A DNA stretch of 58,290 nt, from assembly GCA_027459845.1 (NCBI GenBank), contig DAIDGS010000198.1, forward strand, positions 1 through 58,290, read 5' to 3'. Made by a program: the position numbers and the translations under genes. Source of the DNA: Vulcanimicrobiota bacterium. GTDB taxonomy: Bacteria > Vulcanimicrobiota > Vulcanimicrobiia > Vulcanimicrobiales > Vulcanimicrobiaceae. Shown piece after piece: positions 1 to 58,290 of the stretch; the first letter of the stretch is position 1; each line of letters opens with the position of its first letter. The notes under the pieces were generated by a model. The model was not told the origin of the DNA and made no database searches. It saw nothing but the letters and a program-made list of their open reading frames with translations.

Positions 1-291
1 GAAAATCTCGACGTGGCGATGCCGGCGGCCGACCCGTTCGCAATCTTCGAGGGCTACGACCCGGTCCTCCCGGCCTACACCTTCATCAGCCTGGCGATCC
101 GCGAGGCCAGCGACTTTCTGCTGCTGGGCGTGGTCATCGTGGGTGAAAACGCCGAGGAAATGACGATGAACTTGGCCTGTCCGATCGTCCTCAACTTGCG
201 GACGCGCCACGCGCGCCAGGTGATGGTCGACAACACCGACTACTCGATGCGGGCGCCGATCCCGCGCAAGGCCAAGCAGCCGGCCGTCTAA
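1..291 (+). CDS. fliW: Flagellar assembly factor FliW (5'-truncated by window edge)
   Basis: The reading frame is open from base 1 and ends at a TAA at 289-291; about 96 C-terminal residues are seen, so the true start lies upstream of the window. The segments 'FLLLGVVIVGENAEEMTMN', 'NLACPIVLNLRTRHARQVM' and 'NTDYSMRAPI' match the C-terminal half of FliW. FliW is a cytoplasmic partner-switching protein: it binds CsrA allosterically and relieves CsrA repression of flagellin mRNA, and free flagellin titrates FliW away. csrA and two flagellin genes follow on the same strand, which is the classic arrangement. The FliW assignment is firm; only the N-terminus is unknown. Confidence 0.93.
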   Translation, partial: ENLDVAMPAADPFAIFEGYDPVLPAYTFISLAIREASDFLLLGVVIVGENAEEMTMNLACPIVLNLRTRHARQVMVDNTDYSMRAPIPRKAKQPAV

Positions 292-366
292 GCCGCGGCC
301 CACGCTCGGCCGGCGCGGCGGTATAAGGGAAAGCGTCGGCCCGGCGAGAAGGCTCGATCCTGCCAA

Positions 367-377
367 GGAGGGCCTCC
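367..377 (+). promoter_or_regulatory. csrA ribosome binding site inside a short hairpin
   Basis: A strong Shine-Dalgarno sequence (AAGGAGGG) sits 8-13 nt before the csrA ATG. The bases GGAG (367-370) and CTCC (374-377) can pair around a 3-nt loop, so the ribosome binding site is partly sequestered and also presents GGA motifs. In species where CsrA controls its own translation this is where it would bind. The stem is only 4 bp, so the structural claim is weak although the ribosome binding site itself is clear. Confidence 0.45.
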
Positions 378-378
378 G

Positions 379-666
379 ATGCTCGTACTCAGCCGCAAGG
401 TCAACCAGTCGATCATGATCGGCGACGACATCCGTTTGGTGGTCGTTGCGGTCGATCGCGACCAGGTCAAAATCGGCATCGAGGCACCCCGCTCGGTCTC
501 GATCCACCGCTCGGAGATCTACGAGGAGATCCAGCGCACCAACCGCGCCGCGGCCGCCCCGCCGGCGGCGGCGGGGCGGCCCGGGACGGCGCGTGGAGCG
601 GTCCTGCGGCCCCGGCCCGCACCCGGCGCTAAAGTTTCTCCACAGGGGTCCGAAAAACAGGAGTGA
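379..666 (+). CDS. csrA: Carbon storage/translational regulator CsrA with C-terminal extension
   Basis: This 95-aa protein begins [20 protein letters not shown], and its first 55 residues form a complete CsrA core. The RNA-contact residues L4 and R44 (in the 'HRSEIYEEI' segment) are present. CsrA dimers bind GGA motifs in mRNA leaders and block translation; with FliW upstream and flagellins downstream, its obvious target here is flagellin mRNA. Residues 56-95 form an Ala/Pro/Arg-rich tail absent from the usual 60-75-aa family members. The DNA encoding this tail also carries a sigma-28-type promoter, and the stop codon overlaps the first flagellin leader hairpin. The ATG is preceded by an excellent SD (AAGGAGG). 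Assignment is very secure. Confidence 0.97.
630..656 (+). promoter_or_regulatory. Putative sigma-28 (FliA) promoter for flagellin 1
   Basis: TAAAGTTT at 630-637 is a perfect sigma-28 -35 box. It is followed by an 11-nt spacer and TCCGAAAA at 649-656, which matches six of eight positions of the -10 consensus GCCGATAA. The spacer equals the family optimum. Transcription would start near 662-664, giving a leader of about 70 nt for flagellin 1. The promoter lies entirely within the 3' end of csrA. No fliA gene is in the window, so the sigma factor is inferred. Confidence 0.75.
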
Positions 667-685
667 GGGCATAGGACGTGCTCTC
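665..685 (+). promoter_or_regulatory. CsrA-binding hairpin in flagellin 1 leader
   Basis: Bases 665-671 (GAGGGCA) pair with 679-685 (TGCTCTC) through seven pairs, one a G-U wobble. They enclose a 7-nt loop TAGGACG with GGA at 674-676. GGA in a hairpin loop is the standard CsrA site. A second GGA is in the ribosome binding site (GGAGG, 726-730), so one CsrA dimer could bridge both and block translation. The left arm begins at the csrA stop codon (664-666). Confidence 0.62.
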
Positions 686-734
686 GTAGACTAGTCTTAC
701 ACCGGCGTGCCACGCGCGCCATCACGGAGGAAAT

Positions 735-2048
735 ATGTCTCAGGGTTTGAGCATCGCCAACAACCTGTTGGCCAATCAGGTTCAACTGAACCTCGATTAC
801 AACCAGAAGCAACTCTCCAACGTCACCAACCAGCTCTCGTCGGGCTTGCGCATCAACTCTGCGGCGGACGATCCGTCGGGGAACGCGATCGCGGCCAACC
901 TGCAAACGCAGGTCGACGGCTTCAATCAGGGCTCGCAGAACGTCCAGACCGCGAACAACGCGGCGCAGGTTGCCCTCGGTGCGCTGACCAGCGAAACCGA
1001 CATCCTGCAACGCATCCGCAGCCTCGCGGTCGAGGCCGCCTCGGACATCAACAGCTCGTCGGACCGGGCCAACCTGCAGGCGGAAGTCTCGCAGTTGCTG
1101 CTCGAGGTCAACCGCATCTCACAGAACACCAACTTCAACGGCGCCTCGCTGCTGGACGGCAGCCACGCCGGCTTCCAGGCGCAGACGCAGGCGTTCTTCT
1201 CGATCACCGCTAACGCGGCGCTCGCGAGCAACGGCGGCATCAGCCCCTCCAACGGCGCCAACTACGGCTTCTTGGTCGCAACGGTTGCGACCGGGGCGAA
1301 CTTCAGCACCACGCCCGACTTCACCGGGAACAACGTCCAGGGTGGAACCGGCGTAACGGCGAGCGGCTTCGCCGCTGCCGGCGGCACGGTCGACGGCACG
1401 ATCGAACTGCAGGTCATCAACACCGGTAGCTCGATTGCGGTGCAGGAGACGTTCGTCGCCAGCGCCAGCGGCTCGATCGTCACCTCCAGCACGCTCTTCG
1501 GGGCGAACCAGGTGGCTTCGGAGTTCGACAACGTCAGCGTCACCCTCGGTGGCGCGCTCTCGACGGCCGACGTCGGCACGACCTCGTTCATCAAGATCAG
1601 CCAGAACGTGGCCGCGCAGAGCAACCCGACGCAGCCCGCGTTCAACTTCCAGTCGGGCGCCAACGAAGGCGACATCATCCAGGTCGGCATCCAGGCGACC
1701 AACACGCAGACCCTGCGCATCTCGAACATCAACCTTGCGCTCTCGGCCGCGACCAGCAGCGCCTCGTTGGGAGCCGAAGATGCGATCGGTCAGATCGACA
1801 ACGCGCTGCAGACGCTGCTCACGCAGCAAGCGCAGCTCGGTGCCGTGGTCGTGCGCCTGAACATCGATCAGGACAACGACAACACCGCCGCGACCAACCT
1901 GCAGGCAGCGGAATCGAACATCCGCGACCTCAACGTCGGTCAGGCCACCACCGAGTTCACCAAGCTGCAAATCTTGGTGCAAGTCGGGACCTCGGTGTTG
2001 GCGCAATCCAACGCCAACGCACAGTCGGTCTTGGCGCTCTTCCGCTAA
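735..2048 (+). CDS. fliC: Flagellin 1
   Basis: This 437-aa filament protein has conserved D0/D1 ends: N-terminal 'QLSSGLRINSAADDPSGNAI' and C-terminal 'GTSVLAQSNANAQSVLALFR'. The central region (about residues 160-330) is the surface-exposed variable domain, rich in Ser/Thr/Asn/Gly and so a likely target for glycosylation by the neighbouring transferases. A strong SD (GGAGG, 726-730) sets the ATG at 735. Transcription is probably from the sigma-28-type promoter inside csrA, and translation is probably under CsrA control. It is a close paralogue of the next gene; a 119-nt stretch (1382-1500 against 3301-3419) differs at only four bases, pointing to recent duplication or gene conversion. Confidence 0.97.
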   Translation: MSQGLSIANNLLANQVQLNLDYNQKQLSNVTNQLSSGLRINSAADDPSGNAIAANLQTQVDGFNQGSQNVQTANNAAQVALGALTSETDILQRIRSLAVEAASDINSSSDRANLQAEVSQLLLEVNRISQNTNFNGASLLDGSHAGFQAQTQAFFSITANAALASNGGISPSNGANYGFLVATVATGANFSTTPDFTGNNVQGGTGVTASGFAAAGGTVDGTIELQVINTGSSIAVQETFVASASGSIVTSSTLFGANQVASEFDNVSVTLGGALSTADVGTTSFIKISQNVAAQSNPTQPAFNFQSGANEGDIIQVGIQATNTQTLRISNINLALSAATSSASLGAEDAIGQIDNALQTLLTQQAQLGAVVVRLNIDQDNDNTAATNLQAAESNIRDLNVGQATTEFTKLQILVQVGTSVLAQSNANAQSVLALFR

Positions 2049-2069
2049 GCCTCGACTCGACAAAACGCT

Positions 2070-2097
2070 TGGGGGCCGGCTCCGGCCGGCCCCCAAA
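2070..2097 (+). terminator. Strong hairpin after flagellin 1
   Basis: TTGGGGGCCGG (2070-2080) and CCGGCCCCCAA (2087-2097) form an 11-bp GC-rich stem with a 6-nt loop, 22 nt after the flagellin 1 stop codon. No T-run follows, so it may act as a partial terminator or as a 3' stabiliser of the flagellin 1 message rather than as a full intrinsic terminator. Confidence 0.6.
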
Positions 2098-2125
2098 ACT
2101 CGTAACGTTCCGGGGCGTTGCGAGA

Positions 2126-2143
2126 GAGACAAGGATAGGTCTC
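2126..2143 (+). promoter_or_regulatory. CsrA-binding hairpin in flagellin 2 leader
   Basis: ACAAGGAT (2129-2136) is an exact match to the core of the CsrA SELEX consensus (ACARGGAU). GAGAC (2126-2130) can pair with GTCTC (2139-2143), placing AAGGATAG in an 8-nt loop. An alternative stem, GCGAGA (2120-2125) with TCTCGC (2140-2145), also leaves GGA unpaired. A second GGA lies in the SD (2182-2186). This is the same layout as the flagellin 1 leader. Confidence 0.65.
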
Positions 2144-2191
2144 GCAGCGTAGGACCGTCGGCTCGGCCGACCCGTGTTCATGGAGGAACCC

Positions 2192-3967
2192 GTGGCTCAA
2201 GGTTTGAGCGTCGCCAACAATCTCTTGGCCGATCAGGTTCAACTGAACCTGGACTACAATCAAAAGCAACTGGCGAGCGTCACCAATCAGCTCTCGTCGG
2301 GGTTGCGCATCAGCTCCGCGGCCGACGACCCCTCCGGCAACGCGATCGCCGCCAACCTGCAGACCCGCGTCGACGGTTTCAACCAGGGCTCGCAGAACGT
2401 TCAAACCGCCAACAACGCCGCCGAGGTCGCGCTCGGTGCGCTCACCAACGAGACCAACCTCCTGCAGCGCATCCGCAGCCTGGCAGTCGAGGCGGCCTCG
2501 GACGTCAACAGCAGCGCCGATCGCGCCAACCTCCAGGCCGAGGTCGTGCAGCTCCTGCTCGAGGTCAATCGGATCTCGCAGGCGACCAACTTCAACGGCG
2601 CCGCCCTGCTGGACGGCAGTCATGCCGGCTTCCAGGCGCAGAACGCGGCGTTCTTCACCGTCACCGCCAATGCCGCGCTGGCCAACTCGGCAAGCGGGAC
2701 GGGACCGATCCCGAACGGTACTTTTTTGAATCCGAGCGCGCCCACCAACTCGTTCGTCGCGAACCCGGTCATTCCAGATTGGACCGTTAGTGGCGGCAGC
2801 TACAACGTCTATAACGGGAGTGGACTTGGACCGCCGTTCCCTTCGTTACCGGCGGGCAGCCAAGGGCTCGCGCTTGCGGCGGGGGTGACGGCGACAACTA
2901 CCTTGACAGGTTTGACGCCGGGGGCCCTCTACGCATTAAGCTTCTCGGGGACCACGAATATCGCGGGATTTCCGCCCAGCGTGATCGTTAACGGCAGCAA
3001 CGTTACGCCGACGAATATCTCGTCGATTACGAACGCGTCCTACCAGGAGTTTACGACGCAGGCCTTCACCGCTTCTCCCACGGGGACCGCGGTCGTAGAT
3101 TTCAATTCCAGCGCATTGGTCGATTTCGCGTTCACGTCGGTCAGCTTATCGTCGGCGGCGGCGAGCGGTCAAGGAGCGAATCCCGGTTTCCTGGTTGCGA
3201 CCGTCGCGACCGGTGCCAACTTCGGCACCACCCCGGCGTATGCCGGGAACGTGGTGCAGGGTGGGAGCGGGGTCAGCGCGGCCGGGTTCGGCGCGACCGG
3301 CGGCACGGTCGACGGCACGATCGAACTGCAGGTCATCAACACCGGAAGCTCGATTGCGGTGCAGGAGACGTTCGTGGCGAGCGCCAGCGGCTCGATCGTC
3401 ACCTCGAGCACGCTCTTCGGCGGCAGCCAGGTCGCTTCCGAGTTCGACAACGTCAGCATCACGCTGGGCGGGGTGATCTCGAGCGCCGACGTCGGTGCCA
3501 CCTCGTTCATCAAGGTGAGCCAAAACGTGGCCGCGCAAAGTAACCCGGATTCACCCGCCTTCAGTTTCCATTCCGGTGCCGAAGAGGGCGACATCATCCA
3601 AGTCGGCATCCAGGCGACCAATACGGCGACGCTACGCATCGCGAACATCAACCTCGCGCTCTCGGCCGCGACCGCGAGCGCCTCGCTCGGCGCGCAAGAC
3701 GCGATCGGTCAGATCGACAACGCGCTGGCGACGCTGCTGACGCAGCAGGCGCAGCTCGGTGCCGTGGTGGTACGGCTGAACGTCGATCAGGACAACGACA
3801 ACACCGCCGCGACCAACCTGCAGGCGGCCGAATCGAACATCCGCGACCTCAACGTCGGTCAGGCCAGTACCGAGTTCACCAAGCTGCAAATCCTGGTGCA
3901 AGTCGGAACCTCGGTTTTAGCCCAGTCGAATCTCAACGCCGTTTCGGTTTTGGCGCTCTTCCGCTAG
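2192..3967 (+). CDS. fliC: Flagellin 2 with inserted jelly-roll-like domain
   Basis: I place the start at GTG 2192, not at the earlier in-frame GTG 2174. The SD GGAGG (2182-2186) is 5 nt upstream, and the protein then begins like flagellin 1 (AQGLSVANNLLADQVQ), giving 591 aa. The D0/D1 ends are almost identical to those of flagellin 1. The extra length is an approximately 160-aa insertion (about residues 167-330) in the variable domain with a beta-rich, DUF642/galactose-binding-like pattern: an opening 'IPNGTF', 'IPDWTVSGGSYNVYNG', 'TLTGLTPGALYALSFSG' and a closing 'DFAFTSVSLSS'. The insertion uses more A/T-ending codons than its surroundings. It is probably a minor or specialised filament subunit, and adhesion or sugar binding by the insert is inferred. 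Confidence 0.93.
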   Translation: MAQGLSVANNLLADQVQLNLDYNQKQLASVTNQLSSGLRISSAADDPSGNAIAANLQTRVDGFNQGSQNVQTANNAAEVALGALTNETNLLQRIRSLAVEAASDVNSSADRANLQAEVVQLLLEVNRISQATNFNGAALLDGSHAGFQAQNAAFFTVTANAALANSASGTGPIPNGTFLNPSAPTNSFVANPVIPDWTVSGGSYNVYNGSGLGPPFPSLPAGSQGLALAAGVTATTTLTGLTPGALYALSFSGTTNIAGFPPSVIVNGSNVTPTNISSITNASYQEFTTQAFTASPTGTAVVDFNSSALVDFAFTSVSLSSAAASGQGANPGFLVATVATGANFGTTPAYAGNVVQGGSGVSAAGFGATGGTVDGTIELQVINTGSSIAVQETFVASASGSIVTSSTLFGGSQVASEFDNVSITLGGVISSADVGATSFIKVSQNVAAQSNPDSPAFSFHSGAEEGDIIQVGIQATNTATLRIANINLALSAATASASLGAQDAIGQIDNALATLLTQQAQLGAVVVRLNVDQDNDNTAATNLQAAESNIRDLNVGQASTEFTKLQILVQVGTSVLAQSNLNAVSVLALFR

Positions 3968-4016
3968 CCGCAGGTCGAGGTAAGTTCCGCAGCGCCCGGC
4001 GCCGAAGAATTAGCCG

Positions 4017-6104
4017 ATGCCCATCCGCGTGCGCTCGACCCGGCGACCGGCCTCCGCGACGCCGCCCGGCCGCCCTTCGGCGTCGAGCGGGCTGCCGTTC
4101 GGGTTGCCGGTGCCGCCGCCCGGGTGGAAGCAGAAGCCCGAAGGCATCAGCCTGTGCATGATCGTCCGCGACGAAGAGCGGTTCTTGGCGCAGTGCCTGC
4201 GCAGCGCGCAAGACAGCGTCGACGAGATCGTGATCGTCGATACCGGCTCGACCGACCGAACGGTGGAAATCGCGCGCGGTTTCGGTGCAACGGTGCTGCA
4301 TCACGCCTGGCGCAACGACTTCGCGTGGGCGCGCAACCGCTCGATCGAGGGGGCCACGCGCCGCTGGATCCTCTTTTTGGACGCCGATGAAGAGCTGCTC
4401 CCGCAGTCCCGGCCGGCGCTGGCGGCGATCCGCACGGCGCCGGCCTATCAAAACGGCATCTGGGTGCGCTGTCGCAACCGCTCCGACGACTACTTGGGAA
4501 CCGGCGAGATGTCGCATGCGCTGATTCGGATCTTTCCCAACCATCCCGAGATTCGTTTCAAGGGGATGATCCACGAGTTTCCGACCATCGGCGGGCGGCC
4601 GAACGGGCTCGACGCGCAGGTCGCCCCGATCGAGATACTGCATCACGGTTACGTGAAGGAGATGGTCAGCGGACGCGACAAGGCCGCGCGAAACCTGGCA
4701 ATCTTGAAAGAAGCCAGCGAGCGCGAACCCGACGATGCCTACCATCACTTCAACCTCGGAACGACCTATTTTCTGATGGGCGACTATCCGGCCGCGCGCG
4801 ACGCATTCGAACGGATGCTGGCGCTGGTCGGAGACGAGCGACGCGGGTTTCTGGCCAACGGGTTGGCGATCTTAGCGGAAAACTATACCGACAAACTGGG
4901 CGACGCGGTGCGCGGCGAGGCCGTTGCACGCCGGGCGCTCGGCGTCGCACCGCACTACGCCAACGCGCACTTTCAGCTCGGCAAGGCGCTCAGCGCGCAG
5001 GGACGCTACGAGGACGCGCGCGCCGCCTACCTGGCCGCGATCGACGACGGCCGGTACGCCAAGGAGCAGTTCGTCGTCGACGACCAGGTCTATCGCTGGA
5101 AGGCGCATAGCGAAGTCGGGTCGACCTACGTGATGGAGAAGGATGACGAGCGGGCGCTCGAGTGGTTCGAGCGCGGCATCGCCAACGCGCCGAAAGCCGA
5201 GCCGCTGCACGTCAATCGCGCCAAGGCACTCGAGCGGCTCGGGCGCCGCGACGAGGCGCTCGCGGCCTACCGTCACGTCTACGAACTGCACGGCAGTCAA
5301 ATGGCGACCCTGGAGTACCTCAACGCGTTGCTGCGGGCCGGACGCGAGCGCGAGGCGCTCGAGATCGTCGAGGCGCGCCACGAGGGCTTCGAGCCCGACA
5401 AGATGGTCGCGATGTTGATGGCCGGCGCCGCAATCGCGCAGCGTACCGGGCGGCTCGACGACGAACGCTACCTGCGCGCCGCGGCCGCCATTGCGCCGGG
5501 TGCCGCCGAAGTCCTCGACCCGCTCGAAGCCATCCTGCGCGCGCGCGGCAAAGCCGCCGAGCTTCCGGCGCTGATCGCGCGCGAGGACGCAACGCCGCCG
5601 CGTAGTGCGGCCGATTACCGGCGACGCGTCTTTCGGGCGATCGGCACCGAGCGCTTTGCCGATGCGCTCGCGCTCGCGGAGGCGGGCCTCACGCTCGACG
5701 GCGCGGATGCACGGCTACGCTATGCCGCCGCGATTGCGCTGGCGCGCTTGGAGCGCGCGCCCGAGGCCCTCGATCACCTGGGGGCGATCGCGAGCGCCGA
5801 TCGCGTGACGGCGGTCAACGCCGAACTGCTGCGCGCGACGCTGCTGCGCCGCTTGGGGATGCGCGACGAAGCGTTGGCGGCGTTGCAGCGCGGACTCGCG
5901 CTCGACTCGCGCAACGTCGACGCGCTTTTGCTGCGCGCCGATCTGCTGGAGTCCACCGATCCGAGCGGCGCCGAGGCGGCGCTACGCGAGGTGTGCGCGA
6001 TCGATTGTAAGCGCGGCGGGGTGGCGCTCTCGACGTATCTGCTGCGGATCGGTCGTTTCGACGAGGCGGCCCGCGCCGCCGACGCTGCGCTGCGCGAAGG
6101 GTAA
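4017..6104 (+). CDS. GT2 glycosyltransferase fused to TPR repeats
   Basis: A 695-aa cytoplasmic protein. Residues 44-190 form a family 2 GT-A domain: 'LCMIVRDEERFLAQCL', 'EIVIVDTGSTDRTVEIA' and the metal/nucleotide-binding DxD in 'ILFLDADEELL' (D122, D124). The remaining 450 or so residues are tandem TPR-like helical repeats such as 'YHHFNLGTTYFLMGDYPAAR'. It starts 49 nt after flagellin 2 and precedes two more glycosyltransferase genes and flaG-fliD-fliS. Such GT2-TPR proteins placed by flagellins are candidates for O-glycosylation of filament subunits, as with Maf-type and FlmG-type enzymes, but the substrate here is inferred. The ATG start has only a weak SD, and the first 40 residues are Pro/Arg-rich with no clear domain. 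Confidence 0.85.
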   Translation: MPIRVRSTRRPASATPPGRPSASSGLPFGLPVPPPGWKQKPEGISLCMIVRDEERFLAQCLRSAQDSVDEIVIVDTGSTDRTVEIARGFGATVLHHAWRNDFAWARNRSIEGATRRWILFLDADEELLPQSRPALAAIRTAPAYQNGIWVRCRNRSDDYLGTGEMSHALIRIFPNHPEIRFKGMIHEFPTIGGRPNGLDAQVAPIEILHHGYVKEMVSGRDKAARNLAILKEASEREPDDAYHHFNLGTTYFLMGDYPAARDAFERMLALVGDERRGFLANGLAILAENYTDKLGDAVRGEAVARRALGVAPHYANAHFQLGKALSAQGRYEDARAAYLAAIDDGRYAKEQFVVDDQVYRWKAHSEVGSTYVMEKDDERALEWFERGIANAPKAEPLHVNRAKALERLGRRDEALAAYRHVYELHGSQMATLEYLNALLRAGREREALEIVEARHEGFEPDKMVAMLMAGAAIAQRTGRLDDERYLRAAAAIAPGAAEVLDPLEAILRARGKAAELPALIAREDATPPRSAADYRRRVFRAIGTERFADALALAEAGLTLDGADARLRYAAAIALARLERAPEALDHLGAIASADRVTAVNAELLRATLLRRLGMRDEALAALQRGLALDSRNVDALLLRADLLESTDPSGAEAALREVCAIDCKRGGVALSTYLLRIGRFDEAARAADAALREG

Positions 6105-6115
6105 GGCCGACCGGG

Positions 6116-8701
6116 GTGCGCTACTCGATCGTCATCCCGGTCTTCAACAAGGCCGAACTCACCCGCGCCTGCCTGGAGGTCTTGCCGGCGTCGATTGCCG
6201 ACGCCGGCGAGGGCGAAGTGATCGTCGTCGACAACGCCTCGACCGACGCCACGGCCGAGATGCTGCGCGCCTTTCCTTGGGTCAAGGTGATTCGCAACGC
6301 CCAGAACCTCGGCTTTGCCGGCGCCAACAACCAGGGCGCGGAGCTCGCGGGCGGCGACTTCTTGGTGTTGCTGAATAACGATACGCAGCCGCGGGCGGGC
6401 TGGCTGCACGCGATGCTGGCCGTTGCCGGCGAGCCCGGCGTCGGGGCGGTCGGCGCGCGCTTGCTCTTTCCCGACGGCAGCATCCAACATGCCGGCGTCG
6501 TGATCGGCGCGCTCCCGGTCGGCGGCGTGACCGTCGGTCCGTACCATCACGGCTATCGGTTGCCCGCCGACCATCCCGACGTCACCTTTCGGCGCGAGTA
6601 TCAGGTCGTCACCGGAGCCTGCCTGGTGACGCCGCGCGCGCTCTATCGCGAGTTGGGCGGGCTCGACGAAGGCTATTGGAACGGCTATGAAGACGTCGAC
6701 TACTGCTTCAAAGTGCGGGCGCGCGGGCTGCGCGTCGTCTACGAGCCGGCGGCCACCGTCGTGCACTACGAATCGCAATCGGGCACGCAACGTTTCCGCA
6801 AGCTGTGGTCCAACATCGGGTTGCTGGATCGCCGCTGGAGCGGCAAAGTCGCCTTCGATGCCGTGCCGCGGCACATCGAGCGCGGAACGATTCGGTTCGT
6901 TCGACGCGAGGGCCACGGATCGTACGGCGTGAGCGTTGCCGCGACGCCGCCGACGACGGTGATCGTGCACGGCGAGGGTCCGGGCCCGAGCGACGCGCGC
7001 CTGCGTGCCGGCCACGCACCGGTCGAGCGGGTCGTGCGCTGCAGCGCCGACGACGCGCTACAGGCGTGCCGCGACGCGATGGCGGTGCGCGGGCAGCGGT
7101 ACCTCGCCTTCGTGCGCGCCGATACGGCGCTCGAGGACGGTTGGTTGGACGAGCTGATCGCGCAGGTCGAGGTGATTCCCGACGTCGCCGCCGCGACGTT
7201 CGCGCCGGAACTGCCGCTCGGTCCCAACGTTGCGAGCGTCGCGACCGACGCGCGCTGCACGCTGCTGGCGCTGGCGCGCATCCCGCAACACCTCGAGGTG
7301 GCATCGGACGCCCCAAGCCTCGACGTAGCCGTTGCCGGCCTGTTGCGGCGCACGTTAGCGCTGGAGCGTGGCACACGTGGGGTAGCACGCGCGATTGCGA
7401 CGGTCGGACAGTCCGGCGTCGATGCCTCCGCGTTCGACACGCGCATCGAAACCGTCGAAGCGGCACTGCGCGCGCGAGCGGCGCCCTCCCGTACGCTGAC
7501 CTCGATCGTCACCTTGAGCTGGAACGCGCCAACGTTCACCAAGGGTGCGCTGACGTCGATTCGCGCGTTCACCTCGGAGCCGTACGAAGTCATCGTCGTC
7601 GACAACGGTTCGGGTTCCGAGACCCGTGCGATGCTCGAAGCCATCGACGATCCACACGTGCGGGTCATCTACAACGCGACCAATCGGGGATTTGCGGGCG
7701 GAAACAACGACGGCATCGCGGCCGCGCGCGGCGAGCACGTCGTGTTGCTCAACAACGACGTGATCGTGACCGCCGGCTGGCTGGATGGGTTGCTCGACCC
7801 GTTCGCGCGCATCCCGACGCTCGGCGTGAGCGCTCCGCGCAGCAACAAGGTCGCGGGACACCAACTCGTGCCCGACGCGCGCTACGGGAACGAGGCCGAG
7901 ATGCACGCCTTTGCCGCCGAGCGGCGCGAACGCTTGCGGCGCACCGGCTATCTCGCCGACCGCGCGATCGGACTCTGTCTGTGCGTCGACCGTACGGTGA
8001 TCGATCAGATCGGCGGCTTCGACGAAAGCTTCGAGATCGGCAACTTCGAAGACGACGACTTCTGTTTGCGCGTGCGCGCCGCGGGCTACGACATCTACGT
8101 CTGCGACGACGTCTTCGTGCATCACTTCGGCAGCCAAACCTTTGCGGCCAACAACGTCGATTACGCGGCCTCGATGCACGGAAACTGGCAGCGATTCGCG
8201 CAGAAGTGGGGATTCCCGAGCGCCTACCCGACCAACGGCTACACGCCGCGGGCAGCGTTTTCGCGCGGCTTCGACCGACGGCTGCACTACGCGCCGATCG
8301 CTCGCGCGGTTGCGGCCGATCCGCTGCCCGCCGCCGCGGCCGAGCGCGAGGCGAGCGCGGCGCTCACGCTGGCCGCCGCCGTCGCCGACGAAGCCGAATG
8401 GGAACGGGTGGCCGCGTTTGCCGGGCGCTACCTGCGCGCATTTCGGGCCCACGACCCGATCGAACTCTGCATCGCGACGTTCGGTACGCCGGTGGCCGAC
8501 GTTGCCGCGCGCCGCCTGCAGCGCGTCCTGCGCCGCAGCGGCGTGAGCGACGCGGCCTGCGCGAACGTCGAGGTCGCCGACGAAGACGATCGCGCGGCGT
8601 GGGAGGCGCGGATGGGGCAGCGCGGCGCGGTGTCGATCGGATCGATTGACGACTCGAGCCCGAGCGGCCTGCGGCGACTCCTCGCGGAGCGCCGGCGATG
8701 A
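6116..8701 (+). CDS. Tandem two-domain GT2 glycosyltransferase
   Basis: An 861-aa protein with two family 2 GT-A domains of the rhamnosyltransferase type. The first spans about residues 1-240 ('YSIVIPVFNKAELTRACLEV', 'NLGFAGANNQGAELAGGDFL', 'LLNNDTQPRAGW'). The second spans about 458-700 ('VTLSWNAPTFTKGALTSIRA', 'VLLNNDVIVTAGW', 'GFDESFEIGNFEDDDFCLRV'). A linker of about 200 residues and a C-terminal helical tail have no recognised domain. It starts at a GTG 12 nt after the preceding GT gene and overlaps the next gene by 4 nt (ATGA), so the three transferases are probably co-transcribed. It would build an oligosaccharide with two different linkages; flagellin as acceptor is inferred from position. 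Confidence 0.87.
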   Translation: MRYSIVIPVFNKAELTRACLEVLPASIADAGEGEVIVVDNASTDATAEMLRAFPWVKVIRNAQNLGFAGANNQGAELAGGDFLVLLNNDTQPRAGWLHAMLAVAGEPGVGAVGARLLFPDGSIQHAGVVIGALPVGGVTVGPYHHGYRLPADHPDVTFRREYQVVTGACLVTPRALYRELGGLDEGYWNGYEDVDYCFKVRARGLRVVYEPAATVVHYESQSGTQRFRKLWSNIGLLDRRWSGKVAFDAVPRHIERGTIRFVRREGHGSYGVSVAATPPTTVIVHGEGPGPSDARLRAGHAPVERVVRCSADDALQACRDAMAVRGQRYLAFVRADTALEDGWLDELIAQVEVIPDVAAATFAPELPLGPNVASVATDARCTLLALARIPQHLEVASDAPSLDVAVAGLLRRTLALERGTRGVARAIATVGQSGVDASAFDTRIETVEAALRARAAPSRTLTSIVTLSWNAPTFTKGALTSIRAFTSEPYEVIVVDNGSGSETRAMLEAIDDPHVRVIYNATNRGFAGGNNDGIAAARGEHVVLLNNDVIVTAGWLDGLLDPFARIPTLGVSAPRSNKVAGHQLVPDARYGNEAEMHAFAAERRERLRRTGYLADRAIGLCLCVDRTVIDQIGGFDESFEIGNFEDDDFCLRVRAAGYDIYVCDDVFVHHFGSQTFAANNVDYAASMHGNWQRFAQKWGFPSAYPTNGYTPRAAFSRGFDRRLHYAPIARAVAADPLPAAAAEREASAALTLAAAVADEAEWERVAAFAGRYLRAFRAHDPIELCIATFGTPVADVAARRLQRVLRRSGVSDAACANVEVADEDDRAAWEARMGQRGAVSIGSIDDSSPSGLRRLLAERRR

Positions 8702-10671
8702 GACAGCACGAGCGCTACCAGCGTCTTGCACCGGCGATCGACGCCGGGCATTTTCGCGAGCTGGTCGCCGACCGGCACCTGGTGTATGCCCGCTTCGAGC
8801 CGGGATTGGGCGACCGTTACGAGGGACTGCTCGACTTGGTGTTCGCCGCGGACGGGCGTTATGCGATCGTGCCGTACGTGCTGGTGCAAAACGTGATGGT
8901 CTTGGTGCGCGAGAGCAGCCCGCTGATTTGGCCGGCCTGGCTGCCGCCGCTGCGCAGCGCGACGGTCGACGCGATCGAGGCGCAGCTCGTGCCGTGGCTG
9001 CGGGCGCGGACGTTGGCGCGCGTCGACGGCAGTGAGGCAACCCGGCTCTTTACCGCCGACCCCGTCGTCGCGGGTGAGATTGCGCGCGCGCGCAGCATCG
9101 GGTGGCTGGGCGCGGCGCCATGCGCGCAGACGTTGCGGATGCTGGCGCCGTACGTCTATGCGGAGCGCTTCGCAAGCGGGCGGCGCGTCGCGGTCGTCGA
9201 TCCGAACGGCGCCTACGGCGCGGTCGTGGTTGCGCGCGACGCCGCCGAGGTCCGCGCCGAGCTCGGCGACCCGGAACTGGAGGCGTTGGCCGGCCGCTGG
9301 TACGGCTCCGACGTTTTCGGACGGTGCGACGGGTGGGAGGCCGAGGTCACGATCGCGCCGGCGTTCGGCACGGCGCGTTGGGCGGTCGCGCTGGAGGGGG
9401 GCGGCCGGCAGGTTGCAGTGGTCGAACCGCTGCCGCCCGCGATCACCGTGTCGTTCGACCCGGCCGACGCACCGGTGGTCGGGAGTTTCGGCGTCGTGGC
9501 GCCGGAGCCGGAACTGCGCGCGTCGGCGCTCCCGCCGGTCCCGATCGTCGAAGGCTCGCAGGGACGAATCGCCGTGGTGTTGCGCGACGATTTTGCCGCG
9601 ACGCCGGATGCCGACAGCGACGCCGGGCTGGCGCTGGCCGAACGCCTGCGCGCGCAGGGGTTCGACGCGCGCACGCTCGGGGTTTCGCAGGTCGAACTCG
9701 ACGGTTGGGACGTGCTGCACGTCTTTGGCCTTGGGCTCGCGGGGCCGCTGAGCGCGCTGGTCGCACAGGCGCGCGCGCGCGCGATCCCGATCGCGCTCAC
9801 CCCGTATGCCGACGATCTCGCCGACGAAGCGGCGTGGGGCGCGGGCATCGCCCAGGTGGCGTTGGCGTCGGGGTGCGACGAAGCGCAACGCGCCTACAGC
9901 ATGGCCGCGATTGCGGCGCGCAACCTGACCGCCGCGACCGTCCCGGCGCGCGGGGCGGTGCGCTTGCTGGCCAACCCCGACACCAGCGCCCTGCTCGCGG
10001 CCGTCGTGGCCGTCTATCCGACCTGCGAACCCGAGTTGCGGCGGCTCCAGGAGGCCGGTTATCGCGGATTTCACCGGATCGTCCCGGCCCTGCTCGGCGC
10101 CGAACCGGAGCCGGAGGCGATCGGGCCGCTGGTCGGCGCCGACCCGTACGTGCTGGTCCATGCGGCAGTCGAGCCGCGCGCCAACCAGTACGCGCTGGCG
10201 ACTGCCGCCCGGCGCGCCGGGCTACCGCTGGTGCTGCTCGGCAGCGTACGCCACGCCCCCTACTACGCCGAGGTGATGGGTGCGCTTGGGCGGCGCGGCT
10301 GCTGGCTGCCCGAAGCCGATCTGCGGCCGGGTGAGCTGGCTGCGCTGTATGCCGGCGCGCGCGTCTACGCCGACGCCTCGTGGTCCTCCGGCGGGCTCTA
10401 CCGCGTGGCCCGCGCCGCTGCCTTTGGGGCCGCCGTCGTGGCGCCGTCCTCAGGGTACGGGCGGGCGTGCTGGCCGGACCTGGTGCGCGAAGTCGACCCG
10501 GGATCGATCGCCAGCATCGAGGCCGCGCTGCGGGCCGCGTGGGACGACGCACCGAACCTTTGCGACGAGCGCGGCGCGCGGGCAGGCCAAAGCTTAACGC
10601 CGTTACCCCTGTTGGCCGCCACGCTGGCCGGCTATCAAATAAAGCCGGGCGCGTCGGCAGCCGAATACTAA
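8698..10671 (+). CDS. GT4-like (GT-B) glycosyltransferase, divergent, long N-terminal region
   Basis: A 657-aa protein whose ATG overlaps the stop of the previous gene (ATGA). The C-terminal part (about residues 290-640) looks like a degenerate GT-B fold of family 4. It has an N-terminal Rossmann-like half starting 'IAVVLRDDFAATPDA', then 'ADPYVLVHAAVEPRANQYAL', which corresponds to the usual 'VEPRKNQ' segment, and a late 'AAAFGAAVVAPSSGYGRACW' where the donor-binding region is expected. Residues 1-285 are not recognised. The usual E(x7)E pair is not obvious, so activity is uncertain. Being third in a transferase trio between flagellins and flaG-fliD-fliS, it most likely belongs to filament glycosylation. 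Confidence 0.68.
   Translation: MRQHERYQRLAPAIDAGHFRELVADRHLVYARFEPGLGDRYEGLLDLVFAADGRYAIVPYVLVQNVMVLVRESSPLIWPAWLPPLRSATVDAIEAQLVPWLRARTLARVDGSEATRLFTADPVVAGEIARARSIGWLGAAPCAQTLRMLAPYVYAERFASGRRVAVVDPNGAYGAVVVARDAAEVRAELGDPELEALAGRWYGSDVFGRCDGWEAEVTIAPAFGTARWAVALEGGGRQVAVVEPLPPAITVSFDPADAPVVGSFGVVAPEPELRASALPPVPIVEGSQGRIAVVLRDDFAATPDADSDAGLALAERLRAQGFDARTLGVSQVELDGWDVLHVFGLGLAGPLSALVAQARARAIPIALTPYADDLADEAAWGAGIAQVALASGCDEAQRAYSMAAIAARNLTAATVPARGAVRLLANPDTSALLAAVVAVYPTCEPELRRLQEAGYRGFHRIVPALLGAEPEPEAIGPLVGADPYVLVHAAVEPRANQYALATAARRAGLPLVLLGSVRHAPYYAEVMGALGRRGCWLPEADLRPGELAALYAGARVYADASWSSGGLYRVARAAAFGAAVVAPSSGYGRACWPDLVREVDPGSIASIEAALRAAWDDAPNLCDERGARAGQSLTPLPLLAATLAGYQIKPGASAAEY
10640..10667 (+). 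promoter_or_regulatory. Possible sigma-28 promoter for flaG-fliD-fliS
   Basis: TAAA at 10640-10643 is followed, after 16 nt, by GCCGAATA at 10660-10667 (six of eight matches to GCCGATAA; ideal TAAA-to-GCCG distance is 15 nt). Like the flagellin 1 promoter it lies at the 3' end of the preceding gene. The predicted transcript would start only about 15 nt before the flaG ATG, and the spacing is 1 nt off optimum, so this is a moderate candidate. Confidence 0.42.
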
Positions 10672-10688
10672 GCGGAGGAGACCCGCAC

Positions 10689-11111
10689 ATGGATGTTCTG
10701 GCGACCGCTTCGTCGACGAGCGGAACCGCTGCCGCGGCACAGGCCGTCGCAAATGCTCCGGCACCGCCGCCGATCGAGGCTTCGGCGACGCCGGTCGGCA
10801 CGCCGCAGGCGGCGCCGGCGCCTCAACCCGCGGCGCCGAGCGGGAGTTCGAGCAGCGCGGGCGCACCCGAGGGCACCGCGCGCGGCGGCATCGCTCCGGC
10901 GATTGCAAAGCTTTTCGGCAACGCCGCCGTACCGACGCCGATCCCGCTCAACGTCTCCTATCGCGTTGCGCGCGATCCCAACGAAATCGTGACCGTCTTC
11001 ACCGATCCGAAGACCGGGCAAGAGATCGCCCAGTTTCCGCCCGAGGTTTTGGTGGGAATTGCGGAGTTCTTCGATCACAACACCGGCGTCACGCTCGATC
11101 GCGACGCGTAG
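10689..11111 (+). CDS. flaG: FlaG-family flagellar protein
   Basis: The ATG at 10689 is preceded by GGAGGAG (10674-10680), giving 140 aa. The C-terminal 55 residues ('VSYRVARDPNEIVTVFTDPK', 'TGQEIAQFPPEVLVGIAEFF', 'NTGVTLDRDA') fit FlaG, whose hallmark is 'D..TGEVIRQIPPE'. The N-terminal 80 residues are an Ala/Pro/Ser-rich disordered segment. FlaG is a small protein that affects filament length and stability; it is typically encoded just before fliD, as here (14-nt gap). An upstream in-frame extension within the previous gene is open but lacks an SD and is rejected. Confidence 0.85.
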   Translation: MDVLATASSTSGTAAAAQAVANAPAPPPIEASATPVGTPQAAPAPQPAAPSGSSSSAGAPEGTARGGIAPAIAKLFGNAAVPTPIPLNVSYRVARDPNEIVTVFTDPKTGQEIAQFPPEVLVGIAEFFDHNTGVTLDRDA

Positions 11112-11125
11112 GTTAAGGGAGTAGT

Positions 11126-13159
11126 ATGTCCAGCAACGGAGTGCAAGGGACCAACTCGGGTCCGATCTCGTTCCCCGGCATCGTGTCGGGAATCGACTAC
11201 AACTCGATCATCTCGAAGCTGACCTCGCTGACGCTCGCGCCGACCACGGCGCTGAACGCGCAGATCACGACGCTCAACAACGCGAACGTCGAGCTGATCA
11301 GGATCAACAACTATCTGCAGTCGGTTCAGTCGACGCTGGTCGCGCTTTCGAACCCCGACATCTACAATGCCTACGACGCAACCTCGAGCAACGCCACTGC
11401 AGTCACCGCGTCCGGGATCGCGGGCCAAGCGGCGATCGCCGGGGCGTACACGATCGATAAGGTCGTGACGGCGACCTCGACTGAGGTCACCAGCAACGCC
11501 AACGCCGGCTACGGGATCACGGCAAAAATTACGTCCGGCACCTATGCCGGGCAGAACTCGGATACCGTCCCGTTGATCGATTCCTATGCCGCGGTGACGC
11601 CGAGTAATGGTTCCGGTTCGACGGGTACGGTGACGGTCGACGGAGTGACGATCACCTACGACGTGAACGCGCAGTCGCTCGACACGATTCTCAACAACAT
11701 CACGACGCAGGTCGATACCAACGCAGACTCCGGTTTCCTCGCGACGCTGGTCGGTGGAAAGGTGGAGTTTACTTCCTCGGACAAGCCGATATCGCTTGGG
11801 GCCCCGCAGGATTCGGGAAATCTTCTCGACGTTTTGCGACTGAGTAGCGCACACGTTTTGAACACCGCCGGTGGCGGCAAGGTTGTGGGCACGGCAAACG
11901 TCGGGGGCATCGACCCGGCGGCTTCCTTCGATAATACAAACTCGGCCAACTTCAAGACGCCGGTCACGGCCGGGACCTTCACGATCAATGGCGTCGCCAT
12001 CAGCGTAACGGCAACGCAGAGTCTCAACGACGTGCTCGATGCGATCAATAGCTCGGATGCCGGCGTGACGGCGACGTTCAATTCGATCACCAATCAGATC
12101 GTCTTGACCTCGAATGCGACGGGACCGCAATCGATCGTACTGGGACAGAGCGGCGACACCAGCAACTTTCTCAGCGCCAGTGGTCTTACCACCGCATCGG
12201 GCGGAAAGACGCTTATCGGATCGCAAGCCGAGGTCATCGTTCAGTCGCCGGGAGGAGCCAAGCAAACCTACTACTCGAACTCCAACACCGTCACCAATGC
12301 CATTACGGGCGTTCAACTCAACCTGCAGAGCAATACCTCGACGCCCTTCACGATCAACGTCGCGCAGGATAGTTCGCAGTTGGTGAGCGCGGTGACCGCG
12401 TTCGTGTCGGCCTACAACGCGGCGGTCAGCGAGATCAACACGGCGACGCAGGCGCCGGTCGTCAGCCAGCCGGGCCTTGGCTCGGGCGGAAGCGGCGCGC
12501 AGTCGGTCGGCGGCGGCGTGCTCTTCGGGAACAACGACGTGCGCAGCGTGGCCCTCCAGTTGAGTAGCATCGTGAGCGGCTTTTTGGGGTCGGGAACGTC
12601 GTACAACTCGCTCTCGCAGATCGGGCTCAATCTCAGCGACAACTTCAGTACCTACACCAGCGGCAACAATAGCAACAACCTCGGAAACGCCGGCGGCTCG
12701 TCGTCGGGGAGCTCGACCAGTCCGATTCAGTCCACCTCGTATCAGGGTACCGACGGGACGCTGCAGCCGCTCGATGTGAACGCGTTGGTGAGCGCGCTCG
12801 ACGCCAATCCGAGCGCCGTGCAGTCGCTGCTCAACGGCGCCAATGGGCTCACGACGCAGTTGGGGACGTACCTCACCGGCGTAACCGGGGCGCCGACGAT
12901 CTTGGATTCGGGACCGGTCGGCAACATCCCGGCGACGTCGATCATCCAGAACTACGAAAACACCAATACCGATACGATTCAGTCGCTGCAGCAGCAGATC
13001 ACGCAGATCACCGACAACGCGAACGAGCAAGCCAACTCGTTGCGCTCGCAGTTCGTCGCTAGCGAAACCTTGATCGCCCAGTTGCAGGCCGAACAGCAGA
13101 CGCTGGCCGCAGCGCTCGGATTTACGGTCTCCAGCTCGTCGAGTTCGAGCGGGGCGTAA
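11126..13159 (+). CDS. fliD: Flagellar filament cap protein FliD
   Basis: A 677-aa hook-associated protein 2. The N-terminal FliD domain opens with 'PISFPGIVSGIDYNSIISKL' and 'APTTALNAQITTLNNANVEL'. The middle (about 100-400) is a long variable Ser/Thr/Asn-rich insert with FlgE/flagellin-like beta repeats. The C-terminal domain ends with a coiled coil rich in Gln/Asn ('QSLQQQITQITDNANEQANS') and a Ser-rich tail. FliD caps the growing filament and chaperones insertion of flagellin. It is longer than the usual 450-480 aa, consistent with the large outer domain. SD 'AAGGGAG' precedes the ATG; fliS follows 4 nt after the stop. Confidence 0.95.
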   Translation: MSSNGVQGTNSGPISFPGIVSGIDYNSIISKLTSLTLAPTTALNAQITTLNNANVELIRINNYLQSVQSTLVALSNPDIYNAYDATSSNATAVTASGIAGQAAIAGAYTIDKVVTATSTEVTSNANAGYGITAKITSGTYAGQNSDTVPLIDSYAAVTPSNGSGSTGTVTVDGVTITYDVNAQSLDTILNNITTQVDTNADSGFLATLVGGKVEFTSSDKPISLGAPQDSGNLLDVLRLSSAHVLNTAGGGKVVGTANVGGIDPAASFDNTNSANFKTPVTAGTFTINGVAISVTATQSLNDVLDAINSSDAGVTATFNSITNQIVLTSNATGPQSIVLGQSGDTSNFLSASGLTTASGGKTLIGSQAEVIVQSPGGAKQTYYSNSNTVTNAITGVQLNLQSNTSTPFTINVAQDSSQLVSAVTAFVSAYNAAVSEINTATQAPVVSQPGLGSGGSGAQSVGGGVLFGNNDVRSVALQLSSIVSGFLGSGTSYNSLSQIGLNLSDNFSTYTSGNNSNNLGNAGGSSSGSSTSPIQSTSYQGTDGTLQPLDVNALVSALDANPSAVQSLLNGANGLTTQLGTYLTGVTGAPTILDSGPVGNIPATSIIQNYENTNTDTIQSLQQQITQITDNANEQANSLRSQFVASETLIAQLQAEQQTLAAALGFTVSSSSSSSGA

Positions 13160-13163
13160 CGTC

Positions 13164-13598
13164 GTGGCGTTGCAGCCCTCGGCCAACCAGCGCTATCTCG
13201 AGACCTCGATCGCCACGGCATCGAAGGAAGATCTCATCGTCAAGATCTACGATGCCTTGATCATCGCCGCGAAGCAGGCGCAGGAGAAGCTGGTGCACGA
13301 GCGCGGCGATATCGAAGGAATACACAAAGCGTTGCTGCGCGCTCAGCGTGCCTGCTGTTTGTTGATGGGTTCGCTGGACATGGAGATCGGCGGCGACTTG
13401 GCACGCAACCTCTTTCGCGTCTACGAGTTCTGGCACCACGAGTTGGTCATGGCGAACATGCAAAAGGATCCGTCGCGGGTCGAGCGGGTGCTGAAGTACT
13501 TCGAAGAGTATCGCGTCACATGGCAAAAGGCCGTGACGCAGTTCAAGGCCGAACGGCTCGAAGCCGGCGGTGCCCCGCACTATGCCAACGTCGGCTGA
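13164..13598 (+). CDS. fliS: Flagellin export chaperone FliS
   Basis: A 144-aa protein starting at GTG 13164, 4 nt after fliD. Typical FliS features are 'NQRYLETSIATASKEDLIVK', 'IYDALIIAAKQAQEKL' and a four-helix-bundle pattern with 'VEFW'-like 'VYEFWHHELVMANMQKDP'. FliS binds the disordered C-terminus of flagellin in the cytoplasm and prevents premature polymerisation before export. Family and gene order agree, so the assignment is secure. Confidence 0.95.
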   Translation: MALQPSANQRYLETSIATASKEDLIVKIYDALIIAAKQAQEKLVHERGDIEGIHKALLRAQRACCLLMGSLDMEIGGDLARNLFRVYEFWHHELVMANMQKDPSRVERVLKYFEEYRVTWQKAVTQFKAERLEAGGAPHYANVG

Positions 13599-13968
13599 GC
13601 GCCGCGACGCGATCGCGCGCGAGGTCGCCGATCTCGAGCGCACCTGCGTGGAGGGCGATCGCGCGCTTTCGACACGCGACTGGAACGGTTTTGCGTCGGC
13701 GCTGCGGGACGCGCGGCGCATCCGGCACGCACTGGTGAACGCGCTCGGAATGCCCGACCCCGATCCGGATCCGGGGGCCGAGGATCGCCTGAAGCTGCGT
13801 ATCCGGCGCGTCTTCGACCGCCGCGAACTCCAGCTCGAGTACCTGCGCACCTACCACGCCGACGTCGCGCAGCGGCTCAACGTGCTGGCACGCTGGAAGG
13901 TTGCGGCCCGCGCGTCGGCCGTCAAGCGCGACGTGCGGCGCGGCGCGGCTTTCGAAAGCCTTCAGTAA
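13582..13968 (+). CDS. FliT-like small helical protein downstream of fliS
   Basis: The ATG at 13582 overlaps the end of fliS by 17 nt and gives 128 aa; an in-frame GTG at 13570 is less likely. The protein is predicted to be almost all helical with many charged residues ('REVADLERTCVEGDRALSTR', 'RRELQLEYLRTYHADVAQRL'). This position, immediately after fliS, is where fliT/flgN-type export chaperones usually sit, and the size and helical pattern fit, but no diagnostic motif is visible. The stop codon overlaps the convergent stop of the next gene. The gene is real by context; the function is inferred. Confidence 0.55.
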   Translation: MPTSAERRDAIAREVADLERTCVEGDRALSTRDWNGFASALRDARRIRHALVNALGMPDPDPDPGAEDRLKLRIRRVFDRRELQLEYLRTYHADVAQRLNVLARWKVAARASAVKRDVRRGAAFESLQ

Positions 13969-15500
13969 GCCGCGAAAGCTTCGGCGAAGGCGTTGAGGAG
14001 ACGCCGCGCGGCTTCATCGAGCGCGGGTTCGCTGGCGAAGAGCAGAGCGGTCGTTCGATCGATACGAATGCGCACGAAGAGCTTCTGAAGGGTCGTCACC
14101 GAAGCTTGCGCGTAGGCGCGCAGTGCCTGGGAAACGCGCGCGTCGAGCGTGTCGTTGAGCCCGGCCACCCGCCCGGCCATGAGGCCCAGCGTAAACTGGC
14201 GCGCCTTGACGAAATCCCAGCGCGCCGCCGGATCGGCCAAACTGCGCAGGACGGCTAGCGTCGGTTCGGCCAGCTCGGCCTGGAGCGCCAAGGCGTGCGC
14301 CGTGGATCCCTCGCGCGCCGGTGTAGGCGCCAGGCGCTCGACGTGCGCGAGCAGTTCGCCGGCATACTCGGCAATCGGCTCCTTCTTGCCTAGGCGCTCG
14401 TGCAGGACGATGCGATGGAGCAACTGCGACTGCGCGTCGAGGTGTGCTTTTAGCGCCGCGGCGTCGCCGCCGTCGGTGCAGGCGAGTGCGCCGCCGAAGA
14501 TGCAGTGCTGCAGCATTGGAATCGATCGCGATCCCCCGAAGACCCGCTGGAAGAACGCCAGCGTGCTGCGCTCGAAGCGGCCGCCGAGAATGAGCGCGGC
14601 GCTCGGCGGGAGCTCGGGTGCGACGGCGACGATCGGCGGTTGTTCGATCGGTACCCCTTGGGTCGACGTCGGAGCGTCGCGCGGCGGTGGTGCTGCCGGC
14701 GGCGGTGGTGCTGCAGGCGGCGGCGGTGCTGCAGCCGCCGGCGGTGCCGAAACCACCGGCGGCGGTTCGGCCGCCGGCACGCTGCGCGGTGGTGCCGCCG
14801 GCGCGAGTGCGGCGTCGGCGGCTTCGTGGAGCAGCTCTTCTTCGAGGTCGAGCTCGTAGATTGGAAGTTCCGGGGCCGGAATGTCGATCGGGATCAGCGG
14901 CCGCGGTTCGTAGGCCGCGGCGGCGGCGCGGTCCATTTCGCCGGCAAAGGCCGGCGAGGGGCCGGCTTTGCGCGCGACCTGCAGCGCTTTCGCGCCGACC
15001 ACGGCGGCGCCGCGCGCGCGCACGAAGGGCGCGATCGTCAAAGGCTTGTTCCCCAAACGCACGCCGATCTTCCACACGAAGGTCGCCCGCTCGCCTGCGC
15101 CGATCGCGCCGACCGGCAGCCCGGCGCCGAAGAAGAGCTCGGCGACGTCGTCGAACGTGGAGCGGCCGTTCCAGACGAACGTCCCCGGACGGTACGCCGC
15201 ACCGCCGGGTAGCGGTGCACCGGCGACGACGTCGAGCGCGGCCCCCTGGCCTTCGTTGGCGACGGCGATCGAACACGTCACGACCGCGCCCGCGATGACG
15301 CCGTCGGCCGGCGATGCGGCGGCTTCGATCGCGAGCACCGCGCCTTCGGCGGCGCGCTCCTGGCGTGCCGGCAGCGGGAGCGTCGCATCGATCTCGCGGC
15401 TCTCCCAGGCCAGCGGCTCGCGCGGCGGCAGGCCGAGTGCGCCGCGCTGCAGCTCGAGCAATCGCATATCCGCGCTCAGCTCGAAATCCGGTTCGCGCAT
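13962..15500 (-). CDS. Unrecognised protein with DUF11-like domain and proline-rich linker
   Basis: A 512-aa protein with no signal peptide. Residues 45-175 look like an immunoglobulin-type DUF11 fold ('GAVVTCSIAVANEGQGAALD', 'GGAAYRPGTFVWNGRS', 'GAGERATFVWKIGVRLGN'). Residues 220-295 are an acidic then Pro/Ala-rich linker (PPPPAAPPPPAAPPP). Residues 300-512 are a helical domain I do not recognise ('GSRSIPMLQHCIFGGALACT', '[20 protein letters not shown]'). The gene begins 10 nt after an ExeA-like ATPase, so they form a two-gene unit and probably act together. The family partner of ExeA (ExeB) is a membrane protein with a Pro-rich linker; this one resembles it only in the linker. Function unknown. 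Confidence 0.75.
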   Translation of the reverse strand: MREPDFELSADMRLLELQRGALGLPPREPLAWESREIDATLPLPARQERAAEGAVLAIEAAASPADGVIAGAVVTCSIAVANEGQGAALDVVAGAPLPGGAAYRPGTFVWNGRSTFDDVAELFFGAGLPVGAIGAGERATFVWKIGVRLGNKPLTIAPFVRARGAAVVGAKALQVARKAGPSPAFAGEMDRAAAAAYEPRPLIPIDIPAPELPIYELDLEEELLHEAADAALAPAAPPRSVPAAEPPPVVSAPPAAAAPPPPAAPPPPAAPPPRDAPTSTQGVPIEQPPIVAVAPELPPSAALILGGRFERSTLAFFQRVFGGSRSIPMLQHCIFGGALACTDGGDAAALKAHLDAQSQLLHRIVLHERLGKKEPIAEYAGELLAHVERLAPTPAREGSTAHALALQAELAEPTLAVLRSLADPAARWDFVKARQFTLGLMAGRVAGLNDTLDARVSQALRAYAQASVTTLQKLFVRIRIDRTTALLFASEPALDEAARRLLNAFAEAFAAY

Positions 15501-15510
15501 GCGCGGGACG

Positions 15511-16437
15511 CTACGAAGCCGTCAGGCGCGCGAGCAGGCGCGCGAAGAATCCGCTCGGTGCGCCCGGACGCTCGGGCGGCGTCGCCGCGGCCACCTCGGG
15601 GGTCGCCGAGGCGGCTCGCGCGAGTCCGCGGGCGGCGAGCGCCGCAGCGACGTGATCGGCGTTGACCAGCGTGCTGGCGCGATCGGCGGCCTCTTGCATC
15701 GCGAGGTGCGCGACCATCGTGAGCCGGCGCGGTACGCCGTGCGAGGATTCGAGCAGCAGCGCGCGCGCTTCGGGCGAAAAGAGCGGCTGACCGGGCGGCG
15801 CGCCGGCGCGCTGCAGCCGGAAATCGAGAATCGCGCCGAGGAGCGGTTCGTCGAGCGGCGCGAGGCGAATCCACGAGTCGATGCGGTCGGCCAGATTCCC
15901 GCGGGCTGCGATGCGCGTCTCCAACTCGGCCTGGCCGAAGAGCAGGATGTTGAGCAGCTTGCGCTGCGGGACGTGGTAGTTGAGCAGCATGCGGAGCGCT
16001 TCGAGGTTGTCGTCGCTGAGATTCTGCGCCTCGTCGACGATCAAGACCAGGGTGCGCTTCTCGAGCACGGCGGTTTCGAAGAAGAAGTTCTTGAGCGCAT
16101 TCTTGAGCGCGGCGCTGGAGCGCGGTGGGAGCGCCAGTCCGAAGATGCGGCCGACGGCGATCAGGAACTCGATATCGGTGGCGAAGGTCGGATCGAGAAC
16201 TTTCCCGAGCACGACGTGCTCGTCGGCCAGCAACTCGGCTTCGAGTGCGGCGCTCAGGCTGGTCTTGCCGGTTCCCGGGTCGCCGAGCACGATCGTGAGG
16301 CCGCGCGACGCGTCGACCGACTCCAGCAGCCGCTCCTTGGCCTTGCGGAGCGCGCCCAGTTCGCAGTAAAAATACGGATCGGCCGTGTCTAAGAACGGAT
16401 CGCGTTCCAGTCCGAAAAAACGATGATACTTCGACAT
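15511..16437 (-). CDS. ExeA/GspA-like AAA ATPase
   Basis: A 308-aa ATPase. It begins 'YHRFFGLERDPFLDTADPYF', which corresponds to the ExeA signature 'Y..fFGL...PF', followed by Walker A 'GDPGTGKTS' (52-60) and Walker B 'LVLIVDEAQNL' (130-140). Sensor and winged-helix regions follow ('LLNILLFGQAELETRI', 'GVPRRLTMVAHLAM'). Family members energise assembly of secretin complexes through peptidoglycan (ExeA) or serve transposition (TniB-type). There is no transposase or secretin here. No transmembrane or peptidoglycan-binding segment follows the ATPase core, so it is shorter than ExeA (about 550 aa) and probably soluble. The only evident partner is the gene directly downstream. Confidence 0.85.
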   Translation of the reverse strand: MSKYHRFFGLERDPFLDTADPYFYCELGALRKAKERLLESVDASRGLTIVLGDPGTGKTSLSAALEAELLADEHVVLGKVLDPTFATDIEFLIAVGRIFGLALPPRSSAALKNALKNFFFETAVLEKRTLVLIVDEAQNLSDDNLEALRMLLNYHVPQRKLLNILLFGQAELETRIAARGNLADRIDSWIRLAPLDEPLLGAILDFRLQRAGAPPGQPLFSPEARALLLESSHGVPRRLTMVAHLAMQEAADRASTLVNADHVAAALAARGLARAASATPEVAAATPPERPGAPSGFFARLLARLTAS

Positions 16438-16523
16438 AGCCGTGCGCCTATGTTAGACCCGCACGACCGCCGTTCTTGTTGGGCGCGTAAGATTTTATCG
16501 CGAGAGGGTCGATAACCCCCAGG

Positions 16524-17699
16524 ATGCAGGTTCGAGCGGGGGCGCCCTTCGGAGTCAACGTCATCGGTTTCGTGAGCGCCCGACTCGGCCTGGGGGTTGC
16601 CGCGCGAGCCTCGGTGGCGGCGTTGGTGGCAGCCGACGTGCCGGTCGCCGTGGTCGACGTTACCCTTCCCGATGGGCGATCGGGCTTCGACCGGCGCTGG
16701 GCCCATCTCAACATCGCCGATCCCGCGCGACTTCCGCATGCGGTCAACCTGGTGCACGTCAATCCACCCGAAGCCGAAGGGCTGTGGCGACAGTTTCCGC
16801 ACTGGTTCGCGGGCGGCGTCAACGCGTGCGTTCCCTTCTTCGAACTCGCCGACGTTCCGAACGCCTGGCTCGCTCACCTCACGCGCTACGATGCGATTCT
16901 GGCACCGAGCGAGCACATCGCCGGCGCGATTCGCAACGCCGTCGCGACGCCGGTCCGCGCCTATCCGATCGCTGCCGACGTCGGCGCGATCGTTGCCGCA
17001 CCGCGCGCCCGCCATCGCATCCCGGAGAATCGGTTTGCCTTTGCGGCCACGTACGATACCGATAGCGGCTTGCACCGCAAGAACGTCCTTGGTACGGTAC
17101 GCGCCTTCTCGGAAGCGTTTGCGGGCCGTAACGATGCCGTGCTCGTGCTCAAGCGCAACGGCATCGCCACCCAACCTGAAGTCGAGCGCGAACTCGCGAC
17201 GCTGCCGCCCGGCAGCGTGGTCGTGGTCGACGAATACCTGAGCTACGACGACGTGCTCGGTCTCTACGCTGCCTGCGATGCGTTCGTTTCGCTGCACCGC
17301 GCCGAAGGCCTTGGCCTTGGGCTCATGGAGGCGATGCTGCTGGAGAAGCCGGTGATCGCGACCGGCTGGTCGGGCAATATGGACTTTATCGATGAGTCGT
17401 GCGCCGAGCTGGTGCGCTACACGTTCGCGCCGGTGATCGATACGCAAGCGGCCTATGCCCCCGGGCAGTTCGCGCGGCCGCAACTTTGGGCCGAACCCGA
17501 CCTGCTGGACGCCGCGCAGCGAATGCGCCGGCTGGTCGACGATCGCGAGTACGCGCGGCGCATTGCAGCCGAGGGCCTGAAGGTGGCGTCATGTCGAAAA
17601 TCGCAGTTCTTTCAGGGCGGCGCGGCCCGAGCCGTTGCGAGGTTGCGGCACCTCGGTGCAGCGGATACGAAGACCTCACTACACGCGCCGGAACGGTAG
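16524..17699 (+). CDS. GT4 family glycosyltransferase
   Basis: A 391-aa GT-B enzyme. The N-terminal half begins 'GVNVIGFVSARLGLGVAARA', which is typical of transferases working in exopolysaccharide loci. The C-terminal half has 'TYDTDSGLHRKNVLGTVRAF', 'YLSYDDVLGLYAACDAFVSL' and the donor-binding 'HRAEGLGLGLMEAMLLEKPV', which carries the E(x7)E pair. It is transcribed divergently from the ExeA-like gene, with only 86 nt between them. It is the first gene of the glycan region that continues on the opposite strand after 17,984. Sugar and acceptor cannot be told from sequence. Confidence 0.88.
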   Translation: MQVRAGAPFGVNVIGFVSARLGLGVAARASVAALVAADVPVAVVDVTLPDGRSGFDRRWAHLNIADPARLPHAVNLVHVNPPEAEGLWRQFPHWFAGGVNACVPFFELADVPNAWLAHLTRYDAILAPSEHIAGAIRNAVATPVRAYPIAADVGAIVAAPRARHRIPENRFAFAATYDTDSGLHRKNVLGTVRAFSEAFAGRNDAVLVLKRNGIATQPEVERELATLPPGSVVVVDEYLSYDDVLGLYAACDAFVSLHRAEGLGLGLMEAMLLEKPVIATGWSGNMDFIDESCAELVRYTFAPVIDTQAAYAPGQFARPQLWAEPDLLDAAQRMRRLVDDREYARRIAAEGLKVASCRKSQFFQGGAARAVARLRHLGAADTKTSLHAPER

Positions 17700-17983
17700 G
17701 ATCAAGCCCGTAAGAAACCTCGTGGGTCCGCGCCCGCGTGTATGGGTTCCTTTCATGGTTGCGACCAGCATCGAGCCGTAATCGTGGCGTATCGAGACGT
17801 GTTGCGCCAAAAGCGCAACGCGCGTGGCACGAGAGACCGCCAAGGACGACGCAGCTCCGCAAGCTGGGCGGCCCATCAGTCGACGCTATCGGCGTGACGT
17901 TCGCAGCGTCAATCCATCGACGCCGGCCTTCCGTCTTCATCTCAAATATCGCGATCGAAGCGTAGCGCGCTCGAGTGCGAGGT
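17700..17983. other. Intergenic region, nothing recognised
   Basis: About 284 nt between convergent genes (a GT4 on plus and a hydrolase-like gene on minus). It is less GC-rich than the flanks. Short open frames across it show no SD and no recognisable protein. No clear terminator hairpin with a T-run, repeat or RNA gene was seen. Confidence 0.6.
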
Positions 17984-18886
17984 TTAGTCGACCAGTTGCG
18001 CTAGGCCGAAGCCCGTCTTTCCGTAACTGTTTCCGTTGTAGAGCATGTAGCGCTCCCCGGCATGATCGAACACACTTGGATAGCACAGCATCTCGGAGTC
18101 CCAGCCCTCAGTCGCTACGTCGATCCCTACTTCGGCGTCCATGCGCGTCCAGTGGATGCCGTCTTCCGATTGGGCGTATCCGATTCGGTAGCTACCGCCC
18201 CGATAGCAGTACCACATTTTGAAGATTCCGTTCTCTCGGATCACGTAAGGGCGCGCGATCGCGTAGTCGCCCGGCAAAAAGTCGATGCAGACGTCGCCGC
18301 CTCGATTCCACGTAATCCCGTCGCTAGACGACGCGTACTTGATGTGATAGTAGTGCTTCGGACGATCGTGCTCGAGAACCCAGCGTACGCCCGAGGTGTA
18401 CCACATGTGCCATCGGCCCTCGTCATGGAGGACGAACGACACGGCTGTGAGATACGGATCAACCGCATTGCGCTCGAGAATTGGCGAAGGCGAGTAGCGA
18501 ACGAAGGGTTCGCCGGGCTTGCGGAGCGCGAGCCCCGTGAAGTACCGGAAGGGGACGGATCCGCCCGTGGTGACGCCGACGTAGTAGAGGTACTCGCGCT
18601 CCGGGGTGCTGACGAGGCAAGCGTTCAATACACCGCAGTCGTCGAAGGCGCCCAGCGGTCCGAACGGTAGATATGGCGTTGCGTCGACGTGGACGGCGGC
18701 AGACCGGTCAAAAAGATCGAGCTCGACCGCTCCGATCTGCGCGCGTCCCTTATGGTCGCGACCGGAGCAGAGCACGCGAAAGCGGTTCCCCTCAATATGG
18801 ATCGGCCACGGGAGCATAGCGTGCGTCGCGAGCCACGATGCTTGACCTTTCGGTTCGAAGATGCGACCGAGCTTCTGCCAACGCAT
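17984..18886 (-). CDS. Five-bladed beta-propeller glycosidase/phosphorylase-like protein (GH130/GH43 clan)
   Basis: I start at ATG 18886 (300 aa), because the homologous part begins 'MRWQKLGRIFEPKGQASWLA'; the 82-residue upstream extension is low-complexity and unsupported. Blade motifs include 'GPLGAFDDCGVLNACLV', 'YLYYVGVTTGGSVPFRY', 'HMWYTSGVRWVLEH', 'YHIKYASSSDGITWNRGGD' and 'RMDAEVGIDVATEGWDSEML', ending 'YMLYNGNSYGKTGFGLA'. Such proteins are common in polysaccharide clusters, usually annotated as glycosylases; a true hydrolytic or phosphorolytic role is not proven. There is no signal peptide. The gene is visibly less GC-rich than its surroundings and is the last member of the minus-strand glycan run. 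Confidence 0.78.
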   Translation of the reverse strand: MRWQKLGRIFEPKGQASWLATHAMLPWPIHIEGNRFRVLCSGRDHKGRAQIGAVELDLFDRSAAVHVDATPYLPFGPLGAFDDCGVLNACLVSTPEREYLYYVGVTTGGSVPFRYFTGLALRKPGEPFVRYSPSPILERNAVDPYLTAVSFVLHDEGRWHMWYTSGVRWVLEHDRPKHYYHIKYASSSDGITWNRGGDVCIDFLPGDYAIARPYVIRENGIFKMWYCYRGGSYRIGYAQSEDGIHWTRMDAEVGIDVATEGWDSEMLCYPSVFDHAGERYMLYNGNSYGKTGFGLAQLVD

Positions 18887-19142
18887 TGCGAAGTCACCTA
18901 CGATGGGATGAAGCGGAGTCCCTGCTCTCGCGAGCGCGCCGCGGGCGACGCGCTGTCTCGAGCCGTTGCGAAGCGCAGGCAGTTGTTGCCGCGACGCATC
19001 ACGCGCACCGATCAGCGCCGCGATCTGCCGACGGTGTGCGCGCGCCGGACTCACGGTCGCGCCCAAAGCGGGGTGCAGTGCCACCGCCGCTTTACCGCGC
19101 TCTGTCGATGTCCGCCACACGCGGCGACACATCGACCAAAAA
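18887..19142. other. Intergenic region, nothing recognised
   Basis: About 256 nt between the large GT4 gene and the beta-propeller gene, both on minus. The frame of the downstream gene is open through it, but the codons (Arg/Ala-rich) do not resemble a conserved domain and no SD supports an upstream start. It may hold a promoter for the beta-propeller gene; no convincing boxes were found. Confidence 0.5.
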
Positions 19143-20939
19143 CTATACCGAGGAAAGCAGCGTTGTGCGGCCGCGATCGCGTACCAGTCGCCGGTGGTCG
19201 GCGAACCGCTCGCTGCCGTCGTCGCAATAGGTGGCGACGTCGCTCAATACCCGGCCGATTACCGTCCAGGCCAGCGGCTCGCAGATCAGCACGATACCGG
19301 TCGTGCAGACCGCTTCGAGCTGCCGCATCACCGCCCGCGCGTCGAGGTCGTTGCGCGGAATCCAGATCACGACCGCAGCCTCGGGACCGGGCTGCAGCGC
19401 CTGCAGCAGTCGCACCGCGCCGGCTTCGTCGCTCGCAAAGATCGCGTGCATCGGACTGCGCGGTGGATCGAGCGCGAAGGGCGGCGTGAAGCTCGTCGGC
19501 GGAAGTCGACCTTCGCGTTGCGCGAACGCGAGCCGGATTTCGGCTGGAATCGCCTCCGCGGCGACGAGGCGGCGACCATCGTAGAACGCACGCGGGGTCG
19601 CGGCGTCGCGTAAGCGGCGGACCGCGACGGAGAGCGCCTGCACGTGCTCCAAAGGCATCGCCAGGGCACGCCCCCACGGTAGCGGGGTCGCGACTTCGAC
19701 CCCGAGCTGCAGCTCCGCGCCGCGCTCGTAGCAGAGCTCCGCGACCGCATCGATGCCGTCGTCGAGTCCCCCGCGCACCGTGACGATCGCTGCGGCGCGC
19801 TCGTGGAAGAGCTGGTTGCCGCGCGGCTCGCCCTGCAGCAACGCCTCGAGCCACGGGAGCACCCGATCGACGCCGTTGCGCTCGAGGACGGTCGCGTGCG
19901 CCGCCGCCCCGAGACGCCGGCGGAGTTCGGCATCCTGGGCCAGATAGAAGAGCGCCTCCTCGAAGGGGGTCGGCGGTGCGTGGTTGCTCCACTCGACAAA
20001 TCCGAAATCGACGACGTGCAGGCCGTACAGTCCGAACGCCATCTCGGCCTGCTGCGGGTAGAGGCTGGTCCAAGCGATGACGACCGGGCGCCGCGCCATC
20101 GCCGCTTCGGTGATCGTCGTGCCCTCGCCGACGTAGATATCGCAGGCGTGGTAGAGATCGGCGAGGTCGTGACGCGTCCCGAGAAAGACCGTCGTCGGGC
20201 TTGCCTGCGCGCGGGTCTGGGCCGCGAGCGTTCCGTCGCCGACGTGGACGAGGCGGATTCGCTTGCCGGTGCGCTCGCGAACGCGATCGACCGCGCGGGA
20301 GAGCGGCGGTATGCCAGGCGCTTTATCGACGTCGAGTCGACAGATGCTCAACACCAGCAGCTCGTCGTCGTCGAATCCGAGCTCGGCGCGAACCGCCGCG
20401 CGTGCGCGGTTGGGATGCTCGGTTCTGGCGTCGATCGGAAAGGTGCCGTAGCGCACGTCGGAGGGATCGAAGCCGTAGTTCTTCGCGTGTACGTCGGCGG
20501 TCTTGTAGGCATACGCCAAAATGCGGCCTTCGCGTGCGGCGCGCTGCATCTCGGTCGCGTAGTACGGCGACTGCGGCAGGAAATAGGTCTCCGAGAGGAT
20601 GGGTAGGACGACGTGCATCCGTTCGCCCAGCGCAGCGCGCGCCATCATATAGGGAAACTTCGCGGTAGCGATCATGGCCTCGATGGCATGCTCGCGACAC
20701 GCGTCGACCAGCCGCGCAACGTCGCCGACCAGCTCCTCGTACTGCAGCGGGGCGACCTGGCGCACCGAGCCGATCGGGACGTGAACGACGGGCGTGCCGG
20801 CGATCTCCTCCAGCAGTGGGCCGATCGGCGAGAAGACCACCACGTGATGCCCGCGCCGGGAGAACCAGCGCGCGAGCATCAGCGCGTAGCGACCCTGGCC
20901 GTCGACCTTCTCGAGCTCGGTGAAGAGCGCGAGGTTCAC
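19143..20939 (-). CDS. GT4 glycosyltransferase with C-terminal extension
   Basis: I start at GTG 20939, which overlaps the stop of the upstream methyltransferase in a GTGA arrangement and gives 598 aa; the longer frame to 21038 runs into that gene. Residues 1-370 form a GT-B enzyme: 'LEKVDGQGRYALMLARWFSR', 'HHVVVFSPIGPLLEEIAG', 'LVLSICRLDVDKAPGIPPLS', 'YHACDIYVGEGTTITEAAMA' (donor site) and 'RRPVVIAW'. Residues 380-598 are a domain I do not recognise ('VEVATPLPWGRALAMPLEHV', 'GPEAAVVIWIPRNDLDARAV'). Expected role is adding a sugar in the glycan locus; translational coupling with the methyltransferase suggests that both act on the same product. Confidence 0.85.
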   Translation of the reverse strand: MNLALFTELEKVDGQGRYALMLARWFSRRGHHVVVFSPIGPLLEEIAGTPVVHVPIGSVRQVAPLQYEELVGDVARLVDACREHAIEAMIATAKFPYMMARAALGERMHVVLPILSETYFLPQSPYYATEMQRAAREGRILAYAYKTADVHAKNYGFDPSDVRYGTFPIDARTEHPNRARAAVRAELGFDDDELLVLSICRLDVDKAPGIPPLSRAVDRVRERTGKRIRLVHVGDGTLAAQTRAQASPTTVFLGTRHDLADLYHACDIYVGEGTTITEAAMARRPVVIAWTSLYPQQAEMAFGLYGLHVVDFGFVEWSNHAPPTPFEEALFYLAQDAELRRRLGAAAHATVLERNGVDRVLPWLEALLQGEPRGNQLFHERAAAIVTVRGGLDDGIDAVAELCYERGAELQLGVEVATPLPWGRALAMPLEHVQALSVAVRRLRDAATPRAFYDGRRLVAAEAIPAEIRLAFAQREGRLPPTSFTPPFALDPPRSPMHAIFASDEAGAVRLLQALQPGPEAAVVIWIPRNDLDARAVMRQLEAVCTTGIVLICEPLAWTVIGRVLSDVATYCDDGSERFADHRRLVRDRGRTTLLSSV

Positions 20940-21565
20940 GTCGCGCTCTCGGGCTGGCGACGTGCAATCAACGTGAACTCGAATAGTCCATAGTCGTGAT
21001 AGAGCGCGATCCAACGCCCGAAATGCGTGCGACACCATTCGAAGTAGCGATACGGATCGCCGTAGTAGAGGTCGGATCGCATGCGCTGCGGATCCGAGAA
21101 TGCCGTGAGCATGTTAAAGGCAATCGTCTGCGTTGCGAGCGACGCCAAGTCGTGCAGCGTCTCCAGCACGTAATCTTCCCAACGCGCCAGCGGGGTATCG
21201 CCCTTCACGTTGAAAACGCCGCTGGCAATGGCAACGTCGGCCGGCACGAGACTGGCGCGATCGGTCGTAAAGTGGGCGTCGGGTGCGCCGTTCCGGCGCG
21301 CAGCAACGATCATTTCGGGCACCATGTCGTAGCCGACGTATCGGCAACCCGGATGCCGGTCGTGGAGGACCGGTGCCAGCGCGCCGTAGCCGCAGCCGTA
21401 GTCGAGAACGCTGAGACCGGCGCCCGCACCGACCGCACGAAGCAATATCTCGAAGCGCTTGTGCTGCGCGCTATCCGAGTTCCAATCCACACCCGCTGGG
21501 GTCGGTCCGTACTGAGCGATGCGGGCACCGTAGTAGCTGGCGACCTTGGCGGCGATGTCAGTCAT
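20936..21565 (-). CDS. Class I SAM-dependent methyltransferase
   Basis: A 209-aa protein with motif I 'VLDYGCGYG' (53-61) and 'YVGYDMVPEMIVAARRNG', where the acidic residue after beta-2 binds SAM ribose. 'HFTTDRASLVPADVAIASG' and 'LATQTIAFNMLTAFS' complete a Rossmann methyltransferase fold. It overlaps the WbqC-family gene upstream by 8 nt and the GT4 gene downstream by 4 nt, so it is part of a tightly coupled glycan-modification operon. The likely role is O- or N-methylation of a sugar or its acyl group; the acceptor is unknown. Confidence 0.85.
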   Translation of the reverse strand: MTDIAAKVASYYGARIAQYGPTPAGVDWNSDSAQHKRFEILLRAVGAGAGLSVLDYGCGYGALAPVLHDRHPGCRYVGYDMVPEMIVAARRNGAPDAHFTTDRASLVPADVAIASGVFNVKGDTPLARWEDYVLETLHDLASLATQTIAFNMLTAFSDPQRMRSDLYYGDPYRYFEWCRTHFGRWIALYHDYGLFEFTLIARRQPESAT

Positions 21566-22271
21566 CGTCGGTCACGACCCCCTCGCTCGATCGTAGGTAG
21601 CTCGGCGCGTGGGATCCGGTGGCGAACATCAGATCGAGCACCGAGACGTGGTGATCGAACGGTGGGTAGGGTTGCGGATACTCCGGATACCCGTCGTAGG
21701 ACTTGTAGACGACCGCGATGCCGGCGCGGCGCCACTGCTCCAGGTCGAGGTAGGAGCGGGCTGCCGGCCCGGAGAGGTACTCATCGGCACCCAACGCGCG
21801 CGCGATGTCGATCAGTCGCTCGTTTTTGCCAGGGGCCTTTTTGAACGCCTCGGAGCGATCGATCGGCGTGTCGATCCCGAGCGCCGCCGCCAGCGAGCGT
21901 ATCATACGCTCGTTGATGTCGCTCAAGAGGTGCAGCGTTCCTACGTCGCGGTAGAGCGATTCGACCAAGGGCCAAATCTCTCGAAAGCACGCCGCGTCGG
22001 CATACGTCTGCCGCAACAGCGCCAGGTGCCGCGCGTGCCAACCGGTATCGGCTACCTCGGTCTGGTCGATGCGCTGTTCGTACCTTCCGGAGCTCACCAC
22101 CGGGATCGTCAGCCAGCGCGGTCCGCTCGGTCCCTTGATGCGGTTACGATTGCGCCAGTCGCGCCGGGTGAACTGCACGTCGTCGAGCAAAACGAATCGA
22201 TCGCACGCTGCGATAAAATCGAAGTAGCCTTTCCACGGCACGTAGTTCGATTGGATAATGCCGACGCGCAT
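21558..22271 (-). CDS. WbqC-family protein
   Basis: A 237-aa protein beginning 'MRVGIIQSNYVPWKGYFDFI', the hallmark of the WbqC family, followed by 'FVLLDDVQFTRRDWRNRNRI' and 'GPRWLTIPVVSSGRYEQRI'; the C-terminal part has 'GADEYLSGPAARSYLDLEQW'. The family is found in O-antigen and amino-sugar clusters; its biochemical activity is not well established, and an acylation or aminoacylation of 4-amino sugars has been considered. Here it sits between a NeuD/PglD-like acyltransferase and a methyltransferase in a cluster encoding a 4-amino-4,6-dideoxyhexose pathway, which fits a role in decorating that amino group (inference). Confidence 0.88.
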   Translation of the reverse strand: MRVGIIQSNYVPWKGYFDFIAACDRFVLLDDVQFTRRDWRNRNRIKGPSGPRWLTIPVVSSGRYEQRIDQTEVADTGWHARHLALLRQTYADAACFREIWPLVESLYRDVGTLHLLSDINERMIRSLAAALGIDTPIDRSEAFKKAPGKNERLIDIARALGADEYLSGPAARSYLDLEQWRRAGIAVVYKSYDGYPEYPQPYPPFDHHVSVLDLMFATGSHAPSYLRSSEGVVTDDD

Positions 22272-22280
22272 GAAACGGAG

Positions 22281-22943
22281 TTAGAAGCGACGGAGTTCGT
22301 GGCTGCGAAGCTGATGCGCCGGCGTTGCCTGTCCCTTGAGCACGGTCTCCTCGGGAACGTCCTTGAGGACCAGTGTCCCCGCGCCGATCACGCAGTTCGC
22401 ACCGATCGTTACGCCGTCGCGAAGGGTGGCGTTCACGCCCAAAAAGGAGCCGTCGCCGATGGCGCAGCGCCCCGAGATGACGGCGTGGCTCGCAACGAAC
22501 ACGTGATCGCCGATACGAGAGTGATGGCCGACGTGATTGCCGCTCCACAGCACGCAGTCATCGCCAATGCTCACGAAAGGTTGGATGACGTTATTTTCGA
22601 AGATAAAGCACCCGTCGCCGATGGTCGTCTCCTCCCAGCGTATGACCGAGGAGTGGACGTACGTCGGCAGACGATAGCCAAGCGCGCGGCAGCGCTCGAA
22701 GACGGCGCGCCGCGCGGCGTTGACCTTGCTGAAGCCGATCGCGCAGAAGACGGCGTAGGTGCCGGGTGGATGCGAGCGCGTAAGGTCTTCGAACGGCACG
22801 ACCGGAGTACCGTATAGGGTTTCGACCTCGATATACTCCCGGTCGACGGTAAAGGCGGCAACCTCGTAACCGGCGTCGTGGCGCAGATATACCGCCGCGA
22901 CCGCGGCGAAGTCGGTGGTTCCGAAGATGACGGCTCGCTTCAC
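22281..22943 (-). CDS. NeuD/PglD-like sugar O/N-acyltransferase (left-handed beta helix)
   Basis: A 220-aa protein. Residues 1-95 form a Rossmann-like PglD N-terminal domain ('MKRAVIFGTTDFAAVAAVYL', 'YAVFCAIGFSKVNAARR'). Residues 100-205 are hexapeptide repeats of a left-handed beta helix ('TTIGDGCFIFENNVIQPFVS', 'HVGHHSRIGDHVFVASHAVI', 'GRCAIGDGSFLGVNATLR'). The His in 'GHHSRIGDH' is in the position of the PglD catalytic base. It starts within a 4-nt ATGA overlap with the aminotransferase gene, so the two are translationally coupled. Expected reaction is acyl-CoA-dependent acylation of the 4-amino group made by that enzyme. Confidence 0.88.
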   Translation of the reverse strand: MKRAVIFGTTDFAAVAAVYLRHDAGYEVAAFTVDREYIEVETLYGTPVVPFEDLTRSHPPGTYAVFCAIGFSKVNAARRAVFERCRALGYRLPTYVHSSVIRWEETTIGDGCFIFENNVIQPFVSIGDDCVLWSGNHVGHHSRIGDHVFVASHAVISGRCAIGDGSFLGVNATLRDGVTIGANCVIGAGTLVLKDVPEETVLKGQATPAHQLRSHELRRF

Positions 22944-24100
22944 GTCGTGCGTCCTCCGGCGAACTCGTTAACGGCTTCGATGACGCGGTCCTGGTCGGCG
23001 GCTCCGAGCGTCGTGTAGAAGGGCAGGCGCACGAGCCGGTTCGAGACGCTGATGGTCACCGGGCAGTCTGCGCCGTCCCAGCCGGCGTGTCGTGCGAACG
23101 CCGAATCGTGCAGCGGAACGTAGTGAAAGACGGCCGAGATACCGCGGTCGCCGAGATGTCGGATCAGCGCTTGGCGTGCGTCGAGCGAGGGCAAGAGCAG
23201 GTAGAACATATGGTAGGACTGCTCGCAATCGTCCGGCACGTAGGGAAGCGCGACGTCCGAGCGCGCTGCCCAGTCGGCGAGACCGCGGTCGTAGCGCTCC
23301 CAGATGGCTCGTCGGGCGGCCTGGATTTCGTCGCGGCGCTCGAGTTGCGCGAGCAGTATGGCGGCGAGAATGTCGGAGGGCAGGTAGCTGGAGCCGAGGT
23401 CGACCCACGAGTACTTGTCGACTTGGCCGCGATAGTAGCGTGCGCGGTCGGTTCCCTTTTCGCGGAGAATCTCGGCGCGTTCCGCGAGCGAAGGGTCGTT
23501 GACCACGATCGCCCCGCCTTCGCCGCACGTAAAGTTCTTCGTCTCGTGGAAGCTCTGCGTTGCGAGCCGTCCGAAGGTCCCCAGGTTTCGGCCGCGATAG
23601 CGCCCGAAGAGGCCGTGCGCATTGTCCTCGACGACCGCGAGGTTATGGCGACCGGCGATGCGCATGATGTCATCCATCGCGCAGGCGACGCCCGCGTAGT
23701 GAACGGCGACGATCGCCTTCGAGCGTGGCGTGATGGCTTTCTCTATGTGCGTTTCGTCGATGTTGAGCGTGTCGGGACGGATGTCGACGAAGACCGGTCG
23801 GGCACCACGGAGAACGAACGCGTTGGCGGTCGATACAAACGTGAACGACGGTAGGATGACCTCGTCCCCGGGTTGGATGTCCAGCAGGAGCGCCGCCATC
23901 TCAAGGGCATGCGTGCAGTTCGTCGTGAGAAGCACGTTCGCGGCCGGCAGCGCGCGCTCGAGCAAGGTCTGGCACGCGCGCGTAAATGCGCCGTTGCCCG
24001 AGACGTGTACGCTCGAAAGCACGGCGGCAAGGTGCCGACGCTCGGATTCTCCGAAGGCAACTTTATTAAAGGGAATGTGCGGTTCGGACGTGGCGGCCAT
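22940..24100 (-). CDS. wecE: dTDP-4-amino-4,6-dideoxyhexose transaminase (WecE/RffA type, DegT family)
   Basis: A 386-aa PLP-dependent sugar aminotransferase that closely follows the WecE pattern: 'IPFNKVAFGESERRHL', 'TTNCTHALEMAALLLDIQPG', 'LPSFTFVSTANAFVLRGARP', 'VHYAGVACAMDDIM', 'VVEDNAHGLFGRYRGR' and 'SFHETKNFTCGEGGAIVVND'. K188 in HETKN is the Schiff-base lysine and D159 pairs with the PLP pyridine nitrogen. It would convert dTDP-4-keto-6-deoxyglucose, made by the nearby RmlA and RmlB, to the 4-amino sugar using glutamate. The NeuD/PglD-like gene downstream is coupled to it. Galacto versus gluco product (Fuc4N versus Qui4N) cannot be fixed by eye, though WecE similarity favours galacto. 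Confidence 0.9.
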   Translation of the reverse strand: MAATSEPHIPFNKVAFGESERRHLAAVLSSVHVSGNGAFTRACQTLLERALPAANVLLTTNCTHALEMAALLLDIQPGDEVILPSFTFVSTANAFVLRGARPVFVDIRPDTLNIDETHIEKAITPRSKAIVAVHYAGVACAMDDIMRIAGRHNLAVVEDNAHGLFGRYRGRNLGTFGRLATQSFHETKNFTCGEGGAIVVNDPSLAERAEILREKGTDRARYYRGQVDKYSWVDLGSSYLPSDILAAILLAQLERRDEIQAARRAIWERYDRGLADWAARSDVALPYVPDDCEQSYHMFYLLLPSLDARQALIRHLGDRGISAVFHYVPLHDSAFARHAGWDGADCPVTISVSNRLVRLPFYTTLGAADQDRVIEAVNEFAGGRTT

Positions 24101-24226
24101 TCGGCTACTCTACCAGAAGCCCTGAGGAAACTCGGCGCGCATGGCGCAGGCGTGACCCGCGGCGCAGGCGCCCGAGCGCGAGGATCGGATCGTGCCGGGA
24201 ACCCAACAACGCATGGTGTGGTGGGC

Positions 24227-25144
24227 CTAGCTCGCCGTGCCCGGGTGCGCGCGCTCGTAGTACGAAACGCCGCTGCGCATCCCGAGCGTTCCGATCAGGC
24301 GAGCGAACTGGTGCTTGTGAGCGCGCATCACGTCGTCGTACTTCGCGGGCAGTCCGGCGCGCAACCCGTATTCGTTGCGCGCGTTGTGGAGCTGATGGGC
24401 CAGCGCCATCGGCTCGAGTGCGAGCTCGTAGACCGGCCAGTCAAAGGCCGTGTGCGGCTCGTCCCGGTAGATCTGCCAGGGTTGCTCGTGGGGAAAGTCG
24501 ATCCAGCGGGCGCTTCGCGGAGCGTACGGGGGGCGCTGCGCGCCCGGCGCGCGCTGGAGAAGCACCGCATACCCGTCGGGTTCGGCGGGGTTATCGCCCC
24601 AGGCTTCGACCTCGAGGACGGCGGTCTGCGGAAAGAGCGCCGCAAAGCCCATCGGGGTGAAGCGCCAGTAGTCGCGATAGCGCGGCTCGTAGTGGACGAT
24701 CTGTGAGAACGGGGCCGTGACGTAGAGAAAACCGCCGACCTTCGCGACCCGGGTCATTTCGCGCGCGGCGCTCCAGGGGTCTTCGATATGTTCGAGCATG
24801 GCGCTGGAGAGAACCCAGTCGTAGCGTTCGCTCGGGACATCGCGCATGTCGTTCACGCTGCCAAGGTACGTTGCGGCGAGCGGACACCCCGGCATCTCGA
24901 ACGTATGATACTCCGCGGCCGCAAACATCTGCTGGTGCTGGAGTTCCGCGCTGATCCCGCCGGCGCCGATGTTCAGCAGGGAGCCGAAGGTCCGTGGCCC
25001 GAGCAGTTCCTGGTAGTACGCGCTCTGAATCGCGTCGCCGACGATTTGCAAAGCGTTGGGTCGCGAGACGCGCGTGCGCACCGCCGGAGCCAACCCGCCG
25101 AAGGCCGCGAGTTCGCGGGCGCTGGCCGTACCACCGTCGCTCAT
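24227..25144 (-). CDS. SAM-dependent methyltransferase domain protein
   Basis: I start at ATG 25144 (305 aa); a longer open frame extends into the helicase gene and is not supported. A type 11 methyltransferase core is visible: 'SLLNIGAGG' (motif I, 55-63), 'EYHTFEMPGC' (motif II acidic residue), 'YDWVLSSAMLEHIEDPWSAA' (motif IV) and 'VAKVGGFLYVTAPF'. The C-terminal 120 residues are a helical region ending 'GTLGMRSGVSYYERAHPGTA'. It lies between the helicase and wecE. Methylation of a nascent glycan is the likely role, as in many surface-polysaccharide loci, but the target is unknown. Confidence 0.83.
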   Translation of the reverse strand: MSDGGTASARELAAFGGLAPAVRTRVSRPNALQIVGDAIQSAYYQELLGPRTFGSLLNIGAGGISAELQHQQMFAAAEYHTFEMPGCPLAATYLGSVNDMRDVPSERYDWVLSSAMLEHIEDPWSAAREMTRVAKVGGFLYVTAPFSQIVHYEPRYRDYWRFTPMGFAALFPQTAVLEVEAWGDNPAEPDGYAVLLQRAPGAQRPPYAPRSARWIDFPHEQPWQIYRDEPHTAFDWPVYELALEPMALAHQLHNARNEYGLRAGLPAKYDDVMRAHKHQFARLIGTLGMRSGVSYYERAHPGTAS

Positions 25145-25193
25145 AAGGTACTCATCGGCCCTAGCTCGCCGGCGGCTTAACGCCGCGCTGCGA

Positions 25194-26375
25194 TCAGCGT
25201 CGCCGGGGGCGCGACCGGTAGACCAGCCGCGGTTTCGGCCGCGCCACCGGTGCGTCGGGGAAGAGCGGATTCTGCGAGCGTGCCAGCGGGGCGCCGAGTA
25301 CGTACTCGATCTGGTTGATGAGCGGCTCCTCGTCGGGGGCGACGAAGGTGATCGCATCGCCGCTGGCTTTGGCGCGCGCGGTGCGGCCGATGCGGTGGAC
25401 GTAGTCTTCGGCGGCGAGCGGGACATCGTAGTTGATCACGTGCCCGAGATCGGCGATGTCGATGCCGCGCGCGGCCACGTCGGTCGCGACCAGCACCCGA
25501 TACTTCCCGCGCTTGAAGTTTTCGAGCGCGCGCGTCCGCTGCGACTGCGAGCGATCGCCATGGATGAGATCCGACGGCACGTTATTGCGTGCGAGCACGG
25601 CGGCCAGCCGATCGGCGCGGGCTTTGGTCCGGGTGAAGGCGATCGCACTGTAGATCGCACCGTCCTTCAGGAGCTCGAGCAGCAACTCGGTCTTACGTTC
25701 CTGCGGAACGGCGTAGAGCGTTTGGGTCAGGGTATCGACCGGCGCAACCTTGGCGGCGAGCTCCACGCGCACCGGGTCGTGCAGCATGTCCTTGACCAGT
25801 CCCGACATCGCGGGCGGCAGCGTCGCCGAAAAGAACAGCGTCTGGCGATCGCCGGGGAGGTGGCGTAGAATCCGCCGCACGCTCGGGAGAAATCCCATGT
25901 CGAGCATGCGGTCGGCTTCGTCGAGCACCAGCGTTTCGATCGCGGTCAGGCGCGCGGTGCCTTCCTGCAAATGGTCGAGCAGACGCCCCGGGGTCGCGAC
26001 CACGATGTCGTCACCGCGGCGCAGCGCGCTGACCTGCGGTGCGAAGCCAACGCCGCCGTACACCGCGGCGATCTTGATGCCGGTCTGGACGGCCAGCGCC
26101 CGCAGGTGCTTGGCGATCTGCTCGGTCAACTCGCGGGTCGGGGCGAGGATCAGGGCGCGCGTCGTTCCGCGCGGCTGCGCGGCCAGCCGCTGAAGGATGG
26201 GCAGCCCGAAGGCGGCCGACTTTCCGCTGCCGGTTTCGGCGCTGGCGAGCACGTCGTGCCCCTGCAGGGCCGGCGGAATCGCGAGGGATTGGATCGGGGT
26301 GGGCGCCGTGAAACCGAGCTGGCGCACGGCGGCCAGCAGCTCGGGGCGCAGCCCGAGTTCATTAAAAGTGGGAAT
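25194..26375 (-). CDS. DEAD-box ATP-dependent RNA helicase (RhlE-like); start codon uncertain
   Basis: All core motifs are present: Q motif 'GFTAPTPIQ', I 'AETGSGKS', Ia 'PTRELTEQ', Ib 'TPGRLLDH', II 'DEAD', III 'SAT', IV 'AIAFTRTKARAD', V 'VATDVAARGIDIADL' and VI 'HRIGRTARA', then a short Arg-rich tail. The usual GTG start at 26327 gives 377 aa but cuts off the conserved residues before the Q motif. The frame continues upstream as PTFNELGLRPELLAAV, exactly what the family carries. No ATG, GTG or TTG is available there; ATT codons at 26375 and 26384 are the plausible starts, and I give 26375 (393 aa). It sits in the glycan run but is probably a general RNA-remodelling enzyme. Confidence 0.85.
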   Translation of the reverse strand: MPTFNELGLRPELLAAVRQLGFTAPTPIQSLAIPPALQGHDVLASAETGSGKSAAFGLPILQRLAAQPRGTTRALILAPTRELTEQIAKHLRALAVQTGIKIAAVYGGVGFAPQVSALRRGDDIVVATPGRLLDHLQEGTARLTAIETLVLDEADRMLDMGFLPSVRRILRHLPGDRQTLFFSATLPPAMSGLVKDMLHDPVRVELAAKVAPVDTLTQTLYAVPQERKTELLLELLKDGAIYSAIAFTRTKARADRLAAVLARNNVPSDLIHGDRSQSQRTRALENFKRGKYRVLVATDVAARGIDIADLGHVINYDVPLAAEDYVHRIGRTARAKASGDAITFVAPDEEPLINQIEYVLGAPLARSQNPLFPDAPVARPKPRLVYRSRPRRR

Positions 26376-26382
26376 GGTTGCA

Positions 26383-26437
26383 ATCTTTCGCGGGGCGAGG
26401 CCCCAGGTGTGCGCGGCTCGATCGCCAGGCGAAAGAT
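26383..26437 (-). repeat. Inverted repeat in the DEAD-box helicase leader
   Basis: ATCTTTCGC (26383-26391) and GCGAAAGAT (26429-26437) are exact 9-bp inverted arms 37 nt apart. Inside them, GGGGC (26392-26396) and GCCCC (26400-26404) form a further 5-bp hairpin. In the helicase mRNA this would fold just before or around the start region (the ATT at 26384 lies in one arm), suggesting structure-dependent translation that the helicase itself could control. Confidence 0.5.
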
Positions 26438-26507
26438 CGCGCGGAGTTGAGGCTACTGTGGCACGAAAGCGCCCTCGCGGTCAAATCCTTCGGTCGCTTG
26501 CCCCCGC

Positions 26508-27248
26508 TTACGGTAGCTGGTCCGGGCGCTCGCGCGCCGCCCCTGCGACCAACTGGCCGGCCCGGAACAGCGAGTCGAAGGTGCCGGCGTCGGTCCACCA
26601 GCCATTGAGCACGTCGTAGTGCAGGTCGCCTTCCTTGACGTAGTGGTTGTTCACGTCGGTGATCTCCAACTCGCCGCGCCCGGAAGGAACGAGCTTGCGA
26701 CAGAAGTCGAAGACGCGGCGATCGTACATGTAGATCCCGGTCACGGCGTAGCCGCTCTTGGGATGCTGCGGCTTCTCCTCGATCCGCACGATCCGGTCGC
26801 CGTCGAGTTCGGGGACGCCGAAGCGTTCCGGGTCGTCGACGGCCTTGAGCAGAATCCGCGCACCCGAATCCTGCGCTTCAAAGGCGCGAACGTAGGGATG
26901 GATGTCGTCCTCGACGATGTTGTCGCCCAGGATGACGACGATGCGGTGTCCTTCGGCGAAGTGTTCGCAGAGCTTGAGCGCGTCGGCGATTCCGCCTTCG
27001 CCCTCCTGGTAGGTATAGTAGATATCCTTCAGACCGAACTCGGCGCCGTTGCCCAACAGGCGCAGAAAGTCGCCGGCCGAGGTGCCGCCGGTCACGATCA
27101 TGATGTCCCGAATGCCGGCCTTGACCAACGTCTGAATCGGGTAGTAGATCATCGGCCGGTCGTAGATCGGCAACAGGTGCTTGTTGGTGATCTTGGTGAG
27201 CGGACGCAACCGCGACCCAAGACCGCCTGCGAGAATGACCCCTTTCAT
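26508..27248 (-). CDS. rmlA: Glucose-1-phosphate thymidylyltransferase, short type
   Basis: A 246-aa nucleotidyltransferase: 'MKGVILAGGLGSRLRPLTKI' (nucleotide-binding loop), 'TNKHLLPIYDRPMIYYPIQT', 'YQEGEGGIADALKLCEHF', 'VVILGDNIVEDD' (metal-binding Asp) and 'IEEKPQHPKSGYAVTGIYMY'. It joins dTTP and glucose-1-phosphate to dTDP-glucose, the first step of deoxysugar synthesis. It is about 40 residues shorter than E. coli RmlA, as in many actinobacterial-like and archaeal-like forms that lack the C-terminal allosteric extension. It lies 9 nt after rmlB in the same operon. RmlC and RmlD are not in the window, so the pathway branches toward an amino sugar rather than rhamnose, at least locally. 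Confidence 0.92.
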   Translation of the reverse strand: MKGVILAGGLGSRLRPLTKITNKHLLPIYDRPMIYYPIQTLVKAGIRDIMIVTGGTSAGDFLRLLGNGAEFGLKDIYYTYQEGEGGIADALKLCEHFAEGHRIVVILGDNIVEDDIHPYVRAFEAQDSGARILLKAVDDPERFGVPELDGDRIVRIEEKPQHPKSGYAVTGIYMYDRRVFDFCRKLVPSGRGELEITDVNNHYVKEGDLHYDVLNGWWTDAGTFDSLFRAGQLVAGAARERPDQLP

Positions 27249-27257
27249 GACGCTCCT

Positions 27258-28262
27258 CTACCGATGCGCATACTGCCGTCTGTAGTACTCCAAAAACTCA
27301 CCCGACTTCAGCGGCCGCCACCAACTCTCGTTATCACGATACCAACGCACGGTCGCGCGGAGACCCTCCTCGAAGGCGACCTGCGGTTGCCACCCGAGCG
27401 CGTGCGCCTTGGATGCATCGAGCGCGTAGCGGCGATCGTGTCCTTCGCGGTCGGCAACGTGACGCACGTGCGTGGTCATCGTGCGCCCGCACGCGTCGAG
27501 CAGCACGCGCGTGAGTTCGAGGTTGGTGCGCAGATTGCCGCCACCGAGATTGTAGACGCCGCCGATCTCACCGCGCTCGAGCACCGACAGGATGCCGCGT
27601 GCGTGATCGTCGACGTGCAGCCAGTCGCGAATTTGTAGCCCGTCGCCGTAGAGTGGCACCGTGGCGTCGTCGAGGAGGTTCGTGACGAAGAGCGGCACGA
27701 GCTTTTCGGGATATTGGCGCGGACCGTAGGTATTGCTGCCGCGCGTGATCAGCACCGGCGTCGCATAGGTCGCGTGGTAGGCCAACACCTGGAGATCGCC
27801 GCCGGCCTTGCTGGCGGAGTAGGGACTGCGTGGTCGCAGCGGGTCGCCCTCGCGCGAGGCGCCGCTCGGCACGTCGCCGTAGACTTCGTCGGTCGAGACT
27901 TGGAGAAAGCGCCGGATGCCGCGCGCCCGCACGGCTTCGAGCAGGGTGTGGGTACCCAAAATGTCGGTTCGAAGGAAGGCTTCGGGTTCGAGGATCGAGC
28001 GGTCGACGTGGGTCTCGGCGGCGAAGTTCACGATCGCGTCGACGCCGTCGGCGATCGCCGCGTCCACCGCGGTGGGGTCGCCGATCGAGCCCTTGACGAA
28101 GCGGTAGCGGGGGTCGTGCGCGACGTCGGCCAGGTTGGCGGGATTCCCGGCATAGGTCATTGCGTCGAGATTGACGACCTCGACCTCGGGACGCTCGCGC
28201 AACAGCAGCCGTACGAACGTCGATCCGATAAAGCCCAGCCCACCGGTCACCAGCCAGCGCAT
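27258..28262 (-). CDS. rmlB: dTDP-glucose 4,6-dehydratase
   Basis: The start is ATG 28262 (334 aa). The open frame runs on upstream to 29540, but only from here does the protein match the family: 'MRWLVTGGLGFIGSTFVRLL' (NAD-binding GxxGxxG, residues 7-13). The catalytic T124-D125-E126 is in 'QVSTDEVYGD', and Y148/K152 are in 'SPYSASKAGGD'. 'RGSNTYGPRQYPEKLVPLF' is also typical. It converts dTDP-glucose to dTDP-4-keto-6-deoxyglucose. It heads the minus-strand run rmlB-rmlA, followed by the helicase, methyltransferase, wecE and acyltransferase genes, so its product can feed directly into the WecE-type reaction. Confidence 0.95.
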   Translation of the reverse strand: MRWLVTGGLGFIGSTFVRLLLRERPEVEVVNLDAMTYAGNPANLADVAHDPRYRFVKGSIGDPTAVDAAIADGVDAIVNFAAETHVDRSILEPEAFLRTDILGTHTLLEAVRARGIRRFLQVSTDEVYGDVPSGASREGDPLRPRSPYSASKAGGDLQVLAYHATYATPVLITRGSNTYGPRQYPEKLVPLFVTNLLDDATVPLYGDGLQIRDWLHVDDHARGILSVLERGEIGGVYNLGGGNLRTNLELTRVLLDACGRTMTTHVRHVADREGHDRRYALDASKAHALGWQPQVAFEEGLRATVRWYRDNESWWRPLKSGEFLEYYRRQYAHR

Positions 28263-28345
28263 ATCGCCGCCTTTCGCGCCCGCTGCGCGTCCATCATGCG
28301 GGCGTTGACGTTCTTTTGACGGCCGGACGGTACGCTGACGGCGGC

Positions 28346-28540
28346 ATGAGTTCCGAAAGCGCCGAGCCGTTGGATGCGGTCGTGTTGCGATTTTTCGTCG
28401 CGCCGGGAGGCGCCCTGCGCTGTCGCGCAACCGACCTGTACACGCGCCGGACCTGGATCGTTCGCTCGGCGAACGCGCTGCGCGAGCTCCTCGCCGAAGC
28501 GAGCGTCGCGAGCGACGAGAAGGTACGACATGATGCGTAG
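28346..28540 (+). CDS. Small unknown protein (64 aa)
   Basis: An ATG at 28346 gives 64 residues: 'SAEPLDAVVLRFFVAPGGAL', 'RCRATDLYTRRTWIVRSANA', then a helical end. The pattern suggests a small alpha/beta domain. Its stop codon lies within the first codons of the next gene (11-nt overlap, ATG 28530), typical of translationally coupled genes here. It is divergent from rmlB with an 83-nt gap. No family recognised; coding nature is supported by the overlap and by codon pattern only. Confidence 0.5.
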   Translation: MSSESAEPLDAVVLRFFVAPGGALRCRATDLYTRRTWIVRSANALRELLAEASVASDEKVRHDA

Positions 28541-28949
28541 AGCGATTTCCCTGGTGCACGCGATCGGAGCGGCGGCGACGATCGCGCTGGCCGGATGTGC
28601 GCGCGATCTGCCCGCTGCCGGCCCGCCGGCCGCGGCCACCGCCCGCACGGCGACCGCGGGCGCCGCGTCCGGCGCACTGCTGGTGACGCCGGCCAAGCTC
28701 AACTTCACCACCAAGGCGGCGCTCGTCTTGACGATCCGTGAAGGGCGCTACCACGGCGCCTTCACCGTGGCCGTCAAATCGGCGAAGGTGGTCGGCATTC
28801 CGACGCGGCCGTTGCACGGACCCGGTCCGGTCGCGTTGCGCGTGCTGGCCAAGTCGGCCGGTACCACGATCGTGATCGTCCGCGATGCGTTGCGCCACGC
28901 GGTGAAAGTGCCGGTCACGGTGACGACCGGCGTCGTCGTCGTGCAGTAG
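28530..28949 (+). CDS. Small lipoprotein, Ig-like
   Basis: This 139-aa protein begins 'MMRRAISLVHAIGAAATIAL' and has the lipobox 'LAGC' near residue 24, so it should be exported and lipid-anchored. The mature part has an Ala/Thr-rich linker, then a beta-rich domain ('LLVTPAKLNFTTKAALVLTI', 'FTVAVKSAKVVGIPTR', 'VTVTTGVVVVQ') resembling a BACON/Ig-like fold. The next gene, also a lipoprotein, starts 13 nt after its stop, preceded by AGGAGGG. No specific function recognised. Confidence 0.72.
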   Translation: MMRRAISLVHAIGAAATIALAGCARDLPAAGPPAAATARTATAGAASGALLVTPAKLNFTTKAALVLTIREGRYHGAFTVAVKSAKVVGIPTRPLHGPGPVALRVLAKSAGTTIVIVRDALRHAVKVPVTVTTGVVVVQ

Positions 28950-28962
28950 GAGGGCGAACGTG

Positions 28963-30750
28963 ATGAACGCTTCATTCCCGGCTCGGTTTCGTCGCGGCAC
29001 GGCGATCGCGTTGGCGCTCGCGGTCGCCGGCTGCACCGGCAGCGGCGCCGGCAACGTCGTGCCGCAACGTCCGGACGCCGCCGGCGCGGCGACTGCGCGG
29101 CGGAGTGTGGCGCGTCTGACGATGCGCGTGAAAATTCCGCATCGGCGGCGCCGGCCGGCATATATCTCCTCAGGCACCGAGTCGATCGTCGTGCACGAAT
29201 CCGGCAAGCTGCTGGGAACCTTCAACAGCACGCCGTCCTCACAGGGCTGCTCACTGGTCGGATCGACGACGCAGTGCCGTTTCACGATGGGTGCGATTCC
29301 GGGTGTGGCGCGGACGATTGCGGTGAGTGCGTTCAGCGGGCTCGGCGGCGGCGGTAGCGTGCTCTCGACCGGGAGCGTCGCGCAGACGATCGTCGCCGGT
29401 AAAGCCAACACCATTGCGATCACGCTCGGCGGCGTTCCGGCCGCACTCGCACTGACGCTCTCCAACCCTTCGCCGACCGAAGGGACGAGCGCCTCGATCG
29501 CGCTGACGGTCACGGCGCAAGACGCCTCCGGTGCGACCATCGTCGCCCCCGGGAACTACGCGCACGCAATCACGCTGAGCGACAGCGACACGAGCGGCGC
29601 GACCAGCCTGAGTTCGAACACGGTCACGTCGCCGACGGCGAATACCGTGACGGTCGCCTACGACGGCGCGAGCAACACCTCGGCGACCTTTACGGCCAGC
29701 GCTCCCGGCGTGACCAACGCCACCGCGGTGCTCAAGTCGGTAAAGCCGCACTCGAGTTTCGTGGGCGGCGTCTGGGCGGCGATCCCGAACCTGGGCAGCG
29801 TCGCCTACTACGACAACGCGGCGTCACCGAACTTTGGACTGAGCGGCGGCGGCCTAACGAGTGCGAGCGCGGTCGCGGTCGACTCAACCGGACGGGTACT
29901 CGCCGGCGATGCCAACGGAAATATCGAGCTGTGGCCGCTCAACGCGACCGGCGCGGTCACGCCGACGGTGTCGATTACCGGCGCCGGCGACGTCACCGCG
30001 CTCGCGTGGGATCCCGTCAACGGACGGATCATCTTTGCGGCGGCGAATACGTCGTCGTTCGGGGTGGTCACCGCCAACGCCAGCGGCGTGGCCGGCGCGA
30101 TCACGCGGTACTACAGCGCGCCGGCGTATCCGCTGGCGAGCACCATCTCAGGCCTCGCCGTCGACCCGAACACCGGAACGCTGTACGTCGCTAACGCGAC
30201 GCCGACCAGCATCAGCGGATCGGGATCCGGAGGGTGCAATAACTTCGCCTGCATCAACATCCTGGTCTTTACGCTGCAGGCCGACGGTTCGTACCAGTAC
30301 GATCACGACCTCGACTTGGAAGACAACCTGAGCAGCAACTGGTATAACGTGGGACAGATAGCGTTCGACCCGTCGGTCACCAACAGCGACGGCAGCCTCG
30401 GCGCGCTGTGGGTCGCAAACGAGACGCCGGGGTACGATATCGTGCAGGGGTTCGCATCGAGCTCGCGGGGAGGCACGCTGCTGAGCGTCGGCACGCTTAC
30501 CGGCGATGGCGCCGATCTGATTGCTCCGGCGACGGTTGCGTGGGATGGCGGGAGCGGACTGTGGATCGGGGATCAGAGCTCGACCTGGCTGCAGCACTGG
30601 ACCGCCATCTACTCGTCACCGAGCGTCCCGACCGGGAACTCGTTCTACCTCGGCGCTGCCGACGGCAACGCGTCGCCGACCGGCATCGCCGTCTTCAGCG
30701 TCTATACCCCGAGCCTGCGGCGGAGGCCCGCGCTGCGGGGGCACCGCTAG
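28963..30750 (+). CDS. Lipoprotein with Ig-like domain and NHL/beta-propeller-like repeats
   Basis: About 595 aa from ATG 28963 (the GTG at 28960 directly before it is an equal alternative; SD AGGAGGG at 28949-28955). The signal region ends in lipobox 'VAGC' near residue 25. Then come an Ig-like segment ('AALALTLSNPSPTEGTSASI', 'ALTVTAQDASGATIV') and a C-terminal half of beta-propeller-like repeats ('ASAVAVDSTGRVLAGDANGN', 'TISGLAVDPNTGTLYVANAT', 'IAFDPSVTNSDGSLGALWVA'). Such proteins are surface or periplasmic binding scaffolds; the ligand is unknown. The C-terminus is Arg-rich. It is co-oriented with the preceding lipoprotein and likely in the same operon. Confidence 0.8.
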   Translation: MNASFPARFRRGTAIALALAVAGCTGSGAGNVVPQRPDAAGAATARRSVARLTMRVKIPHRRRRPAYISSGTESIVVHESGKLLGTFNSTPSSQGCSLVGSTTQCRFTMGAIPGVARTIAVSAFSGLGGGGSVLSTGSVAQTIVAGKANTIAITLGGVPAALALTLSNPSPTEGTSASIALTVTAQDASGATIVAPGNYAHAITLSDSDTSGATSLSSNTVTSPTANTVTVAYDGASNTSATFTASAPGVTNATAVLKSVKPHSSFVGGVWAAIPNLGSVAYYDNAASPNFGLSGGGLTSASAVAVDSTGRVLAGDANGNIELWPLNATGAVTPTVSITGAGDVTALAWDPVNGRIIFAAANTSSFGVVTANASGVAGAITRYYSAPAYPLASTISGLAVDPNTGTLYVANATPTSISGSGSGGCNNFACINILVFTLQADGSYQYDHDLDLEDNLSSNWYNVGQIAFDPSVTNSDGSLGALWVANETPGYDIVQGFASSSRGGTLLSVGTLTGDGADLIAPATVAWDGGSGLWIGDQSSTWLQHWTAIYSSPSVPTGNSFYLGAADGNASPTGIAVFSVYTPSLRRRPALRGHR

Positions 30751-30789
30751 CGGGCAGGAATCGAGCGCTCCCTCGCGCGAGTAGTCCGC

Positions 30790-33700
30790 GTGCTGACCTC
30801 GCAGCTGCGCACGCTGGGGGCGTACGAGTTCGTCGTCGACGGCCGAGTGCTGTCTCGGCCGTCCACCCAAAAGGCGCGCGCGCTGCTCGCCTACTTAGCG
30901 ATGCGCGCCGGATGCGCGATCTCCCGCGAGGTGCTGATCGAGACCTTTTGGCCGGATGTCGCGCCCGAGAGCGCGCGGCAAAGCCTCAAGACCGCGCTAT
31001 GGTCGATCCGCCGCACGATCCGCGAGGGAGGCTTTGACCCGAGCGCATTCCTTACGGCCGATCACTTCACGGTCTGCTGGCGGGCCGCGATCGAGGTCGA
31101 TGCGCTCGCGTTCGAGCAGCGGGCGGCGGCCGGGGATGCGACGGCGCTGAGCGTCTTCGCGGGTGACTTTCTTCCCGGCGACTACGATCAGTGGGCTTCT
31201 AGCGAGCGCGAGCGTCTGCGCGCGCTGCTCGAGGCACTCCTTAGCGCGTCGTTGGAACGCGACGGCGACGTCGCGTCGGCGCGCCGCCTGCTCCAACTCG
31301 ATCCGTTCAGCGAGGCCGCGTATGCGACGCTGATCGAGGTCGAGGTGCGCGAGCAGCGCATCGCCGCGGCACGGACGTTGCTCGGATGCTTCCGCGCGAC
31401 CCTGCGCGAGAACGGTCTGACGGCGTCGGATGCCTTCGAGCGGCGCTTCGCGGCGCTCGCGGACGGCGCGCACGTCGCGCCCATGCCGGCACGCTTCATC
31501 GGCCGGGCGCGCGAACTCCACCGATTCGACGATTTTTTACGCGAGGCGGGCAGCGACCCGATCGTGGTGCGCGCCGACGCCGGGTTCGGGAAGACGACGC
31601 TGCTCGAACGCTTCGTCCGGCGCGCCGCCGAGGCCGGACGAACGACCGTTTGGGTGACGATCGGTCGTACCGCCAGCGGCTTCGGCGGCTGGGAGCGAGC
31701 GTATGAAGCGCTGACCGGTGCACCCTTCGAGTCGCTGCTGGCCGATCGCGGGGCGAGCTTGGGCGGTGCACTCGCGCAGGCGATCGTGCGGGCCGTGCCC
31801 TCCGGCGGGCTGATCTTCGTGGACGACGCGCAGCACCTGCAGGGCGATGCGTTGTTCGTGACGCGCGCGGTCTACGCAGCCGCACGCGCAGCCGGCATCG
31901 CGACCGTCATCGCGACGCGTCCCGAGGGCGTTCCCGTCGTCTTCGACATCCTTGGAAGTGCGAACGTCGTCGAGATGGCGCTCGAAGCATTCACCGCCGC
32001 GGAGCTGCACGCCGTCCTCGCCGGCGATGCAAGCGCGGGCACGCTGGCCGACACCGTGTTCGCGCGCACGCACGGGCATCCGCTGTACGTGCATCGCGTG
32101 CTCGAACGCATGCGCGAAGGCGAGCTCCACGTCGAGCTTCCCGACAGCGTTCGCGCGCTGATCGATAGCCGGCTGCGCGAGCGCGGCGCGGACGCCCACG
32201 CGCTGGCGGCGTTGTTGGCGCTGGATCCGGCGTTCGACGGTGACGAACTGGCCGCCATTCTGGAGTGGTCGCACGAACGCGTCTTCGACGCACTCGACGA
32301 TCTGCTCGCGCTTGGGATCGTCCGCGAATCGGCCGCTAGCGCGCGGCTCGAGTTCACCCATGACGTGATCGTCGAGGTCGCGCGCGAGTCGCTCGGCCCG
32401 GCGCGCCGGCGCCGGCACCATCGCATCGCCGCACGCCTCTTGGAATCCGCGTCGGGTCGTGCCCAAGCGGCGCGGGCGGCCGAGCACGCAGCCGCCGCCG
32501 GCGATGCGGCCAAGGCGGCCGAACTCTTCCGACACTGTTCGGAGAGCGCACTGGCCGCCTTCGAGCCGGGCAATGCCGCGGTGCTGGCGGGGCGCGCGCG
32601 CGAACAGCTTCGGTCGCTCGATCGCACCGACGAGGTGACGCGGCTGGGCTTACGTATCGATGTCGCCGAGATCAGGGCGCTCAATGCGGCGGCCGATCCG
32701 CTGCGCGCCCAGGACCTGGCGACGGCCGCCATCGCGCTGGCGCGCACGCTGGACGATCCGCGGCTGCTCTTCGAGTTGGTGTCGCTGCGCCTGCGCGCGC
32801 GCATGCGCACTGCGGCGGTCGCGGAGATCGCCGAGGACGCGCGCCTGGCCATGGCGCTCGCGGAGCGGCTCGGCGACCGCACGTGCTTCGCGCAGGCGGC
32901 GCTCGGGGCGCTTCAGGCGGCGATGCAGCGCATGGATGAGGGTCAGGCGGCCCACTACGCCGAGCTTGCGCTGCAGGCGGCGATCGACGGAGACGACGTC
33001 GACTTGGCGATCTTCGTCGCGAGCGAGTGCCTGCACGCGCAGGCGGTCTTTTGGCGTTTCCAAGAAGCGATGCAGACGTTCGCGCGCGGTCAAGCCCTCC
33101 TACGCGACGGTTCCGGCGCGACCAGCCCGAGCTTTTACTATAGCGCCGCGCAGCTCATGTACGGGCTCGATCGCTACGAGGAGGCGGCGCACTACGTGGA
33201 GCTGGGCTTGAGCGTCTTGGATGCACGCCGGCCGGCGCCGGGTCCGTTCATCTCGGATCGCTTGCGTGTCATCGCGATCTTGACCAATATGCGCGGACTC
33301 ATCGCGGTCGCGAGCGCCCGATGGGAGGCCGCCTGCGACGCAGCCGACGCGTTCGGAGCAAACCCGGCCGCGCAGAACCCGGGCGTCTATCCGCACGCGG
33401 TCGACCTCTGGGTCCGCTCCCTACTGGGTCGCAACGGCCCGGGCGACGTCGCGCGCGCGGCCCAGCTGCTGGCGGGCTTGGGTGCACGCGCGCTGGTCGA
33501 CGATACGACGATGTACGTCGCGGCCGCCCGCGCCCGGGTCGCTGCCCGGCAGGGCGATCCCGAGGCGCCGGCGCTGCTCGACGCGGCCCTTGCCTGCACG
33601 CTGGCGACGGCCGGCAAGGCGGGGCTCGACGTGGATATGGTCTTCGCCGATCTGGCATCCGCAGCACGGGAAGCCGGCGCCGAGGCGATCGCCGCGCGCG

Positions 33701-33798
33701 CCGCGGCGCTCGGCCGGCGGTACCGGGGCCGCCGCCGCAGGGCGGCTGGGGTATATTGGGGACCCGCCTTGCGCGCAGCGCCCTCCCCCGTGCTATAA
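30790..33798 (+). CDS. SARP-type transcriptional regulator with BTAD, ATPase and TPR-like regions
   Basis: A 1,002-aa regulator starting at GTG 30790. Residues 1-95 form an OmpR/SARP-type winged helix ('LRTLGAYEFVVDGRVLSRPS', 'TQKARALLAYLAMRAG'). Residues 95-235 are a bacterial transcriptional activation domain ('LSVFAGDFLPGDYDQWASSE', 'RLLQLDPFSEAAYATLIEVE'). About 240-500 is a STAND/AAA NTPase: 'FIGRARELHRFDDFL', Walker A-like 'ADAGFGKTTLLERF' with Ala in place of the first Gly, and Walker B 'GGLIFVDDAQHL'. The rest is helical TPR-like. There is no C-terminal LuxR HTH. It probably activates a nearby target; the lipoprotein genes upstream are candidates. Its stop codon is embedded in the promoter of rpsB. 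Confidence 0.88.
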   Translation: MLTSQLRTLGAYEFVVDGRVLSRPSTQKARALLAYLAMRAGCAISREVLIETFWPDVAPESARQSLKTALWSIRRTIREGGFDPSAFLTADHFTVCWRAAIEVDALAFEQRAAAGDATALSVFAGDFLPGDYDQWASSERERLRALLEALLSASLERDGDVASARRLLQLDPFSEAAYATLIEVEVREQRIAAARTLLGCFRATLRENGLTASDAFERRFAALADGAHVAPMPARFIGRARELHRFDDFLREAGSDPIVVRADAGFGKTTLLERFVRRAAEAGRTTVWVTIGRTASGFGGWERAYEALTGAPFESLLADRGASLGGALAQAIVRAVPSGGLIFVDDAQHLQGDALFVTRAVYAAARAAGIATVIATRPEGVPVVFDILGSANVVEMALEAFTAAELHAVLAGDASAGTLADTVFARTHGHPLYVHRVLERMREGELHVELPDSVRALIDSRLRERGADAHALAALLALDPAFDGDELAAILEWSHERVFDALDDLLALGIVRESAASARLEFTHDVIVEVARESLGPARRRRHHRIAARLLESASGRAQAARAAEHAAAAGDAAKAAELFRHCSESALAAFEPGNAAVLAGRAREQLRSLDRTDEVTRLGLRIDVAEIRALNAAADPLRAQDLATAAIALARTLDDPRLLFELVSLRLRARMRTAAVAEIAEDARLAMALAERLGDRTCFAQAALGALQAAMQRMDEGQAAHYAELALQAAIDGDDVDLAIFVASECLHAQAVFWRFQEAMQTFARGQALLRDGSGATSPSFYYSAAQLMYGLDRYEEAAHYVELGLSVLDARRPAPGPFISDRLRVIAILTNMRGLIAVASARWEAACDAADAFGANPAAQNPGVYPHAVDLWVRSLLGRNGPGDVARAAQLLAGLGARALVDDTTMYVAAARARVAARQGDPEAPALLDAALACTLATAGKAGLDVDMVFADLASAAREAGAEAIAARAAALGRRYRGRRRRAAGVYWGPALRAAPSPVL

Positions 33799-33799
33799 T
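33769..33799 (+). promoter_or_regulatory. Sigma-70-type promoter of the rpsB operon
   Basis: A perfect TATAAT at 33794-33799 overlaps the stop codon (33796-33798) of the regulator gene. A partial -35 box TTGCGC at 33769-33774 lies 19 nt upstream. A perfect -10 box is rare in such GC-rich DNA and it is well placed to serve rpsB, leaving a leader of about 95 nt. Confidence 0.65.
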
Positions 33800-33903
33800 C
33801 CTGCGGTTCACAAATACGCTCGGCGGGAGGCCGGGCGCGATGGTCCCGCGACGCGACCGCAACGCCAGGATGGCCGGCGGCCGGGGACCAGTTAGGAGAG
33901 ATC

Positions 33904-34662
33904 ATGTCCGTCATCACCATGCGCGAGTTGCTCGAAGCGGGCGTCCAGTTCGGTCATCAGACCCGGCGCTGGAACCCCAAGATGAAGCCGTACATCTTCC
34001 AGGAGCGCAACGGCACCTACATCATCGACTTGGCGCTCACGGTCGCCAAGTTGCGCGAGACCTACGCAGCCGTCAAGCAGATGGCCCGCGAGGGGCGCGT
34101 CATCCTGTTCGTCGGGACGAAGAAGCAGGCCCAGGAAGTCGTGCGCGACGAGGCCGAGCGCGCCGGGACCTACTTCGTGAACCAGCGCTGGCTCGGCGGC
34201 ACGCTGACCAACTTCGCCACCATCCAGAAGCGGATCGCGCGCCTGCGCGAACTGGAGAACATGAAGGCCCAGGGCGACTTCGACCGGCTTCCCAAAAAGG
34301 AAGTCGCCAAGCTGAGCGATGAGATGGCGAAGCTCGAGCGCTTCCTGGGCGGCATCAAGGACATGCACCGCCTGCCGGATGCGGTCTTCATCATCGACCC
34401 GAAGAAAGAGCGGATCGCGGTGTTGGAAGCACGCAAGCTCAAGATTCCGATCATTGCGGTCATCGACACCAACTGCGACCCGGACGAGATCGACTATCCG
34501 ATCCCGGGTAACGATGACGCCATCCGGGCCGTCAAACTGATGGTCTCCAAGATCGCCGACGCGATCATCGAGGGGCGTACCGAGACCGAGAGCGCCTACG
34601 ACGAGAGTGCCTACGCAGCCGAGGCCTACGCCGCCGAGGTGCCCGAGGCCGCCGCGGTTTGA
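33904..34662 (+). CDS. rpsB: 30S ribosomal protein S2
   Basis: A 252-aa protein: '[20 protein letters not shown]' and '[18 protein letters not shown]' at the N-terminus, '[20 protein letters not shown]', '[19 protein letters not shown]' and '[20 protein letters not shown]'; all are S2 signatures. The last 35 residues are an acidic Ala/Glu/Tyr-rich tail. S2 is a late-assembly protein that bridges head and body of the 30S subunit. A GGAGAG SD precedes the ATG. It opens the rpsB-tsf-pyrH-frr run; a terminator-like hairpin lies between rpsB and tsf. Confidence 0.98.
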
Positions 34663-34689
34663 GTCGAGCCGACCGGCTCGCCAACGTTC

Positions 34690-34715
34690 GAGAGGCCTCG
34701 CGGCCTCTCTTTGTT
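34690..34715 (+). terminator. Intrinsic terminator/attenuator between rpsB and tsf
   Basis: GAGAGGCC (34690-34697) pairs with GGCCTCTC (34702-34709) around a 4-nt loop and is followed by TTTGTT. This is a textbook intrinsic terminator, placed 27 nt after rpsB. As in other bacteria it probably lowers transcription into tsf rather than ending it completely, because no strong promoter is evident before tsf. Confidence 0.75.
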
Positions 34716-34752
34716 AAGACAAGCACACACCCGCCTGAACTGGAGAAGACGC

Positions 34753-35361
34753 GTGCCCACCGCTACGCCCTATCAGCCCAAAGCCGACGAGATCAAGGCG
34801 CTCCGCGACGAGACGAGCGCGCCGATGATGGACTGCCGCAAGGCGCTGGTCGAAGCCGGCGGCGACATGGCCAAGGCCAAGAGCCTGTTGCTCGAACGCG
34901 GCGCGGCCCAGGCCGAAAAGAAGGCCGAGCGCACCGCCAACGAGGGCGCGATCGCAAGTTATATCCACTCGGGTGGAAAGATCGGCGTGCTCGTCGAGGT
35001 CAACAGCGAGACCGATTTCGTGGCGCGTAACCCGAAGTTTGCCGAGCTGGCGCGCGACATCGCGATGCACGTTGCGGCGATGTCGCCGCAGTACCTCGAC
35101 CGCGAGTCGGTGCCTAGCGATGCGATCGAAGCTGCGCGCGCCGAGTTTGCGGCAGCGGTTCCGGCCGGCAAGCCGCCGGCGGTCGCCGAAAAGATCGTCG
35201 AAGGCAAGCTCAATAAATGGTTCGAAGAGCGCTGCCTCCTCGACCAACCGTTCGTGAAGGACGATTCGATCAGCGTGGCCGACCTCATCAATCTCGCGAT
35301 CGGCGCCTTGGGCGAGAAGATTCGCGTTCGGCGCTTCGCCAAGTTCTCACTCGGAGAGTAA
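34753..35361 (+). CDS. tsf: Elongation factor Ts, short form
   Basis: I start at GTG 34753 (SD GGAGA at 34742-34746), giving 202 aa; the frame to 34711 would begin inside the terminator. N-terminal UBA-like domain: '[20 protein letters not shown]' and '[17 protein letters not shown]'. The core has the nucleotide-exchange residues '[20 protein letters not shown]', '[20 protein letters not shown]', then '[18 protein letters not shown]'. EF-Ts regenerates EF-Tu-GTP. At about 200 aa it is the short type (as in Thermus and cyanobacteria) with one core subdomain, unlike the roughly 280-aa E. coli protein. pyrH starts 5 nt downstream. Confidence 0.96.
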
Positions 35362-35366
35362 GACGG

Positions 35367-36101
35367 GTGGCGCAGCCTCGCTTTTCGCGCGTTCTGCTGA
35401 AGATATCCGGCGAAGCGTTCGCCGGTGACGAATCGGGCGTCGATCTTTCGACGACGCGCGCGATGGCGGCACAGATTGCCGAGGTGAGCCGGGCCGGAGT
35501 TTCGGTTGCGGTGGTCGTCGGCGGCGGCAACATTTGGCGCGGCAAGGTGCACGAAGAGGCCGGTATGGACCGCGCGACTGCCGACTACATGGGCATGCTG
35601 GCGACCGTCATCAATGCGCTCGCACTGCAGGACGCGCTCGAGCGGATGGGCGTTCCGTCGCGCGTGCAGACGGCGATCGCGATGCACCAGATCGCTGAAC
35701 CGTACATTCGGCGGCGCGCGATTCGTCACTTGGAGAAGGGCCGCGTCGTGATCTTTGCGGCCGGCACCGGCAATCCGTACTTCACGACCGATACCACCGC
35801 GGCGCTGCGGGCGGTGGAGATGAATGCCGACGCGATCCTCAAGGCAACCAAGGTCGACGGTATCTATTCGGCCGATCCCAAGAAGGATCCAACGGCGACG
35901 CGCTTTACCCACCTCGAATACATGGACGTGCTGCAACGCGGCCTCGAAGTCATGGACTCGACCGCGATGGCGCTGTGCATGGATAACGGTTTGCCGATCG
36001 TCGTTTTCGACATGGCGGTCCCCGATAACATTCGCCGAGTGATTTTCGGCGAGGCGATCGGCACGTACGTCGGGCGCAGCGTCGTGACGGCGACGATCTA
36101 A
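35367..36101 (+). CDS. pyrH: Uridylate kinase (UMP kinase)
   Basis: A 244-aa enzyme starting at GTG 35367, 5 nt after the tsf stop, with SD GGAGAG overlapping the tsf end. Family signatures are '[20 protein letters not shown]', '[20 protein letters not shown]', '[20 protein letters not shown]', '[20 protein letters not shown]' and '[17 protein letters not shown]'. It phosphorylates UMP to UDP in pyrimidine nucleotide synthesis, working as a hexamer under UTP/GTP control in most bacteria. The longer open frame from 35217 runs inside tsf and is rejected. Confidence 0.97.
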
Positions 36102-36121
36102 GAGAGGCGCGAGCAACACCT

Positions 36122-36676
36122 ATGGCAGACTTTTTCAGCGATCTCGACGGCAAGATGCAGAAGTGCGTGGAGGCAACGCGTGGCGAGTTCGCCTCGATCC
36201 GCACCGGCCGGGCAACGCCGGCGCTGCTCGACCGGCTGCACGTCGAGGCGTACGGCCAACCGGTTCCACTCAAGCAGGTCGCCGGCGTTAGCGTACCCGA
36301 CGCGCGAACGCTGCTCATTACGGCGTGGGACAAGGGCGTCGTCGGAGACATCCGCAAAGCGATCGAAAAGAGCGACCTGGGAATCACCCCCAGCGTCGAC
36401 GGCAACAGCATCCGGCTGGTCGTCCCGCCGCTCAGCGAAGAGCGCCGCCGCGATCTGGTCAAGGTGATCAAAAAGAAGGCCGAGGACGGCAAAGTCGCGG
36501 TGCGCAACGTTCGGCATAAGGCACACGACGACTTACGCGCGCAGCAGAAGGCGGGCGAGATCACCGAAGACGACAACAAGCGCATGCAGGAGCGCCTCCA
36601 GAAACTCACCGATAAGTACGTGAAGGAGATCGACGCGTTGGCTACGGTCAAAGAGCGTGAGATCATGGAAGTGTGA
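36122..36676 (+). CDS. frr: Ribosome recycling factor
   Basis: A 184-aa protein with the full RRF pattern: 'GEFASIRTGRATPALLDRLH', 'VEAYGQPVPLKQVAGVSVPD', 'DIRKAIEKSDLGITPSVDGN', 'IRLVVPPLSEERRRDLVKVI' and the long C-terminal helix ending in 'DALATVKEREIMEV'. RRF with EF-G splits post-termination ribosomes. Its stop codon overlaps a GTG start (GTGA) of a small unknown gene. Confidence 0.98.
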   Translation: MADFFSDLDGKMQKCVEATRGEFASIRTGRATPALLDRLHVEAYGQPVPLKQVAGVSVPDARTLLITAWDKGVVGDIRKAIEKSDLGITPSVDGNSIRLVVPPLSEERRRDLVKVIKKKAEDGKVAVRNVRHKAHDDLRAQQKAGEITEDDNKRMQERLQKLTDKYVKEIDALATVKEREIMEV

Positions 36677-36885
36677 GCCGCACGACCGCGCCCGCCGACG
36701 ACCTGACCCTGATCGCCGAAGTCTGCGCCCGGCGTCGCCTCCGCGACCGCCCGCTCCGACTGACGGTGCTTGCCCCGTACGGTGCCTGGATCGGATGCGG
36801 AGTGCTACGGGTGTTGCGCGTGCGCGAACGCGACGCCCACACGGAACTGGTTGCCGGTTACGACGCCTACGAGCGCGTGTCGTGA
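36673..36885 (+). CDS. 70-aa unknown protein between frr and uppS
   Basis: GTG 36673 overlaps the frr stop (GTGA) and the TGA at 36883-36885 overlaps the uppS GTG start in the same way, so the ORF exactly fills the space between two conserved genes and should be translated by coupling. The product ('DDLTLIAEVCARRRLRDRPL', 'RLTVLAPYGAWIGCGVLRVL', 'TELVAGYDAYERVS') looks like a compact beta-rich domain with many Arg. No known family recognised. Position suggests a link to translation or isoprenoid-lipid synthesis, which is speculation. Confidence 0.7.
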   Translation: MSRTTAPADDLTLIAEVCARRRLRDRPLRLTVLAPYGAWIGCGVLRVLRVRERDAHTELVAGYDAYERVS

Positions 36886-37619
36886 TCGACCTCCGTAAGC
36901 GCTCGCCGGCGCTCGATCCGGCTGCGATTCCATCGCATATCGCCATCATCATGGACGGGAACCGCCGCTGGGCGCGCCGCTACGGGCTCCCGGCCATCGA
37001 GGGTCACCGGCGCGGCATGGTCTCGCTGCGGCGGGTCACGCGTGCCGCCAGCGAGCTCGGTGTGCGCGCCTTGACGGCCTACGGATTCTCAACCGAAAAC
37101 TGGAATCGCGACGCGCTCGAGATTTCGCTGCTGATGGATCTCTGCGTGCATTTCGCACGGCACGAGCTGATCGAAATGCAGCGTAACAACGTGCGCATGC
37201 GGGTCATCGGCGAGTGGGAGTCGCTGCCCAGCGCCCCACGCGAAGCGCTCGGTGAGATGCAGGCCGCGACCGCGAGCAATACCGGGCTGGTGCTCAACCT
37301 GGCGATCAACTACAGTTCGCGCGCCGAGTTGGCCAATGCGATGCGGGCGATCGCGCGCGACGTGGCGGCCGGGGTGGTGCTGCCCGACGCAGTCGACGAC
37401 GCATTGATCCAGAGTTACCTTTACACGCGCGACCTTCCGGAGTTGGATTTGCTGATCCGCCCCGGCGGCGAGCACCGGCTGTCGAACTTTCTGCTCTATC
37501 AGGCGGCCTATGCCGAGCTGGTGATGACCGACATCTACTGGCCGGATTTTTCGAAGGACGACTTGGTGCGCGCGCTCATCGAGTTTCAGCAGCGCGAGCG
37601 ACGTTTCGGGGGAGCGTGA
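36882..37619 (+). CDS. uppS: Undecaprenyl (isoprenyl) diphosphate synthase
   Basis: A 245-aa cis-prenyltransferase from GTG 36882. Signatures: 'HIAIIMDGNRRWARRYGLPA' (catalytic D25 and the diphosphate-binding Arg residues), 'GHRRGMVSLRRVTRAASELG', 'LTAYGFSTENWNRD', 'LVLNLAINYSSRAELANAM' and 'ELDLLIRPGGEHRLSNFLLY'. It makes the lipid carrier for peptidoglycan and other glycans, a direct partner of the Amj flippase and glycosyltransferases elsewhere in the window. GTGA overlaps link it to both neighbours. Confidence 0.97.
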   Translation: MIDLRKRSPALDPAAIPSHIAIIMDGNRRWARRYGLPAIEGHRRGMVSLRRVTRAASELGVRALTAYGFSTENWNRDALEISLLMDLCVHFARHELIEMQRNNVRMRVIGEWESLPSAPREALGEMQAATASNTGLVLNLAINYSSRAELANAMRAIARDVAAGVVLPDAVDDALIQSYLYTRDLPELDLLIRPGGEHRLSNFLLYQAAYAELVMTDIYWPDFSKDDLVRALIEFQQRERRFGGA

Positions 37620-38419
37620 GGGGACGCATCGTCGTCGGTCTGATCGTCGCGGCGATCGGGCTGCTCTGCGTCATTTCGCCGTCGGTCTTCGCGTTGCTGA
37701 TCGTCGCGATCGGGTTGGCCAGCCTCTACGAACTGAACCAGCTCTGTACGATCAAGGGTCAGCCGCTCGAATATCCGGTGGCGATGGCGGGTGTCTTTGC
37801 CTATGCAGTGCTGGCGTATTTCGGCGAGCTGCGCCATTGGGAAGGCGTGTTGCTGGCCGGCATCATCCTGGCGGCCTTTTGGATCGGGATGTACGGCGAA
37901 CAGAAGGGCTACTTCGCGCGGACGGCCTACACGCTGCTTGCGGTGCTCTACATCGGCAAACTGCTCACCTACTTTATCGCCATCCGGCAGATTCCGGCGA
38001 CCGGCATCTGGCTGACGTACTATGCGATCCTGACGATCGCGTTGAGCGACATCTTTGCGATGGCGATCGGCTCGGCTGCCGGCCGCACCGCCTTGACCAA
38101 GATCTCGCCCAGCAAGACGGTCGAAGGGTCGCTCGGTGCGCTGGTCGTCGTGACGATCTTCGGCGCGGTAGCGGCGGCGCTGTTTCGTCCGCTCGCGCTG
38201 CAGTGGTGGCAAGGCGCGGCGATTGCGTTCAGTACCGGCGTGGCGGCTCAGGTCGGCGATTTGGCGGAGTCGGCGCTCAAGCGCGACGCCGGCGTCAAGG
38301 ATGCGGGGGAGATGATCGTCGGTCACGGCGGCGTCCTGGATCGATTCGACTCGTACCTCTTCGGCGGGGTCACGTTCTTTGCGGCGCTGCATCTGGTCGG
38401 AGTGCTCGCGCTGCCGTGA
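37616..38419 (+). CDS. cdsA: Phosphatidate cytidylyltransferase (CDP-diglyceride synthase)
   Basis: A 267-aa membrane protein with seven or eight hydrophobic segments, starting at GTG 37616 in a GTGA overlap with uppS. The C-terminal signature is present: 'GDLAESALKRDAGVKDAGEM' followed by 'GHGGVLDRFDSYLFGG'. The position normally occupied by Pro or Gly before 'GHGG' is Val here, a small departure. It converts phosphatidate and CTP to CDP-diacylglycerol for phospholipid synthesis. Gene order uppS-cdsA-dxr-rseP is conserved in many bacteria, supporting the call. Confidence 0.95.
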   Translation: MRGRIVVGLIVAAIGLLCVISPSVFALLIVAIGLASLYELNQLCTIKGQPLEYPVAMAGVFAYAVLAYFGELRHWEGVLLAGIILAAFWIGMYGEQKGYFARTAYTLLAVLYIGKLLTYFIAIRQIPATGIWLTYYAILTIALSDIFAMAIGSAAGRTALTKISPSKTVEGSLGALVVVTIFGAVAAALFRPLALQWWQGAAIAFSTGVAAQVGDLAESALKRDAGVKDAGEMIVGHGGVLDRFDSYLFGGVTFFAALHLVGVLALP

Positions 38420-39561
38420 CCCGTCGCCGCGTCGCCATTCTGGGTTCGACCGGATCGATCGGCACGCAGGCGCTCGACGTCGTCGCGCGCTTCCCGGAGC
38501 GCTTCGAGGTGGTTGGGCTGGCGGCCGGCCGGAATCGCGCGCTGCTCGAGCAGCAGGCGACGACGTTCCAGCCGCGCGTCGCGACGACCGCGGCCGACGG
38601 TCCGGACGGGCTGATGCAGGTCGCGATCGCGAGCGGCGCCGACGTGGTGCTCGCGGCGACCGACGGCGCGGTAGCCTTCGATGCGGTCTTTGCGGCGGTC
38701 GAGCGCGGCATCGACGTGGCCGTCGCCAACAAGGAACTCGTCGTCGCGGCCGGCGAGCTCCTGGTGGCGGCGGCGGCGCGCGGCGGGGCGCGCCTCCTGC
38801 CGGTCGACTCGGAGCACAGTGCGATCTTTCAGTCTCTGCTCGGCGAGGCGCCGGCATCGGTCGAGGGGATCGTGCTGACCGCCTCCGGCGGTCCGTTTCG
38901 GCAGGCCAGCGGCGCCGAGATTGCCGCGGCGACCTTGGAGCGCGCGCTGGCGCACCCAACCTGGCGGATGGGGACCAAGAACACGATCGACTCGGCGACG
39001 CTCATGAACAAGGGGCTGGAAGTCATCGAGGCGGCGCGGCTCTTCGAGCTTCCGGGCGAGCGCGTGCACGTCGCGGTCCATCCGCAGTCGATTGCGCACG
39101 GCTTCGTGCTCTTTCGCGATGGGAGCGTCAAGGGACAGCTGGCCGCGCCGGATATGCGGCTCCCGATCGGCTTTGCCCTGGCCTTTCCCGACCGCTTGCC
39201 GGCCGCCCCCGGTGGGGTCAGCGCGGACGTCTTGCAGGCGCTCGGCGGCCGCTGCGACGCCGCCGATCTCCGCTACGACTTCGAACGGCCCGATCTCACC
39301 CGCTTCCCGGCCCTTGGACTCGCCTACCGCGCGCTCGCACGGGGCGGCATCGCGCCGGCCGCGCTTTCGGCAGCCAACGAAGTCGCCGTTGGGGCCTTCG
39401 TCGAAGGTAGGATCGGGTTCGCTGGGATACCGCGTATCATCGAAGCGGTCATGGAAGCGCTTCCGGCGCGCGAACTCAGCCTCGCGGCGGTCCGGGACGC
39501 CGATCGCGAAGCCCGTCGGCGCGCTGCCGGCCTGGTCGAAGAGAAGGGAATGTCGTGCTAG
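38416..39561 (+). CDS. dxr: 1-deoxy-D-xylulose 5-phosphate reductoisomerase
   Basis: GTG 38416 overlaps the cdsA stop (GTGA), giving 381 aa; the longer frame lies inside cdsA. Signatures: NADPH-binding 'RVAILGSTGSIGTQALDVVA', 'DVAVANKELVVAAGELLVAA', 'LLPVDSEHSAIFQSLLG', 'IVLTASGGPFRQASGAEIAA', 'WRMGTKNTIDSATLMNKGLE' and 'VHVAVHPQSIAHGFVLFRDG'. It commits to the MEP isoprenoid pathway; the later enzyme ispG is two genes downstream and uppS two upstream, so isoprenoid precursor supply and use are grouped. Confidence 0.97.
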   Translation: MTRRRVAILGSTGSIGTQALDVVARFPERFEVVGLAAGRNRALLEQQATTFQPRVATTAADGPDGLMQVAIASGADVVLAATDGAVAFDAVFAAVERGIDVAVANKELVVAAGELLVAAAARGGARLLPVDSEHSAIFQSLLGEAPASVEGIVLTASGGPFRQASGAEIAAATLERALAHPTWRMGTKNTIDSATLMNKGLEVIEAARLFELPGERVHVAVHPQSIAHGFVLFRDGSVKGQLAAPDMRLPIGFALAFPDRLPAAPGGVSADVLQALGGRCDAADLRYDFERPDLTRFPALGLAYRALARGGIAPAALSAANEVAVGAFVEGRIGFAGIPRIIEAVMEALPARELSLAAVRDADREARRRAAGLVEEKGMSC

Positions 39562-40697
39562 TCGCCGCGATCACGCTTGCCAGCATCGGGAAGGTCGTCA
39601 CCTTCCTGATCATGCTTTCCATCCTGATCGTGCTGCACGAGCTGGGGCACTTCGTCGTCGCACGCCGCAACGGCGTTCGCGTCAACGAGTTCGCCCTGGG
39701 CATGGGGCCGAAACTGCTCGGGTGGACGAGCCCACGCTCCGGCACGCTCTACTCGGTGCGCGCGCTGCCGATCGGCGGCTACTGCGCGATGCAGGGCGAG
39801 GACGGTAAGACCAGCGAGGCCGAGCAGCAGCGCGAGTTTCGCGCGGCCGATAGCGACCAAAGCGACAACTTTCAGAGCAAGTCGCCGTTGCGCCGGCTGG
39901 CGATCGTGCTGGCCGGGCCGATCGCAAACTTCGCGCTCGCGTATGCGATCCTACTCGTCAGCGCGCTCGCGTTCGGCGTGGCCGGCTCGCACGCGCAACC
40001 GGTCATCGGATTCATGACGCCGAACTCGCCGGCAGCACTCGCCGGGTTGCAGCCCGGCGATCGCATCCTCACGATCGACGGGCGCCGCGTCACCGGAGCG
40101 CAGTTGATCGCGCGAATTCACGCCTCGCTCGGAAAGCGCCTCGACGTAGTCTATCTGCGCAACGGCATACGGCACGAGATCCTGATCACGCCGGTAGCCT
40201 GCGCGAAACTCGGCGACGCCGCGCGCGCCGCCGCGCACATCGGCTGCATCGGCTTTACGCCGGTGGCGAGCTATCACCGCGTCGCCTTTGGACGCGCTTT
40301 TGCCGACGCCGGGCTGGGCTTCATCGGCATCGCTGCCAACACGTTTGACGGCCTGGGCATGCTGATCGTGCACTTTACCAAGTACGCCGGTCAGATGTCG
40401 GGTGTTATCGGGATCGGAGCGGCGGCGACCACGATTCAGGACTTCGGGTGGGGGCCGTACTTCGCGCTGGCGGCGATGATCTCGTTCGCGCTGGGCATTT
40501 TTAACCTGCTGCCGATTCCGGCGTTGGACGGCGGGCGCGCCGCCTTCATCGTCGTCGAGCTGGTGCGCGGCAAACCGATCGACCCCGAGAAAGAAGCGCT
40601 GGTGCACATCGCCGGGTTCGCAACCCTCATGGCCTTGATGCTACTCTTGGCGTTTCACGACATCGCGCGCATCGTCAACGGAAAGGGAGTGCTGTAG
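39555..40697 (+). CDS. rseP: RseP/site-2-protease family intramembrane metalloprotease
   Basis: A 380-aa membrane protease starting at GTG 39555, overlapping the dxr end by 7 nt. The zinc site is H28-E29-L-G-H32 ('ILIVLHELGHFVVARRNGVR'), followed by 'VNEFALGMGPKLLGW'. A PDZ domain occupies about residues 145-215 ('AQPVIGFMTPNSPAALAGLQ', 'PGDRILTIDGRRVTGAQL'). The third zinc ligand motif is in 'FNLLPIPALDGGRAAFIVVE'. It releases membrane-tethered regulators such as anti-sigma factors in the envelope stress response; the substrate is not in the window. Confidence 0.96.
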   Translation: MLVAAITLASIGKVVTFLIMLSILIVLHELGHFVVARRNGVRVNEFALGMGPKLLGWTSPRSGTLYSVRALPIGGYCAMQGEDGKTSEAEQQREFRAADSDQSDNFQSKSPLRRLAIVLAGPIANFALAYAILLVSALAFGVAGSHAQPVIGFMTPNSPAALAGLQPGDRILTIDGRRVTGAQLIARIHASLGKRLDVVYLRNGIRHEILITPVACAKLGDAARAAAHIGCIGFTPVASYHRVAFGRAFADAGLGFIGIAANTFDGLGMLIVHFTKYAGQMSGVIGIGAAATTIQDFGWGPYFALAAMISFALGIFNLLPIPALDGGRAAFIVVELVRGKPIDPEKEALVHIAGFATLMALMLLLAFHDIARIVNGKGVL

Positions 40698-40698
40698 C

Positions 40699-41841
40699 GT
40701 GGTCCGCTTGCGTCGCAAGAGCAAACCGATATTTCTTCAAAACAAGACCGGCAAAGCCGACGCCAAAAGCGTGTGGATCGGCGGCGATCATCCGATCGTC
40801 GTGCAGTCGATGACCACGACCGATACCGCCGATGCCGATGCGACCCTCGAACAGATCTACGGCCTGGCGCTGGAAGGCTGCGAGGTGGTGCGGGTGACGG
40901 TCAAGGACCCGCCCGACGCGGCCGGGCTGCCGGCGATCGTGTACCGCTCGCCGGTACCGATCGTCGCCGACATCCACTTCGATCACAAGATGGCGCTGGC
41001 GGCAATCGAGGCCGGCGTCGCGAAGCTGCGGCTCAATCCGGGCAACATTCGCGACCCGAAGAAGGTCGCCGAAGTGGTGGCGGCGGCCAAGGCGCGTGGG
41101 ATTCCGATTCGCGTCGGCGTCAATATGGGCTCGCTCGCGCCCGATCTCGAAAAGTCGCTCGGCTTAACCGCGGAAGCGATGGTCGGGTCGGCGCTCCGAC
41201 ACGTCGAGATGCTCGAAGAGCACGGCCACACCGATATCGCGATCTCGCTCAAGGCGCACGACGTGACGACCACCGTGCACGCCTATCGGCTGATGGACGC
41301 GCGGCTACGCGAGCGTGCGACGCCCTATGCATTCCACCTCGGGATCACCGAGGCCGGGATGCTGCGCGACGGAACCATCAAGTCGTCGATCGGCTTGGGA
41401 ATTCTGCTTTTCGAGGGAATCGGCGACACCATTCGCGTCTCGCTGGCGGCCGACCCCATCGAAGAGGTGCCGGTCTGCTGGGGAATTCTCAAGTCGCTCG
41501 GACTCCGCGAGAAAGGCTTCGAGATCACCGCCTGCCCGTCGTGCGGGCGGGCCGAAATTTCGGTGCTCGAGTTGGGACGGGCCGTGGAGGCGATCGCCAA
41601 GTCCTATAGCGCGCCGGTCAAGGTCGCGGTGATGGGCTGCGTGGTCAACGGACCGGGCGAATCCAAGATGGCCGACGTCGGCGTGGCGGGCGGCAAGGGC
41701 AAGGGCGCGATCTATCGCGCCGGCGAGTTGGTCGGGACCTACCCCGAAGAGCAGTTGCTGGGCATGCTGCGGCTCGAAATCGAGAAGGTCATCGCGGAGA
41801 AGTATCCGGCCTACCTTCACGAGGTCGGCGCACAGGCGTGA
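40699..41841 (+). CDS. ispG: (E)-4-hydroxy-3-methylbut-2-enyl-diphosphate synthase
   Basis: A 380-aa [4Fe-4S] enzyme of the MEP pathway starting at GTG 40699, 1 nt after rseP. Signatures are 'DHPIVVQSMTTTDTADADAT', 'CEVVRVTVKDPPDAAGLPAI', 'PIVADIHFDHKMALAAIEAG', 'KLRLNPGNI', 'HLGITEAGMLRDGTIKSSIG', the cluster ligands in 'ITACPSCGRAEI' and 'VMGCVVNGPGESKMADVGVA'. Three cluster Cys residues are visible (two in CPSC, one in GCVVNGPGE). Complete with no odd features. Confidence 0.97.
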   Translation: MVRLRRKSKPIFLQNKTGKADAKSVWIGGDHPIVVQSMTTTDTADADATLEQIYGLALEGCEVVRVTVKDPPDAAGLPAIVYRSPVPIVADIHFDHKMALAAIEAGVAKLRLNPGNIRDPKKVAEVVAAAKARGIPIRVGVNMGSLAPDLEKSLGLTAEAMVGSALRHVEMLEEHGHTDIAISLKAHDVTTTVHAYRLMDARLRERATPYAFHLGITEAGMLRDGTIKSSIGLGILLFEGIGDTIRVSLAADPIEEVPVCWGILKSLGLREKGFEITACPSCGRAEISVLELGRAVEAIAKSYSAPVKVAVMGCVVNGPGESKMADVGVAGGKGKGAIYRAGELVGTYPEEQLLGMLRLEIEKVIAEKYPAYLHEVGAQA

Positions 41842-42305
41842 CGCGGTACCGAGCGCTGAGCCCGCAAGGGCTGACGCTCACCGCGATCGTCGCGCTGACC
41901 GTGGCGGCGTTCCTCGCGCTCGGCCAGCCGGCGGTCATGGTCGTCAACGGCAACCGCGTGCTCAGCGACGTCGCACCGATCACCACCGCCAATCGCCGGA
42001 CGTTCGTGCCGATTCGCGCGATCGCGGATGCGCTCGGCGCGCGCACGGTGCTGGAAGCGAAAACGGCCCAGATCGACGTGATTCGCGCGCATCAGTCGCT
42101 GCGCTTGCGATTGGGCTCGCGGCACGCGACGCTCAACGGCATGCCGATGACCCTGAGCGCGGCGCCGTTTCGCGTGCGCGGTCGCACGATGGTGCCGCTC
42201 TCGCTGGTCGAGCAGGCCTTTGGCGTGCGCGCCAACTACGATGCCCGGCGCGGGCGTATCGAGGTGCTCTCGCCGGGCGTCGCCCGCGCGCCGCGCCGAC
42301 GTTAG
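41838..42305 (+). CDS. Copper-amine-oxidase-N-like (stalk) domain protein
   Basis: This 155-aa protein starts at GTG 41838 in a GTGA overlap with ispG. An N-terminal hydrophobic segment ('GLTLTAIVALTVAAFLALG') is a signal anchor or signal peptide. The mature part has two alpha/beta units characteristic of the Cu_amine_oxidN1 domain: 'VMVVNGNRVLSDVAPITTAN', 'RRTFVPIRAIADALGARTVL', 'LRLGSRHATLNGMPMTLSAA' and 'RGRTMVPLSLVEQAFGVRAN'. The domain is typical of envelope proteins in Firmicutes and related phyla and often binds cell-wall or assists assembly; no specific function is known. Convergent overlap of 4 nt with the permease gene. Confidence 0.82.
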   Translation: MTRYRALSPQGLTLTAIVALTVAAFLALGQPAVMVVNGNRVLSDVAPITTANRRTFVPIRAIADALGARTVLEAKTAQIDVIRAHQSLRLRLGSRHATLNGMPMTLSAAPFRVRGRTMVPLSLVEQAFGVRANYDARRGRIEVLSPGVARAPRRR

Positions 42306-43816
42306 ACTTCGCGCAACGCGACCGGCTCTTCGACCGGAACGATCTCGTCGGGATTGGACTTGCGGAAGCCGTACGAGAAGAAGAAGATCAACCCGCAGAC
42401 GAGGGCAATCGCAAACCACGTCCAGGTCTGGCGCGAGAGCCCGAAGACCGCGAGGAAGAGCGAACAGACGATCCCCAAGATCGGAAAGAGCGGAACAAAT
42501 GGAACGCGGAAGCTGCGCGGAAGGTCGGGCGAGCGCTTGCGCAGGTAAAGAACGCCGGCGCAGACGACCGTGAATGCAATCAGCGTTCCGATGTTCACCA
42601 AATTGAGAAGCTCGTTGAGCGGTACGATCAGGGTGAGAATCGCGACCAGCGCGCCGGTAACGAGGGTCGTGACGACCGGCGTTTGGAAGCGCGGGTGCAC
42701 TTTGGCCACGACCGGCGGCAGCATGCGATCGCGCGCCATCACGTAGAAGATGCGCGTTTGGCCGAGGAGCGAGCTGAGCGCAACGCTGGTCGTTCCGGCC
42801 AGGACGCCGATCGTGATTACCCACGACAGCCACGGCTGGTGTAACGGCGCGAGCGCGGCGACCAGCGGGTTCTTCACTGGAACGGCGTTCCACGGCATCG
42901 AGCCGACCAGTACGATTGCGGTCGCGCAGTAGATCACGGTGCCGATGGCAAGCGCGCCGATCACGCCGACCGGGATGTCGAAGCTCGGCTTCTTGCACTC
43001 CTCGGCGGTCGTGGTCGCGGTATCGAAGCCGATGTAGCTGAAAAAGACGAATGCACCGACGGCGATGATGCCGATCGGTTGTCCGGCTTCGGCGCTGCCG
43101 CTGAACGGTTGGAGATGACCCCAGCCCAGCGGCGCAAAGTCGTGCAGGTAGGCGCCGTGGAACAGCGAGAGGCCCGCGATGACGAAGACGAAGAGCGCGG
43201 AGATCTTCAGCACGACGAAGATGTTGTTGACGGTGGCCGATTCGCGAATGCCCAACGAGAGCAGCACCGAGAGCGCGATCACGAACAGCGCCCCGACGAG
43301 GTCGACCTGTGAGTGCGCGAGGTCCCAGTTGGTGAGATTCCACCACGGACCGTGGATGACCAGGTTCGATTGTTGGGCCCAACTCGGCAGCGCCATCCCG
43401 ATGCTCTTGAAGACGTCCTGCAGCGAGGCCGAAAACTGCTGCGCGACCGGCGCCGCGCTGATGCCGTACTCGAAGATCAGCGCGAAACCGATGATCCAAG
43501 CGAAGAGCTTTCCGAGCGTGGCGTAGGCATACGTGTAGGCGCTCCCGGCGATCGGGACCATGGCGCCGAGTTCGGCGTAGCACAGCGCGGCGAAAAACGA
43601 CGTGAGGCCGGCCAGCAGGTAGGAGACAATGACGGCGGGACCGGCGCCTTTGACGCCGGTCCCGATGGTGGTGAAGATTCCGCCGCCGATCATCGTGCCC
43701 AGACCGATGGCGATCAGGTCCTTGGCGCCGAGCGCTCGGCGTAGGATCTTGCGCGTACTCAGTTCCCGAAGTTTCTCGACGTTGGTCGTCGCAAAGAGCC
43801 GGCGAGCAAAGGACAT
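42302..43816 (-). CDS. APC-family amino acid permease
   Basis: I start at ATG 43816 (504 aa; the longer frame to 43861 is unsupported). About 12 hydrophobic segments. TM1 carries 'LIAIGLGTMIGGGIFTTIGT', the unwound-helix substrate site of APC transporters; 'VPIAGSAYTYAYATLGKLFA' and 'FVFFSYIGFDTATTTAEECK' (TM6 region) are also typical of cationic/neutral amino acid permeases of the YfnA/CAT type. It imports amino acids with a cation. Transcribed opposite to ispG and its neighbour, with stop codons overlapping by 4 nt. Confidence 0.92.
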   Translation of the reverse strand: MSFARRLFATTNVEKLRELSTRKILRRALGAKDLIAIGLGTMIGGGIFTTIGTGVKGAGPAVIVSYLLAGLTSFFAALCYAELGAMVPIAGSAYTYAYATLGKLFAWIIGFALIFEYGISAAPVAQQFSASLQDVFKSIGMALPSWAQQSNLVIHGPWWNLTNWDLAHSQVDLVGALFVIALSVLLSLGIRESATVNNIFVVLKISALFVFVIAGLSLFHGAYLHDFAPLGWGHLQPFSGSAEAGQPIGIIAVGAFVFFSYIGFDTATTTAEECKKPSFDIPVGVIGALAIGTVIYCATAIVLVGSMPWNAVPVKNPLVAALAPLHQPWLSWVITIGVLAGTTSVALSSLLGQTRIFYVMARDRMLPPVVAKVHPRFQTPVVTTLVTGALVAILTLIVPLNELLNLVNIGTLIAFTVVCAGVLYLRKRSPDLPRSFRVPFVPLFPILGIVCSLFLAVFGLSRQTWTWFAIALVCGLIFFFSYGFRKSNPDEIVPVEEPVALREV

Positions 43817-43910
43817 TCGGCCCCGATTCGTAGCGCACCGGGCGCCTCCCCCCGTGCGCACGCCCGGGCCGCCGGGGGAAGCACGCTGCTCCGGCGAATC
43901 CGGCGCGGAG

Positions 43911-44561
43911 ATGCGTGCGCTTCAGACGGCGTTCTATGCCGGCTTGGTGGTCTTCGCCGCCGCGCTGGCGGCGGTGCTGGCGCACATCGTGATCGACGTT
44001 GCCGGCGACTATCTGCTCGCGCACGACACCTACGACGGCGTCGCGCACCACTCGCGCGGGCTGTTCCTAGGGATCGCGCTCGGCGTGCTCGCGCTGGCGC
44101 TCTTGCGCTATCTCTTCGAACTCTTCGATCGGCGTTCGAGTTCGATGGTGAGCCTGCTACGCTGCCTGCGCGCGGCCCAAGGTGCGCACCTGCTCGGATT
44201 CGTCGCCTGGGTCTGTGCCGCAACGCCGCTGGCGCTGGTTGGCATGGAAGCCTACGATCTGCTGGCTGACTTCGGTCACGTCGCGAGCGTGCGCGCGCTG
44301 CTCGGCGGCAGCGTGGCGCTCGGATTGAGCTCGGCGCTGGCCGCGGCGATCGTCGTCGCGATGCTTGCGCAGTGGCTCTTCCGCCTCTTAGCCAACTGGG
44401 AACCAGCGATCGCCTCGCTGGTGGCTCGCTTGGTATGCGCCCGGCGTCACGCGCTGCCGGTCCGCCGCCGGCGCCTGCTGTCGTCGCTCTCGCTCGACGC
44501 GGGCACGCGGCCCGCGCGCCGGCGCGGCAAGCGCGCGCCGCCACTCGCCACTCCCGCCTAA
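43911..44561 (+). CDS. Unknown four-TM membrane protein
   Basis: A 216-aa protein with four hydrophobic segments (about residues 8-30 'YAGLVVFAAALAAVLAHIVI', 50-68, 90-115 and 130-160) followed by a strongly basic C-terminal tail (RRHALPVRRRRLLSSL). The ATG is divergent from the permease; its SD is weak ('CGGAG' directly adjacent), so the start is not certain. No family recognised. A TonB-dependent receptor gene follows 36 nt downstream on the same strand, so co-transcription is possible. Confidence 0.6.
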   Translation: MRALQTAFYAGLVVFAAALAAVLAHIVIDVAGDYLLAHDTYDGVAHHSRGLFLGIALGVLALALLRYLFELFDRRSSSMVSLLRCLRAAQGAHLLGFVAWVCAATPLALVGMEAYDLLADFGHVASVRALLGGSVALGLSSALAAAIVVAMLAQWLFRLLANWEPAIASLVARLVCARRHALPVRRRRLLSSLSLDAGTRPARRRGKRAPPLATPA

Positions 44562-44597
44562 CCCCTCTTCACTCAGCCTTTCTCTGCGGGAGTTCGG

Positions 44598-47024
44598 ATG
44601 AACGTTCGTTTTGGGCGTGCGCCGTTGGCGTACGTCGTGATGCTCTTCCTTTTCACCGTCTGCATCGTGCCGCTGCCGTCGCGCGCGGCTACGCCGCCGG
44701 CGGGGCGCGTCGTCGGCACGGTGCGCAGCGCCGACGGCGTGCCGATCGCCGGTGCGCGCATCAGCCTGCGGGCGAGCGGCACGCGCGCCAGCGCACGCAG
44801 CGACGCGCACGGACACTTCGCGATCGCGCGTCTTGCGCCGGGCACCTACGACCTCACCGCCGTCGCGGCCGGCTTCAGCCGGCTCTCCGAGCGAACGGTC
44901 GCGATCGGGGGAGCGACGACGGTCTTGACGCTGCGCCTGGGGACGGTCTCGACCGGCGCGTTGGCGGTGATCGGATCGGTGACGTCGTCGGCCGGGGCGA
45001 CGGTCTCGAGTGCGTCGGGCCCCAGCGCAACCCTCGACGCGCAGCGTGCGGCGGCCGCCGGGACGACGACGGTCGCCGCGATGCTGCGCCCGCTGCTGAG
45101 CACCACCGCCGTCCTTCCGCTGGGCGGTGGAAGCAATGCGGTCGTCTCCTACGCCGTACGCGGCCCGGACCCGTCCGAGACGCTGGTCGACCTCGACGGT
45201 CATCCGGTCAACAACGGCAACACCGGCGATTTCGATCTGTCGCTGATCGACCCAGCCGCGCTGGCCAGCGTTCAGGTCATCTACGGGATCGCGCCGTCGT
45301 CGCTGCTGGGGCCCGATACGCTCGGAGGGGCGATCGACCTGGTCACGCTCGAGCCGACCGCGACGGAGCGCAGCCTGGTACGCGGCTTCGTCGGCTCGTA
45401 CGGGAGCACCGGAGCGACCGTGCAGAGCACCGGCAGCAGCGGCCGCGTCGGCTACGTGCTCTCGCTGCATCGCGCGACGTCGCTCGGTTCGGTGAACGGC
45501 AGCGTGCGCGATGGCGACGGCGTGGTGCAGAGCGTCGGCAGCGGGTCGTTCGGCGAGTCGCTGCTCTCCAAGTTGCGCTACCGGCTGGGCGGAAGCGGAT
45601 ACGGATACGTGCAGCTGGATCTGCGCGATCAGGCATCCAACCGGGACCTCTCGGCACTGTTGACTAGCCTCACCCCGGCCGGCTTCGGCGACACCGGCGG
45701 CTATCAAGCCTTTCCCGGAACGGCGCTGGCCGCCCATCAGGCCGGGTATGGCTTCGACGCCTTCGTTCCGCTTGGGGCGAGCGATGCCGGTACGCCGAGG
45801 ACGACGCTGACGTTCAGTCACCTCACGTCGCTGGCCGCGCAGTCGGTGAGCGGCCCCGGCGCGCAGACCTCGCCGTATCTCTACGACCAGCGCGACGACG
45901 TCGTCGACGACTGGTTGCGCCTCGACCACCAGTTCGCGCGCGGCCAGCTGTCATTCAAAGTCGACCTTTCAAACGAAGCGCTCCGCACGCAATACGTCCC
46001 GGGATCGAGTCACGCCGACGTGGTCGTCCGCGCGGCGCTGCCGGCGGCGGCGGGTGCAAGCGAGACGACGACCGTTCCACTGGCGCAAACGCAACGGTCG
46101 GCGGTCCTGCGCTACGAGGGCGACCCGAGCAGCTATCTGCACTACTCGCTGGCCACGTATCTGAGCGACTTCAGCGTCTTCGGAACGCACGTCGACCCAC
46201 GCGCGGGCGTGGTCTGGACGCCGAATGCGGCGAGCGCAGTGCGCTTCTCGGTGGGGTCGACCTTTCAGGCGCCACAGCTGACGTCGCTGTACGTTCCGCC
46301 GTCGCTCCCGCCGCCGGCCGGCGGGGTGATTTCGATCGGGAACCCCAACTTACGGCCGGATTTCGCCACCGAGTACGATCTCGGCGCCGAACAGATTTTC
46401 GGACGCCTGGGGCATCAGACGTCGCTCGCGGTCGATCTCTACCGCAACAACCTGCGCCAGCCGACCTCGACGCTCGTCCCGACGCCGGTTCTGGACTGCG
46501 CGGCGCACGGGGACTGTCCGCTCAGCTACCCGATCAACGCCGGCGACGGCGTCTACACCGGGATCGATCTCAAGCTCGATCGCAGCCTCGGTCCGGCCGA
46601 CCACCTGCGCTTGGGCTGGGACGTCGACAGTTCGTATCTGACGGCAGTCCCACCCGAGGTCCAGGACGGAACGCTGGTGATCGGCGAGCAGTCGTTGGGA
46701 CAGCCCTTGCACAAGGCGTACGTGGGGTACGCGCACGACGTGCCGCTCGGCACGTTCTACGGCGCCGAGCTGGACTACGAGGGAGCCTACAACGAGCTCA
46801 ACCGCGGGCCGTACGCCACGCTCGGGGCGCATCTCGGCTACCGAACCAAGCACCTTGAAATCGGGCTCTATGGAACCAATCTCACCAACGCGGACGCCAA
46901 TGCCTTTACGGTCATCGGCGGCGGCGTGCCGTACGGGGCGCTGCCCGGCGGTCCGATGATCGCGACCGACGCCTACACGTTGGCGGGGACGAGCATCACT
47001 CTGGTCGTGACGGCGCGCCGGTAA
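44598..47024 (+). CDS. TonB-dependent outer-membrane receptor
   Basis: An 808-aa protein with a signal peptide ('YVVMLFLFTVCIVPLPSRAA'), then a carboxypeptidase-regulatory-like domain (about 38-115: 'RVVGTVRSADGVPIAGARIS', 'GHFAIARLAPGTYDLTAVAA'). The plug domain follows ('AVVSYAVRGPDPSETLVDLD', 'SVQVIYGIAPSSLLGPDTLG', 'GAIDLVTLE'), then a 22-strand-type barrel ending near 'HLEIGLYGTNLTNADANAFT'. 'PNLRPDFATEYDLGAEQIFG' is the family C-terminal repeat. This is the best evidence for an outer membrane. Substrate unknown; the convergent neighbour encodes a cobalamin adenosyltransferase, so B12/corrinoid uptake is a reasonable guess. The 3' end overlaps that gene by 29 nt. Confidence 0.92.
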   Translation: MNVRFGRAPLAYVVMLFLFTVCIVPLPSRAATPPAGRVVGTVRSADGVPIAGARISLRASGTRASARSDAHGHFAIARLAPGTYDLTAVAAGFSRLSERTVAIGGATTVLTLRLGTVSTGALAVIGSVTSSAGATVSSASGPSATLDAQRAAAAGTTTVAAMLRPLLSTTAVLPLGGGSNAVVSYAVRGPDPSETLVDLDGHPVNNGNTGDFDLSLIDPAALASVQVIYGIAPSSLLGPDTLGGAIDLVTLEPTATERSLVRGFVGSYGSTGATVQSTGSSGRVGYVLSLHRATSLGSVNGSVRDGDGVVQSVGSGSFGESLLSKLRYRLGGSGYGYVQLDLRDQASNRDLSALLTSLTPAGFGDTGGYQAFPGTALAAHQAGYGFDAFVPLGASDAGTPRTTLTFSHLTSLAAQSVSGPGAQTSPYLYDQRDDVVDDWLRLDHQFARGQLSFKVDLSNEALRTQYVPGSSHADVVVRAALPAAAGASETTTVPLAQTQRSAVLRYEGDPSSYLHYSLATYLSDFSVFGTHVDPRAGVVWTPNAASAVRFSVGSTFQAPQLTSLYVPPSLPPPAGGVISIGNPNLRPDFATEYDLGAEQIFGRLGHQTSLAVDLYRNNLRQPTSTLVPTPVLDCAAHGDCPLSYPINAGDGVYTGIDLKLDRSLGPADHLRLGWDVDSSYLTAVPPEVQDGTLVIGEQSLGQPLHKAYVGYAHDVPLGTFYGAELDYEGAYNELNRGPYATLGAHLGYRTKHLEIGLYGTNLTNADANAFTVIGGGVPYGALPGGPMIATDAYTLAGTSITLVVTARR

Positions 47025-47625
47025 GCGGCTCGGGCGGCGCGCTGGCCGCGTTCCAGAGATACTCGGGCTCGGCCAGCGCGTCGTTGATCCAGCGTGCCCA
47101 CACGAAGAGCGCGTCGGAGAGCCGGTTCACGAAGCGCACGGCCGCAGCGGACACCGACTCGTCGCTCGCGCGGAGCGCAACCAGCAGCCGCTCGGCACGA
47201 CGCGCGACGGTGCGGGCGAGATGGAGCGCGGCACCGGGCACCGATCCGCCGGGGTGGATGAAGTTGGCGAGTGCCGGCAGGTCGCGCTGGGCTTCGTCGA
47301 TCGCGCGCTCCAGGGTGCGCGCGTCGGCGTCGCCGATCTGCGGCATCGACTCCCAGCGGTCGTCGGGCAGGGTGGCGAGTTCGCTGCCGAGGTTGAAGAG
47401 CGCGTCCTGGACCCATGCCAGCCAACCGTCCAGCCGCTCGGCCCGGGCGCTCCCGGCGCACAGCGGTCGTAGTGCCGCGCGGGCCATCCCGATGGCGGAC
47501 GAGCACTCGTCGAGCGTCCCGTAGGCCTCGATCCGCGGGGCGGTTTTCGAAACCCGCTGACCGCCGACCAATCCGGTCGTTCCGTCATCGCCGGTGCGTG
47601 TGTAGATGCGCGTGAGTTTGGGCAC
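46996..47625 (-). CDS. Cob(I)yrinic acid a,c-diamide adenosyltransferase, PduO type
   Basis: This 209-aa protein begins 'MPKLTRIYTRTGDDGTTGLV', the PduO ATP-binding motif (TRTGDDGTTGL), followed by 'RIEAYGTLDECSSAIGMARA', 'LANFIHPGGSVPGAALHLAR' and the C-terminal 'RFVNRLSDALFVWARWIND'. It adenosylates corrinoids to coenzyme B12 form using ATP. No other cobalamin gene lies in the window; the convergent TonB receptor could be its uptake partner. Divergent from proS with 77 nt between. Confidence 0.95.
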   Translation of the reverse strand: MPKLTRIYTRTGDDGTTGLVGGQRVSKTAPRIEAYGTLDECSSAIGMARAALRPLCAGSARAERLDGWLAWVQDALFNLGSELATLPDDRWESMPQIGDADARTLERAIDEAQRDLPALANFIHPGGSVPGAALHLARTVARRAERLLVALRASDESVSAAAVRFVNRLSDALFVWARWINDALAEPEYLWNAASAPPEPLTGAPSRPE

Positions 47626-47702
47626 GCGCGCTGCTTTCGCCGCCGCACTCCGAAAGCCGTGCGGAAGGCCGTGCGGACTCGACGCGCGAAGCGACGCCGG
47701 TC

Positions 47703-49160
47703 ATGTCCGACGCCTTGGAGCCGGTCGTCAAGGAAATTCCTCCGAAAGCGGCCGACCTTTCCGCGTGGTATACGGCCGCGTGTCTCAAAGCCGAACTGGT
47801 CTCGTATGCTCCGGTGCGCGGCTGCGTGGTGCTGCGCCCGTACGGCTTCGGGCTCTGGGAGAACCTTCAGCGCGAACTCGATGCCCGCTTTAAGGCCACC
47901 GGACACGAGAACGCCTACTTTCCGCTGCTGATCCCCGAGAGCTTGTTGACCCGCGAAGCCGAGCACGTCGAGGGCTTCGCGCCCGAAGTCGCCTGGGTCA
48001 CGCAGGGCGGCAGCGAGGTATTGACCGAGCGGCTGGCGATCCGCCCCACCTCCGAGGTCATCATCGGCACGATGTACGCGCGTTGGATCGAGTCGTATCG
48101 CGACCTCCCGATTCTCATCAATCAGTGGTGCAACGTCGTCCGCTGGGAGAAGGCCACGCGTCCGTTCTTGCGGACGATGGAGTTTCTCTGGCAGGAGGGT
48201 CACACCGCGCATGCGAGCGCCGACGAGGCGCGCGCCGAGACGCTGGCGATGCTCGACGTCTATCGCGAGTTTGCCGAGAGCGTTGCCGCCGTGCCGGTGT
48301 ACGCCGGTGTAAAGAGCGCGAGCGAACGCTTTCCCGGCGCCGTCGAGACGTATTCGATCGAAGCACTGATGCCGGACGGGCGCGCGCTCCAGTCGGCGAC
48401 GTCGCACGACCTCGGGCAGAACTTCGCCAAAGCCTACGACATCGCGTTCACCGATCGCGATCAAACGGTGAAGCACGCGTATACCACCTCGTGGGGGATG
48501 TCGTGGAGGATGCTCGGCGCGACGATCATGGTGCACGGCGACGACCGCGGGCTGCGCATACCCCCAAAACTTGCGCCGATCGAAGTGGTCGTCATTCCGA
48601 TCCTGCGCGCCGGCGACGAACGTGCGCTTGAGGTCGCACGCGACGTCACCCGTGACCTGCGCACGTGCGGGGTGCGCGTGCGGCTCGACGAGCGCGACGC
48701 GCAACCCGGCTGGAAGTACGCCGAGTGGGACGTTCGCGGCGTTCCGGTGCGCATCGAAATCGGCCCGCGCGACGTCGACGCTGGAACCGCCGTCCTGGTC
48801 CGGCGCGATCGTGCCCGAGGCGATGCCGATCACAAGCGCTCGCTCGCCCGGACGGCGATCGCAGACGCTCTCCCGGAACTCTTGAGCGATATTCACCGCA
48901 CGCTCTACGCGCAGGCTCGTGCGTTCCTCGAGACGCACACGCTCCGACTCGAGGACCGCGCGGCATTCTACGAGGCGGCGCGCGCGCGCGCCGGTATGCT
49001 CGACATCCCGTGGTGCGGGCGACCGGAATGCGAGGCGCACGTCAAAGCGCAGACCGGAGCCACGACGCGCAATACGCGACCACTCGACGGCGACGACCGC
49101 ACCTGCGTCGCGTGCGGCGAGCCGGCAACGCTGAGGGCATACTTTGCGCAGTCGTACTAG
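47703..49160 (+). CDS. proS: Prolyl-tRNA synthetase, archaeal/eukaryal-like (type 3)
   Basis: A 485-aa class II synthetase. Motif 1 is around 'GLWENLQRELDARFKATGHE', motif 2 around 'NVVRWEKATRPFLRTMEFLW', motif 3 around 'WGMSWRMLGATIMVHGDDRG'. It has 'SATSHDLGQNFAKAYDIAF' and a C-terminal zinc-binding domain with 'WCGRPECEAH' and 'CVACGEPA'. The editing insertion of typical bacterial ProS is absent, so this is the archaeal/eukaryal-like form also found in some bacteria. It charges tRNA-Pro. No clear SD precedes ATG 47703, so a leaderless or weakly initiated message is possible. Confidence 0.95.
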   Translation: MSDALEPVVKEIPPKAADLSAWYTAACLKAELVSYAPVRGCVVLRPYGFGLWENLQRELDARFKATGHENAYFPLLIPESLLTREAEHVEGFAPEVAWVTQGGSEVLTERLAIRPTSEVIIGTMYARWIESYRDLPILINQWCNVVRWEKATRPFLRTMEFLWQEGHTAHASADEARAETLAMLDVYREFAESVAAVPVYAGVKSASERFPGAVETYSIEALMPDGRALQSATSHDLGQNFAKAYDIAFTDRDQTVKHAYTTSWGMSWRMLGATIMVHGDDRGLRIPPKLAPIEVVVIPILRAGDERALEVARDVTRDLRTCGVRVRLDERDAQPGWKYAEWDVRGVPVRIEIGPRDVDAGTAVLVRRDRARGDADHKRSLARTAIADALPELLSDIHRTLYAQARAFLETHTLRLEDRAAFYEAARARAGMLDIPWCGRPECEAHVKAQTGATTRNTRPLDGDDRTCVACGEPATLRAYFAQSY

Positions 49161-49689
49161 CGCCGCGCTACTCGGCGCGGTGCTCGCGCTGGCGCCGTTG
49201 GCCGCGTCGGCTGCGGCTCCGCCGGTTGCGCTGGTCGACGCTCACGCGCGCGCCGCCGGCAACCGACGCGACATTGCGATCCGCGTCGGCGACGCGATCT
49301 TCGCGCGCGTCTGGCCGGCCGAAGTCTCGCAGGTGTCGGCCAATGCCGTCGGGCGGCACCTGATCGTCGGCATCCGCGTGTGGGGCGTCAAGTTCCACAC
49401 GCCGCTGACGCGCGCCGGGTTCGTGCGCGAGATGGTGCAACTGGTTGCGACCGCGCGCTCCGCAGCACCGGAAGCCGAGGAGGTCGATCTTTGGGCGAGC
49501 ATTCCGATTCCGGTGAAGCCTGGAACGATCGTCAGTGGGGATCTCGCGCAGCCGACCTCGCGCGTGGTCTACAGTCTGAGCGCGCGCCGCAGCGAGTCGC
49601 TGACGGCGTTGGCGACGCGAGCGCTGGGCGATCGCGGCGTCTACTGGGATCGCACGTGGGCGGCGACCGCACTGCGTGCCGGAGGGTAG
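49144..49689 (+). CDS. Exported protein of unknown function
   Basis: This 181-aa protein starts at TTG 49144, overlapping proS by 17 nt and preceded by GAGGG at the right distance. The first 24 residues ('SAALLGAVLALAPLAASAAA') form a signal peptide ending in Ala-x-Ala. The mature part has mixed beta strands and helices ('RRDIAIRVGDAIFARVWPAE', 'VGIRVWGVKFHTPLTRAGFV', 'EEVDLWASIPIPVKPGTIV'). No family recognised. It precedes an M16 peptidase gene by 6 nt, so it is likely a periplasmic partner in the same operon. Confidence 0.72.
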   Translation: MRSRTSAALLGAVLALAPLAASAAAPPVALVDAHARAAGNRRDIAIRVGDAIFARVWPAEVSQVSANAVGRHLIVGIRVWGVKFHTPLTRAGFVREMVQLVATARSAAPEAEEVDLWASIPIPVKPGTIVSGDLAQPTSRVVYSLSARRSESLTALATRALGDRGVYWDRTWAATALRAGG

Positions 49690-49695
49690 CGGACG

Positions 49696-50952
49696 ATGCC
49701 TGAAGCGACGACGCTGAGCAACGGTCTGCGGGTGCTCACCGAGTCGATGCCGGCCGTGCGCTCGGCCAGCATCGGCATCTGGGCCGACGTGGGCTCCGCG
49801 CTGGAAGCTCCCGCGCAGCGCGGCATTTCGCACCTCGTCGAGCACATGCTCTTCAAGGGAACGACGCGGCGAACCGCGCGCGAAATCGCCGAGAGCATGG
49901 ACGGCGTGGGCGGCAATCTCAACGCGTTTACCGATAAAGAGGCGACCTGCTACTACGCCAAGGTCATCGATCGGCACGTCCCACTGGCGCTCGACGTGCT
50001 GGCCGACATGTTTCTGCACTCGACCTTCGATCCGAACGAGCTCGCCAAGGAGCAGAACGTGGTGCTCGAAGAGATCAAGATGTACGAGGACTCGCCCGAC
50101 GAGTTGATCCACGATCTCTTCCTGCAAACGCTGTGGAAGGGATCGAGCCTGGGCGATCCCACGATCGGATTTGCCGAGAGCATCGTCGGGGTGACGCCCG
50201 ACGATCTGCGCGCGCACATGCGGGCGCACTACGCGCCCAACTCGGTGCTCGTCACTGCCGCCGGGAACGTCGACCACGCGCAGTTCGTTGCAGAGGTCGC
50301 GCGGCAGTTCGCGGGCTTCACCGGTGCGGTCTCGTTGCCGCCGCCGGAGGCTCCGAGCGCGCATCCGGCGACGTTCGTGCGCCAGAAGGATAGCGAGCAG
50401 GCGTACGTCGTGGTGGGAAGCCAAGGACTGTCGGCGCGCGACGAACGGCGCTACGCGCTCTCGGTGCTCGATACCGTCCTGGGCGGCGGCATGTCGAGCC
50501 GGCTCTTCCAGGAGATTCGAGAGAAGCGCGGGCTGGTATATACCGTCTACTCGTTTCAGGCCGCCTATCGCGCGGCGGGGCTCTTCGGGGTGTACGCCGG
50601 AACCTCGCCGGAGAAAGTGCAGGCGTGCATCGATGTGATCGCCGAGCAGTTTCGCGCGATAGCCGCCGAGCCGGTCGGTGCGGCCGAACTGCAGTTGGCC
50701 AAAGAGCACCTCAAGGGCAACCTGACGCTGGCGCTCGAGTCGTCGTCGAGCCGAATGATCCGGCTCGGCCGCAACGAGCTGGCCTTCGGGCGTCAGATCG
50801 GCGCCGAAGAAGTCGAGGCGCGCATCGACGCCGTCACCGCCGCCGACGTCCAGAGCTTGGCGGCCGAGTTGCTGGCTCCGGAGGCGCTCGGTCTGTGCGT
50901 CATCGGTCCGGTCGACGAACGGGCGATCGCGTGGAACGGGCATGCCGCATAG
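49696..50952 (+). CDS. M16-family zinc metallopeptidase (processing peptidase-like)
   Basis: This 418-aa enzyme has the inverted zinc motif H46-L-V-E49-H50 in 'RGISHLVEHMLFKGT', and a distal Glu ligand in 'KEQNVVLEEIKMYEDSPDEL'. The second, inactive half carries 'RLFQEIREKRGLVYTVYSFQ', typical of PqqL/YmxG/mitochondrial-processing-peptidase-like proteins. There is no signal peptide, so it acts in the cytoplasm. Bacterial single-gene M16 proteins such as YmxG-type often lie near envelope or polynucleotide phosphorylase genes; here it overlaps an Amj flippase gene by 11 nt. Substrate unknown. Confidence 0.94.
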   Translation: MPEATTLSNGLRVLTESMPAVRSASIGIWADVGSALEAPAQRGISHLVEHMLFKGTTRRTAREIAESMDGVGGNLNAFTDKEATCYYAKVIDRHVPLALDVLADMFLHSTFDPNELAKEQNVVLEEIKMYEDSPDELIHDLFLQTLWKGSSLGDPTIGFAESIVGVTPDDLRAHMRAHYAPNSVLVTAAGNVDHAQFVAEVARQFAGFTGAVSLPPPEAPSAHPATFVRQKDSEQAYVVVGSQGLSARDERRYALSVLDTVLGGGMSSRLFQEIREKRGLVYTVYSFQAAYRAAGLFGVYAGTSPEKVQACIDVIAEQFRAIAAEPVGAAELQLAKEHLKGNLTLALESSSSRMIRLGRNELAFGRQIGAEEVEARIDAVTAADVQSLAAELLAPEALGLCVIGPVDERAIAWNGHAA

Positions 50953-51844
50953 CGCGAGCGCGCTACCCGCGTTCTGGACGTGGCAGTTGGTGGTGGCGCT
51001 GCTCGTCAACGCCGTCGTGCAGGCGATCCAGATCGGGGCCTACGCCGCTCGCTTAGCCGGCGTTCGCACCGGCCGTATCGCCACCTCGATCTCGCTCTTC
51101 AACCTGTTCGTCACTGCCAGCCGGCTTGCGACCCTGGTCTATACGCTGATGCTGGGGCCGATCTCCGATGCCGCCGGAAACGCGATCAAGCATCTGTCGC
51201 CGCTGGCCGCCCACGGGAACGCCCATGCGGCAGTCGCGGTTGGGCTCGTGCAGCAAACGTTCGCCTGGCAACTGCGTGCAATCATCGTTGCCGGTACCGT
51301 CGGGACGGCGATCGGCGCGCTCCTGTTGCCGATGTTCACGTACCTCTACGAGCGCGGCGTGCGCTCGTTCGAGCGCACCAAGTCGCTGCCGCATTCGATC
51401 GTGCGCATGCTCGACTTTCGCGTGGTCGGCAGCGTGCTCGGGCGCATCCGTATCCCGCACTACTCGGAAGTGTTCGCGTTCTCGCCGCGCGGCATCCCGC
51501 GTCGGCTGCTGATCTTCAACGTCGTGGTGACCGGCGTGTACGCGATCGGCGTGGTGGCCGCGTATTACGCCAGCATCCTGGACGTAAACGTGGCTCGGAC
51601 GGCCATCGGGATTTCCGGCATCATCAACGGGATCGGCACCGTCGCCTTTACGTTCTTCGTCGACCCGACCTCCTCGATCATCGTCGATGAAGCGGTCAAA
51701 GGGGAGCGGCCGCATGCCGACGTGAAGTCGATGGTGTTCTACTTGGCGGCAACGGCGATTCTGGGCTGGGTGCTTTCGCAGTTGCTGCTGTGGCCCGCGG
51801 CCGAAGTCATCAAAATCGTCGCGCACCTGGTCAATCGGGGGTAG
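50942..51844 (+). CDS. amj: Amj-family lipid II flippase
   Basis: A 300-aa polytopic membrane protein (about six or seven TM segments). The N-terminal part matches the DUF2837/Amj pattern: 'AIQIGAYAARLAGVRTGRIA', 'TSISLFNLFVTASRLATLVY' and 'IIVAGTVGTAIGALLLPMFT'. The C-terminal half has 'RRLLIFNVVVTGVYAIGVVA' and 'GTVAFTFFVDPTSSIIVDEA'. Amj was described in Bacillus subtilis as an alternative to MurJ that flips lipid II across the cytoplasmic membrane. It overlaps the M16 peptidase gene, and a lipoprotein gene follows 2 nt after the stop. MurJ cannot be checked from this window. Confidence 0.88.
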   Translation: MPHSASALPAFWTWQLVVALLVNAVVQAIQIGAYAARLAGVRTGRIATSISLFNLFVTASRLATLVYTLMLGPISDAAGNAIKHLSPLAAHGNAHAAVAVGLVQQTFAWQLRAIIVAGTVGTAIGALLLPMFTYLYERGVRSFERTKSLPHSIVRMLDFRVVGSVLGRIRIPHYSEVFAFSPRGIPRRLLIFNVVVTGVYAIGVVAAYYASILDVNVARTAIGISGIINGIGTVAFTFFVDPTSSIIVDEAVKGERPHADVKSMVFYLAATAILGWVLSQLLLWPAAEVIKIVAHLVNRG

Positions 51845-51846
51845 AG

Positions 51847-52497
51847 ATGAAGGGACGACAAGCGCTCGTCGCAGCGGTCGTCGCGCTCGTGCTGAGCGGT
51901 TGTGCCGGACCGATCCGCAACTGGATCGTGGCGACGCGCATCCATCAGGGAGCGGTTGCGCTGGCGCGCGGGAACGTGCGCGACGCCGAGCTGGCCTATC
52001 GCCTCGCGCTTCGGGTCGATCCCAAAGACCCACGCGCGCGGGCCGGGTACGTGCGGGCATCGGCCGACCTCGCGCAAAAGATGTACGCGCAGGCTGCGTT
52101 CGAAGACGCCCTCGCAACCATTCGAGGCGGCTTGAAGGTCGATCCGCAAAGCGTCCGACTCGCGGGGCTAAAAAGCGAAATCGAGAACGCCAAGCTCAAG
52201 CGCGCAATCGTGATCTCGAACTATCCGACGTATCGCGCCGCGGGCGTGGAGATCGCGCGGGCGTATGCAGCGCTCGACACCGAGAACAAGCTGGTGCGCT
52301 TGAGCCTCAAACGCTTCAACTATACCTTTGACGCGAGCGACCTCACCTTGGCGATCAAACGGAGCTACATCATGCAACTCGATCTGGAGCGGGCGACGAA
52401 TCACTTGATCGCGTACCGGCAGGTCGTGACCTCTGGGGTTCCGGAGACCGCGCCCGAGGCCGGCACGCGCACCACGTCGCTGTTGCCGCTGCCATGA
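51847..52497 (+). CDS. TPR-containing lipoprotein
   Basis: A 216-aa protein beginning 'MKGRQALVAAVVALVLSGCA' with lipobox LSGC at residues 16-19. The mature protein has TPR-like helical pairs ('HQGAVALARGNVRDAELAYR', 'ASADLAQKMYAQAAFEDALA') and a C-terminal helical region. It is likely lipid-anchored in the periplasm and acts as a scaffold. It starts 2 nt after amj and ends in an ATGA overlap with the next membrane-protein gene, consistent with one operon. Function unknown. Confidence 0.8.
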   Translation: MKGRQALVAAVVALVLSGCAGPIRNWIVATRIHQGAVALARGNVRDAELAYRLALRVDPKDPRARAGYVRASADLAQKMYAQAAFEDALATIRGGLKVDPQSVRLAGLKSEIENAKLKRAIVISNYPTYRAAGVEIARAYAALDTENKLVRLSLKRFNYTFDASDLTLAIKRSYIMQLDLERATNHLIAYRQVVTSGVPETAPEAGTRTTSLLPLP

Positions 52498-53276
52498 CCG
52501 CAATGCTCGAAACCCTCCCCGTCTGGCTGGCTGGCGCGGTCGTCATCGGGGGCTTCGTGGGGATGACGATGCTGATCGGCGCCGCGATCCATCGACTGGC
52601 CGGGCGCGAGGTGCGGCGCCGGCACAACGATTTGGCAGGCTTCATCTTGGCAGTGGTCGGCGTCATCTATGCGGTGCTGCTGGCGTTCGTCGCGGTCGGC
52701 GTGTGGGAGCGCTTCGATCAGGCCGAGGTGCGGGTCTCGGCCGAGGCGAGCTCGCTCAGCCTCGTCTATCGCGATGCGGGTGATTTTCCGCAGTCGAAGG
52801 CGCTGCGCGCGGCGCTGCGCGGGTACATTCACCTGGTGGTCGATCGCGAGTGGCCGGCCATGCAGGAGGGCCGCGAGTCGCTGCGCGCCGAGCGCGCGAC
52901 CTTCCGCATCGATGCCCTGCTCCGCACCATTCCGGTGCGGACGCTCGCCCAAGCCAACGTTCAAGCGCGGATGCTGCAGGCGTTCGACCGCTCGCTGATG
53001 GAGCGTTCAGCGCGCCTCTCAATCGGCCTGAGCGGCATCAATCAACTGCTGTGGGTGGTGATCGTCGTGGGCGGGTTCATCACCGTCGGGTTCACGTATC
53101 TCTTCGGCTTTGAAGAGCTGCGCCTCGAGATCATGATGAACGGTACGCTCGCGCTGCTGATCGGTTTGGTGCTCTTTCTGATGATCTCGCTCGACTTTCC
53201 GTTTCGCGGTGGGGTCACGGTCGAGCCGACCGCCTTCGAAAAGGCGCTCGCGGTGTTCCGCGCCATCGGGCGCTAA
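52494..53276 (+). CDS. DUF4239 (bestrophin-like) membrane protein
   Basis: A 260-aa protein with two N-terminal TM segments ('LAGAVVIGGFVGMTMLIGAA' and the one starting 'NDLAGFILAVVGVIYAVLLA'), a soluble helical middle ('VRVSAEASSLSLVYRDAGDF') and two C-terminal TM segments ('LLWVVIVVGGFITVGFTYLF', 'NGTLALLIGLVLFLMISLDF'), ending in 'PFRGGVTVEPTAFEKALAVF'. This layout is typical of DUF4239, a family related to bestrophin-like channels; the transported ion or role is not known. ATG overlaps the stop of the lipoprotein gene; its own end overlaps the convergent GT-C gene by 4 nt. Confidence 0.82.
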   Translation: MTAMLETLPVWLAGAVVIGGFVGMTMLIGAAIHRLAGREVRRRHNDLAGFILAVVGVIYAVLLAFVAVGVWERFDQAEVRVSAEASSLSLVYRDAGDFPQSKALRAALRGYIHLVVDREWPAMQEGRESLRAERATFRIDALLRTIPVRTLAQANVQARMLQAFDRSLMERSARLSIGLSGINQLLWVVIVVGGFITVGFTYLFGFEELRLEIMMNGTLALLIGLVLFLMISLDFPFRGGVTVEPTAFEKALAVFRAIGR

Positions 53277-54943
53277 GCGCGCCGGTTGGGCGCCGCGCCG
53301 GCGGTGCAGACCCCGTGCCGGTCGAGGAACCGGCGGCCCTGCCCGCGCGCTTCAGCGCGGCGGAAGTTGCGCCAGAAGCGCCGATATCCGGCCACGCGAT
53401 CGCGCAGATCGGTATGGTAGACGGGCCAGCCGACCTGCCGGTCGACCAGTGGAAAACGCTGCAACCAGGCGCAGAGTTCGAGGTTGGCGTCGAGCCGGTT
53501 GGCCTCTACCGCAATGAAGTAACGCGCGCCCTTGCGGATGGCGCTCTCTTCGTCGAACGGCGTCCAGAGTTTGGCATCTTCCTCCCAGCCGAAACGGTCG
53601 ACGTAGTACTGCAGATCGGGCCCGTAGTGCCCGATCACGACCAGCGTTCGGCGCGGCAGCAGCCGATCGAGCGCGCGCGCGCCGCGGTACGCACCGTGGC
53701 TGTAGTGGTAGTAGGGCGCGACGGCGGCGCGGCCCTGGCCGACCATTGCCAGCGCGACGACGACCGGCAGGGCCAGCAACGCGCGGCGCGGCGCCGGCGC
53801 GTCCACCGCGCCGCGAACGGCGGCGACGAAACGGCAGAGTACGGCGCCGACCGCCAGCGCCGCCATTGGGAGCAGCAGTAAGAGGTAATAGTCGACGCGC
53901 TCGACGGTGACCACGACGTAGGCGTACAGCGCGCCGCCGATCAGCCACGCCCAGAGCAGCGTCGTGCTGCGCGTACGGGTGCTCGGCAGCAGGGCGAAAC
54001 CGACCGCGGTGAGGAGGAGCCCGATCGGCCCGAGCATGGTGGCGCGCAGCATGTCGAAGACCGTGCGTAGTTGCTGCGCCTTGAGGGCAAAACCGGCCGG
54101 GGTGGTGAGGGCGGCCCGCAGTGCCGGCAGCACGTGCAACTGCGTGATGCCGCTGGCCCAGTGCCACTCGGCATAGGATGCGACCCGGCGATCGTAGATC
54201 CACAGGATCAGCAACGGGACTGCGAGCAGCACGAGCGCAGCGGTCGGCCGCGTCGCGTGCCCGGCGCGGCGGCGCTCCCACAGCAACCCCAGGACGACCA
54301 GAAGGCCGGCGACCGAGACGGGTTTGGCCAGATAGGCGAACGTCAACAGGGCGGTCGTGCGCGCGAGCGCACGTGGCGCCAGCGTGGGGTCTTCCAGGAG
54401 CAGCCGGGCGACGGCGTAGAGTGCGGCGGTCAGGAAGAAGACCATCGCGCCGTCGGGGGTAAAGGTGCGGCCGTAGTAGAGCGCGCCGGGGAAGACTGCA
54501 TAGGCAAAGGCTGCGCTCAAGCCCGCCAGCCGGCTCGCGAAGAGCCAGCGGCCGAAGGCCGCCAGCACCACAATCGTTCCCAGACTAAACGCGATCGCGA
54601 TCAGCCGCCCAAAGATCGGATGGACGCCAAAGAACTTGTAGAGCGTCGCCGCAAGGAAGGGTAGGATTTGGAGTTCGAGCTCGACGTAGTGCGGTGGCGC
54701 GCCGTTGTAGGTCGTCTGCGGGTACATGATGTCGTAGCGCAGGCGCGCAAAGTTTCGGGCGATGCTGGCGGTATCGCCCTGCCGCCAACCGGGGTGATCG
54801 AGAATCGGGTCGTGCAGCCCGTGCAGCCGCAGGCCAAGAGCCAGCAGCAGAATCGCACACAGAGCATAGGGCCAGAGGCGCGCGCCGTAACCGTGCGAGT
54901 CCGGCGGCGCTACGGCCGGCGCCGAGGGTGCGTTCGTCTGCAT
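53273..54943 (-). CDS. GT-C membrane glycosyltransferase, PMT/ArnT-like
   Basis: A 556-aa protein with about 11-12 TM segments. The first periplasmic loop has the expected acidic motif near 'HDPILDHPGWRQGDTASIAR' (D residues for lipid-linked donor and metal), followed by 'TTYNGAPPHYVELELQILPF' and 'YGRTFTPDGAMVFFLTAALY'. The C-terminal domain is soluble ('LVVIGHYGPDLQYYVDRFGW'). Such enzymes transfer sugars from polyprenyl-phosphate donors on the outer face of the membrane. It is third in a minus-strand run after PIG-V-like and GtrA-like genes; the acceptor is unknown. Confidence 0.85.
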   Translation of the reverse strand: MQTNAPSAPAVAPPDSHGYGARLWPYALCAILLLALGLRLHGLHDPILDHPGWRQGDTASIARNFARLRYDIMYPQTTYNGAPPHYVELELQILPFLAATLYKFFGVHPIFGRLIAIAFSLGTIVVLAAFGRWLFASRLAGLSAAFAYAVFPGALYYGRTFTPDGAMVFFLTAALYAVARLLLEDPTLAPRALARTTALLTFAYLAKPVSVAGLLVVLGLLWERRRAGHATRPTAALVLLAVPLLILWIYDRRVASYAEWHWASGITQLHVLPALRAALTTPAGFALKAQQLRTVFDMLRATMLGPIGLLLTAVGFALLPSTRTRSTTLLWAWLIGGALYAYVVVTVERVDYYLLLLLPMAALAVGAVLCRFVAAVRGAVDAPAPRRALLALPVVVALAMVGQGRAAVAPYYHYSHGAYRGARALDRLLPRRTLVVIGHYGPDLQYYVDRFGWEEDAKLWTPFDEESAIRKGARYFIAVEANRLDANLELCAWLQRFPLVDRQVGWPVYHTDLRDRVAGYRRFWRNFRRAEARGQGRRFLDRHGVCTAGAAPNRRA

Positions 54944-54950
54944 CGATGCG

Positions 54951-55361
54951 TCAGTTGAGGTGCTTGAACGTCCAGTATTTGTTCATGAAGAAGTTGATGA
55001 AGACGCCCGCCACGGTTGCGACGAACCACGTGGTGGTAAAGTGATCGAAACGGTAGTGGTCGGCCAGTGCAAAGACGACCTTTCCGAGAATGAGCGCCGT
55101 GGCGGAGACGGCCAAAAACTGCAGCCCTTCGATTACCGGGTTGCGTTGCGAGCGGAACGTCCAAATCCGATTGAGCGCGTAGTTCGAGACGCCACCGACC
55201 ATGAACCCGATCGCGAAGTCCGTGAATCCGGAGAGGTGCGTGGTCCGCTGCAGTGCGTGCGCGACCAGGAAGTTGACGATGAATCCGGACGCACCGACGA
55301 CCGCAAACTTCAGAAACTGCCGGACGCCACGGCGCTTGTGGAGCCCGCCGAACGACGGCAT
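54951..55361 (-). CDS. GtrA-like membrane protein
   Basis: A 136-aa protein from ATG 55361, which is 2 nt after the stop of the upstream gene. Four TM segments are visible: 'FLKFAVVGASGFIVNFLVAH', 'TDFAIGFMVGGVSNYALNRI', 'LQFLAVSATALILGKVVFAL' and 'TTWFVATVAGVFINFFMNKY', ending in the family hallmark 'NKYWTFKHLN'. GtrA proteins move or present undecaprenyl-phosphate-linked sugars across the membrane for later transfer. Its place between two GT-C genes fits a flippase-plus-transferases unit. Confidence 0.92.
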   Translation of the reverse strand: MPSFGGLHKRRGVRQFLKFAVVGASGFIVNFLVAHALQRTTHLSGFTDFAIGFMVGGVSNYALNRIWTFRSQRNPVIEGLQFLAVSATALILGKVVFALADHYRFDHFTTTWFVATVAGVFINFFMNKYWTFKHLN

Positions 55362-55363
55362 TC

Positions 55364-56878
55364 CTACGCCACCCAGTACCAGTCGGCAAACAACACGGTA
55401 AATAACCCCAGCAGCGGCAGCGAGAAGGCGAGTATCACGTTGTTGACCCAGGGGCGCTCGCCCCAGCGTCCCAGAATGGCGAACATCGGAAAGAGCACCA
55501 GCGCGAAACGCGGCATCGACATCAGGCTCGAGGTCGAGATCGGGACGAGGATCGAGAGGCCCATATACGCGATGTACGGCGGCCGCAACGACTTCCAACC
55601 GCCGATCAGGACCCCGATCATCAGCGCCGTAAAGGCGAGTTCGAGCGATTGGTTGGCGATGGTCTGGGCCGAGGTCGCGTGGACGATCTTCGCGATTGAG
55701 TTGACGATGCTCACCCACGGCATCGCCAGGTGGCGATGCCAGTGGATCTGCACGTGCGAGAAGTAGAGCGGGTCGGCACGTAGCACCCAAAGGTAGGCCA
55801 TGTAGACGAACAGGCCGCAGGGGATGAGCGCGGCGCCGAGCAGGCCGAACAGACCGCGCTTGGGGGCGGTGCGGTAGACGAGATACCATTCGATCGCGAA
55901 GGGGATCGCGAGCAGGACGCCTTCGACGCGCGTCATCGCGGCGAAGCAGCCGATCGCCCCGGCCAGCCACCAGCGGTGCTGGCGGAGGTAGTAGAACGAA
56001 GCTACCGTGAGCGTGAAGAATAACGACTCGGTGTAGACGGCCGAGAAAAATACGGCGGTGGGAAAGATCGACACGTAGAAGATCGCGCGCCGGGCGACCG
56101 GGCGGTCGAACTCGCGCTCGAGGAGTTTATAGAGGAAGAGCAACCCGAAGAAGAAGCAGGCGTTGGAGATCAGCAGGCCCGCGATCAAGTGATTCCCAAC
56201 CAGGGTTCCGAGAATCCGGATCAACAGCGGATAGAGTGGGAAGAACGCCATGTCGGTGCCTTGGTAGCCGTGCGTGGCGATGTTGAGATAGTGGACGGCG
56301 TCCCAGCGACCCCAGACGGCGAGTAAGAGGTGCGACGACTCTTGCACGTGTGTCCCGGGGCGCTGCCCGACGATGACCGCGGCCAACTCGGCGATCACGA
56401 CGATCGCTGCTCGCGTCGCGGCAAAGTCGATGAGCACCTCGCGTACGGTGCGATTGAAGCGCGCCGCAATCAGCACCTTGAGGACGCAAAACAGCGCGGC
56501 CGCGAGCACGAAGATGCGCGAGCCGTGCGTCAGTTGCAGCGGGAGCGAAAAGGTGAGCCACAGGAGCAGAAACGGCGCCCAGGTCCACGCGTCGTAGGCG
56601 AGCGAACGCGCCAGCGTGATCCCGCCGCGCCGCGAAAAGTAACGGGCGTAGGCGATCCAGCTGCCCAGCGCCCCAACGCCGCCCAGCGCGACGCACGCCA
56701 GCAACTGAAGGTTGCCGCCGGCCTGACGCGGCAGCAGTACGCCGTACCATGCAAAGAACCCGAGGGTGAGCCCGGCCGCCAGTACGACCGCGCGCGCCGG
56801 CCAGCCGGAGGCCAGCACGTCGCCGTAGCGGGACGCGCGCGAATGCGGCCGGTGAGGGAGTTGGGCGGTGAGAGACAC
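55364..56878 (-). CDS. GT-C glycosyltransferase of the PIG-V/mannosyltransferase type
   Basis: A 504-aa protein with about ten TM segments. The luminal/periplasmic catalytic motif is 'WGRWDAVHYLNIATHGYQGT' (Trp-Asp), followed by 'DMAFFPLYPLLIRILGTLVG' and 'NHLIAGLLISNACFFFGLLF'; 'IFYVSIFPTAVFFSAVYTES' and 'GCFAAMTRVEGVLLAIPFAI' also match PIG-V. It would add mannose or another sugar from a lipid-linked donor. It heads the minus-strand run with GtrA-like and a second GT-C gene; divergent from glpX with only 56 nt between. Confidence 0.88.
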   Translation of the reverse strand: MSLTAQLPHRPHSRASRYGDVLASGWPARAVVLAAGLTLGFFAWYGVLLPRQAGGNLQLLACVALGGVGALGSWIAYARYFSRRGGITLARSLAYDAWTWAPFLLLWLTFSLPLQLTHGSRIFVLAAALFCVLKVLIAARFNRTVREVLIDFAATRAAIVVIAELAAVIVGQRPGTHVQESSHLLLAVWGRWDAVHYLNIATHGYQGTDMAFFPLYPLLIRILGTLVGNHLIAGLLISNACFFFGLLFLYKLLEREFDRPVARRAIFYVSIFPTAVFFSAVYTESLFFTLTVASFYYLRQHRWWLAGAIGCFAAMTRVEGVLLAIPFAIEWYLVYRTAPKRGLFGLLGAALIPCGLFVYMAYLWVLRADPLYFSHVQIHWHRHLAMPWVSIVNSIAKIVHATSAQTIANQSLELAFTALMIGVLIGGWKSLRPPYIAYMGLSILVPISTSSLMSMPRFALVLFPMFAILGRWGERPWVNNVILAFSLPLLGLFTVLFADWYWVA

Positions 56879-56934
56879 GGAGTGCGCACTCTTTTAACAG
56901 GAAATACGGTCCTTCCCTTTGTAGCCAGGGGGCC

Positions 56935-57918
56935 ATGACACGCCCCTCGACCGCACTGCTGCGCACGCACCCGGTCCATTCGCTCGATTTCGTCAAAGTG
57001 ACCGAGGCCGCGGCGCTGGCCGCGTCGCGCTGGATGGGGCGCGGCGAACGCGACGCTGCCGACGGTGCGGCCGTCGAAAAGATGCGTGAGTCGCTTGGCG
57101 AGATGGAGATCGCGGGGCGCATCGTGATCGGCGAGGGCGAGCGCGACCAAGCGCCGATGCTCTTCATCGGCGAGGAAGTCGGGCAGGGTGGCGAGGAGGT
57201 CGACATCGCGGTCGATCCGGTCGAAGGCACCAACCTCGTCGCCAACGGTTTGCCGAACTCGATTGCCGTCATGGCGATTTCGGAGCGGGGCGGGCTCCTG
57301 CACGCGCCGGACTCCTACATGAAGAAGCTCGCGGTCGGCCCCAAGGCCGCCCCGTACGTGCACATCGACGCGCCGGTACGTGAGAATCTCGAAGCGGTCG
57401 CCAACGCACTCGAGAAACCGATCAACGACGTTTGCGTGGTGATTCTGGACCGCCCACGGCATGCCGACCTGATCGCGGAGGTGCGGGAGGCGGGCGCGCG
57501 CATCCGGCTGATCTCCGACGGCGACGTCGACGCCTGTATCGCCACCGCGATCGATTCGACCGGGATCCACGTCGCGATGGGGACCGGCGGCGCACCCGAA
57601 GGCGTGCTGGCAGCGGCGGCCATCAAGTGTTTGGGCGGCAACTTTATGGGCCGCCTTCAGCCGCGCAGCCGCGAAGAGGCCGAGCGGGCCGTCGCGATGG
57701 GATTCGGCGATCTCGAACGCGTGCTCTCCATCGACGACTTGGTCAAGAGCAATAACGTGATCTTCAGCGCCACCGGAATCACCGACGGCGATCTCGTCCA
57801 CGGCGTACGCTTCTACGGAAATCAGGCGCGCACGCAGTCGATCCTGGTGCATTCGAACGGAACCGTCCGCTTCATCGAGTCGATTCACCGGCTCGGCGCG
57901 CGTCCGAGCGCGCGCTAG
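56935..57918 (+). CDS. glpX: Fructose-1,6-bisphosphatase, class II (GlpX)
   Basis: A 327-aa enzyme. Key stretches are 'MEIAGRIVIGEGERDQAPML' (metal-binding Glu), 'EVDIAVDPVEGTNLVANGLP' (DPVEGT phosphatase signature), 'PNSIAVMAISERGGLLHAPD' and 'GTGGAPEGVLAAAAIKCLGG'. It removes the 1-phosphate of fructose-1,6-bisphosphate in gluconeogenesis; some members also act on sedoheptulose-1,7-bisphosphate. A GGGGG-rich SD precedes ATG 56935. A flavoprotein gene begins 5 nt after its stop. Confidence 0.96.
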   Translation: MTRPSTALLRTHPVHSLDFVKVTEAAALAASRWMGRGERDAADGAAVEKMRESLGEMEIAGRIVIGEGERDQAPMLFIGEEVGQGGEEVDIAVDPVEGTNLVANGLPNSIAVMAISERGGLLHAPDSYMKKLAVGPKAAPYVHIDAPVRENLEAVANALEKPINDVCVVILDRPRHADLIAEVREAGARIRLISDGDVDACIATAIDSTGIHVAMGTGGAPEGVLAAAAIKCLGGNFMGRLQPRSREEAERAVAMGFGDLERVLSIDDLVKSNNVIFSATGITDGDLVHGVRFYGNQARTQSILVHSNGTVRFIESIHRLGARPSAR

Positions 57919-57923
57919 CGCAC

Positions 57924-58290
57924 GTGCCGCGGCACGCGCACGACGTCGTCATCGTCGGTGCCGGTTCCGGCGGCTATGCCGCCGCGCGCACGGTGCGCGA
58001 CACCGGCTGCGACGCCGCGCTGGTCGACCACGGACCGCTGGGCGGACTCTGCATCTTGCGCGGCTGCATGCCCAGCAAGGCGCTGCTCGCGTCGAGCGAC
58101 GCGCTGCATCGCATCCGCGCCGCGGCTGAGCTCGGCGTGCACGTCGGCGACGTGCGTGCCGACATGCCGTTCATCGCCGCGCGCAAGCGACGGCTGGTGG
58201 GCGAGTTTGCCGACTACCGGATCGAGGGAATCGAAACCTTTCCGCTCTATCGCGGGCACGCGCGCTTCCTCTCGCCCCACGAGTTGGCGG
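57924..58290 (+). CDS. Flavoprotein disulfide reductase (dihydrolipoamide dehydrogenase-like), 3'-truncated
   Basis: Starts at GTG 57924 and runs off the window end (about 122 residues seen). The FAD-binding Rossmann motif 'DVVIVGAGSGGYAAARTV' is at the N-terminus, and the redox-active pair is in 'LGGLCILRGCMPSKALLA' (C-x4-C). This is the class I pyridine-nucleotide-disulfide reductase family: lipoamide dehydrogenase, mercuric reductase or glutathione reductase. The usual GGTCLNVGCIPSK is altered to GGLCILRGCMPSK, which suggests a divergent relative rather than the canonical lpd. The specific substrate cannot be set from this part. Confidence 0.85.
   Translation, partial: MPRHAHDVVIVGAGSGGYAAARTVRDTGCDAALVDHGPLGGLCILRGCMPSKALLASSDALHRIRAAAELGVHVGDVRADMPFIAARKRRLVGEFADYRIEGIETFPLYRGHARFLSPHELA

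Follow-up and report, generated by a model that had tools for sequence, protein, structure and literature searches.

Foreign domains in the hypervariable regions of bacterial flagellins are already known. One survey counts 61 such domain families, including metallopeptidases, vWFA and sialidase domains (Eckhard et al., 2017; PMC5595980), and the proven case described there is flagellinolysin, a metalloprotease with an HExxH motif. Proven functions of flagellin-hosted foreign domains are few and come chiefly from such protease flagellins. A different kind of extended flagellin is found in the sheath flagellins of EHEC O157:H7, Achromobacter and Sinorhizobium meliloti, in which an extra outer domain without convincing fold relatives is carried by the D0/D1 core (PMC8931119).

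Here, a stretch of 58,290 nucleotides (the window) was analyzed, which is contig C198 of a 2.72-Mb MAG of 205 contigs (genome G000; uncultured, Candidatus Eremiobacterota) and encodes two neighboring flagellins. As in the foreign-domain flagellins of that survey (PMC5595980), flagellin 2 harbors a foreign folded domain between intact flagellin N- and C-terminal ends and shows a patchy distribution that suggests transfer. In contrast to flagellinolysin, the added domain is predicted to be CBM-like and lacks histidine. The extra outer domain is a likeness to the sheath flagellins, whereas fold relatives were found for the insert of flagellin 2. DUF642, the family to which this insert is most similar, does not appear in the published top ten of flagellin-inserted domains of the survey (PMC5595980), and no paper joining DUF642 and a bacterial flagellin was found in the literature searched, where co-mentions look unrelated by title and abstract. 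A CBM-like fold that occurs at several flagellin positions within a single, little-known phylum, in genomes that also encode plain flagellins, provides natural pairs for testing the purpose of flagellar decoration, and the insert sites mark positions in these flagellins that tolerate domains of 150 residues.

Organization of the flagellin locus

The genes are arranged in the order csrA, flagellin 1, flagellin 2, glycosyltransferases and fliD (Table 1). The first glycosyltransferase downstream of flagellin 2 is, by its position, a candidate flagellin glycosyltransferase. The reading frame of flagellin 2 is intact and contains both the Flagellin_N and the Flagellin_C end of a bacterial flagellin. 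Its start was set by alignment with flagellin 1 and relatives, for which the GTG at 2192, located 11 bases 3' of a GGAGGAA-type ribosome binding site (ATGGAGGAA), is the best placement.

Table 1. Features of the flagellin locus and the evidence for their assignment.
Feature	Position	Strand	Evidence
csrA, global regulator, 5' of the flagellins	379..666	+	PF02599 E=5.9e-26
Flagellin 1, without insert	735..2048	+	Flagellin_N E=2.1e-32, Flagellin_C E=2.6e-15
Flagellin 2, insert-bearing	2192..3967	+	Flagellin_N E=1.6e-27 (PF00669), Flagellin_C E=2.3e-14 (PF00700)
Insert, predicted DUF642/choice-of-anchor-C-like jelly-roll domain, 155 aa	2696..3160	+	PF04862, TIGR04362, AlphaFold2, Foldseek
Glycosyltransferase family 2 with TPR repeats	4017..6104	+	PF00535 E=9.1e-21, TPR families
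Double family-2 glycosyltransferase	6116..8701	+	PF00535 E=8.7e-51, two stretches
fliD, filament cap; open frame, start approximate	11117..13156	+	FliD_C E=1.7e-30, FliD_N E=5.8e-12

In flagellin 2, 155 additional residues (165 aa with linkers, 2687-3181) replace a short linker of flagellin 1, which agrees with the initial annotation of flagellin 2 as flagellin 1 plus about 160 residues. The description of the flanks as nearly identical was overstated: amino-acid identity between the two flagellins is 85% on the N side and 88% on the C side, with dS values of 0.73 and 0.50, respectively.

Domain family and predicted fold of the insert

DUF642 was the only Pfam family that matched the isolated insert (PF04862; E=6.9e-5, 23.1-23.4 bits, under the gathering cut-off of 27 bits). 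The choice-of-anchor C family matched at E=3.7e-5 and 24 bits (TIGR04362; under the curated cut-off of 120 bits). All seven homologous inserts, that of flagellin 2 counted, were matched by DUF642 with a best E of 2.5e-12, and five of the seven by choice-of-anchor C; weak matches to CBM_4_9, CBM_56 and CBM_6 were also obtained for some of them. Because homologous inserts reach this E-value, the flagellin 2 insert is named DUF642-like, as a homologue by linkage. A profile built from seven other homologous inserts scored the flagellin 2 insert with 96 bits (9.5e-29), while the maximum on 1000 shuffles was 12 bits. The DUF642 pattern noticed in the initial annotation was thus recovered by profile searches. 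As to the ordinary flagellin D2/D3 domain that had been named as the contrary outcome, none of the Pfam outer-domain families of that kind matched the insert, and the whole flagellin 2 gave only Flagellin_N and Flagellin_C at E<=1.

The insert contains 42 Ser or Thr among its 155 residues, four charged residues, no cysteine and no histidine, and the HExxH zinc-binding motif is therefore absent. The flagellinolysin profile NF033876 matched the flagellin part only, with 42.5 bits against a cut-off of 205. Positions that are invariant across the inserts are mostly Gly, Pro or hydrophobic, and no sugar-binding site could be recognized from conservation among the inserts. In many DUF642-type domains a Glu follows the motif NGxF. 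This Glu of the NGxFE start is replaced in the flagellin 2 insert and present in a class of flagellins with tandem domains (see below). The insert resembles DUF642 and choice-of-anchor C proteins in sequence profile and predicted jelly-roll fold, but differs from DUF642 proteins in the replaced Glu, the lack of cysteine and a score under the gathering cut-off. It also differs in being embedded in a flagellin, whereas some other genomes of the same bacterial family encode stand-alone DUF642-like proteins, which have apparent signal peptides. Searching the PDB by sequence with the insert alone gave nothing significant; a weak profile match to the EclA lectin domain was obtained (E=0.0098).

For the insert, AlphaFold2 predicted a nine-strand beta-sandwich from a five-sequence alignment (mean pLDDT 73, pTM 0.73), in which the first 30 residues were poor. 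When this model was subjected to Foldseek, matches were obtained to CBM4, CBM6, CBM22, CBM36, a porphyran-binding CBM and the EclA lectin domain with TM values of about 0.5-0.65. The predicted structure has the features of a CBM fold and of the jelly-roll (galactose-binding-like) fold. Together, the beta-sandwich and its CBM neighbors support the reading of the insert as a CBM-like jelly roll, the fold put forward in the initial annotation for this variable region. The likeness to CBM4, CBM6, CBM22 and CBM36 is one of predicted fold, but sequence identity in the fold alignments is 11-18%, no ligand site was recognized and the domain is unattached to an enzyme. In a full-length AlphaFold2 model the insert was the most confident part, and the flagellin core, probably because the alignment was not deep enough, was too poor for the insert to be positioned on a filament. 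A phage origin of the insert was considered and rejected: a PHROG search with the insert gave no match, and a viral fold search, in which the fold was common among phage tail proteins and fibres, shows only how widespread it is in such proteins.

Distribution of the insert in related genomes

A flagellin matching flagellin 2 was detected in 47 of 99 genomes of the family. Homologous inserts were present in seven of the 99, distributed over four genera and eight flagellin genes, since G065 has two; the insert is hence not a feature of all flagellins of the lineage, whereas its presence in all of them with normal composition had been named in the initial annotation as a refuting outcome. The cultured Vulcanimicrobium alpinus has no flagellin gene (PMC9758169). 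A search over 149 genomes from the phylum revealed no further carrier at that sensitivity, and a GTDB contig scan with a four-sequence insert alignment returned just four loci that were already known. Two insertion sites were distinguished. Site A, before the motif GFLVATV, is used in G000, G029, G048, G065 and G066, and site B, about 30 residues after site A, in G035, G038 and G065. A plain flagellin of about 440 aa occurs alongside the insert-bearing one in at least six of the seven carrier genomes; for G038 there was none among the matches listed.

In addition, a more distant flagellin class with two tandem DUF642-like domains was found in three genomes (G029, G031 and G056); the Pfam search covered the G029 protein, in which the second domain is weak (E=0.038). 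A further flagellin of G029 (C23, L068 404-2095) carries at site A an unrelated insert, about 110-130 residues long, for which no Pfam match was obtained. Because of the two insert sites, the tandem class and this unrelated insert, the flagellin variable region is regarded as a hot spot for added domains. As the same kind of domain is found at different flagellin positions in relatives, it seems to have been put on display at the flagellar surface recurrently.

Several observations were made around the genes of relatives. The insert-bearing flagellin of G066 (L060 5431-7221) is broken by an in-frame TAG, which is either a broken gene or an assembly error, and an intact plain flagellin adjoins it. 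Frames that read as transposase-like adjoin two site-B flagellins near contig ends (L075 6518-7399 and L076 5617-6042), and insertion sequences may help to move insert-bearing flagellin genes. Non-flagellin open frames that contain serial CBM_4_9/DUF642-like domains and are 1321 and 1371 aa long occur in G035 (C26; L054, L078) and G064 (C33; L051, L079), and such long multi-domain proteins are a possible reservoir of the domain.

Base composition and history of the insert

The initial annotation had noted A/T-richer codons in the insert and taken them as a sign of recent acquisition by recombination. Relative to the flanks, the difference was confirmed (GC3 of 0.735 in the insert versus 0.862 and 0.843; Fisher p=0.002). 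Relative to the window it was not, as 17% of 155-codon stretches of the other genes are equally low in GC3 (mean 0.81, sd 0.09). In relatives, insert GC3 ranges from 0.59 to 0.75 and falls below, matches or exceeds that of the own flanks. Composition was therefore discarded as a sign of recent transfer, since the insert lies at the 17th percentile of the window genes and the relatives show no constant direction. Recombination as the route drew its support from phylogeny and pairwise identities instead.

In a tree of the flanks, flagellins 1 and 2 of G000 were sisters with a support of 100, and in the other genomes insert-bearing flagellins mostly clustered with insert-free flagellins of the same genus. 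A monophyletic origin of the site-A flagellins as a whole was rejected on the flanks (p-AU 5e-34; without G000, p-AU 0.001). A single, vertically inherited insert-bearing lineage is rejected by the flank trees, so that repeated recruitment, cassette transfer or flank conversion is needed. Most pairs of inserts diverge much faster than their flanks, as in G065 and G066, in which the inserts are 49% and the flanks 84-85% identical. The reverse was observed for G029 and G048, which belong to different genera and have inserts of 88% and flanks of 78-79% identity (p=0.012). Their grouping was recovered by the C-flank (support 94) and the insert (support 86) and rejected by the N-flank (p-AU 0.012, but SH 0.23). 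Between G035 and G038 the DNA is 99% identical over N-flank and insert and 93% in the C-flank, the C-flank protein being identical. In the insert tree, the grouping of the G000 site-A insert with site-A or site-B inserts had a support of 37. These patterns point to recombination near the insert; for flagellin variable regions in general, recombination has been proposed before (PMC7018530).

Recombination at a hot spot in the variable region may have brought the domain into flagellins, either repeatedly or as a mobile cassette; the domain would then not stem from one ancient, vertically inherited insertion. A real but, on these few sequences, rather unlikely alternative is that one ancient paralogue insertion was kept vertically and that gene conversion afterwards made its flanks uniform with the local plain flagellin, which would make the repeated recruitment illusory. 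This alternative would account for the clustering of flanks by genus, and it would be favored by the plain and insert-bearing genes lying in tandem in G000 and G066. However, the two insertion sites and the tandem-domain class speak against a single event, the inserts of G029 and G048 are closer than their flanks across genera, and most of the other carriers sit at different loci, where the stretch read shows no flagellin neighbor. A donor within the own genome was also rejected, as a protein search found no second copy of the insert; stand-alone DUF642-like proteins do occur in relatives. A genome search for DUF642 gave no match; this search was insensitive, because the insert itself was missed.

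Possible functions of the insert-bearing flagellin

Domains in the variable region of a flagellin come to lie on the filament surface in many copies. Flagellin 2 is proposed to be an accessory flagellin that would join flagellin 1 in one filament through its conserved D0/D1 ends and would present the DUF642-type jelly roll of its variable region as an outer domain, giving a filament with many displayed copies. In this proposal, co-assembly with flagellin 1 and surface exposure of the insert are inferred. The displayed domain may bind extracellular polysaccharide, such as matrix, biofilm or plant glycan, weakly and multivalently. Glycan binding is the preferred reading because of the CBM-like fold, from which sugar binding and adhesion are deduced, and we consider it about evenly balanced; against it stand the mostly Gly, Pro and hydrophobic invariant positions and the four charged residues. 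A bolder version, which we regard as improbable, is that Eremiobacterota flagella are evolved lectin filaments, for which glycan-binding jelly rolls were recruited on several occasions and pass as cassettes from species to species, with cells swapping the domain to give the filament a different adhesion target.

Purely structural roles are known for CBM-like jelly rolls as well. It is possible, if on the unlikely side, that neighboring copies of the outer domain pair to form a sheath or a screw-like surface, which would make the filament stiffer or alter its waveform in viscous or porous surroundings, without any ligand. Outer domains with exactly that role are known from soil and gut bacteria (PMC8931119) and the conserved positions of the insert look structural, but the outer domains described there have no convincing fold match in unrelated proteins, whereas the insert matches CBM folds. 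The plain flagellins of the carrier genomes further argue that the insert is not needed for the filament as such.

Less probable still is a variable, glycosylated coat, antigenic or for phage escape, in which the value of the insert would lie in its difference and sugar decoration and not in binding. The Ser/Thr-rich and almost uncharged composition, the glycosyltransferase genes between flagellin 2 and fliD and the rapid divergence of inserts relative to flanks in most pairs are in line with such a coat. However, any Ser/Thr-rich stretch would suffice for this purpose, while a single folded family has been retained both at the two sites and in another class of flagellins; flagellin 1 is Ser/Thr-rich as well (85/437), and the glycosyltransferases are linked to flagellin by position only. 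An assembly artefact or chance resemblance, which the 205 contigs of the MAG and the DUF642 score under the cut-off might suggest, has a negligible probability and is refuted by four independent genomes that have homologous inserts at this position, the frame being open throughout and the score of the insert profile lying far above that of all shuffles.

Leader sequences and contig ends

GGA motifs were found in both flagellin leaders (2100-2205 and 667-745), in each case the GGAGGAA ribosome binding site and one further upstream. In the leader of flagellin 2, the upstream motif (ACAAGGAU) lies in a predicted hairpin loop and resembles a CsrA site; the stability of the fold does not exceed that of shuffles. 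Because csrA is located directly 5' of flagellin 1 and both leaders contain GGA motifs, control of flagellin translation by CsrA is likely. Between the flagellin genes a 12-bp GC hairpin was detected at 2069-2096 (-29.9 kcal/mol, z -5.2, without a T run), which is perhaps a processing or stabilising element.

The partial gene at 13-291 reads nearly as the gene end near the end of contig C117 (L004 2762-3277), where it follows a FlgL-like gene; we take this gene to be FliW-like. Contigs C117 and C198 are probably adjacent or overlapping, which would give the row flgL, fliW, csrA, flagellin 1, flagellin 2 and fliD. Elsewhere in the window, the open frame 37528-39558 contains a stretch of low GC3 (about 0.43-0.50) 5' of a DXP reductoisomerase domain, which is probably non-coding sequence upstream of the true start.
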